Source: Rusavskia elegans
Taxonomy: Eukaryota; Ascomycota; Lecanoromycetes; Teloschistales; Teloschistaceae
NCBI GenBank assembly: GCA_011316305.1
Contig: SAUG01000115.1
Span: 1 to 64,000 of the forward strand
Direction: 5' to 3'
DNA: 64,000 nucleotides
In this document: piece by piece, positions 1 through 64,000 of the stretch
Layout: the number at the start of each line of letters is the position of its first letter
How positions within the stretch are numbered: the first letter of the stretch is position 1
Position numbers and translations under genes: made by a program
Notes under the pieces: model-generated
The model's database searches: none
Told to the model about the DNA's origin: nothing
Seen by the model: the letters and a program-made list of their open reading frames with translations, nothing else

Positions 1-200
1 TTGAGCACACATATCGAATCGCCGATTTCTTCTGCTAATTTGAGGAGAGTTGAAGTAGAATGGACGTCGGCTGAAACGCAGAGGTTGGATTGTTTGATTG
101 AGATAAGTGACAGCAGATAACTGGTCAAGGCCGGCAGAGACTCGGATTCTGCTCGCACCGAGAATGGCGTAGAAGAAGTAGGGTGTTGTTTTGGAGCCAT
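1..200 (-). CDS. URA3: Orotidine-5'-phosphate decarboxylase, N-terminal part (runs off left edge)
   Basis: The first 66 codons, read leftward from the ATG at 200-198, are open. They contain NLCVSADVHSTSTLLKLAEE and then IGDSICVL, the amino-terminal signature of eukaryotic OMP decarboxylase (NLCVSADVTTT..ELL..AD..GP.ICVLKTH in the family). The enzyme converts OMP to UMP, the last step of de novo pyrimidine synthesis, in the cytosol. The catalytic Lys/Asp array lies beyond the window, so activity cannot be judged. No intron is needed in the visible part. The residues ahead of the signature are Ser/Pro-rich and differ from the usual LA.KLFE helix only moderately. Identification rests on this one strong motif. 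Confidence 0.85.
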   Translation of the reverse strand, partial: MAPKQHPTSSTPFSVRAESESLPALTSYLLSLISIKQSNLCVSADVHSTSTLLKLAEEIGDSICVL

Positions 201-2829
201 TGGAGCTGCGTTCTACCAAGTCTGTGAATTGTATTGACCTGACGAAGAGCCTTTCTAGGATGGACGTTCGGCTTCATACAGATGCTTGGCAACGGAGGGG
301 CTTTGGTAGCGGCGGGCGCTTATGCAGGGGACGCAAACGGTCCCTCGGGTGTGGAGCCTTGTAGCTGCAACAGCAGCTACGCAGTCGTTGTTTCGAAGTC
401 CAATATGGAGGTATCGACCGTTGTTACATCTTAATCCGATTGTTTCTTTACATAACGAGCCTGGTTGTGTCCAGCCAGAAGTGGACGATAGAGGTAAGAG
501 GATCAGATTGCATACTCCTTTGGGACCGCTATCACAGTCAGCTCTACGCTTAAGCATAGGATGAAATGGTTCTTTATTCACGAACAGTACGGTGCCAGCT
601 ACTAGATGGCGATTTCCCACTACCCTACCTACCTTGCTGCGTCTTAAGTATGCTGAACCTCATCATTGACTCAGTAGAATCAGGGTACTAATCAAACTGT
701 TGACGGAGTGAACTTCTAGGAGGAAGGATATGGCAAGTGGATCTCCTTCCCGACCTTGTCTGCTGTGTCTACCCATTTCATTGACTGTTCCTCTAACGCG
801 TGAGAGAAATCGATTCGTCAACTGGGCCTTTAAGCTTCCAATTTGGACATTGGTAGAAGCATCCAGGAGCTACGATGTCTCACTGACCAAAAACACGTTG
901 GGAACACTAAAAAATGTCCTTTCCGCTGATGTGCTATACTCGGAATAGAAATTCAAACATGGGTCAGAGCTCAAAGTTACCAGCCGTATATCGAATACCT
1001 TTTTTCCTCTCAAGCTTCGCTGTGTGTCAGTTGCATCTTATCATTCCAACAGGATGGCCTGATCTGGTTGGATGTATGGATCTGCGTGTCCTGTTTTTGA
1101 TCATGTCTAACATTGATGCACTGACGTCTCACCGGAAGAAGCATTGTTGTTCCGTTGTTGTCAGACATGTCCCCGTACCGAAATACTTCCAGAGATATTT
1201 TACGAGATTGTCCTGCAACTATTATGGGCTCGCGCACAGACTGTTCATGGCGTCCTATTGCCAACCTTACTGAACAAAGGTATGAAAGAAGGTCTAACAT
1301 TTGCCGACTCGCAAGGACATGTTCCCTGCAGCCTGAAGTCGAAATCCTTGGACGATACTTTCCAGTCACTATCAATCACGTTTCATTATGCTTCCACGAC
1401 CGTGCTTGCGGTCGCTATGATCTCGCAAGTCTTTCAACAGCTGTACCGTACATCTCTATTTCCGTCTTTGCTACATTACCAATACTGGTTCGAGGGCAAG
1501 ACTCAACTCTCCTCTCCTTGCGCGGGACCATAAAGGCATGGATATGTTCTTCTTTATCCTCTGGGCAGACGGAAGTGTTAAAATGTTGGCTTGTATGAAG
1601 CCTGGGAGGGTTTTATCGAGCGGTTTCCCAGAGTCAATGGGACGTTTCTAGCTGAGGCTGAGTCTGACTTAGAAAAAAGACGACAGTAAGCGAGTCATAT
1701 CTCCTCAGCGTCCCAGCATCTCCGGGTACTTCGCTGACCAAGATGTCTCGAAGCTCGAGACTACCGCTTTGACAGGCTTGAGGCGGATTGGCAAGCAGGT
1801 TGACTGGACTGAAGCGTGCCAGTCTTATGGTGGAATTGCACAGAATGTGACCCTTTCGTCTCGCTCTCGTAGGAGGGGCTACGGATCTCGGTATATATCA
1901 CCTTCTGCAAATTTGCTGACCCTCCTCCAGGGCAACTAAGCAGTTGCACTGGGGACCGCAATCTTGACAACAGCAATTGCTTTGGCGGGTTGTATACTTC
2001 CCACACATTCCACAGGATGCCTAAGACCTGTCAAGCTTTCGTTGAGAGTGTACATGCTGTATGCGTGTGGGTCGTGCAGATCCCCTAATGTAACTGCATA
2101 CAGCCCAGTCAGTTGTCCTAACGGTGGCCGGCCAAGCGGCTGCCCCAGCTCCGCTTTTGGCAGCAATATGTTGAAAGTCAATTTCCAACAGATAGGTACC
2201 GCAAAGATCGCAGTCTTTGTGTGGTACAGCAGATGCTGAACTCCATCCTCTAGCAGCGGGTGAGCCGAGTTTATAGCAGTGTAGTGGCGATTATTGATTT
2301 ATTGCGAGACTCTAGATGGCGAGCACTGGACGGGTAATCGAGTTGAATCTTGCTTGCTTCGAAGCGTAGTTGAGGCTGTTCTCTTCCAGGAACGTGTCTC
2401 AAACATGCCAGCAATGAGACATATGACTATTGGTGGTGTATTGATACACATCTTGAGCATGATGGAGGAAAATGCGAAAGCTGCCATTGGATTCACGCTT
2501 TCATTGTTGCGTTTACTGGTCGCCATGGGACGTTCATGGCCCAATCTCTGCGGCAATAGATTCAATACGTGTGGTTCCAGTGCAGCATTCCGGTGAGGCC
2601 CCTCCGAATTCATTTTCCGGTCGATAAACATACTGCGATCTCGTGGCCTTAGTGTATTGGGTGTGTAATGGTCGGAATCTCTCCTGGCTGAGCGCTTGGC
2701 GTGCCTGTAGCGGCCACCAACAATTGCCGCTCCAATATAGTCACCGTTCCCAAGACGATACAAGATCAAGCCGGCATCGTGACGACGCCGCAAAAGATGA
2801 TGGATACTCGGACAGGTATAACAGAGTGT
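201..2829. other. Intergenic stretch without a supportable gene
   Basis: The first few hundred bases are the upstream region of the decarboxylase gene. Beyond that there are only open frames of up to about 180 codons, several overlapping in different frames or on opposite strands. None has a recognisable domain, and several lack an ATG. Composition is ordinary (not RIP-like). Around 1,180-1,215 one frame reads LPEIFYEIVLQLL, reminiscent of an F-box start, but nothing supportive follows. Confidence 0.6.
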
Positions 2830-2835
2830 AAAAAA
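2830..2835 (-). terminator. RNA polymerase III terminator of the tRNA-Arg gene
   Basis: On the minus strand this is a run of six T residues 24 bp past the tRNA 3' end, the usual Pol III stop signal. Confidence 0.7.
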
Positions 2836-2859
2836 GATCGGACATATCAAAATTTAAAT

Positions 2860-2940
2860 CGACCTCGGTGCGATTCGAACGCACAAATCTTTGGTGAACT
2901 GTGCCGAAAACCAACGCCTTAACCATTAGGCCACGAGGCC
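2860..2940 (-). tRNA. tRNA-Arg (anticodon UCG) with a 7-nt intron
   Basis: Read on the minus strand, the sequence folds as a cloverleaf. The acceptor stem is GGCCTCG/CGAGGTC with one G-T pair and discriminator G. The D arm is GCC..GGC, the anticodon stem TTGGT/ACCAA, and the T arm GTGCG-TTCGAAT-CGCAC. The anticodon TCG lies at plus positions 2905-2907. A 7-nt intron (2897-2903) sits one base 3' of the anticodon, the canonical eukaryotic position. Without it the tRNA is 74 nt. A T6 terminator follows. It decodes CGA arginine codons. Confidence 0.9.
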
Positions 2941-3556
2941 GACAACGAATACCACTTCCTAGCACCATATATATACAAATTTCTTGGAGGCAGTCGTGTC
3001 ACAAGTTCGTTGTCTCATCTTTCAGTCAGGAACCGGTCTGAGGCGAATTTAGAGCACGCTAACCTTATTAGGCTTGTATTTCATGCCTGGCGCCAAGAAA
3101 GGCATGAGAATCTGCGGCTGTATCAGTACGCCCAGGTTCAATATGGCCTGCTAAAGCCAATGTATTGTGTCTAAATATATAATATACAACCTGCTTGGTA
3201 GAACTTGAAGCCAAAGTAGAAGAAATACTAGAAGGCCGCCCTACTCGGTGCTCAGGAATTCCGCTTCTAGCTCGGCTAAGGAATCGTAAGTGAGCCACGG
3301 GATTCAATGGTAATTTCCAATATCAGAAGTGATGTTGATACCGGAAGACCATCCTGATACTTTGAGAGGAAGCTTTGCTTTATCAGAAATGCTCAAACAT
3401 ACGGACATCAACCAACTATGCTCCAGACATTCGCTCCATTTCAGTTATTCCAATAACCACATACACATTCCTGGTAGAACATAGTATGGGAGCCATTACA
3501 TCGTTCTGATGCAGCAGCAAAGATGTATTTAGTTGTATGAGACGGATCATCAAAAG
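2941..3556. other. Intergenic, nothing recognised
   Basis: This 616 bp stretch lies between the tRNA 5' end and the broken HET gene. It has ordinary composition and no supportable gene. Confidence 0.6.
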
Positions 3557-4740
3557 ATGTTCAAGATCAAGTACCCACCATTAATCTCTTCTCGTCATAT
3601 TCGACTTCTACAGATCATAGCTGCAGCCGTTGAATATCAAAAAACATGCTACGAGCTCATCACCGTTAAGCCGATGAAATGCCAGCCTATGTTGCACTTT
3701 CCTACACTTGGGGTAAACCCTCTATCTCCTGACGTTCAAGGAGCAGAGCATTGGCCCAACCACATCTCCCAACTGGTTCTCAAAGATGGACACAGCATTA
3801 ACATAGGACAGAACCTTTTTACGGCCCTAAAGTCTTTCCAGCAAATGGTCATATGTGGAGATATCTGGATTGATGCCATCTGCATCAATCAAAAAGACGT
3901 GGAGGAGCGCAACGCACAGGTGGCGATCATGGGCGATATCTATGCCTCTGCAGAAAATGTCATCGTATGGCTTGGGGAGCAAGATTGGAACTCGCTAATC
4001 GCAATGGTCTTTCTCGAAAAGTCCATGCCTAAGTTGAGGGATTTGAAGGCGCGCGAGAAGGTCGAGGACGAATCTTTCTCGTACATTTTCAGTGACCCGA
4101 GACTCTACGACAGAATCGGTGAACCTGTGATTCCGCAAGAAGTATTCGACGGTCTAGCAAGCTTTCTCGAACGCGCTTGGTTCAAGCGAGCGTGAACGTT
4201 CCAGGAAATTGTGCTGGCTCGACGAATCGAGGCGATCTGCGGAACGGCGTACATTATTGTATGGGAACAATTGGAAACGTTACTGGCATTTTTGGAGACA
4301 TCCGACTGGGATATGCGCTTGTCACGTTTTCAAAACTCGTCAAAAGTCCAACAGATTCCTGGAAAACTGATCCTGTCAACTATTGTGTACAGGCGCCATA
4401 TCGCTCAGGGCGGTCCTCATGAGCCGATCCAGCGAGTATTTCTCGAGCGGATAGCTGCTGGTTAATGCCCGAGCGATCTGCTAGTGGCAGAGCTCGATAG
4501 TCTTTCGTATAGTATGCGCTGCCGGAAAGCGACAGACCGCCGAGACCATGTGTATGCACTATATGGTATTGCAATTCGTTTCTGCGAGCGCATGGAGATT
4601 GCAAACCCATTGCCAGCACCTGACTACCAACAGAGCTTCGAAGAAGCTTACACCCGGTATGCCCGTTGTGTGCTGCAAACCTCAATCACACTTCTACTCT
4701 CCACCTTTATCTTGCAAATCTCTAGCCTACCCTCGTCTCG
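3557..4740 (+). pseudogene. Heterokaryon-incompatibility (HET) domain gene, degraded
   Basis: HET-domain motifs appear in order: SSRHIRLLQI, a YVALSYTWGKP stretch in another frame (about 3,690-3,725), IWIDAICINQKDVEERN, MGDIYASAENVIVWLGE, then TFQEIVLARRIEAICG and ATDRRDHVYALYGIA. HET proteins mediate non-self recognition and cell death after hyphal fusion. Here the conserved blocks are split by two frame changes (near 3,670-3,690 and 3,727-3,735). In-frame stops follow at 4193-4195 (TGA exactly where the conserved W of R-x-W-x-x-QE is expected) and 4463-4465 (TAA). The gap between the first pair of frames is only 28-34 bp, too short for an intron. The natural start is unclear; the first in-frame ATG was used. 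The 3' end runs tail-to-tail into the next gene. Confidence 0.8.
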
Positions 4741-4746
4741 CTCGAC

Positions 4747-6198
4747 TTATTCTACCACGGCTGGTGCTTCCATTCGTATCTCCGCCATATGCATTGTTCT
4801 CACACCCAGCTCCACCGAGTGGAGCTCGCTGTCTGTCTTTCCACGGCTTTTGCTTCCACCATATCCACGATCACATCCATGCCGCACGATAGCCTGAGGG
4901 TTTCCTTTGGCATGTACATCCTGTAGCTGGGCCAACGCGGTAACCATCGTGCGGAATTCTGTAAATGTTCGAGGAAGTCCGTCGTGGAACTGTACCCTCC
5001 ACTCCTTCTTGATTTCAGACTTCAGCTCGTCCACGACATCGTTGAAATCATCATCGTCGCAGAGCATCTGGATCCACATTCCCAACATGGCCTGCCTCAA
5101 TGACGTACTCCATTTCAGTATCGAAGACGCCTGTGTTTTCAGCTCCATGTAAGTGATCTGACGATCTGGCATGGGTGACGGAGAGGTGTCGCCTAATACC
5201 GTCTCTTTGAAGGAGTCGAACGATCTCGCCAATGAGAGGCATCCAGGCTTCTGACATTATTTGACAGGGGGCGCGAATATGTCCCACCAGTGGCGCGGAA
5301 GAGTAGTGATGAAATGTACATTACACTTGAAGCGAAGTCGCTGTAGGAGCTTGATGTTGGAGAACACGATATCATGAGCACCTTGGATCGTAGGGTTGTG
5401 CTTAAGGTTTCTGCCTTCGCCACAAAGGCATGGGACTGCTACCTTCAAAGTCCGTAGATCGTGTATTTTTGCTAACTCAACAGAAGCAGCGAACACTCCC
5501 TGTTGAGGGTAAGCGATTGCTTGTGATGAGAGATCTCTAGGAAACCACCAGGTATCGTAGAGTGGATCAAGGTCCAGCTCGATTTGCCAGTTCTTGATAT
5601 ATTGGAGCGATGGACCGGATGGACAAGGTCGAACGTCCGGGTACTCCCTATATAGCTCCTGATATGGAAATCGTGCTCCGTGGTTGTAGAGTATGAAGTG
5701 CATATGACGGTGTGCTATAGCGATCGTAAAGCTAGCAGACCCGTACAAGACCTCTCGGGCCTCGTCTGAGATTTGCTTGTTGACGCATAGGAGATTCATG
5801 TACCCATTACGCGTCTTCTCGAAATGTTGAATCTGCGCCCAGTCCAAATACTGTACCGAAGCATCTTGATGCTGTCGAGTCTGCGCCCATTTCCCAGAAC
5901 TTGCAGTGACATCTTGACTTGGGAGGACGAGAGCGTAGAAGTGATGTCGACTATCGGAAGGGAGTTTTGTGAAAGGCAATTGGGACGGTAAATATGGGGG
6001 AATCGAGTATAACGGTAGCTTAGCACCCTCCTCGAAAGCGGTTTGGGGTTCCAGGGATCCATCACGTCTCATGGCTGTCGGTTCGGGTTTATGATTTTCG
6101 ACGGGGGAAGTCGAGGTTGAAGTAAATTCGAGAGCCGATGCGAGGAAGTAGGTGAAAGGTTGACGTGATCTTCGGTGTGCGAATTTGGAAATCAGCAA
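4747..6198 (-). pseudogene. F-box/2EXR-like protein gene with one in-frame stop
   Basis: From ATG 6198, 313 codons are open to a TAA at 5259-5257. The same frame then stays open another 169 codons (CQKPGCLSLARSFDSF onward) to a stop at 4749-4747. The central segment YMNLLCVNKQISDEAREVLYG is the hallmark of fungal F-box-like/2EXR proteins (LL.VN.QI..EA..VLY), which are abundant and mostly uncharacterised, some being ubiquitin-ligase adaptors. The stop lies in a conserved-looking run (FAPPVK-stop-CQKPGC). It could be a CAA-to-TAA change, RIP- or deamination-like. No GT..AG intron spans it. Alternatively the first 313 residues could be a functional shorter protein. Confidence 0.6.
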
Positions 6199-7137
6199 AT
6201 TTGAAAATCGATGAGAGGCGCTTAGGTATATACATAGATCTTTTCCCAGCCTTGCGTGATGAAGTTAAAGTTCATGTAAAAATTCAACGTCAACAGAGAC
6301 GCGAGTGGGAGCCACAACGCAGCCAGAATAAAGAATAACGAAGAGATTGACACAGCATTCTGATTTCTGTCATCAACCTATATTCACCTTCTGTCGGTTC
6401 ATCATCATGATTCACAAATTCTCAGAGTGTGATCACAACTTGAATTTACATGATATTTGGTTTACCCGTATTGTTTGTTTCGGCACTTGTTCACTGTTTT
6501 GCAATCACTGAAATAACCACCCCCGGGTACTTAGCGAAGTAGAACACAAGGTCAACAAAAAAGGGACAACCCCGACAGATGAGTCAGGCTCGGGCATGAT
6601 CATGAATTTGACGCTGCTAGATTAGACTATCTAGGGTCATCTAAGTTCTCTAGTTATTACAGTACGACAAGCATGAACCAAATTCTGGTATGCCTCCAGA
6701 TAAACCATGATGGCGAACCGATGCCTAGTCGAACAAGCCGAATACTGTACCAAAGATCTCGTGCGAACTTCCAATACGGGTCGCTCCCGGCTTTTTCCAC
6801 TTTACTAGATGCTCCTCGAATTGGCTGATTCTTCTCTGCTCGATTCTCAGCATCCAATTCCAGAGGTCGGCTGGTAAAATTCAGTTATGCATGACGAGAT
6901 GAACGTGATTCGTGTTGCCAGTACCGTCGTCGCGTTATGTGGTGCCAAGATTGGTCATCTGGGCGTTTGCTTCCAGCGCGTCTAGGCGTCACCGCGTCTG
7001 CGCTAGCCGCCCAACGGAAATAAAAAACTGACTATCAAGCACCTAGGAGACCAATCGATCACTGAACAGGCTCAATTTTTCCTTAAGAATCGGATCCGCC
7101 TCAAGCTGGCCAAGGGTGCTATAATGATAATGTCAAG
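6199..7137. other. Intergenic, divergent promoter region
   Basis: This 939 bp stretch lies between the F-box-like gene and GPI3, which are transcribed away from each other. No gene is supportable. It presumably carries both promoters. Confidence 0.55.
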
Positions 7138-8730
7138 ATGCCTTACAATATCGCCATGGTCAGCGACTTCTTCTTCCCTCAGCCCGGCGGAGTCGAAAGT
7201 CACATTTACCAGCTGTCCACCAAATTGATCGACCGCGGCCATAAGGTCGTCATTATCACCCATGCCTATCAAGGTCGCACAGGAGTACGCTACCTTACCA
7301 ATGGCCTCAAAGTCTATCATATCCCGTTCCTTGTCATCTACCGTGAATCTACATTTCCCACAGTTTTCTCTTTCTTCCCAATATTCCGCAACATCGTTCT
7401 AAGAGAAGAGATCGAGATAGTGCATGGTCATGCTAGTCTTAGTAGCTTTTGCCACGAAGCCATTTTGCACGCTCGTACAATGGGTCTTCGCACAGTTTTT
7501 ACAGATCATTCCCTGTTTGGATTCGCGGATGCTGGGAGCATCCTGACTAACAAGTTATTGAAATTTACCTTGAGCGATGTCGATCATGTCATCTGTGTCA
7601 GCCACACATGGTCAGTAATCCACGCCTCGGCATGTGCTCCCATATGCTGAGATATAGACAGTAAGGAGAACACTGTTTTACGAGCCTCTCTGGATCCTTT
7701 GATGGTCTCTGTCATTCCGAATGCTGTTGTCGCCGAGAACTTTGCGCCTCTGGGATACCCCAAAACCGGAAGTAATGGAGCCTTGGGTGTATACCCTGGT
7801 GCGATCCCACCTCCACCGCCACGCCCGCTGGGGCCCAATGACACCATCACGATCGTAGTGATCTCGCGACTGTTCTACAACAAGGGCACAGATCTGCTGA
7901 TTGCAGCTATCCCCCGGATCCTCGCTGGCGATCCTAACGTTCGCTTTATTATTGCTGGCTCCGGCCCGAAAGCCATTGACCTTGAGCAGATGCTCGAAAG
8001 ACGGGTCTTGCAGGATAAGGTTGAGCTGCTTGGTCCTGTCCGGCACGAAGAGGTCCGAGATGTAATGGTTCGAGGTCACATCTATCTTCACCCTAGTCTT
8101 ACCGAAGCTTTTGGAACCGTCATCGTGGAAGCTGCCAGCTGCGGGCTCTACGTTGTCTGTACCAGAGTTGGTGGAATACCAGAGGTCCTGCCCCAGCATA
8201 TGACGAAGTTTGCGAAGCCCGAAGAAGATGATTTAGTGGCCGAAACTGGTAAGGCAATTGCGGCGTTGCGAGCTAATAAGGTCAGAACTGAGCGTTTCCA
8301 TGACCAAGTGAAGATGATGTACTCGTGGACGAACGTTGCCGAACGTACCGAGCGCGTCTATGATGGAATTACTGGAGCATTGAGCGAAGAAGATTTTTAT
8401 GGTGACAACTCTGACAACAGCTGGTCTGCTACCCGAGGGAGAGCAGGCGTCCAGAGCTTTGCCCTCATTGACCGCCTCAAAAGGTACTATGGGTGTGGAG
8501 TCTGGGCCGGAAAGCTTTTCTGCCTATGTGTAGTCATCGACTATCTGATCCTCAAATTTTTGGAGGTATGGGCCCCGCGGGCTAACATCGACATTGCGAA
8601 GAATTGGCCAAAGAAGCAAACGCATATAGTCCGGGTGGAAGATGAAGAAGCTGACGAGCCAGGGCCACTGAAGAGTGCGAGTGTGAGGAGTTTTCGTGAT
8701 TTTGCTATGAGAAGAGACAAACGGCCATAG
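7138..8730 (+). CDS. SPT14: Phosphatidylinositol N-acetylglucosaminyltransferase catalytic subunit (GPI3/PIG-A)
   Basis: Two exons, 7138-7610 and 7662-8730, give 513 aa. The 51-nt intron (GTCAGT..CTGAGATATAGACAG) restores the conserved CVSHTCKEN junction. The enzyme transfers GlcNAc from UDP-GlcNAc to phosphatidylinositol on the cytoplasmic face of the ER, the first step of GPI-anchor synthesis. Visible signatures are the N-terminal [35 protein letters not shown] and [15 protein letters not shown]. The GT4 EX7E donor-site motif lies in [11 protein letters not shown] (about residues 304-314), followed by [11 protein letters not shown] hydrophobic segment around 440-458 matches the single C-terminal membrane anchor of the family. 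Length and order are as expected (family about 450-510 aa). An essential housekeeping gene that appears intact. Confidence 0.96.
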
Positions 8731-9772
8731 TTCAATTTCGAACAGATAATCGACCTATGAAAGTAGCCTACACAGCACGGCTTTTCCGAAAAGACTCCCA
8801 TCAGATATACTCCCAGGAGGTATCAGAGTCTTAATGGATTGCTCTACCCGACATTCTCGGGAATCCGTCGTTTAACTCGGCATACTAGGCCCTCGGCATC
8901 TCGACTGACGATGAGTTTGTACACCCTGCCAGGTTAGGGATGACTTGGTGACAAAAGCATTAAGGGGGCTATCCAAAGAAGGATACGAGCCATTGGTTCG
9001 AGGCACTTGAAGTGGGAATCTCAATATGGGGTAGATGTGCTCGATGCGTGGACTCGGCCTTGCCGGAATGACGGATCGCGATATCAGAAGATGATGATGC
9101 GATCTGAGCATAGAATCTATGCGGAAATGATGTACAGCTCGAAGGAGTAAGCAGTTTGAAAGACAAAGTATGAGTGATACTTGAATTTGGAAATTGGTGG
9201 ATCTTGCTGGAACCACTGGCATACCTCTCAAGAAAGCGTAGCACTCCAACAGGTGTAAGACATGGGAGGACGAGGTTTCAATTTCACGCATTCGACATCA
9301 AGATGTGCGAGTTGCTATTCGAAAGGCTTCGTTGATATCCTTCTATAGTATGCTGCTCTCCACTTCGAAATATCGATTGGTTGTTCTCAACCCATTTAGG
9401 AGTATTGATCAGCATAGACCCTTTTCATGCGCGGGATTTATGAACATCCTGTCTCCATTGATGGTACGGCAACAATGGTGAAAGAAATGTGAAAGCAAAA
9501 GGAACGGCAAACGATCTGATCGGAAATGGGAAGTGGTCGAGAGAAGAGTCAATTGGAGTACCATCTCACTTACTGATAACGAGTATTGCCCGATGCCTCT
9601 GTGATTTCCCCCTGCCAGCAAAGCGCTTTCAACGGCTTCGTCATGGATTGAATCGATTTCAAGAATGGAACATGCACGGGAGACCTAATTTTCCTTCTGA
9701 CCTCATCAAGCATGATTCATCCATACCAACATCCTAGAGCAGAAGGCCATCACCTCCTCATCCCACAACCCC
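8731..9772. other. Intergenic, nothing recognised
   Basis: This 1.04 kb stretch separates the 3' ends of convergent genes. Open frames here are short, overlapping and lack domains. Confidence 0.55.
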
Positions 9773-10377
9773 TCACGCCGACTCATTGGGCAACTCATCA
9801 GCCCCAACCTCACTCCCCTTAACACCCTTCTTCCCCGCCATGTCTCCCCCCTCCTTATCCAACCCCCTTTGCCCCGCCTGCATCTCCGTATCAACCATCT
9901 GATTCCCACTCGCCGCCCCACTGGCTCCCACACCCGCAAGCCCTCCGCCTCGATCACTGACATTTTGCCCCTGCACCGGCTTCCCCAGTCCCGTATGCAC
10001 GTCCCCCGAAGTCGCTCCGCCCAGAGTCGATGAAGCGGTCGTTTGAGTGGATTCTTTGCCGTGAGAGCGCAGGACGTTTTCGTTGTCGGCTTGGCCGGGG
10101 ACTTCGGAGATGTTGTTTGGTTGGAAGGTGCGGTCTGCGGGGGTGGAGCCGGCCGGGAGGGTTTTGGCGGTGAATTCGGGGGCGGTGTCGTTGCCGACTA
10201 GGACGCCTGGTTTGTGCTAGACGGGAGTTAGTATGCAGTGCTCTGAGCCGTTTGGGGGGGGAAGGGGGGGGGGTTGGGAGAATTTACGCCGTGGGTGGTT
10301 GAGGGCTCATCGCGGGGGATGGAGGGGTGGAATTCGCCTTGGGCGTTGGTGACTGAATCTGGGTTGCGAGCTGCCAT
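9773..10377 (-). CDS. Small hydrophilic conserved fungal protein, 177 aa
   Basis: Exon 1 is 10288-10377 (30 codons from ATG); the intron is 10217-10287 (GTAAAT..CTAACTCCCGTCTAG); exon 2 is 9773-10216. The protein starts MAARNPDSVTNAQGEFHPS. After the splice it has HKPGVLVGNDTAPEF, then PADRTFQPNN and a low-complexity Gly/Lys/Glu-rich tail. It has no membrane segment, cysteine pattern or catalytic motif. I recognise it only as the type of small hydrophilic, probably disordered protein widely conserved in ascomycetes; the function is unknown. The coding strand switches from C-rich codons (first half) to G-rich purine codons (second half, below about 10,010). The intron contains long C runs on the coding strand (plus-strand G runs at 10,254-10,273). 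Confidence 0.8.
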
Positions 10378-10597
10378 GTTCGAGGTATCGCTGAATATGT
10401 TTGTATGTTGTGGTTGAGGTTGGAATGCTGGAGCTTACTGGAAAAATAGAAATTAAAAGAGTAATGCTTAATAGTTAAGTATGTGCCTGAATTACGTCAT
10501 ACCTTTCAATACGTCACCAAAAATATTTCCATGAAGCGACCCAGTACGCGCAGTTAGGCCCTCACCAACCTTTACTGAATATGTGAACAGGTTAAAT

Positions 10598-12373
10598 CTA
10601 TAGATGTGAGTGCTTAGTAGAAGCCGATGGATCATCGCTCAGGCCATTCCAATCTTCATCGTCTTCTGCATTGAAGGAGTCTCCAATTGAGCTCTCAATG
10701 TTTTGGGGGTCGTCCTGATCAAAATCCGGTCCTAGTTCATGCGTAATAACTTCTTGAGCGCTTCGAACGAATGCAGCAACAAAGAATCCCTGAGTTCCCT
10801 CTTCCGTACCTGGTCGGCACCTGATGCAGGCTTCTGCAATCTGGGCTGCACCAGGCGAGCCATCTACAATCTTACTCTGGCAGACCTGAATGTCTCCCCT
10901 AAAAGGCCAAGCCTTCATACCGTGGATCTGTTTGTCCCGTCCGAGCATATGCCACCCATACTGCTTGGCTTCACTTGATTGTAGAGCTGCGATGACAACA
11001 TGCTCGTTCTCTTCCGCATTGATCGAACACGTCGAGTACGATATCCTTCGAGCATTGGGGAAACGAAATGCGTGGAGCACAAGTCGAAGTTGAAAAGCCG
11101 AAAGCGCTTTCAATCGTTCTTGAAGTCGATCACCCCCGTCGCCTGGTTGGATCAGTTCCTGCTTCTCTTCCCCTGCCTCATCAACAAAGGACTTGGTGTC
11201 AGTCTTGACATGACGTTTTCGTTTTCGCGACTTGTCCGGCACATGACTATTCTCGATAATAGATGGTAGGGTCACGGCGTGAATGTCGTTACGCCCAATA
11301 ATACCGCTGCCTGAACAACTGGGGTCGAGCAGCAATGATCCCACCTCGTTCCAAGGTTTCTGCTCTGGGACCAGGAGCAGAAAGTCTTGTCCCGCCTTGA
11401 CGGTGACAATGTCTTGACAACCTGCCAGATCTATCATACCCGTCAAGATCCCAGCACGAAGCTTGTCTCGTTCACAGGCCCAGATTCTGGGTTTACCGCG
11501 GCTTTGATGTTGACTTTTCAGTATTGCGGCAATATGCGTAGTCTTGTTGCCAGGTGCTGCGCATGCATCGAGGCAGGTACCATCTTGCGGCTTGGCGTCC
11601 AGAAGATAGGCCGGAAAGCACGATGCTTTGTCTTGGAGGATGATAAGACCCCTACGATACGCTGCTGTCTTGGAAAGGTCGGTGCCAGGGGCCAGGGCGA
11701 TGAGCTCTGGAACGTGCTTATCTACATGCAGAATCTTTCCCGCTGGTTCCTCATCGAGGATCCGTTCAAGCGAGTCGACCATCTCAAACCCGGCAAATGT
11801 CGTCTGCAACTGGTCCTCGAGCGTAGACTTCAAGGTATTGATTCGAACCCATCGGGGATGTTGCAACTGCTTGGATGAAGCCGTCCTAGGAATGTCGCTC
11901 TCAGTTTCACCTACATCGACTTTTGCAACATGAATACGTAGTCCATCGATCGAGCCAAACCCTCTTTTGATTCTAATCTTAGTCAGCTCGGCGCTCAATC
12001 GTGCTTTATGCCTCGTCACAGCTAGCCTCAAAGGGTGAGTCGCTGGTGCTGCGATGCCAGATTTCGAAAGAAGGAGGTCATGCACAAGCAGGAGCGCGAG
12101 ACTAGGCGTGAGCTACATGAGCAATCTTGTGTCAATCAGCACCTCTCTAAACGATTCAGGGAAGGAACTCACCTTTCGCTCGTGTTGTAACAGCAGCGAC
12201 TTCTCAACCACTTCCGCAACGATGGGACTCCATTTTGAGGCTTCAGCAACTATAGCATAGACCTGCCTTGGCGAAGCCCTGAGATCCTTCGAGCCAAACA
12301 CCCGAGATTTTAGAGAGCCGCTCTGTTCCTCAGATGGTGCCAGAAATCTTGCGGCGTCATAGTAGAGTGACAT
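10598..12373 (-). CDS. RCM1: 25S rRNA (cytosine-C5) methyltransferase Rcm1 / NSUN5-like
   Basis: Exon 1 is 12173-12373 (67 codons) and exon 2 is 10598-12112, with a 60-nt intron (GTGAGT..ATGTAG), giving 571 aa. The N-terminal half (YDAARFLAP..AIVAEASKW) and the Rossmann methyltransferase core match the NOL1/NOP2/Sun NSUN5 group. Visible are the SAM loop CLDACAAPGNKTTHIAAIL (about residue 248), the catalytic DPSCSGSGI (Cys about 333) and the second cysteine in ISYSTCSINAEENE (about 428). Yeast Rcm1 methylates C2278 of 25S rRNA in the nucleolus. A basic insert (KSRKRKRHVK) could act as a nuclear signal, and the C-terminus is acidic. It appears intact. Its start lies about 230 bp from the RIP-mutated block, yet the gene shows no RIP signature. 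Confidence 0.94.
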
Positions 12374-12600
12374 GTGTGATGTCTTCGATTGAAGATACAA
12401 GCTGTAGACACATCAAGAGTAGCAACAGGTGAAGGGGGCATCGACAGAGAGCCTACGTTTTATCAGAACAGTGCAAAGTGCTTCACCAATGCCTGCATTG
12501 ATGGCTGGGAATGACAGGCTAGATTGTAGTAGCGCAGCCGATGTTCAGCCGAAACAAAGCAAAGCTTGGCAGCGCTAGCAAATAGACAAGCTCTTTTAAT
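12374..12600. promoter_or_regulatory. Upstream region of RCM1, up to the edge of the A+T block
   Basis: This 227 bp stretch has normal composition. Its sharp end at about 12,600 marks the transition to RIP-mutated DNA. No specific factor site is claimed. Confidence 0.4.
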
Positions 12601-12884
12601 TAGACAGCGCAGCTGTCTTTTTACCGTCGATTTTTAGTATTTCCTTACCCCTATTATAGTACGCTAAAATATCTACCTGTTTATCTATTAGCTATAAAAT
12701 ATTATCGTATATATTTAATATATCCGATAAATTATTAAAATTTTTATATTTATAAACGTATTCTTTAAATACTATATAAAGTATTCTAGCGTTTAAATTA
12801 TTTAAATTCGACCGTTAAAAATATTTAAATATATTAAATATATTATAGTAAAAGACTTCTAAAAAAAAAGTTAATTTAATTTAA

Positions 12885-12990
12885 TAGTCGTAGCCGGGAT
12901 TCGAATTTAGTTAACTATATCTATAATATATCTATTTTTCTACTTTATTAAATAAAGATTTAAATAGAATTTAGCTATTCGGCTAAAGTA
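12885..12990 (-). pseudogene. RIP-degraded class II tRNA-like relic
   Basis: On the minus strand there is a box A-like TAGCCGAATAG (consensus TRGCNNAGYGG with G-to-A changes) at about 12,978-12,988. About 70 bases on is a box B-like AATTCGAATCC (GGTTCGANTCC with G-to-A changes), followed by CGGCTACGACT like a tRNA 3' end. The T stem mismatches are all explained by G-to-A or C-to-T. The acceptor stem does not pair, so it is either a dead Ser/Leu-type tRNA or a tRNA-derived repeat. Confidence 0.4.
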
Positions 12991-13141
12991 GAACTATATA
13001 GTATATATAATACCTCTACGCTAGATATTCGAAATATTATTTAAATATTTTACTCTAAATATATTATAATTGTAATATTAGTTTCTATTTTTTCTTTTTA
13101 AAAGCTTTTAAATATCTATCCGTTTATTAATTAATTATAAT

Positions 13142-13551
13142 TATTACGTCTGCGATTCTACAGAGGTTCTATGGAAAGATTGGTTAAATAAACGAGCCTA
13201 ATTATCTATAGCCGCCTATAGCCGATATAGCCGTCCTTCCGGATAGACCTTTTAATAGACAGCTACCCGTCGGCCTTTATAGCTACTTTTACTATATATA
13301 TCGCTCTCTACTTCTATAGATAGTTTCTCTTATTAGTTATTAATATAATTATTAAATACGTCTCTACTATTCTTTTCTTAATTATTTTATAATAAAAATA
13401 CCTTATAATATTATAATTATATTTCTACAGCTATATAGAATTAGTTACGATAACCTATACTAGAATTCCTTTACTATTTAATAGTTCGGACTACGTCTAT
13501 AGCTATAGTTAGGTTTAAATATAATACCCTCTAATATATAGAGATATTATA
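13142..13551 (+). repeat. LTR copy 1 (5' LTR of element 1)
   Basis: A 410 bp repeat with RIP-altered TG..CA ends (TATTACGTCTGCG at the start, GATATTATA at the end). It shares long stretches with the five other copies. Confidence 0.9.
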
Positions 13552-16034
13552 TTTTAATAACTTACTATATTAGTTTTATTATCCCGACCTATAGATCGAA
13601 GCGATACTATTAAAATAGTAACTCTAAATATCTATAAAGGAGATAAAAGATCTTTAAAGTTATAGGTTACTTAGATAAATATCTATTTTATATTATACGC
13701 GAACTAGTTTCCGAATAAAATAGTTAAAGTTCTATTTATAATATTATATCTAGAAAAAGCTACTTTTAATTAAATATAGCTTCGAGTAGAAAACTATTTT
13801 AATAACCTAGAAAGATAGAAAAAAGATAAGATATTATAGATTTTCTATACCTTCGGTAATCTTATTATAGTTATAAAAGAAGCCTTCGGAAATAATAATA
13901 AGGATAGAATAATAGAAAAGAGATTTATAGTTCTAAAATAGTAGAAATTAGTAGCTATCTATACTATTTAGTTTAGAATATTAGTTTATAAAATAGACTA
14001 AAAGAATTTAGTCCTAAAAGTTTACTTCTATAAAAGATTCTAGATAAAAGTTAAAAAAGCTATAATAGTAATCGAAAAACTAGATTTATTAGTAGATTTT
14101 ATTAAATTTATAATAAGAATCGATATTAGATAGTATAAAATATATTTAGATAAATAGGCGTTTAGTAAAATAGGACCCGCTAAAAGAAAGCCTAAAGGAA
14201 ATCTAATAGAACTCGATATTACCGAGACTAAAGAATTAAGAATTAAAGTTTATTATTTATATAGAAAAATAGGATACTTTAAAAAGAATTATCTAATTAA
14301 AAAGGCGACTAAAGTAACTAAATACTTTTTAGAAATAATAGAAAAGTTACTCTATAAATATATAGTAAGAAGCTAGTTAGCCTGCTATAATAATATATAC
14401 TCTATCTATCTATCGGATAAGATAAAAATAGAATATTATTTTAAAAAACTAAAAAAAGTATAGGAAAAGAAACTAATAATCGATTTTAAACTATATAAAA
14501 CCGAAAAACCCTTTATAGTAATATTTAAGGTTAAAATCGGAGGTTAATAAATAATAGCTTTTATAAATAGAAAGGAAGATAATAAAGTTATAAAGGGATT
14601 CTATAATAAAATTAAAGGATATCTCTATAGATAAATAATAGAAAATAATAGAATCCTCGATATCGAAATTAAGATAAAAAATAGATTAATCGGAATAATA
14701 AGCTTTACTATTATTAAGAGTTAAAAAAGTTATATTATCCTAGGAAATAAATAAAAAGAATCGATTTTAAAAAAATCTATAGAAAAAAGTACTATAGATA
14801 AAAAAATAGAACTATAGATAATATATTTATTAGTTTATAAAAACCTTTTATATAAAGAAATAGACTCCGTTTTAATAATAAAATACGACGATATTATCGA
14901 ATTAGATAAAAGTTTTAAAAAAGACGGAAAAGTTTAGAATATAAAGATTTAGAAAAAATATTACTACCTTCTTTAATAACTTACTAAAAAATAGAATAAA
15001 AATAGAAAAATAATTTAATAGCTTTAGATAAACTATATCCGGAAAGTATACTAAGGTATAGTTAAAGCTATAGATAAAATCGAATACTATAAACCAAACC
15101 AAGTAGATTAGAATAAGAGAATACCGGACCCGGCACTCAGCGTATAACCTAGAGATAAAGAGTTCGATTAATTTAGCAAGGCTATCAGAGGAACCGGAAA
15201 CAATTTACAATATAGATATATAAACCAGTTACGAAAATAAGGGCGAAGGAATCTTTAACTAGACCTTTTTTAGATACCTATACTTTTTATAGATTGAGAG
15301 AAGTTAAAATCTTTTAAAAATTAATCCAAATTATCCGAATTAAAACCAGGTACTAATTTAATAGAAGCCTCTTACGCGGCTGGTATAAAATTAACGGAAA
15401 AGTAAAACGCGACCGGATTATTAAACTTATTAAACTAAAATAATACGCGTTACTCCTAAACTATAAAATTACTTTTACGCTTATCTAAAGCGCGATAATA
15501 AATAATAAAATACTTTTATTTACTAAAAAGACAGCGGAGATCCGATTTCTAGGCTAAATATTTATTACGAATTTCTTTTTCGGAATTAAAAAAGGACTCG
15601 ATATAATAATAAACCTCGGAATATTTATTAAAAATACTAGTAATATTAGAATAGAGTTTATTCTTTTTATCTTTAAAACGTTTCCCTGCGAAGGTTAGTA
15701 AAATAAAAGAAGAAAAGAATTAATATATAGGTAGTATTAGATATTAGAAAATTATATAATTTCTAGGCCCGAATATATTTACTATAAGTATTACTATTAA
15801 CCTCGACCTTATACTTTTTTAAAAGATTATAGATATATAAAAAATAAGAAAAAGATATTATAATTCCTTTTAACTAAATATAATAAAAGGACTTTAAGCG
15901 ATTTCCTCGTCGAAAACGTATAGTAAAGGTATTAAGAGATAGAATAAAGACGGAAAGAAAAAAAAGGAAATATATCCTTTTTATACTCCGTAGGAAGATT
16001 ATACGCTAGGTAAAAAGCGATATAAGAGGGGCCG

Positions 16035-16444
16035 TATTACGTCTGCGATTTTATAGAAGTTCTATAAAAGGATTAGTTAAATAAACGAGCCTAATTATCT
16101 ATAGCCGCCTATAGCCGATATAGCTATCCTTCCGGATAGGACTTTTAGTAGATAGTTACCTGTCGGCCTTTATAGCTACTCTTACTATATATATCGCTTT
16201 CTATTCCTATAGATAGTTTCTTTTATTAGTTATTAATATAATTATTAAATACGTTTCTACTATTCTCTTTTTAATTACTTTATAATAAAGATACCTTGTA
16301 ATATTATAACTATACTTCTACGGCTATATAGAATTAGTTACGATAATCTATACTAGGACTCCTTTACTATTTAGTAGTTCAGACTACGTCTACGGCTATA
16401 GCTAGACTCGAGCGTAACGCCCTCTGATATACAGAGACGTTATA
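16035..16444 (+). repeat. LTR copy 2 (3' LTR of element 1)
   Basis: The same 410 bp repeat, preceded by the purine tract at about 16,021-16,034 and ending GACGTTATA. Confidence 0.9.
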
Positions 16445-16449
16445 ATAAT

Positions 16450-17244
16450 ACGCTGTCGGCTATATCTGATATATCCGCCGGACTATCGAAAATTTTATAT
16501 CTCTAAACGTTTGAACCTATTATAATATTTATTTAGCTTATTTATATTTACGTTCTACTAAATATCTTTATTTTAAAGCTCTATTCTTCTATTATAGAAT
16601 CTTCTACCCGGTTCTATAGTAGTTATAAAAATACCTTCGATTTTAGCGATTTTCTACCGCTAAAAAACGGCTATAGCTGCTGTAAAATCTATTCGCGATA
16701 TATTAAATCTCGATCGGTATCTTCTTTTCTATTTTATAGCTCTATTTTTTTCTTACTCTATCTAGAAATATAAAGCCCTAGTTTCTATTAATTTAAATAG
16801 CCGGAGGACTATATATCTAATATAAATAGTTAAATTAAAGCCGGCTGCTATATTAATAACTATCTTTTCGCCTGCTTTTAAAGTTCTATTATAGAATATA
16901 TTCCTTTTAATCGCGTAGATTTCTATATCGAAATCAGATTTTTAAATCTATAAAGATTTAGATAGCGAAAGTCTTCTATAATAAATACTTTTAGTACCGA
17001 AGAGACTTCGCCTATTCTATTCTATTAACGTTCCTCTACGAATACGTATTATAATAAAGGATAGAGAAGGTAGATTAGAACTAAATCCCGTTAATCGGAA
17101 GAAATAAAATCTATTAAAAAAAAAAGATAGATATAATAGATATCGAAGTAGATAAAAAAGAGTAGACGAAATACTAGATCTTCTTTTTTTATCGTTATAG
17201 GATATTCTTTCCTCGTCTACTAATCGAAATTATTAGAACTAACC
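16450..17244. repeat. Unassigned RIP-mutated DNA between elements 1 and 2
   Basis: About 800 bp of CpA-depleted sequence. No LTR, polymerase motif or other identity is recognisable. Confidence 0.5.
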
Positions 17245-17654
17245 TGTAACGTCTCTATATATCAAAGGGCGATACGTTCGAGCCTAGCTACAGCCGTAGA
17301 CGTAGTTCGAGCTACTAAATAGTAAAGGAATCCTAGTATAAATTATTATAATTAATTCTATATAGCTATAGAAATATAGTTATAATATTATAAGATATTT
17401 TTATTATTAAGTAATTAAAAAGAAAATAGTAAAGATATATTTAATAATTATATTAACGACTAATAAAAGAAACTATCTATAGAAATAATAAGCGATATAT
17501 ATAATAAAAGTAGCTATAAAAGCTGATAGGTAACCGTCTACTAAAAGTTCTATTAGAAAGGGCGGCTATAATAACTATAGGCGGCTATAGATAATTAGAC
17601 TCGTTTATTTAATTAATTCTTCTAGGGAACCTCTATAGAATCGTAGATATAATA
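17245..17654 (-). repeat. LTR copy 3 (3' LTR of element 2)
   Basis: Reverse-orientation copy of the shared LTR. The outer end still reads TGTAACG (intact CA terminus on the minus strand). Confidence 0.9.
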
Positions 17655-20600
17655 CGGCCCTCTCTATATCGCTTTTCTAAATCTTTTTAAGGTTTTTTAA
17701 ATATATTTAAAGTATTTCCTTAGTTCCTAAGTATTTTCTTCGTCGGAAAATCTTTTCTATTTTACTAGGAATTTATCCGTCTCTTTTTTTTTATCTAGAA
17801 TCTTCTCTATTTTATACTTTTTATATTTCTAGTAGTATCAGTCCTTCGCTAATAGAATATTTATCGGTACTTTCTTTAGTAAATCTATATAGAATTTAGA
17901 GAAGATTTCTATTATCGGGAATTTTAGATATACTATCGTTCTTTTAATATTTTAAACTTCGAAAGCTCCTATATATAGCTTATCGAGTTTTTTATCTATT
18001 AAGTTTTTTATTAAAAATAGTATTTTATCTTTTTTACTAATATTGTAATATTTTCTTATATTATCTAATCTTTATTTAACTTTTTCCTTTACTATCTAGA
18101 TTCTTACCTTTACTTTATTCTAGTTATTTTTTATTCTATTAACGAAGGATTACGCTGCCGGGTTTTTTATATCTAAATATACTTCTCTCCGAATAATTTT
18201 ACGATAAAGTAATTTATTAAGCGTTATTTAGCTATCTTCGTTATACGATAAATTAATTACTATTTATACTATCGGGAAAAATTAAATCCAGTCTTTTCGT
18301 TTATCTAAATAATAGATTTTAAAGTAGATTTCTAGTATCTAATTTATTTTTTCCGTTTATTAATCGGTTTATAAGTAGAATAATATTAATATAGCTTATT
18401 CTACTTCTACTGTTTATATTAATCCTTTTATAAAATTTAAAATAAATAATTTATCTCTATCTAAAATAATTTTTTCTACGATTCTATTTTCGTAAAATAC
18501 CGTTTATAGTAATAGAAAGGCGAGCTATTCCGCTGTTATCGTTATTTTATATAGTATAAATCTTATATATTTTATAAATCTATTTATAATTATTACTATT
18601 ATATTATATAATATTTATATATATAGATTAACCGACTCTAGTAATTTTATAACGAAGTCTAATATAATTTATTAATAAAATATATTCGGTATTTACGTTA
18701 GCTAAAGTTTTTTTACTAGCTTCTAACGGCTTTTTTTTACTATTATATATTCCGGATAGTTTTTTATAAATTCTTCGATATAATTTTTAAATACTAGTAA
18801 GTTAGTTTTTTTTAAATTCTTTTTAGTATTTTAGTAATTCCTTAATATCTAGCTATTCTAGAGTTATATATTTATCGAATTATTTTATTTATTTCTTCTA
18901 AAACTTCGGCTTTTTTAAAGACGTTTTCTATTCTTTTTAAAAGAGGCCTAGATATTTTTTTAATAGCTTTATAGTCTATTTTTCTACTTAAAGTATCCGT
19001 GACCGTATTATCGATATTTTTAATATATTTTATTTTAAAGTTATAGTAGATAATTTTTTCTACCTACTTTATTTATTATTAATTAAATTCTTTATTAACT
19101 AGTAAAGATAAAAAGTTTTTATAGTTAATATAAACTATTACTTTTTAATTTATTCTACTTATATATATTTTCTAGTATACGAAGTTTATAACGATTATAA
19201 GTATTTTTTTATCTATTATTATATAGTTAACCTCTGCTGGTATTAATTTTCTAGAATAGTATTTAAGTGGTTTTTCTTTTTAGAAAATATATAATTCTAT
19301 CGTTCGATTTAAAGTATTTATATAGAAGATAATCTATTTATTAAAATCGAAAATCGCTAAAGTTTTTTTAGAAGCGAAACTTTATTTAAATTTTTTAAAT
19401 ACTTCGTTTTAGATACGTATCTACTAAAAGGATATATTATTTCGAAGTAAATCTATAAACGGGACTATTTTTTTTAATATATTTTTCTATTATATTTTAA
19501 TAGAATTCTATAAATTCTAAAAAATTTTAAATATTTTTTTTATTTTTAGGTACTGGCTATTCGCGTATTATTTATAATTTATTTACTTCTATAGTAATAC
19601 TTTCTAGCCTAATTATATATCTAAGAAACGTAACCTTATATTTATAAAATTCTAACTTTTTTTCTTTAATTCTAAAATTATTTTTTCGGAACTGTTATAA
19701 TATTTTATAAATATATTATATATATTCTTTTTTTATTTTAGAAAAAATTTGTATATTATCTATATATATTATAATAAAGATATCGAAATAATTATATAAT
19801 ATTTTATTAACTATATATTATAGGGTCGCCGGTACGTTTATTAATCTAAAAGATATAATTAAATATTCGAATAGTTTATATTTTATTCTAAATATAGTTT
19901 TCTATTTATCTCTAGTTTTAATTTATAGTAGGTTAAACGCGTCTTTTAAATCGAGTTTTATAAAAAACTTAGCTTTTCCGATCCTGCTTTTTAAGTCCGT
20001 TAAAAGCGGGAATAGATATTTATCTTTTTATATTATTATATTAAGTCTTCTAAAGTTAATATAAAGTCGAAAGTTACTACTTTTTTTAGAAATAAATAGA
20101 ACCGGTTATTTTATCTTTAATTTAGAATATCGTATATATTTTCTTTTAAGATTCTAGTCGATATATTATTTTAATACTTTCGATTAATTATTATTTAATC
20201 TATAAATTAGCCTAGTCTTTAACGTTTCCGGATCTATTATAATAGTTTTATAGTTTTTCTAGATATAAGCCGGTAAAAGTAGCTTTCTTTCCGGTTTCTT
20301 TAATATATCTTGAAATTTTCTAAAAAGTTATAGAATTTTATCTATAATAGTTAATTTCTTTTTAGTCTACTATTTCCGAATAAAGGTATTATATATTTTC
20401 TATATTTCGGCCAGCCTTTTAGATATACTAAAAAGATAGTTTCTAATTTTTATCTATATTATTTTCTAAACGATTTCTAGATTTTATATTATAAACTATA
20501 GAATATCTAAATATATATCCCTTTATATTTTTATAATATTAAAAATAATCCTTTTTTTATATCTATTACTTTTTATCTATAGAGATCTGATCTAATATTC

Positions 20601-20804
20601 GATTCTAACGAATTCTATTTTAATAATAGTTCCTAAAAAGTAAGGTTCCGTTTTTCTAATTAAAAAAACGTTAAATCTTTTTATATATTTTTCTAATATA
20701 ATATTCCGAATAGTCTCTAAATCGACTAAAATCTCTACAGGTTATTTAAATAACGTTAGTTAGATAAAAATCCGATTTTTATCTATTTTCCGGAGTTATT
20801 AAAA

Positions 20805-21214
20805 TATAACGTCTCTATATATTAGAAGGCGTTATACTCGAGCCTAGCTATAGCCGTAGATATAATCCGAGCTACTAAATAGTAAAAGAATCCTAGCGTA
20901 GATTATTATAACTAATTCTATATAACCGTAGAAATATAGTTATAATATTATAAAATATCTTTATTACGAAGTAATTAAAAAGAGAATAGTAGAAATATAT
21001 TTAATAATTATATTAACGACTAATAAAAAAAATTATTTATAGAAGTAATAAGTAATATATATAGTAAAAGTAGTTATAAAAGCTGATAGATAGCCGTCTA
21101 CTAAAAGTTTTATTAAAAAGGGCGGCTATAGCGGCTATAGGCGGCAATAGATAATTAGGCTCGTTTATTTAACTAATTTTTCTAGAGAATCTCTGTGGAA
21201 TCGTGGACGTAACA
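20805..21214 (-). repeat. LTR copy 4 (5' LTR of element 2)
   Basis: Reverse-orientation copy. Its outer end retains the intact TGTTACGTCCACG start, which defines the unmutated LTR terminus. Confidence 0.9.
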
Positions 21215-21768
21215 GGTTGTACTAGATTTAACTAGGAAGGACTTCGCCGCCGGTTTTATTTATATAGCTATTTTATTGATCCGGAATATTAGTAGTATTA
21301 TATTAGAAAGTATATTTAATTATAATAGGTTTTCTACGTAGATTTCTTTACCTACTATAATAAAACTTATAGATCTATATCGACGTCTAAATAGGAGCGA
21401 CTAGAAAGTTTATTAAATTTTAAAATAGTTAAAAACGTTTTTAGATAATAAAAATCGGCCGGGATTTATATATAAAGTAGTTATAGGCCGATTAAATATA
21501 ATTATAGACTGTTTAGATATATAATAAATTTAATAATATTACCAGAATTTATATATAAAATTAAAATAAATTTTTTATAAATTATTAGATAAAAGGATTC
21601 TTTAGGGTTTTTTAGTAATAAACCGTTTTCTATAATCGAAGTAAATAATATTAAAGAGGTACTATTTACTCGGTTTAGATTATATATACTAGATTTTTTT
21701 ATATCGGATAATATATATATATATCTATAATATTCGAAGGTTTTAGTTCTAATATTTACGTAGTTAGT
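21215..21768. repeat. RIP-mutated target sequence between elements 2 and 3
   Basis: About 550 bp. Part of it (around 21,600-21,760) resembles the stretch at about 25,240-25,390 just beyond element 3, so both derive from one older repeat. Identity unknown. Confidence 0.45.
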
Positions 21769-22177
21769 TGTAACGTCCCTATATATTAAAAGGCGTTACG
21801 TTCGAGCCTAGCTACAGCCGTGGACGTAGTCCGAGCTACTAAATAGTAAGGAAATCCTAGCGTAGGTTATTATAACTAATCCTATATAGCTATAGAGGTA
21901 CGGTTAAGATATTACGAGGTATTTTTATTATAAAGTAATTAAAAAGAAAATAGTAGAGACGTATTTAATAATTATATTAATAACTAATAAGAGAAACTAT
22001 CTATAGGAATAATAAGCGATATATATAGTAAAAATTGCTATAAAGGCCGACAGGTAGCCGTTTACTAAAAGTCCTATTAGAAGAAATAGCTATAGCGGCT
22101 ATAGGCGGCTATAGATAATTAAGCTCGTTTATCTAATTAATCTTCTAGAAAACCTTTATAGAATCGTAGACGTAATA
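21769..22177 (-). repeat. LTR copy 5 (3' LTR of element 3)
   Basis: Reverse-orientation LTR with outer end TGTAACG. It is followed by the purine-tract complement AGCCCCCTTTATATCG. Confidence 0.9.
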
Positions 22178-24704
22178 TAGCCCCCTTTATATCGTTTCTT
22201 ACCTAGTATATAATCCGTCTACAGGGTATAAAAAAGTATTTTCTAGCCTCTCTTTTTTTTTTTTCTTTTATTAATATCTCTGTTATACGTTCTCGAAGAG
22301 AAAACTAATTAAAGTCCTTTCGCCGTATTTAGTCTAGAGAGGTTATAATACCTTTTCTTTATTCTTTATATATCTATAATCTTTTAAAAGATTATAAAGT
22401 CGAGGTTAGTAGTAATACTTATAGTAAATATACTCGTATTTAGAAATTATATAATTTTCTAATATCTAATACTATCTATATATTATTTATTTATTTCCTT
22501 ATTTCTATTAACTATTATAGAGAAACGTTTTAAAGATAAAAAAAATAAACTTTATTTTAATATTATAGGTATTTTTAATAAGTATTCCGAGGCTCGCTAT
22601 TATATCGAGTCTTTTTTTAATTCTAAAAAGAAGATTCGTAATAAACGCTTAGCCTAAAAATCAGATCTTCGTCGATTCTTTAATAAATAAAAGTATTTTA
22701 TTATTTATTATCGCGCTTTAAATAAGCGTAAAAGTAATTTTATTATTTAGGAGTAATATATACTTTCTAGATTTAATAAATTTAATAATCCGGTTATATT
22801 TTATATTTCTATTAATTTTATACTAGCCGCGTAAGAGGCGTCTATTAAATTAATACCTAGGTTTAGTTCGGGTAATCTAGATTAATTTTTAAGAGATTTT
22901 AACTTCTTTTAACCTATAGAAAATATAGGGTTTTAAAAAAGATCTAGTAAAAGGCTCTTTTACCTTTATTTCTATATACTCTGTATTATATATTTATATT
23001 ATAAATTATTTTCGGTTTTTCCGATAGTTTTACTAAATTTTATTCTTTAGCGACTATTTTATTCTATAATAATAAAAATAGATACTAATCGAATTCTTCG
23101 TTCCTTAATTAAATACTAAGTATCGGGTCCGGCGTTCCTTCGTTCTATTTTACTTAATTCGGTTTATAGTATTTAATTTTATCTATAGCTTTAATTATAC
23201 CCTAGTATACTTTTCTAATATAGTTTATCTAAAGCTATTAAATTATTTTTCTACTTTTATTATATTTTTTAGTAAATTACTAAAAGAGGTAATAATATTT
23301 CTTTTAAATCTTTATATTCTAAACTTTTCCGCCTTTTTTAAAATTTTTATCTAATTTTTTAATATCGTTATAGTTTATTATAGAGACGACGTCTATTTTT
23401 TTATATAAAAGGTTTTTATAGGCTAGAAGATATATTATCTATAGTTCTATTTTCTTACCGATAATACTATTTTCTATTAATCTTTCTAATATAGATTCTT
23501 TCTACTCGTTTCTTAAAATAATATAATTTTTCTAACTTTCGATTATAGTAAAATTTATTATTCCGATTAATCTATTTTTTATTTTAATTTCGATATTAAA
23601 GATTCTATTATCTTTTATTATTCGTCTATAGAAATATCCTATAATCTTATTATAAAATCCTCTTATAACTTTATTATTTTTTTTTCTATTTACTGGAACT
23701 ATTATCTATTAACCTCCGATTTTAACTTTAAATACTACTATAAAAGGTTTTTCGGTTTTATATAATTTAAAATCGATTATTAGCTTTCTTTTATATACTT
23801 TTTTCGGTTTTTTAAAATAATATTCTATTCCTTTTTTATCTAATAGGTAGATAGAATAATTATTTTTATAGTAGGCTAACTAGCTTTTTACTATATATTT
23901 ATAAAGTAATTCTTTAGTTAATTTAAAAAAGTATTTAGTTATTTCTATTATTTTTTTAGTCGGGTAATTCTTTTTAAAGTATCCTATTTTTCTATATAAA
24001 TAATAAGCTTTAGTTTTTAATTCTTTAGTCTCGGTAGTATTAAATTCTATTAGGTTTCTTTTAGGCTTTTTTTTAGTAGATCCTATTTTACTAAATACCT
24101 ATTTATCTAGATATATTTTATACTATCTAGTATCGATTTTTATTATAAATTCGATAAAATCTACTAATAAATCTAGTTTTTTAATCGCTACTATAGCTTT
24201 TTTAACTTTTATTTAGAATCTTTTATAGAAGTAGACTTTTAGAATTAAATCTTTTTAGTCTATTTTATAAGCTAATATTCTAAACTAAATAGCGTAGATA
24301 GCTACTAACTTCTATTATTTTAGAACTATTAGTTTTCTACCCGTTACCCTATCTTTATTATTATCGCTAAAAGCTTCTTTTATAGCCGTAATAAGATTAC
24401 CGAAGGTATAAAAGATCTATAATATTTTATCTTCTTTTTATCCTTCCGGGTTATCGAGATAATCTTTTATATAAGGCTATATTTAATTAAAAGTAGCCCT
24501 TTCTAGATATAATATTATAAATAGAATTTTAATTACTTTATTCGGAAACTAGTTTATATATAATATAAAGTAGATATTTATCTAAATAATCTATAGCTTT
24601 AAAAATCTTTTATTTCTTTTATAGATATTTAATATTACTACTTTAATAGTATCGCTTCGATTTATAGGTCGGGATAACGAGACTAATATAGTAAATTATT
24701 AAAA

Positions 24705-25113
24705 TATAATATTCCTATATATTAAAGGGTATTATATTTAAATTTCGCTATAGCTATAAACGTAGTCCGAGCTACTAAATAGTAAAAGAGTCCTAGTATA
24801 AATTATTATAACTAATCCTATATAGCCGCAGAGGTACGGTTACGATATTACGAGGTATCTTTATTATAAAGTAATTAAAAAGAGAATAGTAGAAACGTAT
24901 TTAATAATTATATTAATAACTTATAAAAGAAACTATCTATAGGAGTAATAAGCGATATATATAGTAAAAGTAGCTATAAAGGCCGACAGGTAGCCGTCTA
25001 CTAAAAATCCCGTTAAAAAGGACGGCTATAACGGCTATAGACGGCTATAGATAATTAGGCTCGCTTGCCTAACCAATCTTCCAGGAAACTTCTATGGAAT
25101 CGTAGACGTAATA
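24705..25113 (-). repeat. LTR copy 6 (5' LTR of element 3)
   Basis: Reverse-orientation LTR with both termini RIP-altered (TATAATA and CGTAATA). Confidence 0.9.
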
Positions 25114-25118
25114 TTAGT

Positions 25119-26735
25119 ATAAAATATATAATTAAAAATAGTAGTAAAAAAAAAAGAAGTTCTCGATAAAACTATTCCCGAAATACAGAATTCTCGTAGA
25201 GCTAGCTCTATTTAAAAAGATATCTCTAGCGACTTTTAGTAGTAAAAACGCAGGGGAACGTTCTTTAGGATCGAGATAAACGATATTAAATAAATACTAC
25301 TTACTTAAATCTAGTCGTATATACTAGATATTTTTAGATCTAATAATATAGATATACGGCTATAATATCTAAAAGTTTTAACTTTAAAGCTTATATAATC
25401 GGTATACGGTATAAAGTTATAGAAAATAGTTAAAGAAAAAGAGTTCTCGATAAATTTATAAACGGAATTATCTACTAAAGAATACTAAATCCGCGGATAT
25501 AATATCTAAAATTTTTATATACTCTATATTAAATTTAAACCCGATTCGATTTTAGATAATTTTATATTATTTAAAAGTATTCGATTTATTTTAAAAGATA
25601 TATTTATAGAATTTTAAATACTAGAATATTAATTATATATAATAGTACTAAATATTCTAGTTCTATTTTAGTAGTTAGATTCTATATAAAACTCTACTAT
25701 AAAACTGGATTCTAGAAAGATAAAATAGTAAAAAGCGAGCTAATAAAAAATTTTTTTTTAATAATTTAACCTATAATATTTAGCTTTATATACTTTATCT
25801 AAAATATATAAACCTTTTTTAATTCTATTAATATTAACGATAAATATCTATACGGTTTTATATATCTTTCTAGATAGTAGCGGAAGTATTAACTTCCAGC
25901 TTTTTATACGCCCGGGTACTAATAAAGTCGCTTCGAAACTTCTCTATCTATTCTATAATATAATCTATTTTAAATCAGTTTTCTAGACGTTAGATTTCCC
26001 GAATTAATATTTTACTACCTATTAAATATACCGCGATTATTAAAATAAAGTTTTTCTTTTACCTTTCTATTCTTTTATTTATTAGATAAATCTAATCTCT
26101 ATTATAGGCTAATATATCTCCTATAAAATAACTACTAGATTTTAATACTTCGTTATAGTAACGCAGTCGATAGAATATTTAAATTCTATAAATAGATATA
26201 TAGCCTTCGGCGCCGCTAAAGTAATAAAGATTAGAATTTTTATTATAATAGCTAAATAATATATTATATACTAATTTTAAAGCTAAAAACTATTCTAATA
26301 TAGATAGCGATAACGAATAATATAGACGTACGATATATTAGTATAAAATTAATATATTAATCGAAGCGGAAGAATATAAATATACGATATAGAAAATATA
26401 ATTCGATATATAATTCGAAAGGGAATTCTATAAATATAGCTTGTAGGATTTATATTAGGTAAAAAAAAAAGGAGTAATATCAGATTCTAATAAACTATTA
26501 CTATTTTCTATTTATTTACTACGTACGTATATATCTTCTATAGTAGTATATTAGTAAAAAAAGATTTTATTAGATTCTATTTAAATAACGCGTTAGCTAA
26601 AACTCTCTATATAATATAAATATTATCGGTATTATAATATATAGGCCTATAAATTTGATTTAATTATTATTTATTTTATCGCTGTAGCTCGGAACCGTTA
26701 TATAGAAAATTATTTTTTAGGCTAGAAAATCTAAA
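25119..26735. repeat. Unassigned RIP-mutated DNA right of element 3
   Basis: About 1.6 kb of CpA-depleted sequence without long frames. The first 300 bp resemble 21,215-21,768. The remainder is probably degraded transposon, family not recognisable by eye. Confidence 0.45.
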
Positions 26736-26812
26736 TCGACGAGTATAGAATTCGAATATATATACCTTTAATTTTCTAATAATAGAATTTTAACTATTCG
26801 ACTACGAAACTT
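26736..26812 (-). pseudogene. RIP-degraded tRNA-Ser(AGA)-like relic
   Basis: On the minus strand, box A-like TAGTCGAATAG, an anticodon-loop-like TTAGAAA and box B-like TATTCGAATTC followed by CTCGTCG occur in tRNA order and spacing. Deviations are mostly G-to-A/C-to-T. The acceptor 5' strand does not pair. It resembles the relic at 12,885-12,990. Confidence 0.4.
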
Positions 26813-27283
26813 TAGTATATATATAAAAAAATATCTAATATTTATATATATAGTCCTTTTATATCTATATTATATTACGATAATTAGATTATTATTATAG
26901 AATTAGTAGGCGGAATAGATAAAGTAGTAGGATTTATATATATATATATACCAAAATACGATAATTCGTATATAATATTTAATATATAGCTTTAAAATTC
27001 CTATATTTAATTATATCTTTATATATATAGCCGTATCGTCTATTAAAACCGTACTATTTTATAGATTTTAGCTATTTTTACGCTAAATTATAGTAGGGCT
27101 AGCTAGGATACGACTTAAACGCGGGTAAGCAAGCTGTCTACAATCCTGGCCAGGGCAAGGATACATAGTTAATATATCAGAGCGGCGCCCGCAGCGACGG
27201 CGGGATATGCCGATGCTACTCTGCCATCTGTTGCTGCAGCACTAAGGCCATTGAAACGCCAGAGCCTGAGCTACGTTGGAGAG

Positions 27284-29719
27284 ATGGGTTCTGCTATTGC
27301 GCAATACCAAGTGTATCCCGCAGTCAACGGGAGTAATGAAGTCGTCGTAACAAACCCGAACCAGCGGGCAGAATCGGAGGACTTGCAGCCCCTTCAACAT
27401 CCCAGAATAGGGGAGTCCAGGAGTGGCGACACTCAATCACGGAATTCCGAACATGAATGGACTCGCGACTCTCTCGATGTACTTGAAAAGAACCATCAGA
27501 CAAATGGCATAGGGGAAGATGCCCTCAGTGCGGCGAATGTGATGCTTCCAGAGTCTACCAAGGCGTCACCGCGACAAAGCCTTGCTGACGCATCAGAGAA
27601 CATTGACCACCAAGCGGAAACGAAGTACTGGGAGGACATACATAAACTGCAAGAACATATGCCCCATCTCAAAAATGTGGGGAAGCAGTCAAGGGCCCAT
27701 GATCAGGCACATTTCGCGTTATTTGACTACAGCAGTGGCAACCTGGTAGCGACCGCGACCCACATTTTAGGTTCTACTGCATCAAGAGCGGCGAAAGACT
27801 TTGCAGCGGCAGTTCTGGATGTTATTCCTGCCAATACAGATACTCGTCTACTGATAGTTGATGATTTGTCTTCGAAATTGATTGATGTTCTTCGTACCTG
27901 CTTAGGTATCAGCCTTGAATTCTTCGAAGAGCACCTGCTGAATGCCGGCTGGCACAGTGACCAGTACAAGGATATGGGACCAGCAACTTGGAATGCAGCA
28001 ACCGACTTCGTCAAGGATTATGTATCAGTGAGATGGTATAGACCCATCCGGGCCAGAGCTTTCCGACCTCATGGAGAACAGGACCCACTAGTTCTACTTG
28101 AACCCTCGAGGACTCCGGATAAATGGGAGCAAAAACTCTCACCCAAAAAGCGTATCTCGCATTCCACGCAGCCACTAGTCAACATATTGAGGTTGCCCTG
28201 GGAAGCGAGGCTTCGATCTGGAGGCTTCTCAGCTTGGGAAGAAAGGGCTTCCGTATGGTCGACACAATTTGGCCGATGTCGGATAATGGTTCTCCTGCTC
28301 GATCCAATGCCATTGATCGAACACACTATAGTCACCGTAAAGCCTGAACGAGTCCCGCAAGATCGACGACAAGTGCAAAGCCGTCAACGCGAAAGGGTCC
28401 TATCGAGTAGCGAAGAGCTTGAAGATCAAGATCCAGATGGTAGAAGCCACATCAAGGCCTCAACACCGGGCGTCTCTTGGTTCTTACAATTGTTTCCAAA
28501 GATTTTCAAATTTGGCACCTCAGGTAGAATCGACGACGAAGCTACGCCATCCGCGGAGTCACGTCGCGAACCAGGGTCGCATAGGTCCACACAAAGATCG
28601 GTTCGGCAAGATGCTCAGTTGGCGGACGGCTACAAGAAATATTGCATGTTCGTTGGATGTAGTGTTCGTGTACCCTTGATGATATACAGTGACACCACGA
28701 TCCCTGAGAACAAGCAAAGGCTCAGCCGTGGGATGCGATCGTTTAGTTCAACCACCGATACACTGAAGCAAATACTACAGCCCTATGAAGTTTGTGTACC
28801 CGACAACAAGCAGACCAGGGGCACGCCTTTGGGGAGCCTCTTCCAAATCATAGTGCACGACACACTCAAAATACTTCGCTTCATCGATCTGACATTGACC
28901 CAAATGGATCTCGAGATGCTAGATGACGTGCTTGTACAAGTGCAAATCGACGACTGGCGACGAATGCTTCATAAATTCGAGGTCGAACTGCGAAGCATGG
29001 AGAGTTCGATCCCGGAGTTTGCTGACTTCATTCTGGTGACACAGAGACGCGACTCGCATTCCGGAGCTGGCAAGGGCTCTAGAGCCATGCGTGAGCTTCT
29101 TGGTCGGTTTGAAAACCAGGTCACACAAGTTCAAGGACGAACTGAAAGCACCCACCGATCGCTCATGGCCACCCTGTCTCTCATTGAAAGTAAACGAGGC
29201 ATTTCCGAGGCAGAGAGTGTTACCAAATTGACTGAATTGGCATTTTTCTTCATTCCGCTCACTTTCGCAGCGAGCTTGTTCAGCATGCAAGTCAAAGAGC
29301 TCGATGGAAGCACAACGTCGGTGGGCTTGTTTCTCGCCGTTGCTTTGGCCATCACGATCTGCTCGTACACGCTTCGCCTTGTCATTCGTAGCTCAAAATT
29401 TCTCGGCCTTTGGCGGCGGTGGAAGGACGAAATCAGAGCTGAGAAAGGAATTCAGCCCTCAACTCCGATCGCGACCTCTGCAGTACTGAAGTGGATCTGG
29501 CAACGTCTCCATACACATATATGGCCAGTCTACATGATGATTCCTATGGCCGCGCTTCTAGCTGCACTCTGGACGCGTCCACTACGAGAAGGTATGAAGA
29601 TCGGAATTACAACGGCTTTAGCCATGCTATGCCTTGCAACCATTCTACTGATGATCTCTATGCGATATGGCATAAGTGAGGATTGGGCTCGGAAACATCG
29701 CCGGAGGTTAACGCGTTAG
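27284..29719 (+). CDS. CorA-like Mg2+/divalent-cation transporter protein, 811 aa
   Basis: A single exon from ATG 27284 (the frame opens slightly earlier without an ATG). A long soluble N-terminal part (about 640 aa) precedes the membrane domain. The segment SESVTKLTELAFFFIPLTFAASLFSMQVKEL is the CorA-family hinge and first membrane helix (about residues 652-670), with a second helix about 681-700. Two more hydrophobic helices (about 747-765 and 773-792) follow, giving four in all. CorA channels have a GMN motif after helix 1; here the equivalent position reads SMQ. Fungi hold many such CorA-like proteins, usually with unknown substrate. It lies about 140 bp from the RIP block but has normal codons. 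It is convergent with the Fig1-like gene. Confidence 0.85.
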   Translation: MGSAIAQYQVYPAVNGSNEVVVTNPNQRAESEDLQPLQHPRIGESRSGDTQSRNSEHEWTRDSLDVLEKNHQTNGIGEDALSAANVMLPESTKASPRQSLADASENIDHQAETKYWEDIHKLQEHMPHLKNVGKQSRAHDQAHFALFDYSSGNLVATATHILGSTASRAAKDFAAAVLDVIPANTDTRLLIVDDLSSKLIDVLRTCLGISLEFFEEHLLNAGWHSDQYKDMGPATWNAATDFVKDYVSVRWYRPIRARAFRPHGEQDPLVLLEPSRTPDKWEQKLSPKKRISHSTQPLVNILRLPWEARLRSGGFSAWEERASVWSTQFGRCRIMVLLLDPMPLIEHTIVTVKPERVPQDRRQVQSRQRERVLSSSEELEDQDPDGRSHIKASTPGVSWFLQLFPKIFKFGTSGRIDDEATPSAESRREPGSHRSTQRSVRQDAQLADGYKKYCMFVGCSVRVPLMIYSDTTIPENKQRLSRGMRSFSSTTDTLKQILQPYEVCVPDNKQTRGTPLGSLFQIIVHDTLKILRFIDLTLTQMDLEMLDDVLVQVQIDDWRRMLHKFEVELRSMESSIPEFADFILVTQRRDSHSGAGKGSRAMRELLGRFENQVTQVQGRTESTHRSLMATLSLIESKRGISEAESVTKLTELAFFFIPLTFAASLFSMQVKELDGSTTSVGLFLAVALAITICSYTLRLVIRSSKFLGLWRRWKDEIRAEKGIQPSTPIATSAVLKWIWQRLHTHIWPVYMMIPMAALLAALWTRPLREGMKIGITTALAMLCLATILLMISMRYGISEDWARKHRRRLTR

Positions 29720-29820
29720 GTGTCAAGTCTCAGTATTCACCTGCTCCGCGCATTCGAATTGTCACGGTCATACAAGCTCGTGGCGAGCAGATCGGTCGGA
29801 CACTCTCAGCGACTATCTCT

Positions 29821-29946
29821 TCGACTTGAAGACGTAGGCATCCAATACCTCGACTACCAGCCCAATCGAATGCCGTACCAACGCATAAGATGATAGGCTC
29901 AGTGTCCGGATTTTTCTGCTCACCGCGAGACAAGATAGCGCGTCGC
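29821..29946. repeat. Dispersed repeat, copy A
   Basis: About 125 bp resembling 60,461-60,590 in the same orientation. The best stretch is 33 bp with one mismatch (ATAGGCTCAG[T/C]GTCCGGATT onward). On the minus strand both copies translate to a GEQKNPDxEPxxL peptide, so the repeat may be a gene fragment. It lies between the 3' ends of the CorA-like and Fig1-like genes. Confidence 0.6.
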
Positions 29947-29962
29947 CAAGTCGACCACACTC

Positions 29963-30838
29963 TTAATCATCCACGAGTCGATCAAGTACCTTAATAGACT
30001 GGTACATCACTCCAGTTCCCGCACTCACAAACATTGTGGTCGCCACTGCTATCCAGCCAAGCACAAGTCCTACTGCACCAACATTGCCTCTGATACCGCC
30101 GTACGTCATGTTTTGCATGGCTGTAATGAATGCGATACTCGCGACGTGCTGCCATACCATCGAAAGCAGAGCGAGTGCGGAAGCAAAGGAGGAAATAATC
30201 GGAGCAGAAACAAGTATGCTCCTGGGTGGAAAATCTTTCACATCCCTTACTGAGTCGTTGTCATCCACCTCTTCATGCCAGCTAGGGACCCTCGCGAGAA
30301 GACCTATGACGATAACAAGCAGGACGATTGTAGCAAGACTTCAGCCAGATGGCTCGAGCGTTAGTAAAGAGGCTCGTCTACACGACAGCGAGGTTGGCCT
30401 ACTCACATAAGTCCATAGAAGACAATTGTGTTCTTGAAATCTGCACTTTGCCATACCAAGTTGACAGGATCTTGATCGGGATGCAGTTGCTTCGTCAAAG
30501 TTAATGGATCGTTACCGCATGTCCATTCACTTCCGGTTTGCCTGAAGCAGAGAGCAAAGTATCCTATCCGAACTTCGAGCCAGGTGGCATTCGTTAAAGA
30601 TTTGAAGCTGTCAGCCAGGCCAGAATTCACTAGGGTACGATGCGGTTCATCTGGCAAGTCGTTGATGTCCTGGTAGGACAGAGAGACGAGGTAGATGTTT
30701 AACCGCGTCAGAGATTGTGCAGAAGTACAACCAATTAGAAGTAGAGCTGTTCACAAAGAGATAAAATGGTCAGCGGTCTCGAAAGCCATCTCAATGCTCG
30801 AGTAGCCTACAAAAGAGGGTTATCGCAAAGACCAGCAT
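29963..30838 (-). CDS. Fig1-family (claudin-like) membrane protein, 247 aa
   Basis: Three exons: 30811-30838 (28 nt), 30407-30746 and 29963-30338. The introns (64 and 68 nt) have GT..AG ends, and phase closes exactly over 744 nt. The protein begins MLVFAITLFSLLLIGCTSAQ (first membrane/signal segment). An extracellular loop with the Fig1 hallmark GYFALC (71-76) and W/C residues follows, then helices at about 121-140, 166-190 and 208-232. Fig1 proteins localise to fusion and growth sites and support low-affinity Ca2+ influx during mating and hyphal contact. Length and four-helix layout fit the family. It is convergent with the CorA-like transporter, 243 bp apart. The short first exon is the least certain part. 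Confidence 0.82.
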
Positions 30839-32825
30839 TGATATCCCTAAATGGTGGTATGCAATGGATTGGAAGCGGCCTAGGGGTAGGGATTATTAGT
30901 ACATTCGCCGTTTCTGATAAAGGAAGCTTTTATTTGGCGTCAAGGCCACCGCGACAACAGCCAGACCAGCCTCAACCCATCAAGTGGTCACAGCAGGCAA
31001 ACTCACCTAGCAAAGAGCGCAAGTTGAATGCCATCTACAATACAATCAGAGGTTCAGTTTTTCCTCAATGCGAATGTCCCGGAAGCAGCACCCGTCACTG
31101 CTGTTCTGCTGTTGCAAAAGAGATGTTATATCGAGTAAATATTGAAGCAGGGAAGAACATCAGACTCCCAGATCCGATGTCTGCCGCTCTCGCCACTGCC
31201 CTAACCCATTCTTGTCGCAAAACTGAAGTGAAATGGCTTTGATTGGTTGGGTGGGCTTATTGAGATGCAGCCGGCCCGGTGGCAATTTTGGGGGCGCAAA
31301 TCTTGGGCCTCCAGCCTGCAGGAATCCACGACTGATCTTAAATCTTGATCTGTCAAATCATTCGCTGTCCTACCTGGCTTTGGCTTGAGGCTGGAAAAGC
31401 CACACAGCTCAAAACTGACCATATCTCATAGTGTGTTCCTATTCGATACCCTCACATCATCTCGTGAGTTTTCACTCGAGGCTGACAAGCCTGGTCGGCG
31501 CCTTCACCCCTTGAAGGACGTCCTCTTCATGCGAAATCCACCCAGCTGCCGCAATAACTTGTCTCTCCTTCGGGGTAAGAGATGTCAATGACAGAGACAG
31601 TCAGGCTTTCTCGCCATGGATCGCCTCGTGGCGTCTTGTAAATATCAGTTGTACTATCGTATTGTACTATCGTAGGTTTTCTCCAAGGCAAGTGATATTA
31701 CATTTCAATGACGGCCTTTGGTTCTCTGATGACATGTGTTATGTCTTTTTTCGGCATATCAATCGCTTCTCTGCCTCTTGCGTTCAGAGTGGGAACATCA
31801 TCATGGTAACAGAAGATTGACAAGTCTGGAGAGCTGAAACAAGAAGAAGGTCTGGTGTTCCCTGCTTGTGTTTCAATGAGATGAACCCAACACTGTTTCA
31901 TCCATTCCACGAACGCTGTTTCGAATCATTTAATACCTCAAGACTTTGAATAATGTAAAGGATGTCCCCTTGTTTGCACGACTGGAATCCTAGAAGCCCT
32001 TGACCAGACTAATCGTCAGCGTGCTCGTTCTAGCAGCTACTGAAATCAAGCCCAATTAGCGAAAATTTTCCGATGACAATAGTCGTTGAAGGTCTCGATG
32101 TGTCTTGCAGCGGTCTTTGTTCCGACTGCGGATGAATGGTGGTAAGAGTTGTAAACGGTACATATGTTGTAGAAAGGAGTTCCGTGCGGGAGACCTTGAT
32201 GGTAGGAGTCCAAAGAACACCGAAGCGCAAGATCGGTCCTCAATAATTACCGTCATAGTCTTTCATGACACATTTTCCAATATGTGCGAAAATTCGCTTG
32301 AACTTGCATGCGAAACGGCTCGTTGCAACCGCAAGCGTTGAGTCCGAATCGTTTCATGCATTCGAAACAGCCAAGCAAAAATGGGTTTGGTATATCGATA
32401 AAAGGTTGTTCTCACTGCTTGGGGTCACGGCTCATCATACGAAACAGCGTCGATGAAACAAAAGGGGTTCATGTTTGATGGATTGTTTGATCAGCATACA
32501 AAAGCATGACCCATGTTTTCCAGGCTCAGAAGCCATAAGAAGAGTAGCTCGCCACTCCATTGTTCTCATTCTCAGACCTTGCAAAAGAAAACACTTACCT
32601 CAGCAATCGATCTCAACAAACCTCATTGTTCGTCTCTCACCACCGTCCACTACATCTAGCAACAAAGGCATTGTTCGGCCAGAACAGCAGTATATCTAGC
32701 ATCACATCCTTCAACTTCTTAGCAACACTCCTACACACTACCAAACCCTCTCTGCCTGCACACTACCTCAAACAAGCCAGATACCCATCACAATACACAG
32801 CACAAACAGCTTCTCAACATCCAAG
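30839..32825. other. Intergenic, divergent promoters of Fig1-like gene and small membrane protein
   Basis: About 2 kb with ordinary composition. Only short overlapping frames without domains are seen. The last ~250 bp (CA-rich, purine-poor) look like a long fungal 5' leader for the gene at 32,826. Confidence 0.5.
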
Positions 32826-32972
32826 ATGATCATGATCCGCGACGAGGTGTACCACCGTGGCGGGCTCTCCAAACAGACCCTCATCATCATGACAGCCGTC
32901 ATCGGGTCTATAGTGGTGTTGGCATTGATTGCTGCTGCGATCTTCCTCAAAAAGCTCTTTAGCAGGAAGTAG
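32826..32972 (+). CDS. Small single-pass membrane protein, 48 aa
   Basis: ATG 32826 in the context CCAAG-ATG starts a 48-residue frame; a second ATG lies two codons on. A charged N-terminus (IRDEVYHRGGLSKQ) precedes a 24-residue hydrophobic stretch (TLIIMTAVIGSIVVLALIAA then AIFL). The end is a basic KKLFSRK tail, an ideal single membrane helix with the positive side inside. The preceding ~250 bp are rich in CA/CT, typical of fungal 5' leaders. There is no recognised family. Small size means chance cannot be excluded, but the clean topology and leader argue for a real gene. Confidence 0.5.
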   Translation: MIMIRDEVYHRGGLSKQTLIIMTAVIGSIVVLALIAAAIFLKKLFSRK

Positions 32973-34612
32973 GAATAGGTTCGAATCCATACAGCTGGAA
33001 GGTCAGGCACGTGCGGATGGATTAGGAATATACGTGATCCCCAAAAGGTCCCCAAGAAATGCATTGTGGGTTATCCCATTTCTCCACATCCTGTTCCTCT
33101 CAACGTTATGCTAGTGACACATCATAATAGCGTCTTCCCTTGCTGCACATGTTTGTAGTGAGCTTCGCTATACACTTGTGTAGATGATTGTTTTATATTG
33201 CGCCTATAATAATTGCTAGTGACCATCGGTGAGCCTTTGCGATTGGCGCCATTGGAATCTTTCATCGCTAGATGATTGCCGCTTCCGTCTGATATACAAC
33301 CCGGCGAATATTGTTTGTGACTGGTGTCACCTTGATTGATTGATTAGGTCATAATTTCTCTTGTCATTGATGCAAACCTCTGAAGGTGAGGAGTCAGAAT
33401 ATGATACCCCCTAGAACCAAAAATGATTGCAATGAAGGGCTTACAATAGCTACCAGAACAAGCCCCTGAATGCGACTTTGAAAGGACCGCTCTGCACCAT
33501 TGTAATGGATACTCCACGATCTATATACCAGTACTGATTCTTTACTTAGAGCGGCTGTCTCTTGCTATCTGCAAATATTGTGGTGCAACAGGTACTGGTT
33601 ATCGTACGCCCCGGGGGGTGTCATTTCCTCACTCATAGCATTCGACCTGACTAAGCCAAGGCTGCTGTTCAACCAATCAAAGCGCTTAGGCCTTCTGGCT
33701 CTTGGCGCCCTTGAGATTAGTGGCCTTGGCAAGGGGCCTTACTTAATGCCATCGCAAAACCGCACTCACCTAGTTTCTCATCGATTAATGCTCCACTGTC
33801 GCGAGTGCACAGTGATACTGTGTAAGGGAATAGAATTGATGACGATATGTGAGATCTGTGTGCAGGCGGAAGGATATAGGGCCGGCCAGGCCTAGGGTTA
33901 GCCCTATATCACGTATGACCGTAACCTCTACACAAAGATGTCCTTAGCGGTGTTCTTGACACAAAACGCTGCACCGAACGATCGCTGCAATTCATTCGAG
34001 TGTAACTTATCGGATGGGCCTGTGTGTGAAGATGACCTGCCTCTTCGGATTGTCCCCATCCTCGAATTGGGACTGGCTTCGAAGGATTTCACAATCTGGA
34101 TACCCCTCTTGTACATCAATGTATGATGCATGCATCCATCCTTCGTCTTCACCCCATTTCGCCGTGGTCTTGTCGATCGGCTTGCTAAGTCGAGTACAAC
34201 CCCTCGTTTCACCTACCTTGATGCCTGCTTTTCTTGCCAGCTGCTTGCTGTAGGAGCGCTCACCAAGCCACAACCCCTTCAAAATGCTGCAGGGAACACA
34301 CTCTGCCGCTCGAACACCCTCTTCCATTTGTCACCATGTGATGGGATCTTGCCACCGTCAAGTCTATGCATGTGGCAGCCCGCCCAAGTGATAGGCGTGA
34401 TAAATGGTAATGCTGGCCAGTGATCAACTGGCGTGCGCCTTTTGGCCTGGCGGCAAAATCCTTCAAGGCGTGCATGTGCATTAGCTCCACCATCTATTGA
34501 CATGTCTCTCCATCATGCTTTCCTTTATCTATTGGAAAGATTGCTTCCGTCCGTCTGTTTCCCTGTCTATACCATACATCAAGGTTTTCTCGCTAGACTT
34601 TCGATTGCAGTC
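32973..34612. other. Intergenic, nothing recognised
   Basis: About 1.6 kb including the P450 promoter. No gene is supportable; frames here are short and overlapping. Confidence 0.5.
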
Positions 34613-36482
34613 ATGGGCTTTTTGGAGCCTTCACTTCAGAATCTTGCCCTTGCCGGTAGCATGCTGCTGATTTATGTCGTGGGTCTTTACGTCTATCGCG
34701 CCTTCTTCGATCCCCTATCGCACATCCCAGGCCCCAAGCTTGCTGCAGCAACTTTGTGGTATGAATTTTACTATGATGTGATCAAGAAGGGCCGATATAC
34801 CTGGGTGATTGGTGAAATGCACAAAAAATATGGTGGGTCATGTTTCAGCTGCTCGACCTAGTAGCAACCACTGCCCCGGAGTGAACGCCATGAGTGGCCT
34901 TGGTGGCAACTCCAAGAAAGAGCACATTCACATCAGTTGCAGCCTCCAGAGGTATCGGCAGTTGCCGCCTCTCGAAATATCGACAATCAGCCCGATCTGT
35001 GGAAAGCTGATGTGTTGCAGGTCCCGTTGTAAGGATCAACCCCTACGAGATCCACATCCACGACCCTGAGTTCATCGATGAAGTCTACCCTGGCTCATCG
35101 GTCAGAAGGACGGAGAAGTATGAATGGGCAATGAGGATGTTTGGTGTTAGATTCACTTTCTTCGCCACAATTGACCATGATCTCCATCGATTGAAGCGGA
35201 ATAACTTCGCTCCCTATCTGTCCAAGGCTTCTCTGCAAAAGCTAGAGCCCGGCATACAGTCTGTTATCGATCATATGGTGTTCAAACTGCGCGAGATCCA
35301 AGGTACTGGGAAAGTATTCAACCTCCTAGATCTATTTGGTTGCTTGACTGGTCAGTAATTACCCCAGCATTTTACCTCAGGGCGCCTGGGTTTCAGGCGT
35401 TGCAAGACTTGTTCCAATTTTTCTCATGATTCGATGAGAACTGCTGACTCCGAAATCTAATCAGGCGACGTCATTGGTCAATATGCGTTCGCTCAACCGT
35501 ACGGTCTTCTAAACGGGCCGGACTTCTCCCCGCACTGGCACAAGCTCATGATGGATGTTTCGATGAATGGCCATCTACTAAAACAATTTGGGTTCCTGAT
35601 GCCACTGATGAAGGCAATGCCAATCTGGCTGGTGAAGCTCACTTCGCCCGGCACAATGGCCTTGATCGGGTTCCAGAGGGTAATCGCACCCGACTGGTCT
35701 GGAGTTGACGACATTTGCTTACCCAGTAATAGATGTTTCGGGACCAAATTATCCAGACCAAAAAGGACATCGAAGAAGGTCGCAAACCTGAAGGCCAACC
35801 CAACATCTTCTACGATGTCCTCACCAACCCCAAAGTTGGTCTTCAGGAGCGCGATGATGATTACCTACAGGACGAAGCCCAGTCTATTGTAGGAGCTGGG
35901 ACCGTTACAACCGGCCACATCCTCGCAACGCTTCATTTCTACATCATCAACGACTCAGAAGTTGCAGCGAAACTCCAAGCTGAGCTGGGTAGCCTCATGG
36001 CTTCGAACCCAGCACCCAAGTGGTCGCAACTCGAACAGCTACCCTATCTTAGCGCCATTATCACCGAAGGCCTGCGTATCGGCTACGGTGTATCCGGTCG
36101 GGTACAACGTGTTTTCCCTGATACAGTCCTTCACCACTCCGGCTACGCCATTCCAACCATGACGCCCGTCAGTATGAGCGCTTTACTTGTCCATGACGAC
36201 CCAGCTATTTTCCCAGACCCACGCACTTTCAGACCTGAGCGCTTCTTGGAGCAGCCTGAGTTAAGAAAGTACATCATCTCGTTCAGCAGGGGCAGCAGAC
36301 AGTGTGTAGGCTTGAACATGGCGTACGCCGAATTCTACCTAGGTCTGGCCGCTGTGTGGGCGCCCGGAAGGTTTCAGTGGGAGTTGTTCGAAACGGATGT
36401 TAGCGATGTGGAGACGGTCCATGACTTTCTAAATACGAGTCCGAGGTTGGATAGCAAGGGCATCCGAGTGACCGTCAATTGA
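34613..36482 (+). CDS. Cytochrome P450 monooxygenase, 504 aa
   Basis: Four exons: 34613-34832, 35021-35350, 35465-35679 and 35733-36482. The introns (188, 114 and 53 nt) are GT..AG and phase is consistent over 1515 nt. An N-terminal membrane anchor (about 11-29) is followed by SHIPGPKLAA (proline hinge). The I-helix reads VGAGTVTTGH (about 307-316). ExxR is EGLR (about 366), PERF is present, and the heme loop FSRGSRQCVG puts the Cys ligand at about 445. The sequence resembles the trichodiene-oxygenase-like/CYP58 group often found in secondary metabolism, but no terpene synthase or other pathway gene is beside it. The acidic residue usual in AGT[DE]TT is Val here. The substrate is unknown. Exon 3 to 4 splicing (TAATAG acceptor) is the least certain junction. 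Confidence 0.88.
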
Positions 36483-39066
36483 AAGCGTGCAGAAGCAAGG
36501 AAGGCACACACGTTACGATATAACTATGAGTACCGGGAGCGCTATTCGACAGTAGGAGGTTTCGATCGTGCCGCTATCTTCATCGTGTTGCGCCTTGCCT
36601 AGCAGTCCTGAAATACGTCACAAAAGTCGATTGAGAGAACTTGCCAACATGTCTTCATCCTAATCATCTCGATCTTCATAGTCATCGATATCGATATTTC
36701 GACAACCCTGAGTGTAGCTGGCGCCGAGTCTACAACCACTCACAACCTCAAAAAGCCGTTGGGTTCAACAAGATAGGAACGGTCACTGACACCCCATTCC
36801 TTATCATTGATTTGTAATAAGTATAGCCACAACGATCAACGCTGTAACTCACGTTCGCCAAGTTTGTATTTTACTTTAGCAACAGCATGATCTGGTTCAT
36901 TATGATAAGATGGCAAGGATGGCTCGCAGGCTCACAGGAGAAATCCCTACAGAGGTCCAGTAATGATATCGTCGAAAAATGCTCTTCATTCCGCTGCCAT
37001 TAACGGAAGTTCGACGAAGATAGAGTCTCTTGTGTTCTACGATATCTCCCAACATCCTGGCCCGGAGCATGATACTCCTTTCTCGATGGTAACGACCGCA
37101 GGAGCCTACTATTATGGTCCCTTTGGTAAGTACTGGTGGCGTGCCTTCAGCTCCAAAAACATTGCGACATGAGTCACCATGGAAGAAAATCACGTCGTGA
37201 ATTTATTTCAATGGTACGCTAGTGACACACCATATGAATGGCTCAAGGCCGACTCCAATTCTTGCCCTCGACTTGTTGTTCACCTTTGCTACCTGTTTCC
37301 ACCATGAATCATCAAGGTTGCGTTCAGAATGTCTCAACCATTAGCACCGGATCCCACCGCATGAGTCACATGGGCTCTACGATGCGACGAAGAATCATCT
37401 GCAGGATTCCTTCTCATGAGTCTAGCAACGGAATTGCGACATCAAATCTCTTCCGTGGTTTTTGGCTGCCAAAATGCATCCTCTGTGCGAACAACCTGGT
37501 GCCCTCGCAGCCCGTAAGGATACATGAATCTCCTGCTCTCCAACCAATTCATCTCTAACGACGCTCGAGAATTTTTGAATCGACGAACTTTGAATCGTCA
37601 GACAGGTTTGACGATGGTAATCTTAACTTCAACATATGTTGGCCGGACTCCTCCATACTTTGATGATGACTCTGAGTGATTGAAACAGCAACAGCCATAT
37701 AGAGGGATTCCTCAAAGCGTTGATGAACCAGCAAGAGGCCATCGATCCAAGAGGACGGTTTCAGAGCCAGAGCATGGGCTGGCAGATTACGACAGGGTCA
37801 CTGCATTGCGCATAGTCGCTCCGTTCTGGGTCTGTACTGCTTGTCGAGATGCGTAAAGGAGGTCCACGCAAGCACAAATATCCAAATAAATCATCGGGAC
37901 CACTTGGACTGCCGCGTGACTGCTAGTCGCAGGCCGCGAGAGACTTTAATCCGGAGACCTTGAAAGCGCCTGACTTCCGGCATCGGCAACGGTTTGGGAG
38001 TACCAGCTGGATCCAGGATACATTTTAGATCAAGATTTATTACTTGTCCTCAGAATCTTACCTAGCATGACTTCTTATTACATCGTATGTCCTCAGTCTT
38101 CAACGGCCAAACCCAATCAACCTGACCTGGAAACTCATGCCCTCCTTTAGATATAAGGCAGTGAACATCTGGAAGCAGCGTGACTGACGGAAGACGCCCT
38201 TCTACTTGCCATGGAGGATAGTAGCTTGATCGCGTGGCTCATTGAAAAAGAAAAGAAGAAAGTTCGCATGAGTAGCACATACAATAACCACCAAATCGAA
38301 CCCCTGAATACGACTTTCTAGCCTACTCGCAATTGAAATCAAGTATGCCGGCGATGAAGGCATTACCCCGCAAATGCAATCATCTTCCCTGTGGATGCAG
38401 TCTCACCAGTAGTGGGTACTCCAGCTTCTAAAAATGCCCCGAAACAGTAAGATCTGTCACTAGCGCATCCGGAGATCAACCGATGGTGAGATCTGCCCCT
38501 CGTGCTAAGACGAACGAGAAGGTCCGATGCGCTCAACGATTTCCCACGTCTCTATAAGCTTGTCGCACTTCGGCATGGCGGATGGTACCTGCTTACAGAG
38601 CTAGCCAAGCTGCTAATGCACTCCATGCCCCAGATGAGCTGATAGGCTGGACTTTCAGCTTTCTGTTGCCTCTGGCGGGAGATAGATCGGCCTTCGGGAA
38701 AACGACTTGTCGGACCGAAGGTGGCTTTCGCTGACAAAACTTCCCCATGCACAACCTCATCGCATCATCGTCTCGGCGCGGTACGACGCTTGGAGTGGCC
38801 CTGCCGCTGCCTCATGCAGGATTGACGCTCAAATGAATGGCCGAGGATATATGAAGGATGTTACGATTACAATTGGGGAAGGTGGGGATTAGTGACAGAA
38901 GGTAACGGAAGGTGGGCCTTGTATATTCAGAGCATATAAGCACCGTCTCATCCCCTTTCGTCCTTCTCTTTACTAAGTATCCTCGAATTAAGCACCAAAA
39001 CTACATTGCCTGAGTCCAATTGCAACTCTCACGCTTCAAAGTCTCCTCAAAACAATCTCCATCACC
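36483..39066. other. Intergenic, nothing recognised
   Basis: A 2.6 kb gene-free stretch with only short overlapping frames. The last ~150 bp (CCTCGAATTAAGCACC..ACAATCTCCATCACC) look like a fungal 5' leader for the next gene. Confidence 0.5.
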
Positions 39067-40065
39067 ATGGCCCCACTCAAGAACGTGACCGTCGTTGGAG
39101 TATTACTCCCTACATGTTGCACCTGTGACTTTTGCTCATCTAGTCATAGGCATCAGGAAACGTTGGCAAACCCACCGTCGACGCTCTCCTCAAAGCTGGC
39201 TTCAATGTTACAGCCTTAACCCGCAAAAGCTCATCCGCAACATTTCCGAGCGAAGTGAAGGTCCAGTCCGTCGACGATGGCTACCCCTCCGATCAATTAA
39301 TCGCCGTCCTCAAGGGCCAAGATGCCGTCATCAACCTTTTGCCTCCTATTTCTGTCGAACAGCACAATTCCATTGCCGACGCTGCTGCCGAAGCGGGTGT
39401 CAAGCGTTTCATTCCCTCCGAATTCGGCAGCGACACTACGAGTCCCAAGATCGTGGAGTTGGTCCCTATGTTTGGAAACAAGACTGCCATTACCAAGTAT
39501 CTAAAGACCAAGGAATCGTCTGGCCTCTCTTGGACTGCTGTCGTCAACGGTGCCTTCTTTGACTGGTAAGGTCCCGCACTGCATCAAAAACAGCCTCGAC
39601 TGACTTCCGTGGATCAGGGGTCTGCATTCAGGCTTCCTGGGGTTCGATCTCAAAACTAACACGGCCACGATCTTCGATGACGGCGAAGCTGCACTCAACG
39701 CTACCAACCTCTCCGACGTCGCACAAAGCATTGTTGCCATTCTCTCCAAACCCGAAGAGACCGCCAACAAGTTCGTCTTCATCCAAAACATCAAGACAAC
39801 CCAAAACCAAGTTCTCGCCGCACTTGAAAAATCAACGGGCAAGAAATGGACTGTCAAAAACCGAAGCGCCGCCGAGGCGAGGCAGACCGGAGGCCAGAAG
39901 CTAGGTCAAGGTGATATGAGCGGCATACCGGACTTGATTGTCGGAGGTATTTATAGTGGTGAACCTGCGGCGGATTATGCCACAACCAGAGGATTGAGCA
40001 ATGACTTGCTGGGCTTGAAGGAATATCCCCTTCAGCAACTGATCGACCAAGCCATCAAGGCCTAG
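39067..40065 (+). CDS. NmrA-like / isoflavone-reductase-like NAD(P)-binding protein, 298 aa
   Basis: Exons are 39067-39099, 39150-39565 and 39618-40065. The introns of 50 and 52 nt are GT..AG, and the total is 897 nt. The first splice rebuilds the dinucleotide-binding loop VTVVGASGNVGK (residues 7-18). GVKRFIPSEFGSDTTSP and NGAFFDWGL are typical of the isoflavone reductase/PCBER-like subgroup of NmrA atypical short-chain dehydrogenases. The lysine usual in the active site lies around FGNKTAITKYL. These cytosolic proteins reduce aromatic substrates or act as redox sensors; which applies here cannot be told. The leader is CA-rich and the start context ATCACCATGG is good. Confidence 0.9.
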
Positions 40066-40514
40066 CAGAAAAAAGGGCGGCCCTAGGGATCGGTAGCTGC
40101 ATCTGCTATGAAGCGAAGACTTGTCTCGGTAGGCCCTTGACCAATTCATAACTTAGGGCTAAGGCCCACCGCTTCCTTCTTTACTTGCACTCTTTTGCCG
40201 CTTTCCAGACGCTGCCGCGTGTTCGGTTTTGCCTACATATGTGTGAGGCATCTCAGCGATTTCGTCCTTGTTCGTCCATATGTGCTTCTAACGCACCGTC
40301 AGCGTATATACACCACCGACTCAACCGGACACAGATAGGCATTGGCGAACCAGCTCAACTTTGATGGTCAAATGCTTATCCTCAAGAGAGTCCGCTCGAC
40401 CCGGCAAAGCTCTTGACGTATTAGTTATCACGTTGCCCTCGCGCTCAGTACACGTATAGCTGCATCGCGTTGCCATACCATCCATCTCGTGGGCTTTCCC
40501 GTTTCACAGTGGCC
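40066..40514. other. Short convergent intergenic region
   Basis: This 449 bp stretch lies between the 3' ends of the NmrA-like and GNAT genes. Nothing else is recognised. Confidence 0.5.
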
Positions 40515-41399
40515 TCATTTCACTGCCTTCACTCTTCTCCACATGCCCACATGCTCAATTCCTTCTTCCCACCACACTCCCAGCCCCTCATCAACCTTGA
40601 ACCCCATCTTCACCCACCACCCTTGCACATCCTTCTGCGCATGCGACAGCACCAATCCCTTCCACAGCGGTGTATTGCCCACCTCCTCGCTCCACTGCGG
40701 AGACAGCTCAGCAGCATGCGTCTCCGCCCAAGCCAACGACTCCTCTATCAATCTCTTCGCAATACCCCTGCCCCGATTCTCCGCCAGCGTCGCCATCCGT
40801 CCAATCTTAATATATGGCTCTCGCCCATCCCACATCTTCGTAGCACCATGATATGGCTCCGACATCCGTCCATCCCTCCCCTCTTCCTCATCGTTTAGAT
40901 CCACATGCTCCTTCTCCATGACTACAACCTCCTTTCCCTCCCCCTTCTCCTCCCCCTCCTCCTCATTTGTAGTAGAAACAGGGACTAACCGCAGCGTCGC
41001 GACCGGCTGGTCGCCGTCAAACGCAATCCAATGCCAGCTTCGAGCGTCGTCGGCGTCGATTTCTCCGGCGAGAGAACAATGTTGTTCGGTGACGAAGACG
41101 GGGATCCGGACGCGGAGGGCTGAGAGGAACGAGGCGGGGATATTGGGGGGAGGTTTTGAGGGGTTGGTGTTGGGAAGGGTGAGGGAGGAGAGGAGGGAAG
41201 GAGGGAGGGAGAGGGCGGAGGGACCGGGTGGGGGGAGGTGGGTTATTGTTATGCGGGATGGTGGAGGAGGCATTGGTGAGAGAGGGAGTTGAGGGGATAA
41301 GCTGTGGGTTAAACCCAACGATCCGTCTCCTTGGTCTTGATGAGGATCGATTGTTATCGCCGATGATCCCGGCGTTTCTTCGGTTAAGCTAAGCTCCAT
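40515..41399 (-). CDS. GNAT-family N-acetyltransferase, 294 aa
   Basis: A single exon. An N-terminal Ser/Pro-rich tail of about 50 residues precedes the GNAT fold: LRVRIPVFVTEQHCSL (about 95-110), WHWIAFDGDQPVATLRLVP (about 122-140), then the acetyl-CoA pyrophosphate loop ENRGRGIAKRLIEESL (about 207-222; Q/RxxGxG/A). The arrangement resembles the ElaA-like/YjcF-type acetyltransferases of fungi. A charged low-complexity insert (Glu/Lys-rich, about 143-175) splits the domain between strands. The C-terminal GWWVKMGFKV..GLGVWWEEGIEHVGM fits the final strands. The acceptor substrate is unknown. Confidence 0.88.
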   Translation of the reverse strand: MELSLTEETPGSSAITIDPHQDQGDGSLGLTHSLSPQLPLSPMPPPPSRITITHLPPPGPSALSLPPSLLSSLTLPNTNPSKPPPNIPASFLSALRVRIPVFVTEQHCSLAGEIDADDARSWHWIAFDGDQPVATLRLVPVSTTNEEEGEEKGEGKEVVVMEKEHVDLNDEEEGRDGRMSEPYHGATKMWDGREPYIKIGRMATLAENRGRGIAKRLIEESLAWAETHAAELSPQWSEEVGNTPLWKGLVLSHAQKDVQGWWVKMGFKVDEGLGVWWEEGIEHVGMWRRVKAVK

Positions 41400-43072
41400 T
41401 TGATAGTCGCAGGGTTTTTGCGGTCAGCGCTGAAAGAAACCCGCACCGGACCCGCACCGGAGTTAACATACAGTGACGTCGAGTGGTCGATTGCATCTGA
41501 GGACAGGGTAAGACGCCGGGTATGTGTATATGAGTGCAAGAAAGATGATACCGCTTTAAGATTCTGAGCAAAGATATAAGTGCTACACTATCTATCCTCG
41601 AATGGCCAGTCAATCAGCTTAAATCCGGCTCTGTTCCAGATTTGCCGTCACGACGAGGTAGAGTCGTCTCTGAACTTCTTCCTTTCGATTGATCCTATCA
41701 CAATTGCAGAGGTCAAATACATGCCGGCGAAGGGAGAAAATGAGTGGTTGATCGTCCGATAGTTTCCCCCATGTCTCCAAGATCACTCCAACCCGTCAAC
41801 CCCGATAACGCCCAATTGTCCGCCTCAATCCATCAAGACAAGCCACGGTAGAATTGTTCCGGCAATGAATCCCACCACTGGTCTGCTCTCTTCTCCAGCT
41901 TCTAAGATTCTCGCACGCATTTGATCAGAGCGCCCTGGACTTTGGTGTCCCCAACATATTCAGTATTTGCCATATGTTTCATACTCGTGATTTGTTCGGC
42001 CAGCATATCGCAGAGGTTGTTTACCGCTTGAGCTCGTATATGATGTTGGGATTCGGAGCGTTGCAGATTTTCTATTGAAATCTCATTCTTAGGACGGTCA
42101 GAAAGCGTCGAAGTCGTTAAAGAGATTCTTGCATCTTTCGCTTGTCCCGACATCGTGGGGAGTATATGAGTAAGAGAGATAGGGCGAAGCTGTCTGCGAA
42201 CCAGCTGCCCTTGATTAAAGGGACCGATTAAGGTTTCGTTTGGCAGTACTTTCGAAATACATTTCATATTGGAAGGACTAATTGAGATCTGGTTTCTGTT
42301 ATGTTGTCAACACACACGAATGGATCTCTTTTCAATGCCTTGAAGACCTGTTGCACCAAGTAGTTCTAGTCAACACTTTTCTAACACCAGCGACCAGAGA
42401 TGTCCCGTCTTTTTTGGCCCCCTTGTAGCCCATGCTCCCCACTGCCTGAATGATTTATATCCAGATATTGAGCGATCTCTGTTCGAATCTACGGTAAAGA
42501 AGATGCATAAATACATCATGTCCGCCGCTAGGGGTCGCCGGTTCAGGGGTTATAAAGCCTAATCTGACTCAGCGGTGACAAGCCTGGTACTTGAATCGGC
42601 CTGTGTGTGTAGCTTCGTTACCTGTCTGGTTCTTAGCTCCAACATCGTTGTCGATGCGATCTCCGGCTTGATACTTGCTTTCGTCGCCGACGAGATTAAT
42701 AACTTCCGGGATTTAGCCCGAGCGTCCATCCTCGACCTCAACTTTGCCATCGGCTGGGACACCATTCTGTTGTTCTGGTCGCTTGAAAATCCGTGGTTGT
42801 GAGCGATGGTATCCCTTCCGCTGCGACTGGTGGATTCCGGTTCAGGGGCTGGGCGGGTATGAGACGACGCCAAATCAGTCAAGAGAGGGATTAGATCAGG
42901 GAGTGAAACCATACAGCATTTTGCATAGCCCACCTGGATCACAAGTCTTTTTCTACTAAAGAATATTGAAGATCGAGTATGGAGATATTGCTCCGTACCG
43001 TCGCTCCAGCAGTCATCCCGTGCGCATCAAACCTCGATGGCAACTTTGATTGATCTCCCACATGTTCGGTGA
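41400..43072. other. Intergenic with two weak hypothetical frames
   Basis: 1.67 kb. Minus-strand frames at 41,902-42,267 (121 codons, ending GALIKCVRES) and 42,559-42,942 (127 codons) are open but have no domain, signal or homology I recognise, and a plus-strand frame overlaps the second. They are not annotated as genes. Confidence 0.45.
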
Positions 43073-44122
43073 TTAGGCAAAGCCCTCCTTTCGAGCAAGC
43101 TCGGCTTGGGCACCGCACCGTCTTCGCCGAATGATACCTTTCGTAGCAAACAACAACTCCCTCAACAACATATAAACATAAAGGAAAAGCAGCACAAGCG
43201 CAATCGCACAGATACACATCAAAGTAGCAACGGAGAACCACAAACTGGCCTCCTGCAAACCAACCCACCGATGTGTACCTCCATCCCCACTGCCGTCCGC
43301 CTGAAGACCCACTTGCATGGCGCCCAGCACCACAGTCAGGATTCCAAAGAAAAATAGAATAGGAGCATAGAAACGTGCGAAGTATTCGCCGTATTGCCGG
43401 TTGATACGATAGAATTGGAAGCGATATAAAAAGACTTTCGCCCAGAGGTTCAGACGTGAAAGACGTAGGGTGCCGTAAGAGGAGTAGCGAGGCGAGACTT
43501 GATCATCCTGGACGTCGCCGAAACCGGTGATGAAGGCATGGAACTGTTCCAGCGTGATGTCGGTGGACGAGGAGGGAAGGAGCCGGTTTTGTTTGGCGAT
43601 GTGTAAGTCCGAGTCGTGCTGGATCAGGTAATAATATGTTCTCATGAAGCCGAGCGCAGCCTTGACGAGGGCGGTCGGGGGCTCACGGTGTACGTTTTGG
43701 GTTGAAGCGGGAGTTGAGAAGAAGAGGAGATGTGTCGTCCAGAACGCATGCGATAGCATGTATGGTGGTACAGGCTTGACGAATACACGATTATCGGTCC
43801 AGGTCAGATGGAGTTCGGGGTTCTCCGTAATGACTATATTGCAGCCCTTAAGGACTTGTTCGTGAAGAGGACTGATGTGCGAGCTTGACTGGGTTGCCAC
43901 GAGCCATAGGTGCGGTGCTAGAGTGTCCAAGTCTGGGGTAAGAAACTCCCGTTCCAGTTGTTGGTAGGTATTGTTTGACCGGAGGAGCGTCCGCGGTTGG
44001 CCGGGGAGACAATGACGTTGTGAACTGTCTGTTCGAATGAGATTGCGAGAACCAGATGCGCCAGGATTGATGATCTTGAGTTGATGATTCAATTGATTCT
44101 CCTCGGAAAAGGGCATCAACAT
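43073..44122 (-). CDS. DUF6601-type fungal membrane protein, 349 aa
   Basis: A single exon from ATG 44122. Characteristic segments are LWLVATQ, ENPELHLTWTDNRVFVKPVP, RTYYYLIQHDSDLHIAKQNRLLP, SPRYSSYGTLRLSRLNLW and RINRQYGEYFARFYAPILFF. After the last come two membrane helices (about 248-268 and 290-318) and a basic tail (KGIIRRRR). This order matches the fungal DUF6601 family, whose function is unknown. No catalytic residues are suggested. It lies tail-to-head upstream of the TDA3-like gene on the same strand, 342 bp apart. Confidence 0.75.
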   Translation of the reverse strand: MLMPFSEENQLNHQLKIINPGASGSRNLIRTDSSQRHCLPGQPRTLLRSNNTYQQLEREFLTPDLDTLAPHLWLVATQSSSHISPLHEQVLKGCNIVITENPELHLTWTDNRVFVKPVPPYMLSHAFWTTHLLFFSTPASTQNVHREPPTALVKAALGFMRTYYYLIQHDSDLHIAKQNRLLPSSSTDITLEQFHAFITGFGDVQDDQVSPRYSSYGTLRLSRLNLWAKVFLYRFQFYRINRQYGEYFARFYAPILFFFGILTVVLGAMQVGLQADGSGDGGTHRWVGLQEASLWFSVATLMCICAIALVLLFLYVYMLLRELLFATKGIIRRRRCGAQAELARKEGFA

Positions 44123-44464
44123 TGTTCAATGACCGTCGGCGGACAATAAATATGGCGGCTTGGATATTGATTGTGAAGAATGCGCTTAGGTTCGAGTCAT
44201 TCTTGTTCTTTGGTCGGTATTTAAGCCAGTTCTATTCCTGTAACATGTCTCTGCACGTATGCGAGTCTCCGAAAGATGGGCGTCTAGAGCAGGGGCGCTG
44301 TTTCAGCCACCACAGCAACGTTTCAGAGGGTTGCAAACCTCCAATCTTGCACGGTTGTCTGCAGCGTTCCTTAGACCCCTCTGGCGATCCGTGTATGGAA
44401 ATGATCAGCTCTATTGGTTAGCTAGCCTGGGCCTTGATACACAGTAAATGGACTAGGCTGCAAT
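44123..44464. other. Intergenic, nothing recognised
   Basis: A 342 bp spacer between two minus-strand genes; it probably contains the promoter of the DUF6601-type gene. Confidence 0.5.
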
Positions 44465-45714
44465 TCAGAGCATCAATCTTGGATCCAAGCTGGATACATC
44501 TGCACTGCTGGTTCTGCCATCAAGGATCATTTCGCTTATAACCTTTCCCGTGCCTGGCCCATTGGAAATGCCCCATGAATCGTGGCCTGATGCTAGCCAA
44601 AGAGACTTGACGCCTGTCGGTCCAACCAAGGGTCCGATATCACGAGCCCGTCCGACCACGAAAGGCCGATAACATGCCTGTCTCGTAATTACCTCGCCTT
44701 CCCGAAACGCTGCCGAAATACTACTGACGTCTTCGTAGATGCGATCGCAAACCTTGGGATTGACGTCAACCAAGTCTGTAGTCTCTGGCAACGGAATATC
44801 TTGGTCACTCGGACCACAGGAGTATATGGTGCCGTCGGGGCGAGAGTATATCTCGGGTGGTATCCGTTTCTGGGGTATCTTGGGATGAAGCTCTGGGAAT
44901 AAGACGTACGCTGATACAGGCTTCCGTGGGCGAACAACAATGCTATGATTTCTCGACTCCTTTATAGGAGCTTCTGGCAAGAGTTTCTTTGTCCAAGGAC
45001 CCGCGGCAACCACGACGTCTGAGGCATTTACCTCAATAAGATCGGGCGTCTCTTTCGACCTGTAGCTCACAGACCTGATTTGACCCCCATCATTGTTGTA
45101 ATTTAGGCTGATTACGGAGCCTATAACGAATCGAGCTCCTTGTTCTCTGGCCACGTCGGCGATACTGTTGGTGAATGAATGTGGGTGCACTTGGGCAGTG
45201 TTCTCTGGACGGCCGAGCTCGGTGTAAGATGTGATCTTGTCCGGCGTGATCCAGTCGAGCTCTGGAGGATAACGCTTGTTCGACGGGCTCGAGACAACGT
45301 GAGAGTGGAAATGCGAATGGTTCTCGGCGGTGGCCGCATGGCCGACCGCCTCACCCATTGCATCCACATCGGCGCAGAAGACATGACGGAAGCCCCACTT
45401 CTGGATGCCGCCGTGCTTTTCCGCCAGTTCGCAATGGAGACGGTAGCTTAGAGGGGCTATACACGATGGATCTGCCCATGTGGCAATGACACCGCCTGCT
45501 TTGCCAGATGCACCACCTCCGATGCTGCTGGCTTCTAGGACTGTCACTGTGTAAGACTTCCGATCGTAGCAAGGGCGAGAGGTGAGAAAGTAGGCGATGC
45601 AGGAACCGACGACACCTCCACCTGGCTTTGTTAAGTATGTCACTCTTGCGAGCAGCGTTCGATAGCAACCTTACCAATAATGACTATGTGTTTGTCTTCT
45701 GGCACTGAGGCCAT
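44465..45714 (-). CDS. TDA3: FAD-dependent oxidoreductase (DAO family, TDA3-like), 398 aa
   Basis: Exon 1 is 45675-45714 and exon 2 is 44465-45621. The 53-nt intron sits inside the dinucleotide-binding motif, rebuilding HIVIIGGGVVGSCIAYFL. Next comes LLEASSIGGGASGKAGGVIA-type sequence and the DAO-fold VVAAGPWTKKLLPEAPI. The C-terminal SLWLASGHDSWGISNGPGTGK is typical for FAD binding in the TDA3 group. Yeast Tda3 is a late-endosomal putative oxidoreductase linked to cargo trafficking. DAO relatives also include fructosyl-amino-acid oxidases, but this sequence follows the TDA3 pattern. It is transcribed away from the receptor-kinase fusion gene 1.7 kb to the right. Confidence 0.87.
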
Positions 45715-47463
45715 AGTCGAGTACTGGCTTCGACCTGGGTGCTTCAGAATTCTAGGTCCTTTATCGACAGGCTGATAGAGCCAAGTTTGGAGGCTGTGAA
45801 GCAATACAAACACTTGATCATGAGATCCGTGAAGGTTATGGGGATGGGAAAACTGGTGACAGCCGGTGGCAAGGTCCTCAATAAATGACACCGAGTGGCG
45901 TCTTCCCAAAACATTGGAAGCTGCACCCACCTAGCGTAGACTGACATTCCGCCAATGAAGACGGAAGTTAATTGAATTGAGATAGGGATAGCAGGGTCCG
46001 CCTGAAGCATGCCGCTCAGGGGGATTCAAGGCAAGGGCTACTTCCACGCCATGCGATGTAAATTTCCACACCACAGCGCCTGAACCTGGCCGTAACAACT
46101 GCACATTAACAGAGCTATCGTCCAACGCCTCGAGAGTACGTAAGAGACCTGTGACTTGGCCTCTGCGTTCTTTGGTTGTGCTCTGTCTGGCAGTCGAGTT
46201 ATCGAATGCCTACCCCGTCAGTCGAAGTAATTCGGACTGTGGTGCGGCGATTTACATGGTGTGGTGTGGAGGTAGCCATGTGCCGGAATCAATCATCATT
46301 GGTCATATTATGAGTACGAACGGCTGCGGTGTGCCGCCTCGGGTAACCTGAGGTAACCTGAGGAAGGCCGGGACCGTGCAGCTTCCGACTACTTGACCAG
46401 TCGCTGTTCGTCACCAGCCACCATTAAAATCTTCACACCTCGCCGCTTGGAACGTTGAATGCCTAGCGTAGTGACGGGCTTGTCTGTCACGGTAGCTTGT
46501 GGATTTCCACATAAAGTTAACACGTGTGGGTTTCGGAGACGAAATTGCTGCTAATCCATGGTTCAGGTTGGGTAATTGGCGCCGGGGCAATTCCGGAAGC
46601 GCGACCCGAGCATCGGACCCTGATTGCACGTGACGATAGTCGAATCGGACCTTCCCTTCGTACTACAACGTAGGTTCTTGACAACCACTGAGTTCCCAGG
46701 ACTACTTGGGACGCCATATGATTGGAGACGATGTCTCATGATACCCGCAGAGGTCTGGTGCCCATGGGTCCGACGAGGCTACAAAACTCTCTGGGCTTGG
46801 CTGGCTTTGCCCTTTGGGCAAAGATCTTCCGACTTACGCTCGTGGGACTGCCAGGGATGGACCACGACCCTCCGAAATGCCCCCTTCCAGCCTGAAGTAG
46901 GTCGACTACTCTACTTCCTTGTCGCTCCCTTGCTAGAGGTCCACCCACATTGGACGAAAATAGAGCACGTGCAAATGATGTCGCGCCTGGCGAGCATGTC
47001 TAGCAGCCTGAAGTACAGTGTCTCCATCTGCTTGATGACGGGAGTACCATCTGCCCCACCTCAAGCCGCTAGCTATGCCGATTACAGCCGTGCTTCAATC
47101 ATGGCGCAGAGATCCGGGTTTCTAGGCCCAAACACACACCAGCGGCCTTCGTAGACCGGGCAAGAAAGAGAGGAAGCACGAGCAAGGAAAGTATGTGGGC
47201 AATGGCCACCTAAAAAGCCAAAGCTTACAACTTCCGGCATCGACTTTGTGCAGAACGCCGGCGCACTAGGGATACACCGCAGCTTGTGCTCCTTGGGGCT
47301 CAATTCGATTAGTGTTTTGCGCCCACGTCTGACATGCCAATCGTTCGTCTTTCCATCCCTCACTGCCAGCAGACGTCGAAGCAATTCTCACAGTGTAATT
47401 TTGCCATCTGAGCTATCGTCGCAGTGACCGTGCGAAACCCTGTGACGATGGTGAGTGCCCGCT
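45715..47463. other. Intergenic between TDA3-like and receptor genes
   Basis: 1.75 kb holding the promoters of two divergent genes. A plus frame at 46,624-47,154 (176 codons, GTG start) and a signal-peptide-like frame at 46,151-46,351 lack an ATG and homology; neither is annotated. Confidence 0.5.
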
Positions 47464-50400
47464 ATGAGACCGGATCGCACAGTCGCTGATTGGGCCAGGC
47501 TCAAGAGCCAGGAGCCACGTTGGGAATTCACCTGCTCTACACCGCACCCTCCAACCGACTTTCACCAGGCCCTATCGTGGAGTAAGGTTGATTCGGAACT
47601 TCAGGATCGGAATCGCTAACAGGCTCCAGCATTATTGCCGTCCATGGGATCGGTGCTCATCCTGACCGCACCTGGACCACCGGCGACGTCAATTGGCTCA
47701 AAGACGAGAACATGCTCCCAGGAGCCATACCCAACTCCAGAATTCTCCGATTCGGGTACGAATCACAGTGGCTGGGGAAAGATGCAATACAGCAGCGACT
47801 CTCTTCTGTTGCAGAGCAACTGCTGCGTGGTATGATGGAATCGCGCAAGGTATAGCCAGGACAGTACAAGGACTTTGGTGCTGTCGAGCTCAGGCTCTCT
47901 CAGGAATGTCAATCCCGGCCCATTGTTTTCATTGGTCACTGTTTTGGAGGTATCGTCATCGAGAAGGTTCTCCCTCCTATTGGCTGGTGTACGAGTCTAT
48001 CTGACTACTTTACATAGGCGTTGGTGTCGGCTAAGCTTCACGAGGAGGATTACTCGTCCGTTATCAGATCTGTAGCAGGGGTTGTATTCCTCGGAACACC
48101 TCATCGAGGGTCAAATTCGCAATCCAAAGCGTCAGTGTTAGCCTCCATCGCGTCCTCTGTGGCACTTGGAGAACACAGCAGCCTGCTCAAAGTCCTGGAT
48201 AAGGATTCCGAAATTCTGGCGGATCTTCTACATGATTTCACTCGTACTGTCAACACGATCGCAATCCCTCTGTTTTGTTTTTTTGAGCAGCACAAATCTG
48301 ACATTGCCAAAGTCCTTAAGTTCAAGGGCTCCAAGTTACTCATGCCGACGTTCAAGGTAAGTACAGCCCTTTGAAGAAAACGTGCATACTCAAGCAGAGC
48401 GATAGGATGCTGTCGTCGATGAGTGTTCCGGGTGTCTTGACGGTCATCCCAAGCTTGGCCTCGCTAGCGAACATTTCCGATTAAACAAGTTCTCGAGTGC
48501 CCAGGATAGCAATTACCGTCTTGTATGCGAGGAGATCGTGAGGATGGTTGAGGCTGCGTCAATTCGGGTGCATGGCCGTAGGAAATGTCAGTGCTGCCTG
48601 TTTGGACCTCGGCCAGGGGCGGGCTAACTGAACATCTTCAGCGGCAGCCTCTGCCCAACCCAGCCCTGGGGAACATGATGCACCCGACTACATTGGATCA
48701 CTGTCCGGACTCACCTTGCAGGCGCCGACCGTCTTTGGAGAGCGCGATAGCGCCAGCATTCGGGCACTGTTTGTCACAGACCCCGCCGACGATATGCATA
48801 TGATTGCAAACAAAAAGGACAGATTGCTGGAGACCACTGACTCTTGGATGCTGAGAGATGCCACATACCACCAATGGAAGCATGAGGATCATTCTCGAGT
48901 TCTCTGGCTTCATGGCGATCCTGGGAAAGGCAAAACAATGCTTGCAATAGCACTAATTGACGATCTTACAAAACATATACAGATTGCTGGAGAGGGCGTT
49001 AGCTTGGCCTTAGTCTACTTCTTCTGTGATAATCAAGATGACAGGCGAGGGAGTGCCTCGCTCATCCTGCGGGGCATCCTCTACCAGATCCTCTGCCAAC
49101 AGCCGGAACTCACAGTCCATCTGAACAAGGAGTATGAAAAGCAACGAGAACAGCTCTTTTCTTCACCGAACTCAATACAGACTCTCTGGAGGGTATTCCA
49201 CAACGTTGTGAGAAATTCCAACCTCCAAGCAATCTACGTTGTGGTCGATGCGATCGACGAGTGTGACGCCAGCTCCATGGAGACCCTGCTTGTCCTACTT
49301 GAGCCGTATGTTGACTCGCAGGATGAATCTTTCATACAGAATGGTCATCAGGATTCCCACTGCCTTGTGAAATGGCTTCTGACAAGTCGAAATGAGCTTA
49401 GAATTAGTCAACCGCTGACAGGATCTCCGGACATCAGCCTGGAAGAAAATGCCATCCATGTCAATAGTGCTGTCTTCAAATTCATTGATTTCAAAGTGAA
49501 GCAATTGACCAAGATCAAGCATTATGACGATGCGCTGAGAGTTTTGGTAGAGAAAACTTTGCGAGAGAAAGCAGAAGGGACTTTCCTATGGGTCGCCCTC
49601 GCCTGCCGCGAGCTGTCCAAGCCAGCTGTCCTATCGGTCAATACGGAAGAAGTACTGCTAGAGTTGCCTGCGGGTATTACCCCCTTGTACACCCGGATTA
49701 TGGATCAAGTCCTGACTTCGAGCGACGAAAGGTCTGCGGTATACATCAAGAGTATTCTACAGTCTATGGTAGTTGCTCTGCGACCGCTTTCATTACCAGA
49801 GCTTGCTGTTGCTGCAGGGCTACCTCAGCAGTACCATGACAAGCTCCATGTACTTGAGGAGTACGTGCAGCAATGCGGCTCGATGGTAACCATTCGAGAA
49901 CGGCAAGCTCACTTCGTCCACTTATCTGCTAAGACATATCTTCAACAGGCCCAGTTCGTTCATCTCTCTGCAAAGATCCATCTTCTCGAAAACGGTCGGG
50001 GTAGTATCGTGTCCAGAGATCTGCGGACGGAAAACCGAAAGATGGCGGTTCGCTGTTTTGAATACATATGCGACAAGTTGCGAAGCTTTGGGGGCCGCAG
50101 AGAGTCTTTGCCATCGAAACTGGACCTTACCGTCGGTAGGACGAGAACGGAGAAGGACAGGATTACTTGGCTGGACTATCCGATACTCTTTTGGATGGAT
50201 CACGCCAAACATGCCTCCGATGATATCTCTGATTACTTTGAAGTGGGTGCAGAGTTTTTCAAGTCGGGGTCGATTAAGCGGCAAATGTGGTTTACTTCAT
50301 ACTGGGTCAAGACCCACAGCGACCATGAGATCATGCCTGAAGCATTCACCTCCATGCATCTAGGTGCTTACGCAGGCCTGTCGTGGCTTCTACTAAAGCT

Positions 50401-52539
50401 TTTCGCCGCCGACTATTCGGAGGATATCCATGTTCGGGACTCTCAAGGTAATTCGCCGTTGATATGGGCGGCGAGAAACGGCCATGGCTCTGTTGTTCAG
50501 CTTCTTTTGGACAGGGGAGCAGATATCGGCGCAGAGAATCATGAAGGGGTTACAGCACTCTATTGGGCCTCGAATAACGGGCATTCAGCAACCGTTGACC
50601 TACTGCTGATAAACAAGGCTAATTGCAAGCCGAGAGACAAGATCGGGTGGACCTCGTTGCATCGAGCAGCGTTCAACGGGCACACTGGAGTTGTTCGTAC
50701 ACTCCTAGACAATGATGCTGACGTTGAGGCGACCGACACCACCAAATGGACCGCCCTGATGCGAGCCGCTACAACTGGAAACGTTGCAGTAACAAGGGTT
50801 TTATTATCCAAATCTGCGAACCCCAAGGTCAGGGACATGGAAGGCTGCACACCGCTCCATCATGCAGCAGCCTTTGGCCATACGCAGATTGTCAGACTTC
50901 TGCTGGAGTGTGGTGCAGACCTAGAAGCCAGAGATAATGAGAGGTGGACCGTCCTGCACCAGGCAGCTTGGAACGGGCACGAGAGGACGATAAGATATGT
51001 GTTGAAAAAGGGAGGAGACATCGGTGCGAAAGCTGACAACGGCTGGACAGCACTGCACCAAGCCACCTGGAACGGCCACCGAGCTGCCGTCAGACGTCTG
51101 CTTGAAGAGGGTGCGGATGCGGATGAGACTGACGATGAGGGCGAGACCGCTCTGCATCAGGCTGCTTGGCGCGGCCACTCTGGGCTTACGAAACTCCTCC
51201 TGGATCACGGTGCAAATCCTAGTCCTAGGGATAGGACTGGTCAAACCCCGCTTCACCAAGCAGCGAGTAACGGCTCGATAGCCGTGGTGAATTTGCTTCT
51301 GGAGAGAGGGGCTGATTCGAGGGCCGAAGATAATGATGGGCGGAAGCCACACTCGTTGGCTGAAGAAAATTTCCATCATCCATGCGCCAAGATACTCCGA
51401 GATAAAGAAATGGAAGTCTATGGTCGGGAAGTGCTGCCCGACTTGGCCAATATCCCACGGACATCCCATCCCGCCGCGCAGCTAGACTCAGCAGTCATCG
51501 CATTCCTCGCAGTTGACCAAAGCCGAGCTTCGATCGAGCCATATGGCCAAGCGGGCTTCTCGACCCCATCGAAGGTCGTAACAAACGTTGATGGCAAGAC
51601 CAGTACTTACTTCATGAAGACAGGGCCTGATGAGCACATGTTCAAAGGCGAATACGAATCGCTGGCCGCATTGTATGCAGCTGTTCCCTCGCTTTGCCCT
51701 CAACCACTAGCTTATGGGAAACTACGAGATTCGCCCGATTACTTCCTGCTCACGACCTTCATCGACATCGAGGCCTTGCCTGGTGGCCAATCCAGCGGCC
51801 TGTCTCTTGCCCAGAAGCTCGCACAGCTTCACAGTACTCCGCCCCCGGTTCCTGTCGGCTTTTCTAGATCGGGTTTTGGCTTTCATGTCCCGACATGTGT
51901 GGGCCGAACAATGCAAAACAATTCGTGGAATCGCTCCTGGCCCAAGTTCTTTGCCGAGAACCGTCTCCGCGCCGTTTGGAAGACCGTGGAAAGTAATCAT
52001 GGTACGGATACTGAGTTGCATTCCTTGCTTGATCGCATTGTTATTGAAGTAGTCCCTCGATTACTGGGAAACGGACATTTGGGAGGGAGGAAAGGTATCC
52101 AGCCAGCCCTCGTACATGGCGACCTATGGTCTGGGAATAAAGCTCGCGGAAGGGTAGGAGGAAAGGGTGGTATTGAGGACGTTGTCTTTGACCCTGGCAG
52201 CTGTTATACCCATTCGGAATACGAACTCGGAATCATGAGAATGTTTGGAGGATTCTCTGCAGGGTTCTTCAACGAATATCACCGTTTGATCCCCAAAACG
52301 CACCCGAAATCGGAGTACGATGATCGGCTGTGCCTCTACGAACTGTGAGTGTATCTTTCGATCGTGGGCAATTGGCGGCAAAGACTGAAAGATGCTCTAG
52401 ATACCAGTGGTTGAATCATTATGCCTTGTTCTCTGGGGGGTATCGCGAGGACGCTATGGAGTGCATGGAGAAGCTAGTTGAGAAGTACGGCAAAGAGGAA
52501 GAGGAAGAAGAAGAAGACGACTCGTCAGACCTCTCTTAG
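47464..52539 (+). CDS. STAND receptor: alpha/beta-hydrolase - NACHT - ankyrin repeats - fructosamine-3-kinase fusion, about 1585 aa
   Basis: Seven exons: 47464-47576, 47630-47849, 47904-47966, 48018-48356, 48406-48586, 48642-52344 and 52401-52539 (4758 nt, all phases close). An N-terminal SesB-type alpha/beta-hydrolase domain (about 38-290: IIAVHGIGAHPDRTW, IGHCFGG, VVFLGTPHRGS) leads to NACHT (about 380-620: P-loop HGDPGKGKT, Walker B VVVDAIDECD). Then come 10 or 11 ankyrin units (about 880-1235). Finally, about 1250-1585 is a fructosamine/ketosamine-3-kinase domain: YFMKTG, catalytic LVHGDLWSGN, VFDPGSCYTHSEYELGIMRMFGG, FFNEYHRLIPK. Fungal NACHT-ankyrin proteins act in non-self recognition; fructosamine kinase phosphorylates glycated lysines for repair. 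One exon spans NACHT, ankyrin and kinase without a stop. The exon 1/2 junction (alternative intron 47582-47622) and start are uncertain. The hydrolase nucleophile is Cys (GHCFG), not Ser. Confidence 0.88.
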
Positions 52540-52854
52540 AGTAGATACATGGAGTCCATGACAGGTACGTATCACGTCTTAGAGCGGGACCGAGGATGTC
52601 GAGGATGTCCTTCGTAAAGATAGCAGACCTCGACGCAGACATTCCCCGCAAGACACAAGATCAATGTTATTATATGCTTGCCATAACTCCCTATCACCAC
52701 ATGTCATTATGAAACCGAGAATGTCCCCATCAGAATAATCGATATCACTACAGATAATGGTAATACACCGTCGGTGCCCACAGACGCCGCATGATATCCC
52801 TATGAAGCTCCATCTCGTACTGACGGTATATTTCCTAGTGAGTCATCAGCATTC
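52540..52854. other. Convergent intergenic region
   Basis: This 315 bp stretch lies between the 3' ends of the receptor fusion and the next minus-strand gene; nothing else is seen. Confidence 0.5.
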
Positions 52855-53691
52855 TCAACTCCTTTTACAGAGAATTCCCAAGGATACCGATCTCACCTCC
52901 TCATACGCCGCTTGCGCAGATCTGAAATCCGATTTCTCATCCTCCTCCCGTTCCGTCGTCACTGCTGGCTCGAAAGGAATCGGCGCTCCAAACCCTCCGG
53001 GTACGAAATCGAAAGCTTCGGGATTCGGTGTCCATGGTGCGGTACTCGTCTGGTGCTCCCATGCTTCTGTTTGCGGTTCGAGCTCTCCAGGAATAGAGTT
53101 GGGAGCTTCAAAGTCCGGTGTCCATGGTATGATACTCGCTTGGTGCTTCCATTCTTCCATGAAGCATGCAATGTATTCGTACATTTCGCAATCGCTATTG
53201 AATGCAAGTCGTGGTGATGTAAGCGGATAACTCTGTATCAAAGGGGCTGTGGTGTGCGATTTTGTGTGGGCTCCCGACGATCGTTGTGCCTTGGAACAAG
53301 GCGAGCGGGATTCGTAGGCTGTCGCATGTTAGATCACTCCATGGTGTCTCGTTTCCTTATCGAACAAAAAACTCGCCGGCAGGACGAGGATGTAGAATGG
53401 AAAGGTGTAAGGAGTGAGTTTGTGTTGCGTTTGGCTTTGATGCTGGTTAACTTCCCCTGACATACCTTTCCCTTTCCCTTTCTTTTTACCTTTACCTTTA
53501 CGCTTCTGCCACAATATTTCGGGGCGCCGATTCCGTGGCGAACAGCGCCAGTGCCCAAGCCCATCGTGGTACCACTGCCATTTGCTGGAAAGGTGTCGTG
53601 CACATCGTTGTGTTTCGGAAAGAAAGCCGGCAGCGAAGCAATCGCAGGGTGGAACGTCGAAATTGGCTCTTATGAAGTCCAGGTCGTTCAT
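52855..53691 (-). CDS. Unknown protein with duplicated Trp/Pro module, 229 aa
   Basis: Exon 1 is 53466-53691 and exon 2 is 52855-53318. The 147-nt intron has GTATGT and CTAACATGCGACAG, near-ideal fungal donor, branch and acceptor, and phase closes over 690 nt. The N-terminal part is rich in Trp/Cys (SKWQWYHDGLGHWRCSPR) and ends in a Lys/Gly tract (KRKGKGKKKGKG). The C-terminal part holds two ~30-residue copies of a module, EEWKHQASIIPWTPDFEAPN and EAWEHQTSTAPWTPNPEAFD, then an acidic helix. I recognise no family. The leader before ATG (CAAATCTACAAATCCATC) looks like a fungal 5' UTR. It is convergent with the receptor fusion gene. Confidence 0.6.
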
Positions 53692-54509
53692 GATGGATTT
53701 GTAGATTTGGAAAAGCTGCTGGATCTTATCTCGAGATCAGGAATAGAGTGCTTATTTTGGATTGATACGAAGATGGTCACCTTATCTTTCGCTTGCAGGC
53801 GCATCCTAGAGATTAGTTGTATATGGAGCGATGGAGTGCAGTCTATATGCATTTGGATTATTGGTTATGATTCATGCGTTTGGGAAGAATGAGAAGAACA
53901 GCCATACAAGTGAATTGTACTTATTGAGATGATGTGTGAAGGCCCTGACTCGCAAACAGTAAACCAGTATGAATCGAAGCAAGCAAGCGGCACCACTTAC
54001 AGTTTGGAGATGGCATTGCTGGAACAATTTGCCCACAGAACATTAATCACGAAAGAATACGAGGCTATATTTTGCGCATGGACGATCATCATCCAAGCCT
54101 CGCGGCATCTGTCACCTCCTCAACAGATTTACCCCAGTTCTGCACTTCCGACACCAGTGTAACGATGCGCAGCAACGTCGTTAAGAACCCGTCTACTTCC
54201 TCGTTGCTAAACATCGCACGATTCCACACCGTCATCATCTTCACTGTTCCTTATCCTTGCCACCGACCTCTCTAAGCTCTGGACCCGCAAATTCATAGAT
54301 CTCACGGTCGATCTTACTGGTATCTTGTGAGTGTAAGACAGGGTATTTCAAATACAAAAAGAGACAAGATCAGGGCAGCTTGGGCAGCACCATCACGGTC
54401 AGATAGCATTCGTCTTTGCCAGAGGCGACTGGCCACATAAGGAGCCAAACCAGAAGAGATGAAGGCAGAGGGCTATACCCCTTTAATAAACAGGAGATAG
54501 GGAGGGCAC
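53692..54509. other. Intergenic, nothing recognised
   Basis: An 818 bp stretch with short frames only. No continuation of the P450 relic is found here. Confidence 0.5.
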
Positions 54510-55029
54510 TTACCTGGCACCAGTCCTGAAACGACGCTCGAACATGTCGATATGGAAGATTTGGCTCTTTGCGAAGCTCAGTCGGAGCAACGCCCGCGAC
54601 TCTCTCCATTTTGCTCCATCGACGGCGAAGATGCCATCTCCAAGCAGTGGCGAGTATGCATGGTACCTCTTTGGGCCGTAGTCGAAGGTGCTAAAGTCTG
54701 TCGAAAGGATAGATTTGACATTTTCAGGCTCATCGGCGACGAAATTGCGCTCTCCAAACACCCAGACGCTCGAATGTATGTCCGATTTCGCTCGAGAGCT
54801 CTTTCCAAAGCTGCAAAACTCTTCTGGCGCGGTATGGATCGACCACTCGACCTAACAGGCCGAGTCCGAAGTATGCATCAACATGCGGATACTTTTGGCC
54901 AGCGACGCATCCTCCTTGGAGAGAGAGTTGCCACCGCCTATACCATCTTTGTCCGCTGCTGATCACTATCCAAATGATAAGTAGCGAGCAAAACCCAAGG
55001 GGTAAATACAAGGGATGGCCAAAGAGATT
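54510..55029 (-). pseudogene. Cytochrome P450 N-terminal relic (CYP52-like)
   Basis: On the minus strand a hydrophobic anchor (LGFCSLLIIWIVI) precedes QKYPHVDAYFGLGLL and LSSEIGHTFER in one frame. The adjacent frame continues FGERNFVADEPENVKSILST, GPKRYHAYSPLLGDGIFAVD and WRESRALLRLSFAK. That is the first ~190 residues of a fungal CYP52/CYP539-type P450. The two parts are joined by a frame change at about 54,757-54,770 with no room for an intron. Nothing after FERRFR (I-helix, ExxR, heme loop) is present downstream. It is a truncated, dead copy. Confidence 0.75.
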
Positions 55030-55378
55030 GAGGACTGTCAGTATCCTGCAACCGGTCAGAGAATGACGGCTACCGTTGTGGGTGCAATCCGATACCCGTT
55101 CCCATAAGATGGAGAGGCTCGAACTGCGACTCACACAAGTAGCATGGGGGTGTGCATCCATTACACCACGACGATGAGGCTTTCCTCCGGACCCAATTGA
55201 ACAAGCATGCATGCATACGCCTGCAAGGATGATACTATTGGAATATGAAGATTCAGTCATCGCGTTTGATTATGTAATCCGGGTGGTGTTCAGGAGGCCT
55301 ACTTGGGGCCAATCGCTTAGCGGAAGCTAACCTCTTTAGATATAGTGGCCTTGGCGGCTAACCAGCTCCTTCGTTATA
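55030..55378. other. Intergenic with a tRNA-like fragment
   Basis: A 349 bp stretch. At about 55,120-55,190 on the minus strand a D-arm-like TGGTGTAATGG, a CACAC/GTGTG stem and a GTTCGAGCC loop occur in tRNA order. Acceptor and T stems do not pair, so it is at best a decayed tRNA. Confidence 0.4.
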
Positions 55379-55851
55379 TCTTCGGGGCGCAACAATCCTT
55401 CGCAACAATGCTAGTCTCGTAACAACTCACGAACTTTACAGGTATATACGGCTACTACTACTACCTCTTTCTAGAATTCTGAATAGTATATCTTATAGAG
55501 CGTCTTAAGCTACTCTATAGTAGTAAGGAAATAATTTTACAACTATAGAATATCGATAAATATCTAAAAAGCTGTTCTACTAGGGGTCTTAGCGTACCAG
55601 CCTTACTGCAGAGCCGTAAAAACTTAGAATCCTTAAGGTACCCTCGGTCTACTTATAATATATCCAATTTCAATAGTCGTAATATTAATTCCTTACTAGT
55701 AAAGAGGAAGCTTAATAAGGCCTATAACTCGCACTTTTCAAAAATTTGAAAAGAGGTGGTGGTAGTGGCTTTATAAGCCTGCAAAGTTCGTGGTAGGTGG
55801 CAAATTGTTGCGAGACTAGCATTGTTGCGAAGGATTGTTGCGCCCCGAAGA
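55379..55851. mobile_element. Small inverted-repeat DNA transposon (MITE-like), 473 bp
   Basis: The ends are 47-bp inverted repeats (55379-55425 and 55805-55851) starting TCTTCGGGGCGCAACAATCC, with 46 of 47 positions identical. The 380-bp interior is A+T-rich and poor in CA/TG, like the RIP block, and codes for nothing convincing. Flanks are TTATA on the left and CACAA on the right. No clear target duplication is seen, apart from a possible TA/CA. Superfamily not assigned. Confidence 0.85.
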
Positions 55852-56257
55852 CACAACGGGTATCGTGCATGCAGTCGCCGGTCCGAGGGGTAGACGGCCT
55901 ATGGGATCTGTCTGGGCGATGGCGATGTCCGAGCGGAAATTACCCTGGTGTCCGCGGATGATCTGGCATAAGGATGTCGATTGGCACGATGAGCTCCTGC
56001 ACCCTATAGCTAGGGCTTTCAAGATCATGGGGACAAATTTTGTTTTTGAGAACACCCGGACGGAGGAAGTGTGCGGAAGGATGACTGATTGGGAAAGGGA
56101 AGTCCTCCCGCTATGGGTGGATAGTCTGGAGCAAACCGGGGATATCAAGTTCCGGAGGGAGGCGTACAGGGAGCAGATTTCGAGGTATTTTAAAAAAGAG
56201 GAAGTTTCCGATGTTGTTTTTAGATTTACTGGTCAAGAGACCTGTTGGCACTGCTAG
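55852..56257 (+). pseudogene. Unknown gene, 5'-truncated next to the inverted-repeat transposon
   Basis: A frame that is open straight out of the transposon end runs 134 codons to a stop at 56,257. It has convincing protein composition, with segments such as GSVWAMAMSERKLPW, RMIWHKDVDWHDELLHP, FKIMGTNFVFENTRTEE and DWEREVLPLWVDSL. The first in-frame ATG (about 55,900) may be internal. No recognisable 5' part exists left of the transposon, so the gene is probably a fragment. Family unknown. Confidence 0.5.
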
Positions 56258-56409
56258 CTGGCCTATGGACGTCTTGCGACATGTCTGGACATTTATGACG
56301 GCCGTCGAGAGCTATTCAAAGAGCTTTGTTAGGAAGCCAGCTCCACGCGAGGTTGAAGCCAAATAGGAACAGAGGATAGAATGCGTCTTTTAACTGTGTC
56401 CTGCATCTT

Positions 56410-58360
56410 TCACCTGACGCCTTCGAAAATCACTACTAATATAACATAGTATGCCGCCAAGACAAGCCAGAAAAGTTGCGACTTCCTTTCCATATGACAC
56501 TCCTTGACGTTTTTCTTTGGGTTTGCAACCAGGACTCGGCCTGTTCTGTCCAGCAATTGCTCCCTATCAACAAACGGCGGGGGAGCAAACGCATATGAGA
56601 TTGGCGTCCACGCACACTTCGCGAAGAGCAGCCAGAGGGAAAACAGCGGCGGCCAGCCCATGCGAACCAGAAATTCCTCAAGCACATCTCGTCCAGCAAC
56701 CTTGAACTCTGAAAAGAGCCATGGGGACAGCGCACCCTCCATCGCCCGAAGGCCACCAAGAAGACAGCACTCCAACACTGCCAGAAAAATCCACGCCCCA
56801 CAATCCCAGAGCACAATCTTCTTACATGAGCGGCCCCGCTTCCTCGCCTCGCGCTCCTCCTTTCCCAACGCCGCATTAATTCCCGTCGGCGTGAATGCCG
56901 GTACCTTGTGCCCCAACAACTTGGGGAAGCAGTAGAACCGAAGCGTAATGAGCAATCTGTACGGCGCCATCCACGTCCCCGCCACTAGCCCAAGCATATC
57001 ACAGCGCCAATCCACAAGCGAGCAAATGAGTGCTTGCACGGCGCTCTGAGCTGCAAAGTCTAGGACCGCGAGACGAAAAAGGAGGGCACTTTGCGTCGCG
57101 CCGCCTGAGGATGAGGGCAAGAGAGGCCGGCCGGAGGAGACCAGCAAGGGTAAAAGGAAGAGTGAGATTGTCCAAATGACAGAGGTCGAGCCGTCGACAA
57201 TACCCCAGAGAGCGCCGCTCACGCGTGCGCCAAAAGGGATGTCGCGGCCCTTGTTGGATGAGATGGATAAGGCACCCGCGGCCCAGCGCTGGCGCTGCTT
57301 AATCCAGTCGGGGAACGTATCAGCAGCGAGTCCCCATTGTAGCTCTCCGTCCACGTAGACGGTGCGGAAGCCTTTTGTGGACAACGCCATCGTGGTGAGG
57401 AGATCTTCTTGTAAAGATTCCTCGGGAAACCCGTTAATGGCGTCGAGTGCGGGACGGCGGATGAGGAAGCCGGAGCCTGTGCACAGAGAGGAGTCGGCAT
57501 AGTCTTTGAGTACTATCATGGATTCGACTAGACTGATGTAGGCTGTCATGCCCAATGGATCGTTGGGGGCAATGTTATAGAAGCGCTGGATTGGACATGC
57601 CAGGCCGGCGGAAGGGTCGTGCAGGAGGTGAGGAAGCATGGTGCGAAGCCAGTTGGGTGATGGCATCATGTCGACATCGAGAACGGCGAGATACCCGGCG
57701 CTTCCATCCGGGAGGGTGTCTGTGAAGTGTAGGCCGAAGTTGAGGCTGGCGGCCTTGGAATGAGTATGGTGTTTGACGTTGCGAGTGGCATAGTGGAGGG
57801 ATGGTGGAACTACGGGTTGGAGCTCGGTAACGGCCGAAGCAACATCTCGGGAGCTGCTGTCGTCGAGGATTATGACTCGGAGAAGAGAGGGAGGGTAATC
57901 TTGATAACATGCTGCTTTGACGGTGTCGGTGAGAATGGCAACGCCTTCTCCGCAGTATGTGATGAAGACATCGACTTTTGGCAGTTTGCTTTCATTACTA
58001 ATTGATCGAGGAAGTCGAACCCCTTTTGCATTTTGGGCAGTACCCAGAATTGAAAGCTGGAAAAATAAGCGTGGAACTGGGGAGCGTTAGTCGAGTTACA
58101 CCGGATGAAAATTCGACGATGTTCTTCTTACCTGCAGTGGCTATCTCGATCGCAAGGGCAGTCCAGATAAGTAGAGTAGTATCTTGAGTCGAAATCACAA
58201 GTTTTGTGCGATAAGCTAGGTAGATAAGGCCAATGGCCATGGCTGCTGATGCACAAGGAAGCAGCCATTTAACTTCACGCCTTTCTTCACCACGCAGAGG
58301 ATGTGCACCATCACTCTTCGCCCTTGCTGTGTATACATCCATTTCGCGTTTTCCTAGCAT
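56410..58360 (-). CDS. GT2-family processive glycosyltransferase (cellulose/hyaluronan-synthase-like), 631 aa
   Basis: Exon 1 is 58132-58360 and exon 2 is 56410-58076. The 55-nt intron (GTAAGA..GACTAACGCTCCCCAG) closes phase over 1896 nt. Two N-terminal membrane helices (about 35-53 and 62-78) precede the GT-A domain: LPKVDVFITYCGEG, VIILDD, SKAASLNFGL, then DVD (210-212), CTGSGFLIRR and EDLLT. The product-binding QRQRW lies at 337-341. Several C-terminal helices follow (WTISLFLLPLL, AWIFLAVLECCLL, LFWLVLAAYYVILVV). The family makes and exports beta-linked polysaccharides at the plasma membrane from UDP-sugars; the sugar is not predictable. It is divergently arranged with the sulfotransferase-like gene (510 bp between starts), suggesting shared control. 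Confidence 0.9.
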
Positions 58361-58870
58361 CTTGACAAGCTGTACGAACGGTGAAGAGTGCGAAGGTCGA
58401 CTACATCTTAAGTTGGGCTGTGAATGGCGATAAACGTGGGATTACGTATGACTATAGATTTTTTAGGAATCTCGCTTTGAGCATTGCCTCCGGAGAACTT
58501 GAGCACGCGTAGAGTAACGGTACCGAGATGCTTTCGTGTTGCTACCGACACTCTCAAGACAAGGTCGATCAACGCCTTGTGGCTATGATCGGTTGAAAAA
58601 TTAGAGGTTCGGAACATCAGTGGAATCTGATCTCTCAGCAACTAGACCGAACAACTCCGAGAGATAACGTTGTCAATTAGTAAATTCTATTGCATTTATG
58701 ATGCGCTTGCCGGCCATCTGCGAAAGTCATAATGTCAAAGAAAAGGATCTAGATTTCGTAAGATTTAGATACAAATCCTGCACGGCGAGGTAGGCTCCTC
58801 AGCCATTGTTATTGGAGCTAATCAAGCCCGAAACCAAGAGAGCAAGGTGAATCTTCTGAAATTGAACAGG
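58361..58870. promoter_or_regulatory. Bidirectional promoter region between GT2 and sulfotransferase-like genes
   Basis: 510 bp between two divergent ATGs with no convincing gene inside. It presumably drives both genes. No individual factor site is claimed. Confidence 0.45.
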
Positions 58871-59842
58871 ATGCGATCAAGGCCAACGAGAGTACTCGTG
58901 ATGGGGTTAGGAAGAACCGGAACCACTTGTACGTCTGTCCGAGAACCAGAGACAGTAGTTGATTTCTTCTTACTGACTAGCTTTAGCCATCGCCTCAGCC
59001 CTTAAAGGTTGTGGTTACATGCCCTACGACTTTCCGGATCGCTTATTTGGTGGCCATAGTCCTAGATGGAATGAGGCTATGAATGCAAAGTTCTACGGCA
59101 AGGGAAGGCCAATTGGAAAAAAGGAGCTGGATGAGCTTACTGGCGACTTTGACGTGCGCTCCCTATCCTACCCCCAGTTCTTAGGATCGTTGACTGAGGC
59201 CAAGACAGTGCGTGCTCGACACCCCGTGTTGTTTCTTCGTCGAAGAATTCTGCGAAGCATATCCAGATGCCAAGGTTATTCTCAATACCCGAGATGCGGA
59301 CGATTGGATCAGGTCGATGAGAAATACGCTTTTTACAGTATTTCGATGGCCCTCTTGGCAGATTCTGCGCTATACTGATCCCTTTGGATGTCGAGTGTGG
59401 CTCGATCATATTACTCTGACTTGGAAGGTCTTCTGCGACAACGACTACGATGATGAAGAGAAGTGTAAAAACCAGTTCCGGAAGCATCAAGAACATGGTT
59501 AGTAGATTTCCAAGCGCGTTTTCCCCCAAACCCCCTGTTACCCGTGTAGATTCGAGCAATGCTGACTCCGACCTCTACGTAGTACAACGCGTAGTTCCAA
59601 AGGATCGGTTGTTGGTATACCAGATCACTGATGGCTGGGATCCACTTGTCAGGTTCTTGGGCTTGAAGGAGCGTAATGGCGGGACTTTGCCTCCCAGTTA
59701 TAGCCCAGCAGAGTTCATGCAGGTGCATACAGAGCAGTGGAAGGGATGTGTTCGCAGAAGCGTCGAGAACGTTTTCAAGGTTGGAGGCTACTTGGGATTT
59801 ATAGGTGCGATACTGTACATGAACTGGAGATTACTTCGTTAA
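58871..59842 (+). CDS. Sulfotransferase-like P-loop protein, 270 aa
   Basis: Four exons: 58871-58928, 58981-59153, 59209-59497 and 59550-59842. Introns of 52, 55 and 52 nt have GT..AG and CTGAC-type branches; the total is 813 nt in phase. The N-terminal RVLVMGLGRTGTTSLAIA (about 7-24) is the phosphosulfate-binding P-loop of the fungal sulfotransferase-like NTPase family (Sulfotransfer_4 type). GYMPYDFPD, FFVEEFCEAYPDAKVILNTR (3'-phosphate region), DADDWIRSM and RLLVYQITDGWDPLVRFLG follow in family order. A C-terminal hydrophobic segment (LGFIGAILYMNW) could anchor it in a membrane. The splice at exon 2/3 is required: the unspliced frame loses the motif. Neighbour to a polysaccharide synthase. 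Confidence 0.85.
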
Positions 59843-59873
59843 GGTTGTCGCCTAACTTCTTGGCGTTGTGCAC

Positions 59874-59917
59874 AAATATCTTCCAAATACCTTCCAAATA
59901 TCTTCCAAATATCTTCC
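59874..59917. repeat. 11-bp tandem repeat, four units
   Basis: Four head-to-tail copies of AAATATCTTCC with one substitution, 32 bp past the stop of the sulfotransferase-like gene. Confidence 0.85.
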
Positions 59918-61266
59918 GCTGCGCGAATACTTGATCTCTCTACGTCCCTTGTACGCATTGAGACTGGACTGAACCAAAGCAGATGGTTTATCCTAGCATT
60001 TGAAAGGTCGGTACTGACTTGGTTGATCTTTAAGTCTAACCATATATGCTAACGTGTGGCCCTTGCTGGCGAAAGGTTATCTGGCTACAGCGACTTCCAT
60101 GTTAATAGTGGTGCGTTTGAGCGCTTCGATCTCCTCCTAAGTCGTTCCATGAAAGGCGTAAAGGTTCTCAACAAGGTCTGAACTATCAGCTGTCGTTCCA
60201 GCTTATGTCAAATGTCGAGGGCCCACCTAACCGCGAACGTGCCACCGTTCTCTGAACGCTCACAATACTATGAGTCATTTCTTTGATGAAGCGTAGTCCT
60301 GGTGATCATTCATCAGGCCAGAATTTAGTATTGACAATAGTATTTGCACTATCATCGAGTACTGCCAAAGATATATCCTTTCCGCTGCTACTATGGGTCC
60401 GCCGTGAAGTTATATTCCGTTTTATAACCCCTGCTCGCGGTGGGCAGAATTGTCCGGATACTTCGACTTAGCGAATTGAGTACTCGATACCTCGACTACC
60501 TGACGAGCTCAATTGGATACCCTGCCAATATATAAGACCATAGGCTCAGCGTCCGGATTTTTCTGCTCACCGAGAGCCCTGAGACGGCGACCCTAACAGC
60601 GAAAGGGATACCAGGGTCAGTCAATAGGAGATTAGAATTCCTGGAATCAACGATAACAGTTTGTTTGCAGGAGATATCCTGCACGTGTCAGTGGCCTTCA
60701 GCAAACTGATTTGCCAATAAAGAAAGTCCAAGAAACATGTTATTTCTAGCATGGACCCTCGGCCCTACCGATTTATCAGTCTCCTTTGTTTTTTGAATCA
60801 AGTACCGATTTATGCTGAAAGAGCAACAACATATTTCTTGGTGTATATTCAAAGTTGCCAAGGCGAAAGGTGTAGGTACGCTGATATTTATTGACTTATC
60901 TCATGTACAAGCAGGCCCTCAAACCTGACTAGCGGTCGTTATATCAGATCCCCACTGCCAAGGGAAGAGATAATATACAGCACATAAAGAATCATCAAAA
61001 CCTTAAGCGAAATTGGTATCTACAGCTCTTATATAGACGCTTCGAATTTATTTCCTCTATCTATGAATCCTCAAGCTCTTAATCTCTGCTTGCTGTTGTC
61101 CCTCAATACAGTGGTTAGTGCACACTCCAACCCAGTTTTCCAGCCAGTGCGAGAATCAATGTCTGCTCAAAAGAAGCGATCTCATAATTCCTGCTACATA
61201 ACCACTAATGAACTTGTCCCTCAATGTTCTATGCCCTTGCTAGAAACGTCATACCAGCTACCTCTA
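59918..61266. other. Intergenic with a dispersed repeat copy
   Basis: 1.35 kb. Apart from repeat copy B (60,461-60,590) nothing is recognised. Confidence 0.5.
60461..60590. repeat. Dispersed repeat, copy B
   Basis: Partner of 29,821-29,946 in the same orientation; see that entry. This copy has a stop inside the shared minus-strand peptide. Confidence 0.6.
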
Positions 61267-61899
61267 CTATCCCTTGAACTTCATGTCCGCAGCTTTCTGA
61301 ACCAGTGTGTCAAAGGCAAGCCAGTCACCGTTACCACCACACTGGATATTTTTGTTCTGTGGAAGGACCCCTTTGGTCAAAGATCGGAGTTGTCCCAGCT
61401 CCGCGGACAGGGTATTCAACTTGGGGTCCATCTTCGTCATCGCGTCGAGCATCTCCGGGAATTTCTCCATCCCCGGAATCTTTATGAACTCATCCTTTCG
61501 TCGCTGCAGTAGGGATCCAAATTGACGAACTTGTTCACCTCTTTGCGCAAAGGTTACATCGGCGTTTTGTCGAGGTTGGTTGAAACGTGAAGGGCGCCCC
61601 CTAACGTCCCTAAGCTCGAGTCGGTAGCCATAGGTGTAAGAGACGGTGTCGAGTGTACAGTTGAAGGTTTTTGATTTTATTCGCTATATACAGTCAGCGA
61701 AAAGGATACAAGAAACTGGGATTAGCAGTCGATGTGCTATGAGTAGACCATGTTCTTTCGTTAGACTTACGATCGTTAATCCGTCTGGCTCTCGTGTGAC
61801 TTCAGGGTTTGGCAGGGTGATGAGTCTGGGTGCGACCTTTTTCGAAAGATTTGGCCGGGTGGAGCGAGCTTGTTCTGTATGAAGGGCTCGTCGAGGCAT
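61267..61899 (-). CDS. Hypothetical protein, 181 aa, two exons
   Basis: Exon 1 is 61771-61899 (43 codons) and exon 2 is 61267-61683, with an 87-nt intron (GTAAGT..GCTGACTGTATATAG) that splices in phase. Exon 1 encodes a basic N-terminus (MPRRALHTEQARSTRPNLSK) and exon 2 SKTFNCTLDTVSYTYGYRLE. Then come QRGEQVRQFGSLLQRRKDEF and a helical, heptad-like stretch around MEKFPEMLDAMTKMDPKLNT. There is no signal peptide, membrane helix or family I recognise. The clean donor, branch and acceptor and open frames on both sides support it. A 149-codon antisense frame overlaps exon 2. Confidence 0.6.
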
Positions 61900-62549
61900 G
61901 TTTCTAATAAGTACTTGTAGAGCTTTGGTAAAGATGCAGAGTTGGATTTTGGTCAAGATTATGGTTGTCTGAATGGGAAATGTTTGTCGTATATATAATT
62001 CCTCTTTCCGTGATGAATAGTAATAATTATGATGATCAAGTGAGGAGATGATAGAACAACAACAGTATATAAAGTAAAATCGAAAGTGTCAAATACGATT
62101 ATCTGTCACACTGATGCACGTGGGCCACGATGGCCCCTGACTCACTATGCTCACGAGTTGATCCTTGACCTTCTCTTGGGAGATCTGGGTAGGTTTTCCA
62201 TGGAAATTCGGTTTATAAAGTACAGACCATCTAAGCATGCTTTCATCATTGCATCGGTGAAGCAAATAACCTTTTCAATGGATCCAAGCCAAACCCATTC
62301 TTTGCATAATCTAGCGTCCTGCCGGCTCCCGAGATAAAGCATTCGCGAGACTTTCCCGCTTTGAAAGGAGCATGAAACATATGACCCTCCCAGTCCAGGA
62401 AGTCTCGTATAAGGACATTTTCCAAACAGGCATTGCGTTGATTTTCGACAGGCCATCGAAGAGCCTAAATGATCAGGAGCAAGCAACCTGGATACCTCTG
62501 GGAGGTCTTGGGATGAGACCTTTCGGCTGTGGTCACGATATTGCTGCAC
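61900..62549. other. Intergenic, nothing recognised
   Basis: A 650 bp stretch upstream of the 181-aa gene. A minus frame at 62,151-62,549 starts with GTG and has no features. Confidence 0.5.
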
Positions 62550-63416
62550 TCAAAAGAGCCCCTGATTGAACCCACCAATCGCAACGTCATCCCCTGCAAG
62601 ATCCATTATAACATAGATCTCCATAAATCTCTTGTCATGCACCATCTTGGCAAGTGTCCTGAAAACCGCGATCCTTGAATATCCTGCCTTCAATTCCCCA
62701 ACCCGGCTCTCCACAGCATGCTTCAATTTCCAGGACACGCGCTGGATCCCCATTGTGAGCATTTTCGGAACAGGCGTATCAAGGCCTTTCTCTGCTGCAT
62801 CTCCCATGGCTCTGATGGCGGTCAGGTAGATGAGGTGCTCTTCTACAGGTTTGGTACTGTATACGACTCCACGGATACTGACATCGCGGTCGAAGAAGTG
62901 AGAGAGCCCTTCTTTCGTGTGGTCAAGAGCCATAGGTGCTGTTCGATTGGTTTCCACGTGGGGTACTAACTCCAATTGTCGCACAGGCGCAACATGAAGA
63001 GCACCTATCGGCACGCCTTCCCATTTCATTGTCGCAACCGTCTCACAATACTTCTTGGAAAGTAGCATGGACAGCATAAGATGGTTCAACCCCCAGATGA
63101 TATGCTGCGAAGTTAAACGCGACGGGTCCTTGCCGAAGGAGTTGTGAATCAGGAAAATGCCGGAGTTACCTATAGGTGAAGGGAAGAACTTGTCTAGCCA
63201 GGTATCTCGCATGGCAAAATCGGTTACCTGGAACATCATATCGACGGCTGTACGCCATATTTCTTCGGGATCGATGGGGGTATTGGAATTGGAAGTGACA
63301 TCCACTTTGAATGCGGACGGTACTCCGACGTTCAAGCTGGTGGTATCGGCTTGACTGAGAGCCAAGCCTGTTAGTATGATACATGGAAGGGTCTTGGATG
63401 TGATAGCAATGTTCAT
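62550..63416 (-). CDS. Putative secreted protein of unknown function, 288 aa
   Basis: A single exon from ATG 63416. The N-terminus is a classical signal peptide (hydrophobic TLPCIILTGLALSQA, cleavage likely near residue 23). The mature part has about two cysteines or fewer, an even mix of charged and hydrophobic segments (EIWRTAVDMMFQVTDFAMRD, SQHIIWGLNHLMLSMLLSKK, RVSWKLKHAVESRVGELKAG), one NRT sequon and a C-terminal DVAIGGFNQGLF. I recognise no catalytic motif or family. It could be a lineage-specific extracellular or cell-surface protein. Confidence 0.72.
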   Translation of the reverse strand: MNIAITSKTLPCIILTGLALSQADTTSLNVGVPSAFKVDVTSNSNTPIDPEEIWRTAVDMMFQVTDFAMRDTWLDKFFPSPIGNSGIFLIHNSFGKDPSRLTSQHIIWGLNHLMLSMLLSKKYCETVATMKWEGVPIGALHVAPVRQLELVPHVETNRTAPMALDHTKEGLSHFFDRDVSIRGVVYSTKPVEEHLIYLTAIRAMGDAAEKGLDTPVPKMLTMGIQRVSWKLKHAVESRVGELKAGYSRIAVFRTLAKMVHDKRFMEIYVIMDLAGDDVAIGGFNQGLF

Positions 63417-64000
63417 TACCTCGGTATAGATGCATCGCTTGAGGGATTCTGCTCAACTGCGAAACCATTGATGAACAAGGTCGTCAAGAACACATTGTTT
63501 GCCAAACAAGGAAAACGCATATCTAGTGACTATTGGGCAAACTGATCAGGATTCCAAGCGGAGTTGCTACTATACACAGAATCCGAAGAAGCAGAACGAG
63601 TTCCTACTGTTCATAGTGAATCTAATACCGGTCTGTGAAGGTGAGAAAATTTATCAACGCCGGCTGATTTATGCAGCTCTGTATGCGCATTGGCGCTCTA
63701 GCGCATCGATTGACTTGCGATGCGAGTTCCATCGCACAAGCCCATACGAAGTAGAAGCAAATCCATAATCAATTATCATCGAAAGCACAACGTAGCAAGC
63801 GATGTCATGTGCCGAACATCTTAGGAAAACAGGCTTTGATTCTGTGCGTGAGTTGAACTGGAGTCTGCGAATGGTGCTTTGTACTGGGACAGGTTTTGGC
63901 TTGATAAGAGACCATGAGTGTGATAGGGTCTTAAATCCGAATAACCGTATCAGCTCCATCCTCATGCCGGACGCCGGTGGCCCAAAAGCACCGACTTCAC
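63417..64000. other. Right end of window, nothing recognised
   Basis: A 584 bp stretch upstream of the secreted-protein gene. No gene is supportable. Confidence 0.5.

What the first reader, a model, noticed from the sequence alone, without database searches (positions are those of the whole stretch)
47464..52539. STAND immune-type receptor fused in frame to a complete fructosamine-3-kinase
Seen: one 3.7 kb exon runs without a stop from the NACHT P-loop through about ten ankyrin units into a kinase with HGDLWSGN, FDPGSCYTHSEYELGIMRMFGG and YHRLIPK; a further intron completes the kinase C-terminus. Known: NACHT-ankyrin proteins with hydrolase N-termini act in fungal non-self recognition, and fructosamine kinases repair glycated proteins. 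Inference: the kinase may be an integrated effector or decoy that links glycation or a ketosamine-like signal to receptor activation. I know of no described receptor of this architecture, but could not search.
Basis: partly seen in the sequence, partly recalled or inferred. Interest (0 to 1): 0.88.

Follow-up and report, generated by a model that had tools for sequence, protein, structure and literature searches.

The report
Fungal immune-type receptor fused to deglycation kinase
A lichen-type fungus carries a real, conserved gene that joins an immune-type receptor to an enzyme of a sugar-damage-repair family, and most other genes of that enzyme family in the same genome sit head-to-head beside another receptor gene, which suggests that these poorly understood fungal kinases work together with receptors.

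Summary
One 3.7-kb exon encodes NACHT, winged helix, ten ankyrin units and a fructosamine-3-kinase (FN3K) domain without a stop. I model eight exons (47448-52539, 1,576 aa) with a hydrolase-like N-terminus. It is not an assembly artefact: the same domain order occurs in ascomycetes of seven classes, and the kinase is about as conserved as the winged helix and more than NACHT or ankyrin. Residues that matter in human FN3K are present. In the NACHT tree the fused proteins share one branch, so the fusion looks ancient; kinase trees are weaker on this. New: of the 12 other FN3K-family loci in this genome, 10 lie 2-7 kb from a different NACHT locus, all head-to-head; controls 0 of 13 APH and 2 of 60 P450. 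Their NACHTs and kinases form clades apart from the fused ones, so FN3K enzymes seem to have joined NLRs at least twice, in cis and in trans. I read the kinase as an active input or regulatory module, with the hydrolase as output. Architecture is shown; mechanism is inferred. My paper searches found no description.

The parts
47448..47450 (+). exon 1, start codon only; intron 47451-47498
   Evidence: GT-AG; gives MAQEPGATLGIHLLY, like MASEPTIRLGLETLY (P0025) and MASGPAIRLGLETIY (P0023)
47499..47581 (+). exon 2, N-terminus of the hydrolase-like domain; intron 47582-47629
   Evidence: tblastn with P0011, P0023, P0025; gene model
47630..47849 (+). exon 3, alpha/beta-hydrolase-like domain (VHGIG)
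47904..47966 (+). exon 4, nucleophile elbow GHCFGG
   Evidence: DUF676 match just above cut-off in P0026
48018..48356 (+). exon 5, rest of hydrolase-like domain
48406..48586 (+). exon 6, linker to NACHT
48642..52344 (+). exon 7: NPHP3_N/NACHT, winged helix, ankyrin array, linker, FN3K domain without its last part
48836..49390 (+). NPHP3_N / NACHT nucleotide-binding domain (P-loop GDPGKGKT)
50432..51421 (+). ten ankyrin units of 33 residues, the last divergent
   Evidence: AlphaFold2 model, mean pLDDT 89; units listed
51482..52344 (+). FN3K domain, N-lobe and most of C-lobe (catalytic loop HGDLWSGN, FDP)
   Evidence: Pfam 168.7 bits; human FN3K chain 9cx8_A E 5.3e-40 with the spliced kinase
52401..52539 (+). 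exon 8: kinase C-terminus with LNH (His288 of human FN3K), acidic tail, stop

Best explanation
SHOWN from sequence: a fungal NACHT-type STAND receptor with an N-terminal alpha/beta-hydrolase-like domain, NACHT, winged helix, ten ankyrin units and a C-terminal FN3K-family kinase; found in seven classes of Pezizomycotina; kinase active site intact here; most other FN3K-family genes of the same genome lie head-to-head with NACHT genes of another clade. INFERRED: the kinase is a competent, ligand-binding input or regulatory module at the sensor end of the receptor. Binding or turnover of its substrate (a ketosamine such as a glycated protein, or a related sugar adduct) with ATP is relayed through the ankyrin array to the NACHT switch, which oligomerises and turns on the N-terminal hydrolase. 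In the paired loci the same kind of kinase acts in trans. This would be the in-cis and in-trans forms known for plant NLRs (integrated domain, guarded partner; recalled), with a sugar-adduct kinase as the monitored enzyme.
For: Architecture. Elsewhere: 39 rows, the window included, have both a NACHT match and at least 230 residues of the kinase. NACHT tree: one branch (SH-aLRT 97, quick method) holds all 31 rows with full FN3K and all 22 with its start, plus 4 rows that end inside the ankyrin array. Among 27 fused proteins the kinase is more identical than NACHT in 330 of 351 pairs and than Ank in 342 of 351. In the 39 fused rows: K 38, D217 37, W219 39, N222 38, D234 37; roles in human FN3K from passages of PMC11754801; H288 was checked in the window only. 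Pairing: 10 of 12 non-fused FN3K loci within 10 kb of an NPHP3_N match, all 10 head-to-head; controls 0 of 13 APH, 2 of 60 P450. Paired NACHTs one clade 97/98, paired kinases one clade 100/100, neither holding the fused ones. NACHT and kinase identities of the ten pairs covary (Spearman 0.39; 187 of 20,000 permutations as high).
Against: No transcript, protein or activity data. Input against output is argued from position only. 5 of 39 fused rows deviate at K, D217, N222 or D234 (P0006, P0012, P0013, P0019, P0025; some may be gene-model errors); of 14 Ank-only rows two (C72, P0091) have D217 to E, one (P0024) lacks D234 and two lack W219; one paired partner (C143, 827.9 kb) has Asn for the catalytic Asp. 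Winged helix and hydrolase part are about as conserved: kinase more identical in only 131 of 351 and 54 of 130 pairs. Single origin is weak in kinase trees: 79/87, unstarred, after four doubtful rows were left out; holding the set without P0228 and P0245 together is as good (p-AU 0.50); with the four rows or in the small tree stand-alone kinases fall among fused ones. The linker is conserved only among the 15 closest rows (60-93%) and is 6-32% in the other 11. Pairing was seen in one genome only and probably descends from one pair copied as a unit, so the binomial P (2.6e-14) overstates independence.
Confidence: 0.5

Rival explanations
1. The kinase is the output: NACHT oligomerisation concentrates or activates the FN3K domain, which phosphorylates ketosamines on target proteins and so reverses glycation or releases a reactive sugar product (3-deoxyglucosone, recalled).
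For: Active-site residues intact and kinase slowly evolving; enzymatic effector domains are common in fungal NLRs (PMC12258605, passages).
Against: Effector domains of fungal NLRs are described as N-terminal (PMC12258605, passages), and this protein already has an N-terminal hydrolase; the kinase sits at the repeat (sensor) end. In the paired loci it is a separate gene.
Confidence: 0.25
2. Scaffolded repair enzyme: the receptor part only targets a protein-repair kinase to damaged proteins in a desiccation-tolerant, sugar-rich fungus, with no role in defence.
For: Ankyrin order is stable in the 15 closest rows (9 of 9 tested repeats match at the same index in 15 of 15); a stand-alone FN3K gene coexists (C215); in Cladonia grayi a fructosamine kinase family is expanded and 3 of 7 members are induced in co-culture (PMC6652019, passages).
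Against: NACHT P-loop kept; also in fungi that I know as non-lichens (Xylaria, Zymoseptoria, Pseudogymnoascus); the head-to-head pairs with NACHT genes would need another reason.
Confidence: 0.13
3. Integrated decoy: the kinase mimics the housekeeping FN3K to trap foreign effectors, its catalysis being irrelevant. C-terminal protein kinases in Sordariales NLRs were read this way.
For: PMC12258605, section 20 read: 9 of 12 PKinase-bearing NLRs carry it C-terminally, similar to a core kinase. Here too stand-alone FN3Ks are the nearest non-fused relatives.
Against: Catalytic residues are kept in most members and the domain is well conserved over seven classes; a decoy would be expected to drift or diversify.
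Confidence: 0.08
4. Two genes or a gene-model merger: the join is read-through or an assembly error.
For: Gene models do merge neighbours: P0036 and P0056 join an armadillo family (PF00514) with FN3K, and in this genome an armadillo-like frame (by eye, not scanned) lies next to the C215 FN3K. The linker is poorly conserved in distant relatives.
Against: Here there is no gap: one open frame; the linker is 60-93% identical in the 15 closest rows; independent assemblies agree; ten pairs of pieces of this gene share a contig length.
Confidence: 0.04

Closest known systems
Fungal T-NACHT/Ankyrin NLRs (PMC4986451, listing; PMC12258605, passages and one section)
   Same: hydrolase-like N-terminus, NACHT, winged helix, ankyrin array
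   Different: an FN3K-family kinase follows the ankyrin array; array order stable in the 15 closest rows; nucleophile position is Cys (GHCFGG) in 7 of the 9 relatives where the motif was found
Fungal NLRs with C-terminal PKinase (PRD-4/CHK2-like; PMC12258605 section 20)
   Same: kinase at the C-terminus of an NLR, related to a core enzyme
   Different: FN3K family, not a protein kinase; found in seven classes, against 12 PKinase NLRs reported in Sordariales
Ketosamine-3-kinases / FN3K (human 9cx8, Arabidopsis 6oid)
   Same: sequence family and the active-site residues
   Different: fused to an NLR; the P-loop position that I take for human Cys24 is Ser here (aligned by eye with recalled human residues; no call shows it)
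NLR-effector gene pairs such as HET-S/NWD2 (PMC4344463, start of abstract)
   Same: NLR gene beside a partner gene (the paired loci of this genome)
   Different: partner is an FN3K-family kinase; no amyloid motif was looked for

Membership tests
Fungal NACHT NLR | NACHT/NPHP3_N domain with P-loop | tested here: met
   126.1 and 32.4 bits, both over cut-off
Fungal NACHT NLR | C-terminal superstructure repeats | tested here: met
   Ank_2 239.6 bits; ten units in the model
Fungal NACHT NLR | N-terminal effector domain | tested here: met
   hydrolase-like exons homologous to P0026, whose DUF676 score is barely over cut-off (20.7 against 20.3); no effector activity tested
Fungal NACHT NLR | ligand-triggered oligomerisation and response | not testable with these tools
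   needs experiment
FN3K (PF03881) | family profile over cut-off | tested here: met
   168.7 bits against cut-off 22.4
FN3K (PF03881) | K41, D217, W219, N222, D234, H288 of human FN3K | tested here: met
   In the window: D, W, N, D and H align with the human chains, numbering counted on the 9woi alignment with one extra residue; the Lys aligns with Arabidopsis 6oid only. Roles: PMC11754801, passages
FN3K (PF03881) | phosphorylation of ketosamines | not testable with these tools
   needs assay
Hypervariable allorecognition NLR (HET-E type) | highly similar, reshuffling repeats | tested here: not met
   mean identity between units 37%, maximum 55%; 9 of 9 repeats keep their index in the 15 closest rows; in the 11 distant rows only 1-6 of 9, where divergence and reshuffling cannot be told apart
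NLR with integrated decoy | extra domain copied from a host target | tested here: inconclusive
   stand-alone homologues exist, but no target or effector is known and catalysis looks kept

The most novel reading that the evidence does not exclude
FN3K-family kinases are dedicated partners of fungal NLRs, recruited independently in cis (NACHT-Ank-FN3K) and in trans (head-to-head gene pairs with NACHT-WD40 type receptors), so that a ketosamine or related sugar adduct, or the kinase acting on it, is an input to fungal innate immunity. In this genome each of the 13 FN3K-family loci found, except one housekeeping-like copy (C215) and one Ank-FN3K derivative (C72), is fused to or beside a NACHT gene.
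Probability: 0.3. Interest if true: 0.92.

Novelty: new variant of a known kind. Interest (0 to 1): 0.75.

Why it matters
Almost nothing is known of what fructosamine kinases do in fungi (so said in PMC7331620, passage), though that paper counts 29 in one species. Finding this family fused to one NLR clade and paired with another gives a concrete hypothesis: these kinases belong to receptor systems. It would add a sugar-adduct kinase to the known NLR partners, show in fungi the cis/trans pattern known from plant NLRs, and make the question testable with one domain assay and one gene removal.

Tried and rejected
Assembly error or gene merger: rejected (independent assemblies, one open frame, linker conserved in close relatives). 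Dead pseudokinase: rejected for this gene on residues only. A link to the neighbouring FAD oxidoreductase (44465-45670) as an Amadori-product oxidase: not supported; Pfam DAO only, best PDB match dimethylglycine dehydrogenase. Dating the fusion by kinase trees: unresolved at depth. Fold search with the Ank-kinase model: the 50 listed matches are ankyrin-repeat proteins or DARPins, so it says nothing on the kinase. A kinase-only structure without an alignment was useless, pLDDT 35; I spent the second job on it. A first repeat-order test with fixed 33-residue windows failed where indels occurred and was redone on the alignment with nine repeats. Rows dropped: 50 of 99 stand-alone rows kept; a chosen 71 of 153 kinase rows, of which four doubtful ones (P0086, P0106, P0154, P0170) were left out; 23 near-duplicates (120 to 97 rows) and NACHT matches under 395 query residues before the tree; 37 of 64 NPHP3_N matches not in the tree. 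P450 control: first 60 of 106 rows; APH control: 13 loci from 16 rows (two FN3K rows left out, two exons merged).
Full report
What is there. The frame 48632-52348 is open for 1,238 aa and holds NPHP3_N/NACHT, ankyrin repeats and Fructosamin_kin in that order. Homology to relatives placed the upstream exons; my model has eight exons, all introns GT-AG and 48-56 nt, coding 47448-52539, 1,576 aa. Five relatives scanned with Pfam (P0023 Lambiella, P0026 Geoglossum, P0032 Xylaria, P0037 Pseudogymnoascus, P0038 Zymoseptoria) all carry NPHP3_N, Ank and Fructosamin_kin over cut-off. With Candelina (P0019) and Chrysothrix (P0033), which have these domains in the precomputed list, and Calogaya (P0002), the family is in Lecanoromycetes, Candelariomycetes, Geoglossomycetes, Dothideomycetes, Sordariomycetes, Leotiomycetes and Arthoniomycetes. 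The nearest named relatives are Xanthoria, Calogaya, Caloplaca and Flavoplaca (kinase 85-92%); the unnamed 44-Mb genome (217 contigs) is therefore most likely of Teloschistaceae (inference).

Is it one protein? The linker between ankyrin and kinase is 60-93% identical to the window in the 15 closest rows, but only 6-32% in the 11 distant ones. I read this as an intron inside the kinase; equal contig length is not proof of one contig.

Origin. In a NACHT tree of 97 rows (quick method) one branch with SH-aLRT 97 holds 57 rows: 31 with a full FN3K domain, 22 with its start, and 4 (P0191, P0205, P0214, P0215) whose frames stop inside the ankyrin array. So every row of that branch that reaches past the array has at least the start of the kinase. 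Kinase trees agree less firmly: fused plus Ank-only rows are one side of a branch with 79/87 (38 against 29 rows), but with four doubtful rows kept or in a small tree some stand-alone kinases fall among the fused ones. A single old fusion is the simplest reading, not a proven one. The genome also has a stand-alone FN3K (C215, 51% identical) and an Ank-FN3K frame without NACHT (C72, 59% identical; L022 8191-9576), whose catalytic Asp is Glu.

Is the kinase working? Asp217, Trp219, Asn222, Asp234 and His288 of human FN3K have their counterparts in the window, and the Lys aligns with that of Arabidopsis FN3K. D217N, D234N and W219F abolish human activity and H288F reduces it (PMC11754801, passages). 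Over 27 fused proteins the kinase (mean identity 0.62) is like the winged helix (0.63) and hydrolase part (0.60) and exceeds NACHT (0.55) and ankyrin (0.54). The AlphaFold2 model of ankyrin plus kinase has mean pLDDT 89 but pTM 0.59, so the arrangement of the two parts is not fixed.

The wider pattern. The genome has 13 FN3K-family loci and 64 NPHP3_N matches. Leaving out the window, 10 of 12 FN3K loci lie within 10 kb of an NPHP3_N match (2.0-6.9 kb between the domain matches), 9 within 5 kb, and all 10 are head-to-head; C215 (126 kb) and C72 (none on its contig) are the exceptions. Controls: 0 of 13 APH loci and 2 of 60 P450 loci within 10 kb. The nine partner frames that I scanned are over the PF03881 cut-off; the tenth (C4) is over it. 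In the five pairs whose NACHT frames I scanned (C179, C175, C209, C32, C143 at 820 kb), all have NPHP3_N and GPIID_WHD over cut-off; four have WD40-type repeats over a cut-off, and in the fifth, cut by the end of the locus, propeller matches stay below it. In the C143 827.9-kb pair a hexokinase frame lies between. The ten paired NACHTs are one clade (97/98; 30 rows) and the ten kinases are one clade (100/100; 29 rows), apart from the fused ones. Their mean identities are 0.36 and 0.41, and they covary. So an ancestral pair seems to have been copied several times and kept together while diverging; the binomial probability treats the loci as independent, which they probably are not. I could not test other fungal genomes.

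Mechanism. By position the kinase is at the sensor end, opposite the hydrolase; in the pairs it is a separate gene. That fits an input or guarded enzyme better than an output, and explains both arrangements with one idea. This step is inference.

Literature. No held paper has NACHT, ankyrin and 'fructosamine kinase' together, nor PF03881 with ankyrin. 'Fructosamine' does not occur in the fungal NLR surveys PMC12258605, PMC9815663 and PMC4986451 (counts; the first two also searched). PMC12258605 reports 185 non-canonical domains in 8% of Sordariales NLRs and lists them in a supplement that I could not read, so PF03881 may be among them. The four papers with 'protein-ribulosamine 3-kinase' and fungi were seen as listings only. 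PMC6652019 reports an expanded fructosamine kinase family and many ankyrin proteins in Cladonia grayi, with no mention of NACHT in its main text.

Noticed in passing
G000 C175, C179, C174, C107, C185, C143 (two), C4, C32, C209 (loci L040-L049): Ten FN3K-family genes head-to-head with NACHT genes, 2-7 kb apart; used in the report, but worth a study of its own across fungi.
   Followed up: partly
L022:8191-9576 (C72): A 461-aa Ank-FN3K frame without NACHT, with HGELW in place of HGDLW; the same in Xanthoria P0091.
   Followed up: partly
window 47904-47966: The hydrolase nucleophile elbow reads GHCFGG: Cys where Ser is usual (recalled); 7 of 9 relatives with a found motif have Cys, 2 have Ser.
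   Followed up: partly
L023:7089-8948 and L023:4345-5379 (C215): The stand-alone FN3K lies next to an armadillo-like frame (by eye, not scanned); Psora P0036 and Penicillium P0056 gene models merge PF00514 with PF03881, so this neighbourhood may be conserved.
   Followed up: no
L043:4990-6345 (C143): A hexokinase frame sits between the NACHT gene and its FN3K partner.
   Followed up: no
L043:9259-9966 (C143): This partner kinase has HGNIWDQN: Asn at the catalytic Asp, a likely dead member among the pairs.
   Followed up: no
window 44465-45670 (-): FAD-dependent oxidoreductase (DAO) upstream of the receptor gene; no sign that it is an Amadori-product oxidase.
   Followed up: yes
window 3533-4195: Frame that looks like a HET domain (WIDAICINQKDVEERNAQ), by eye only.
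   Followed up: no
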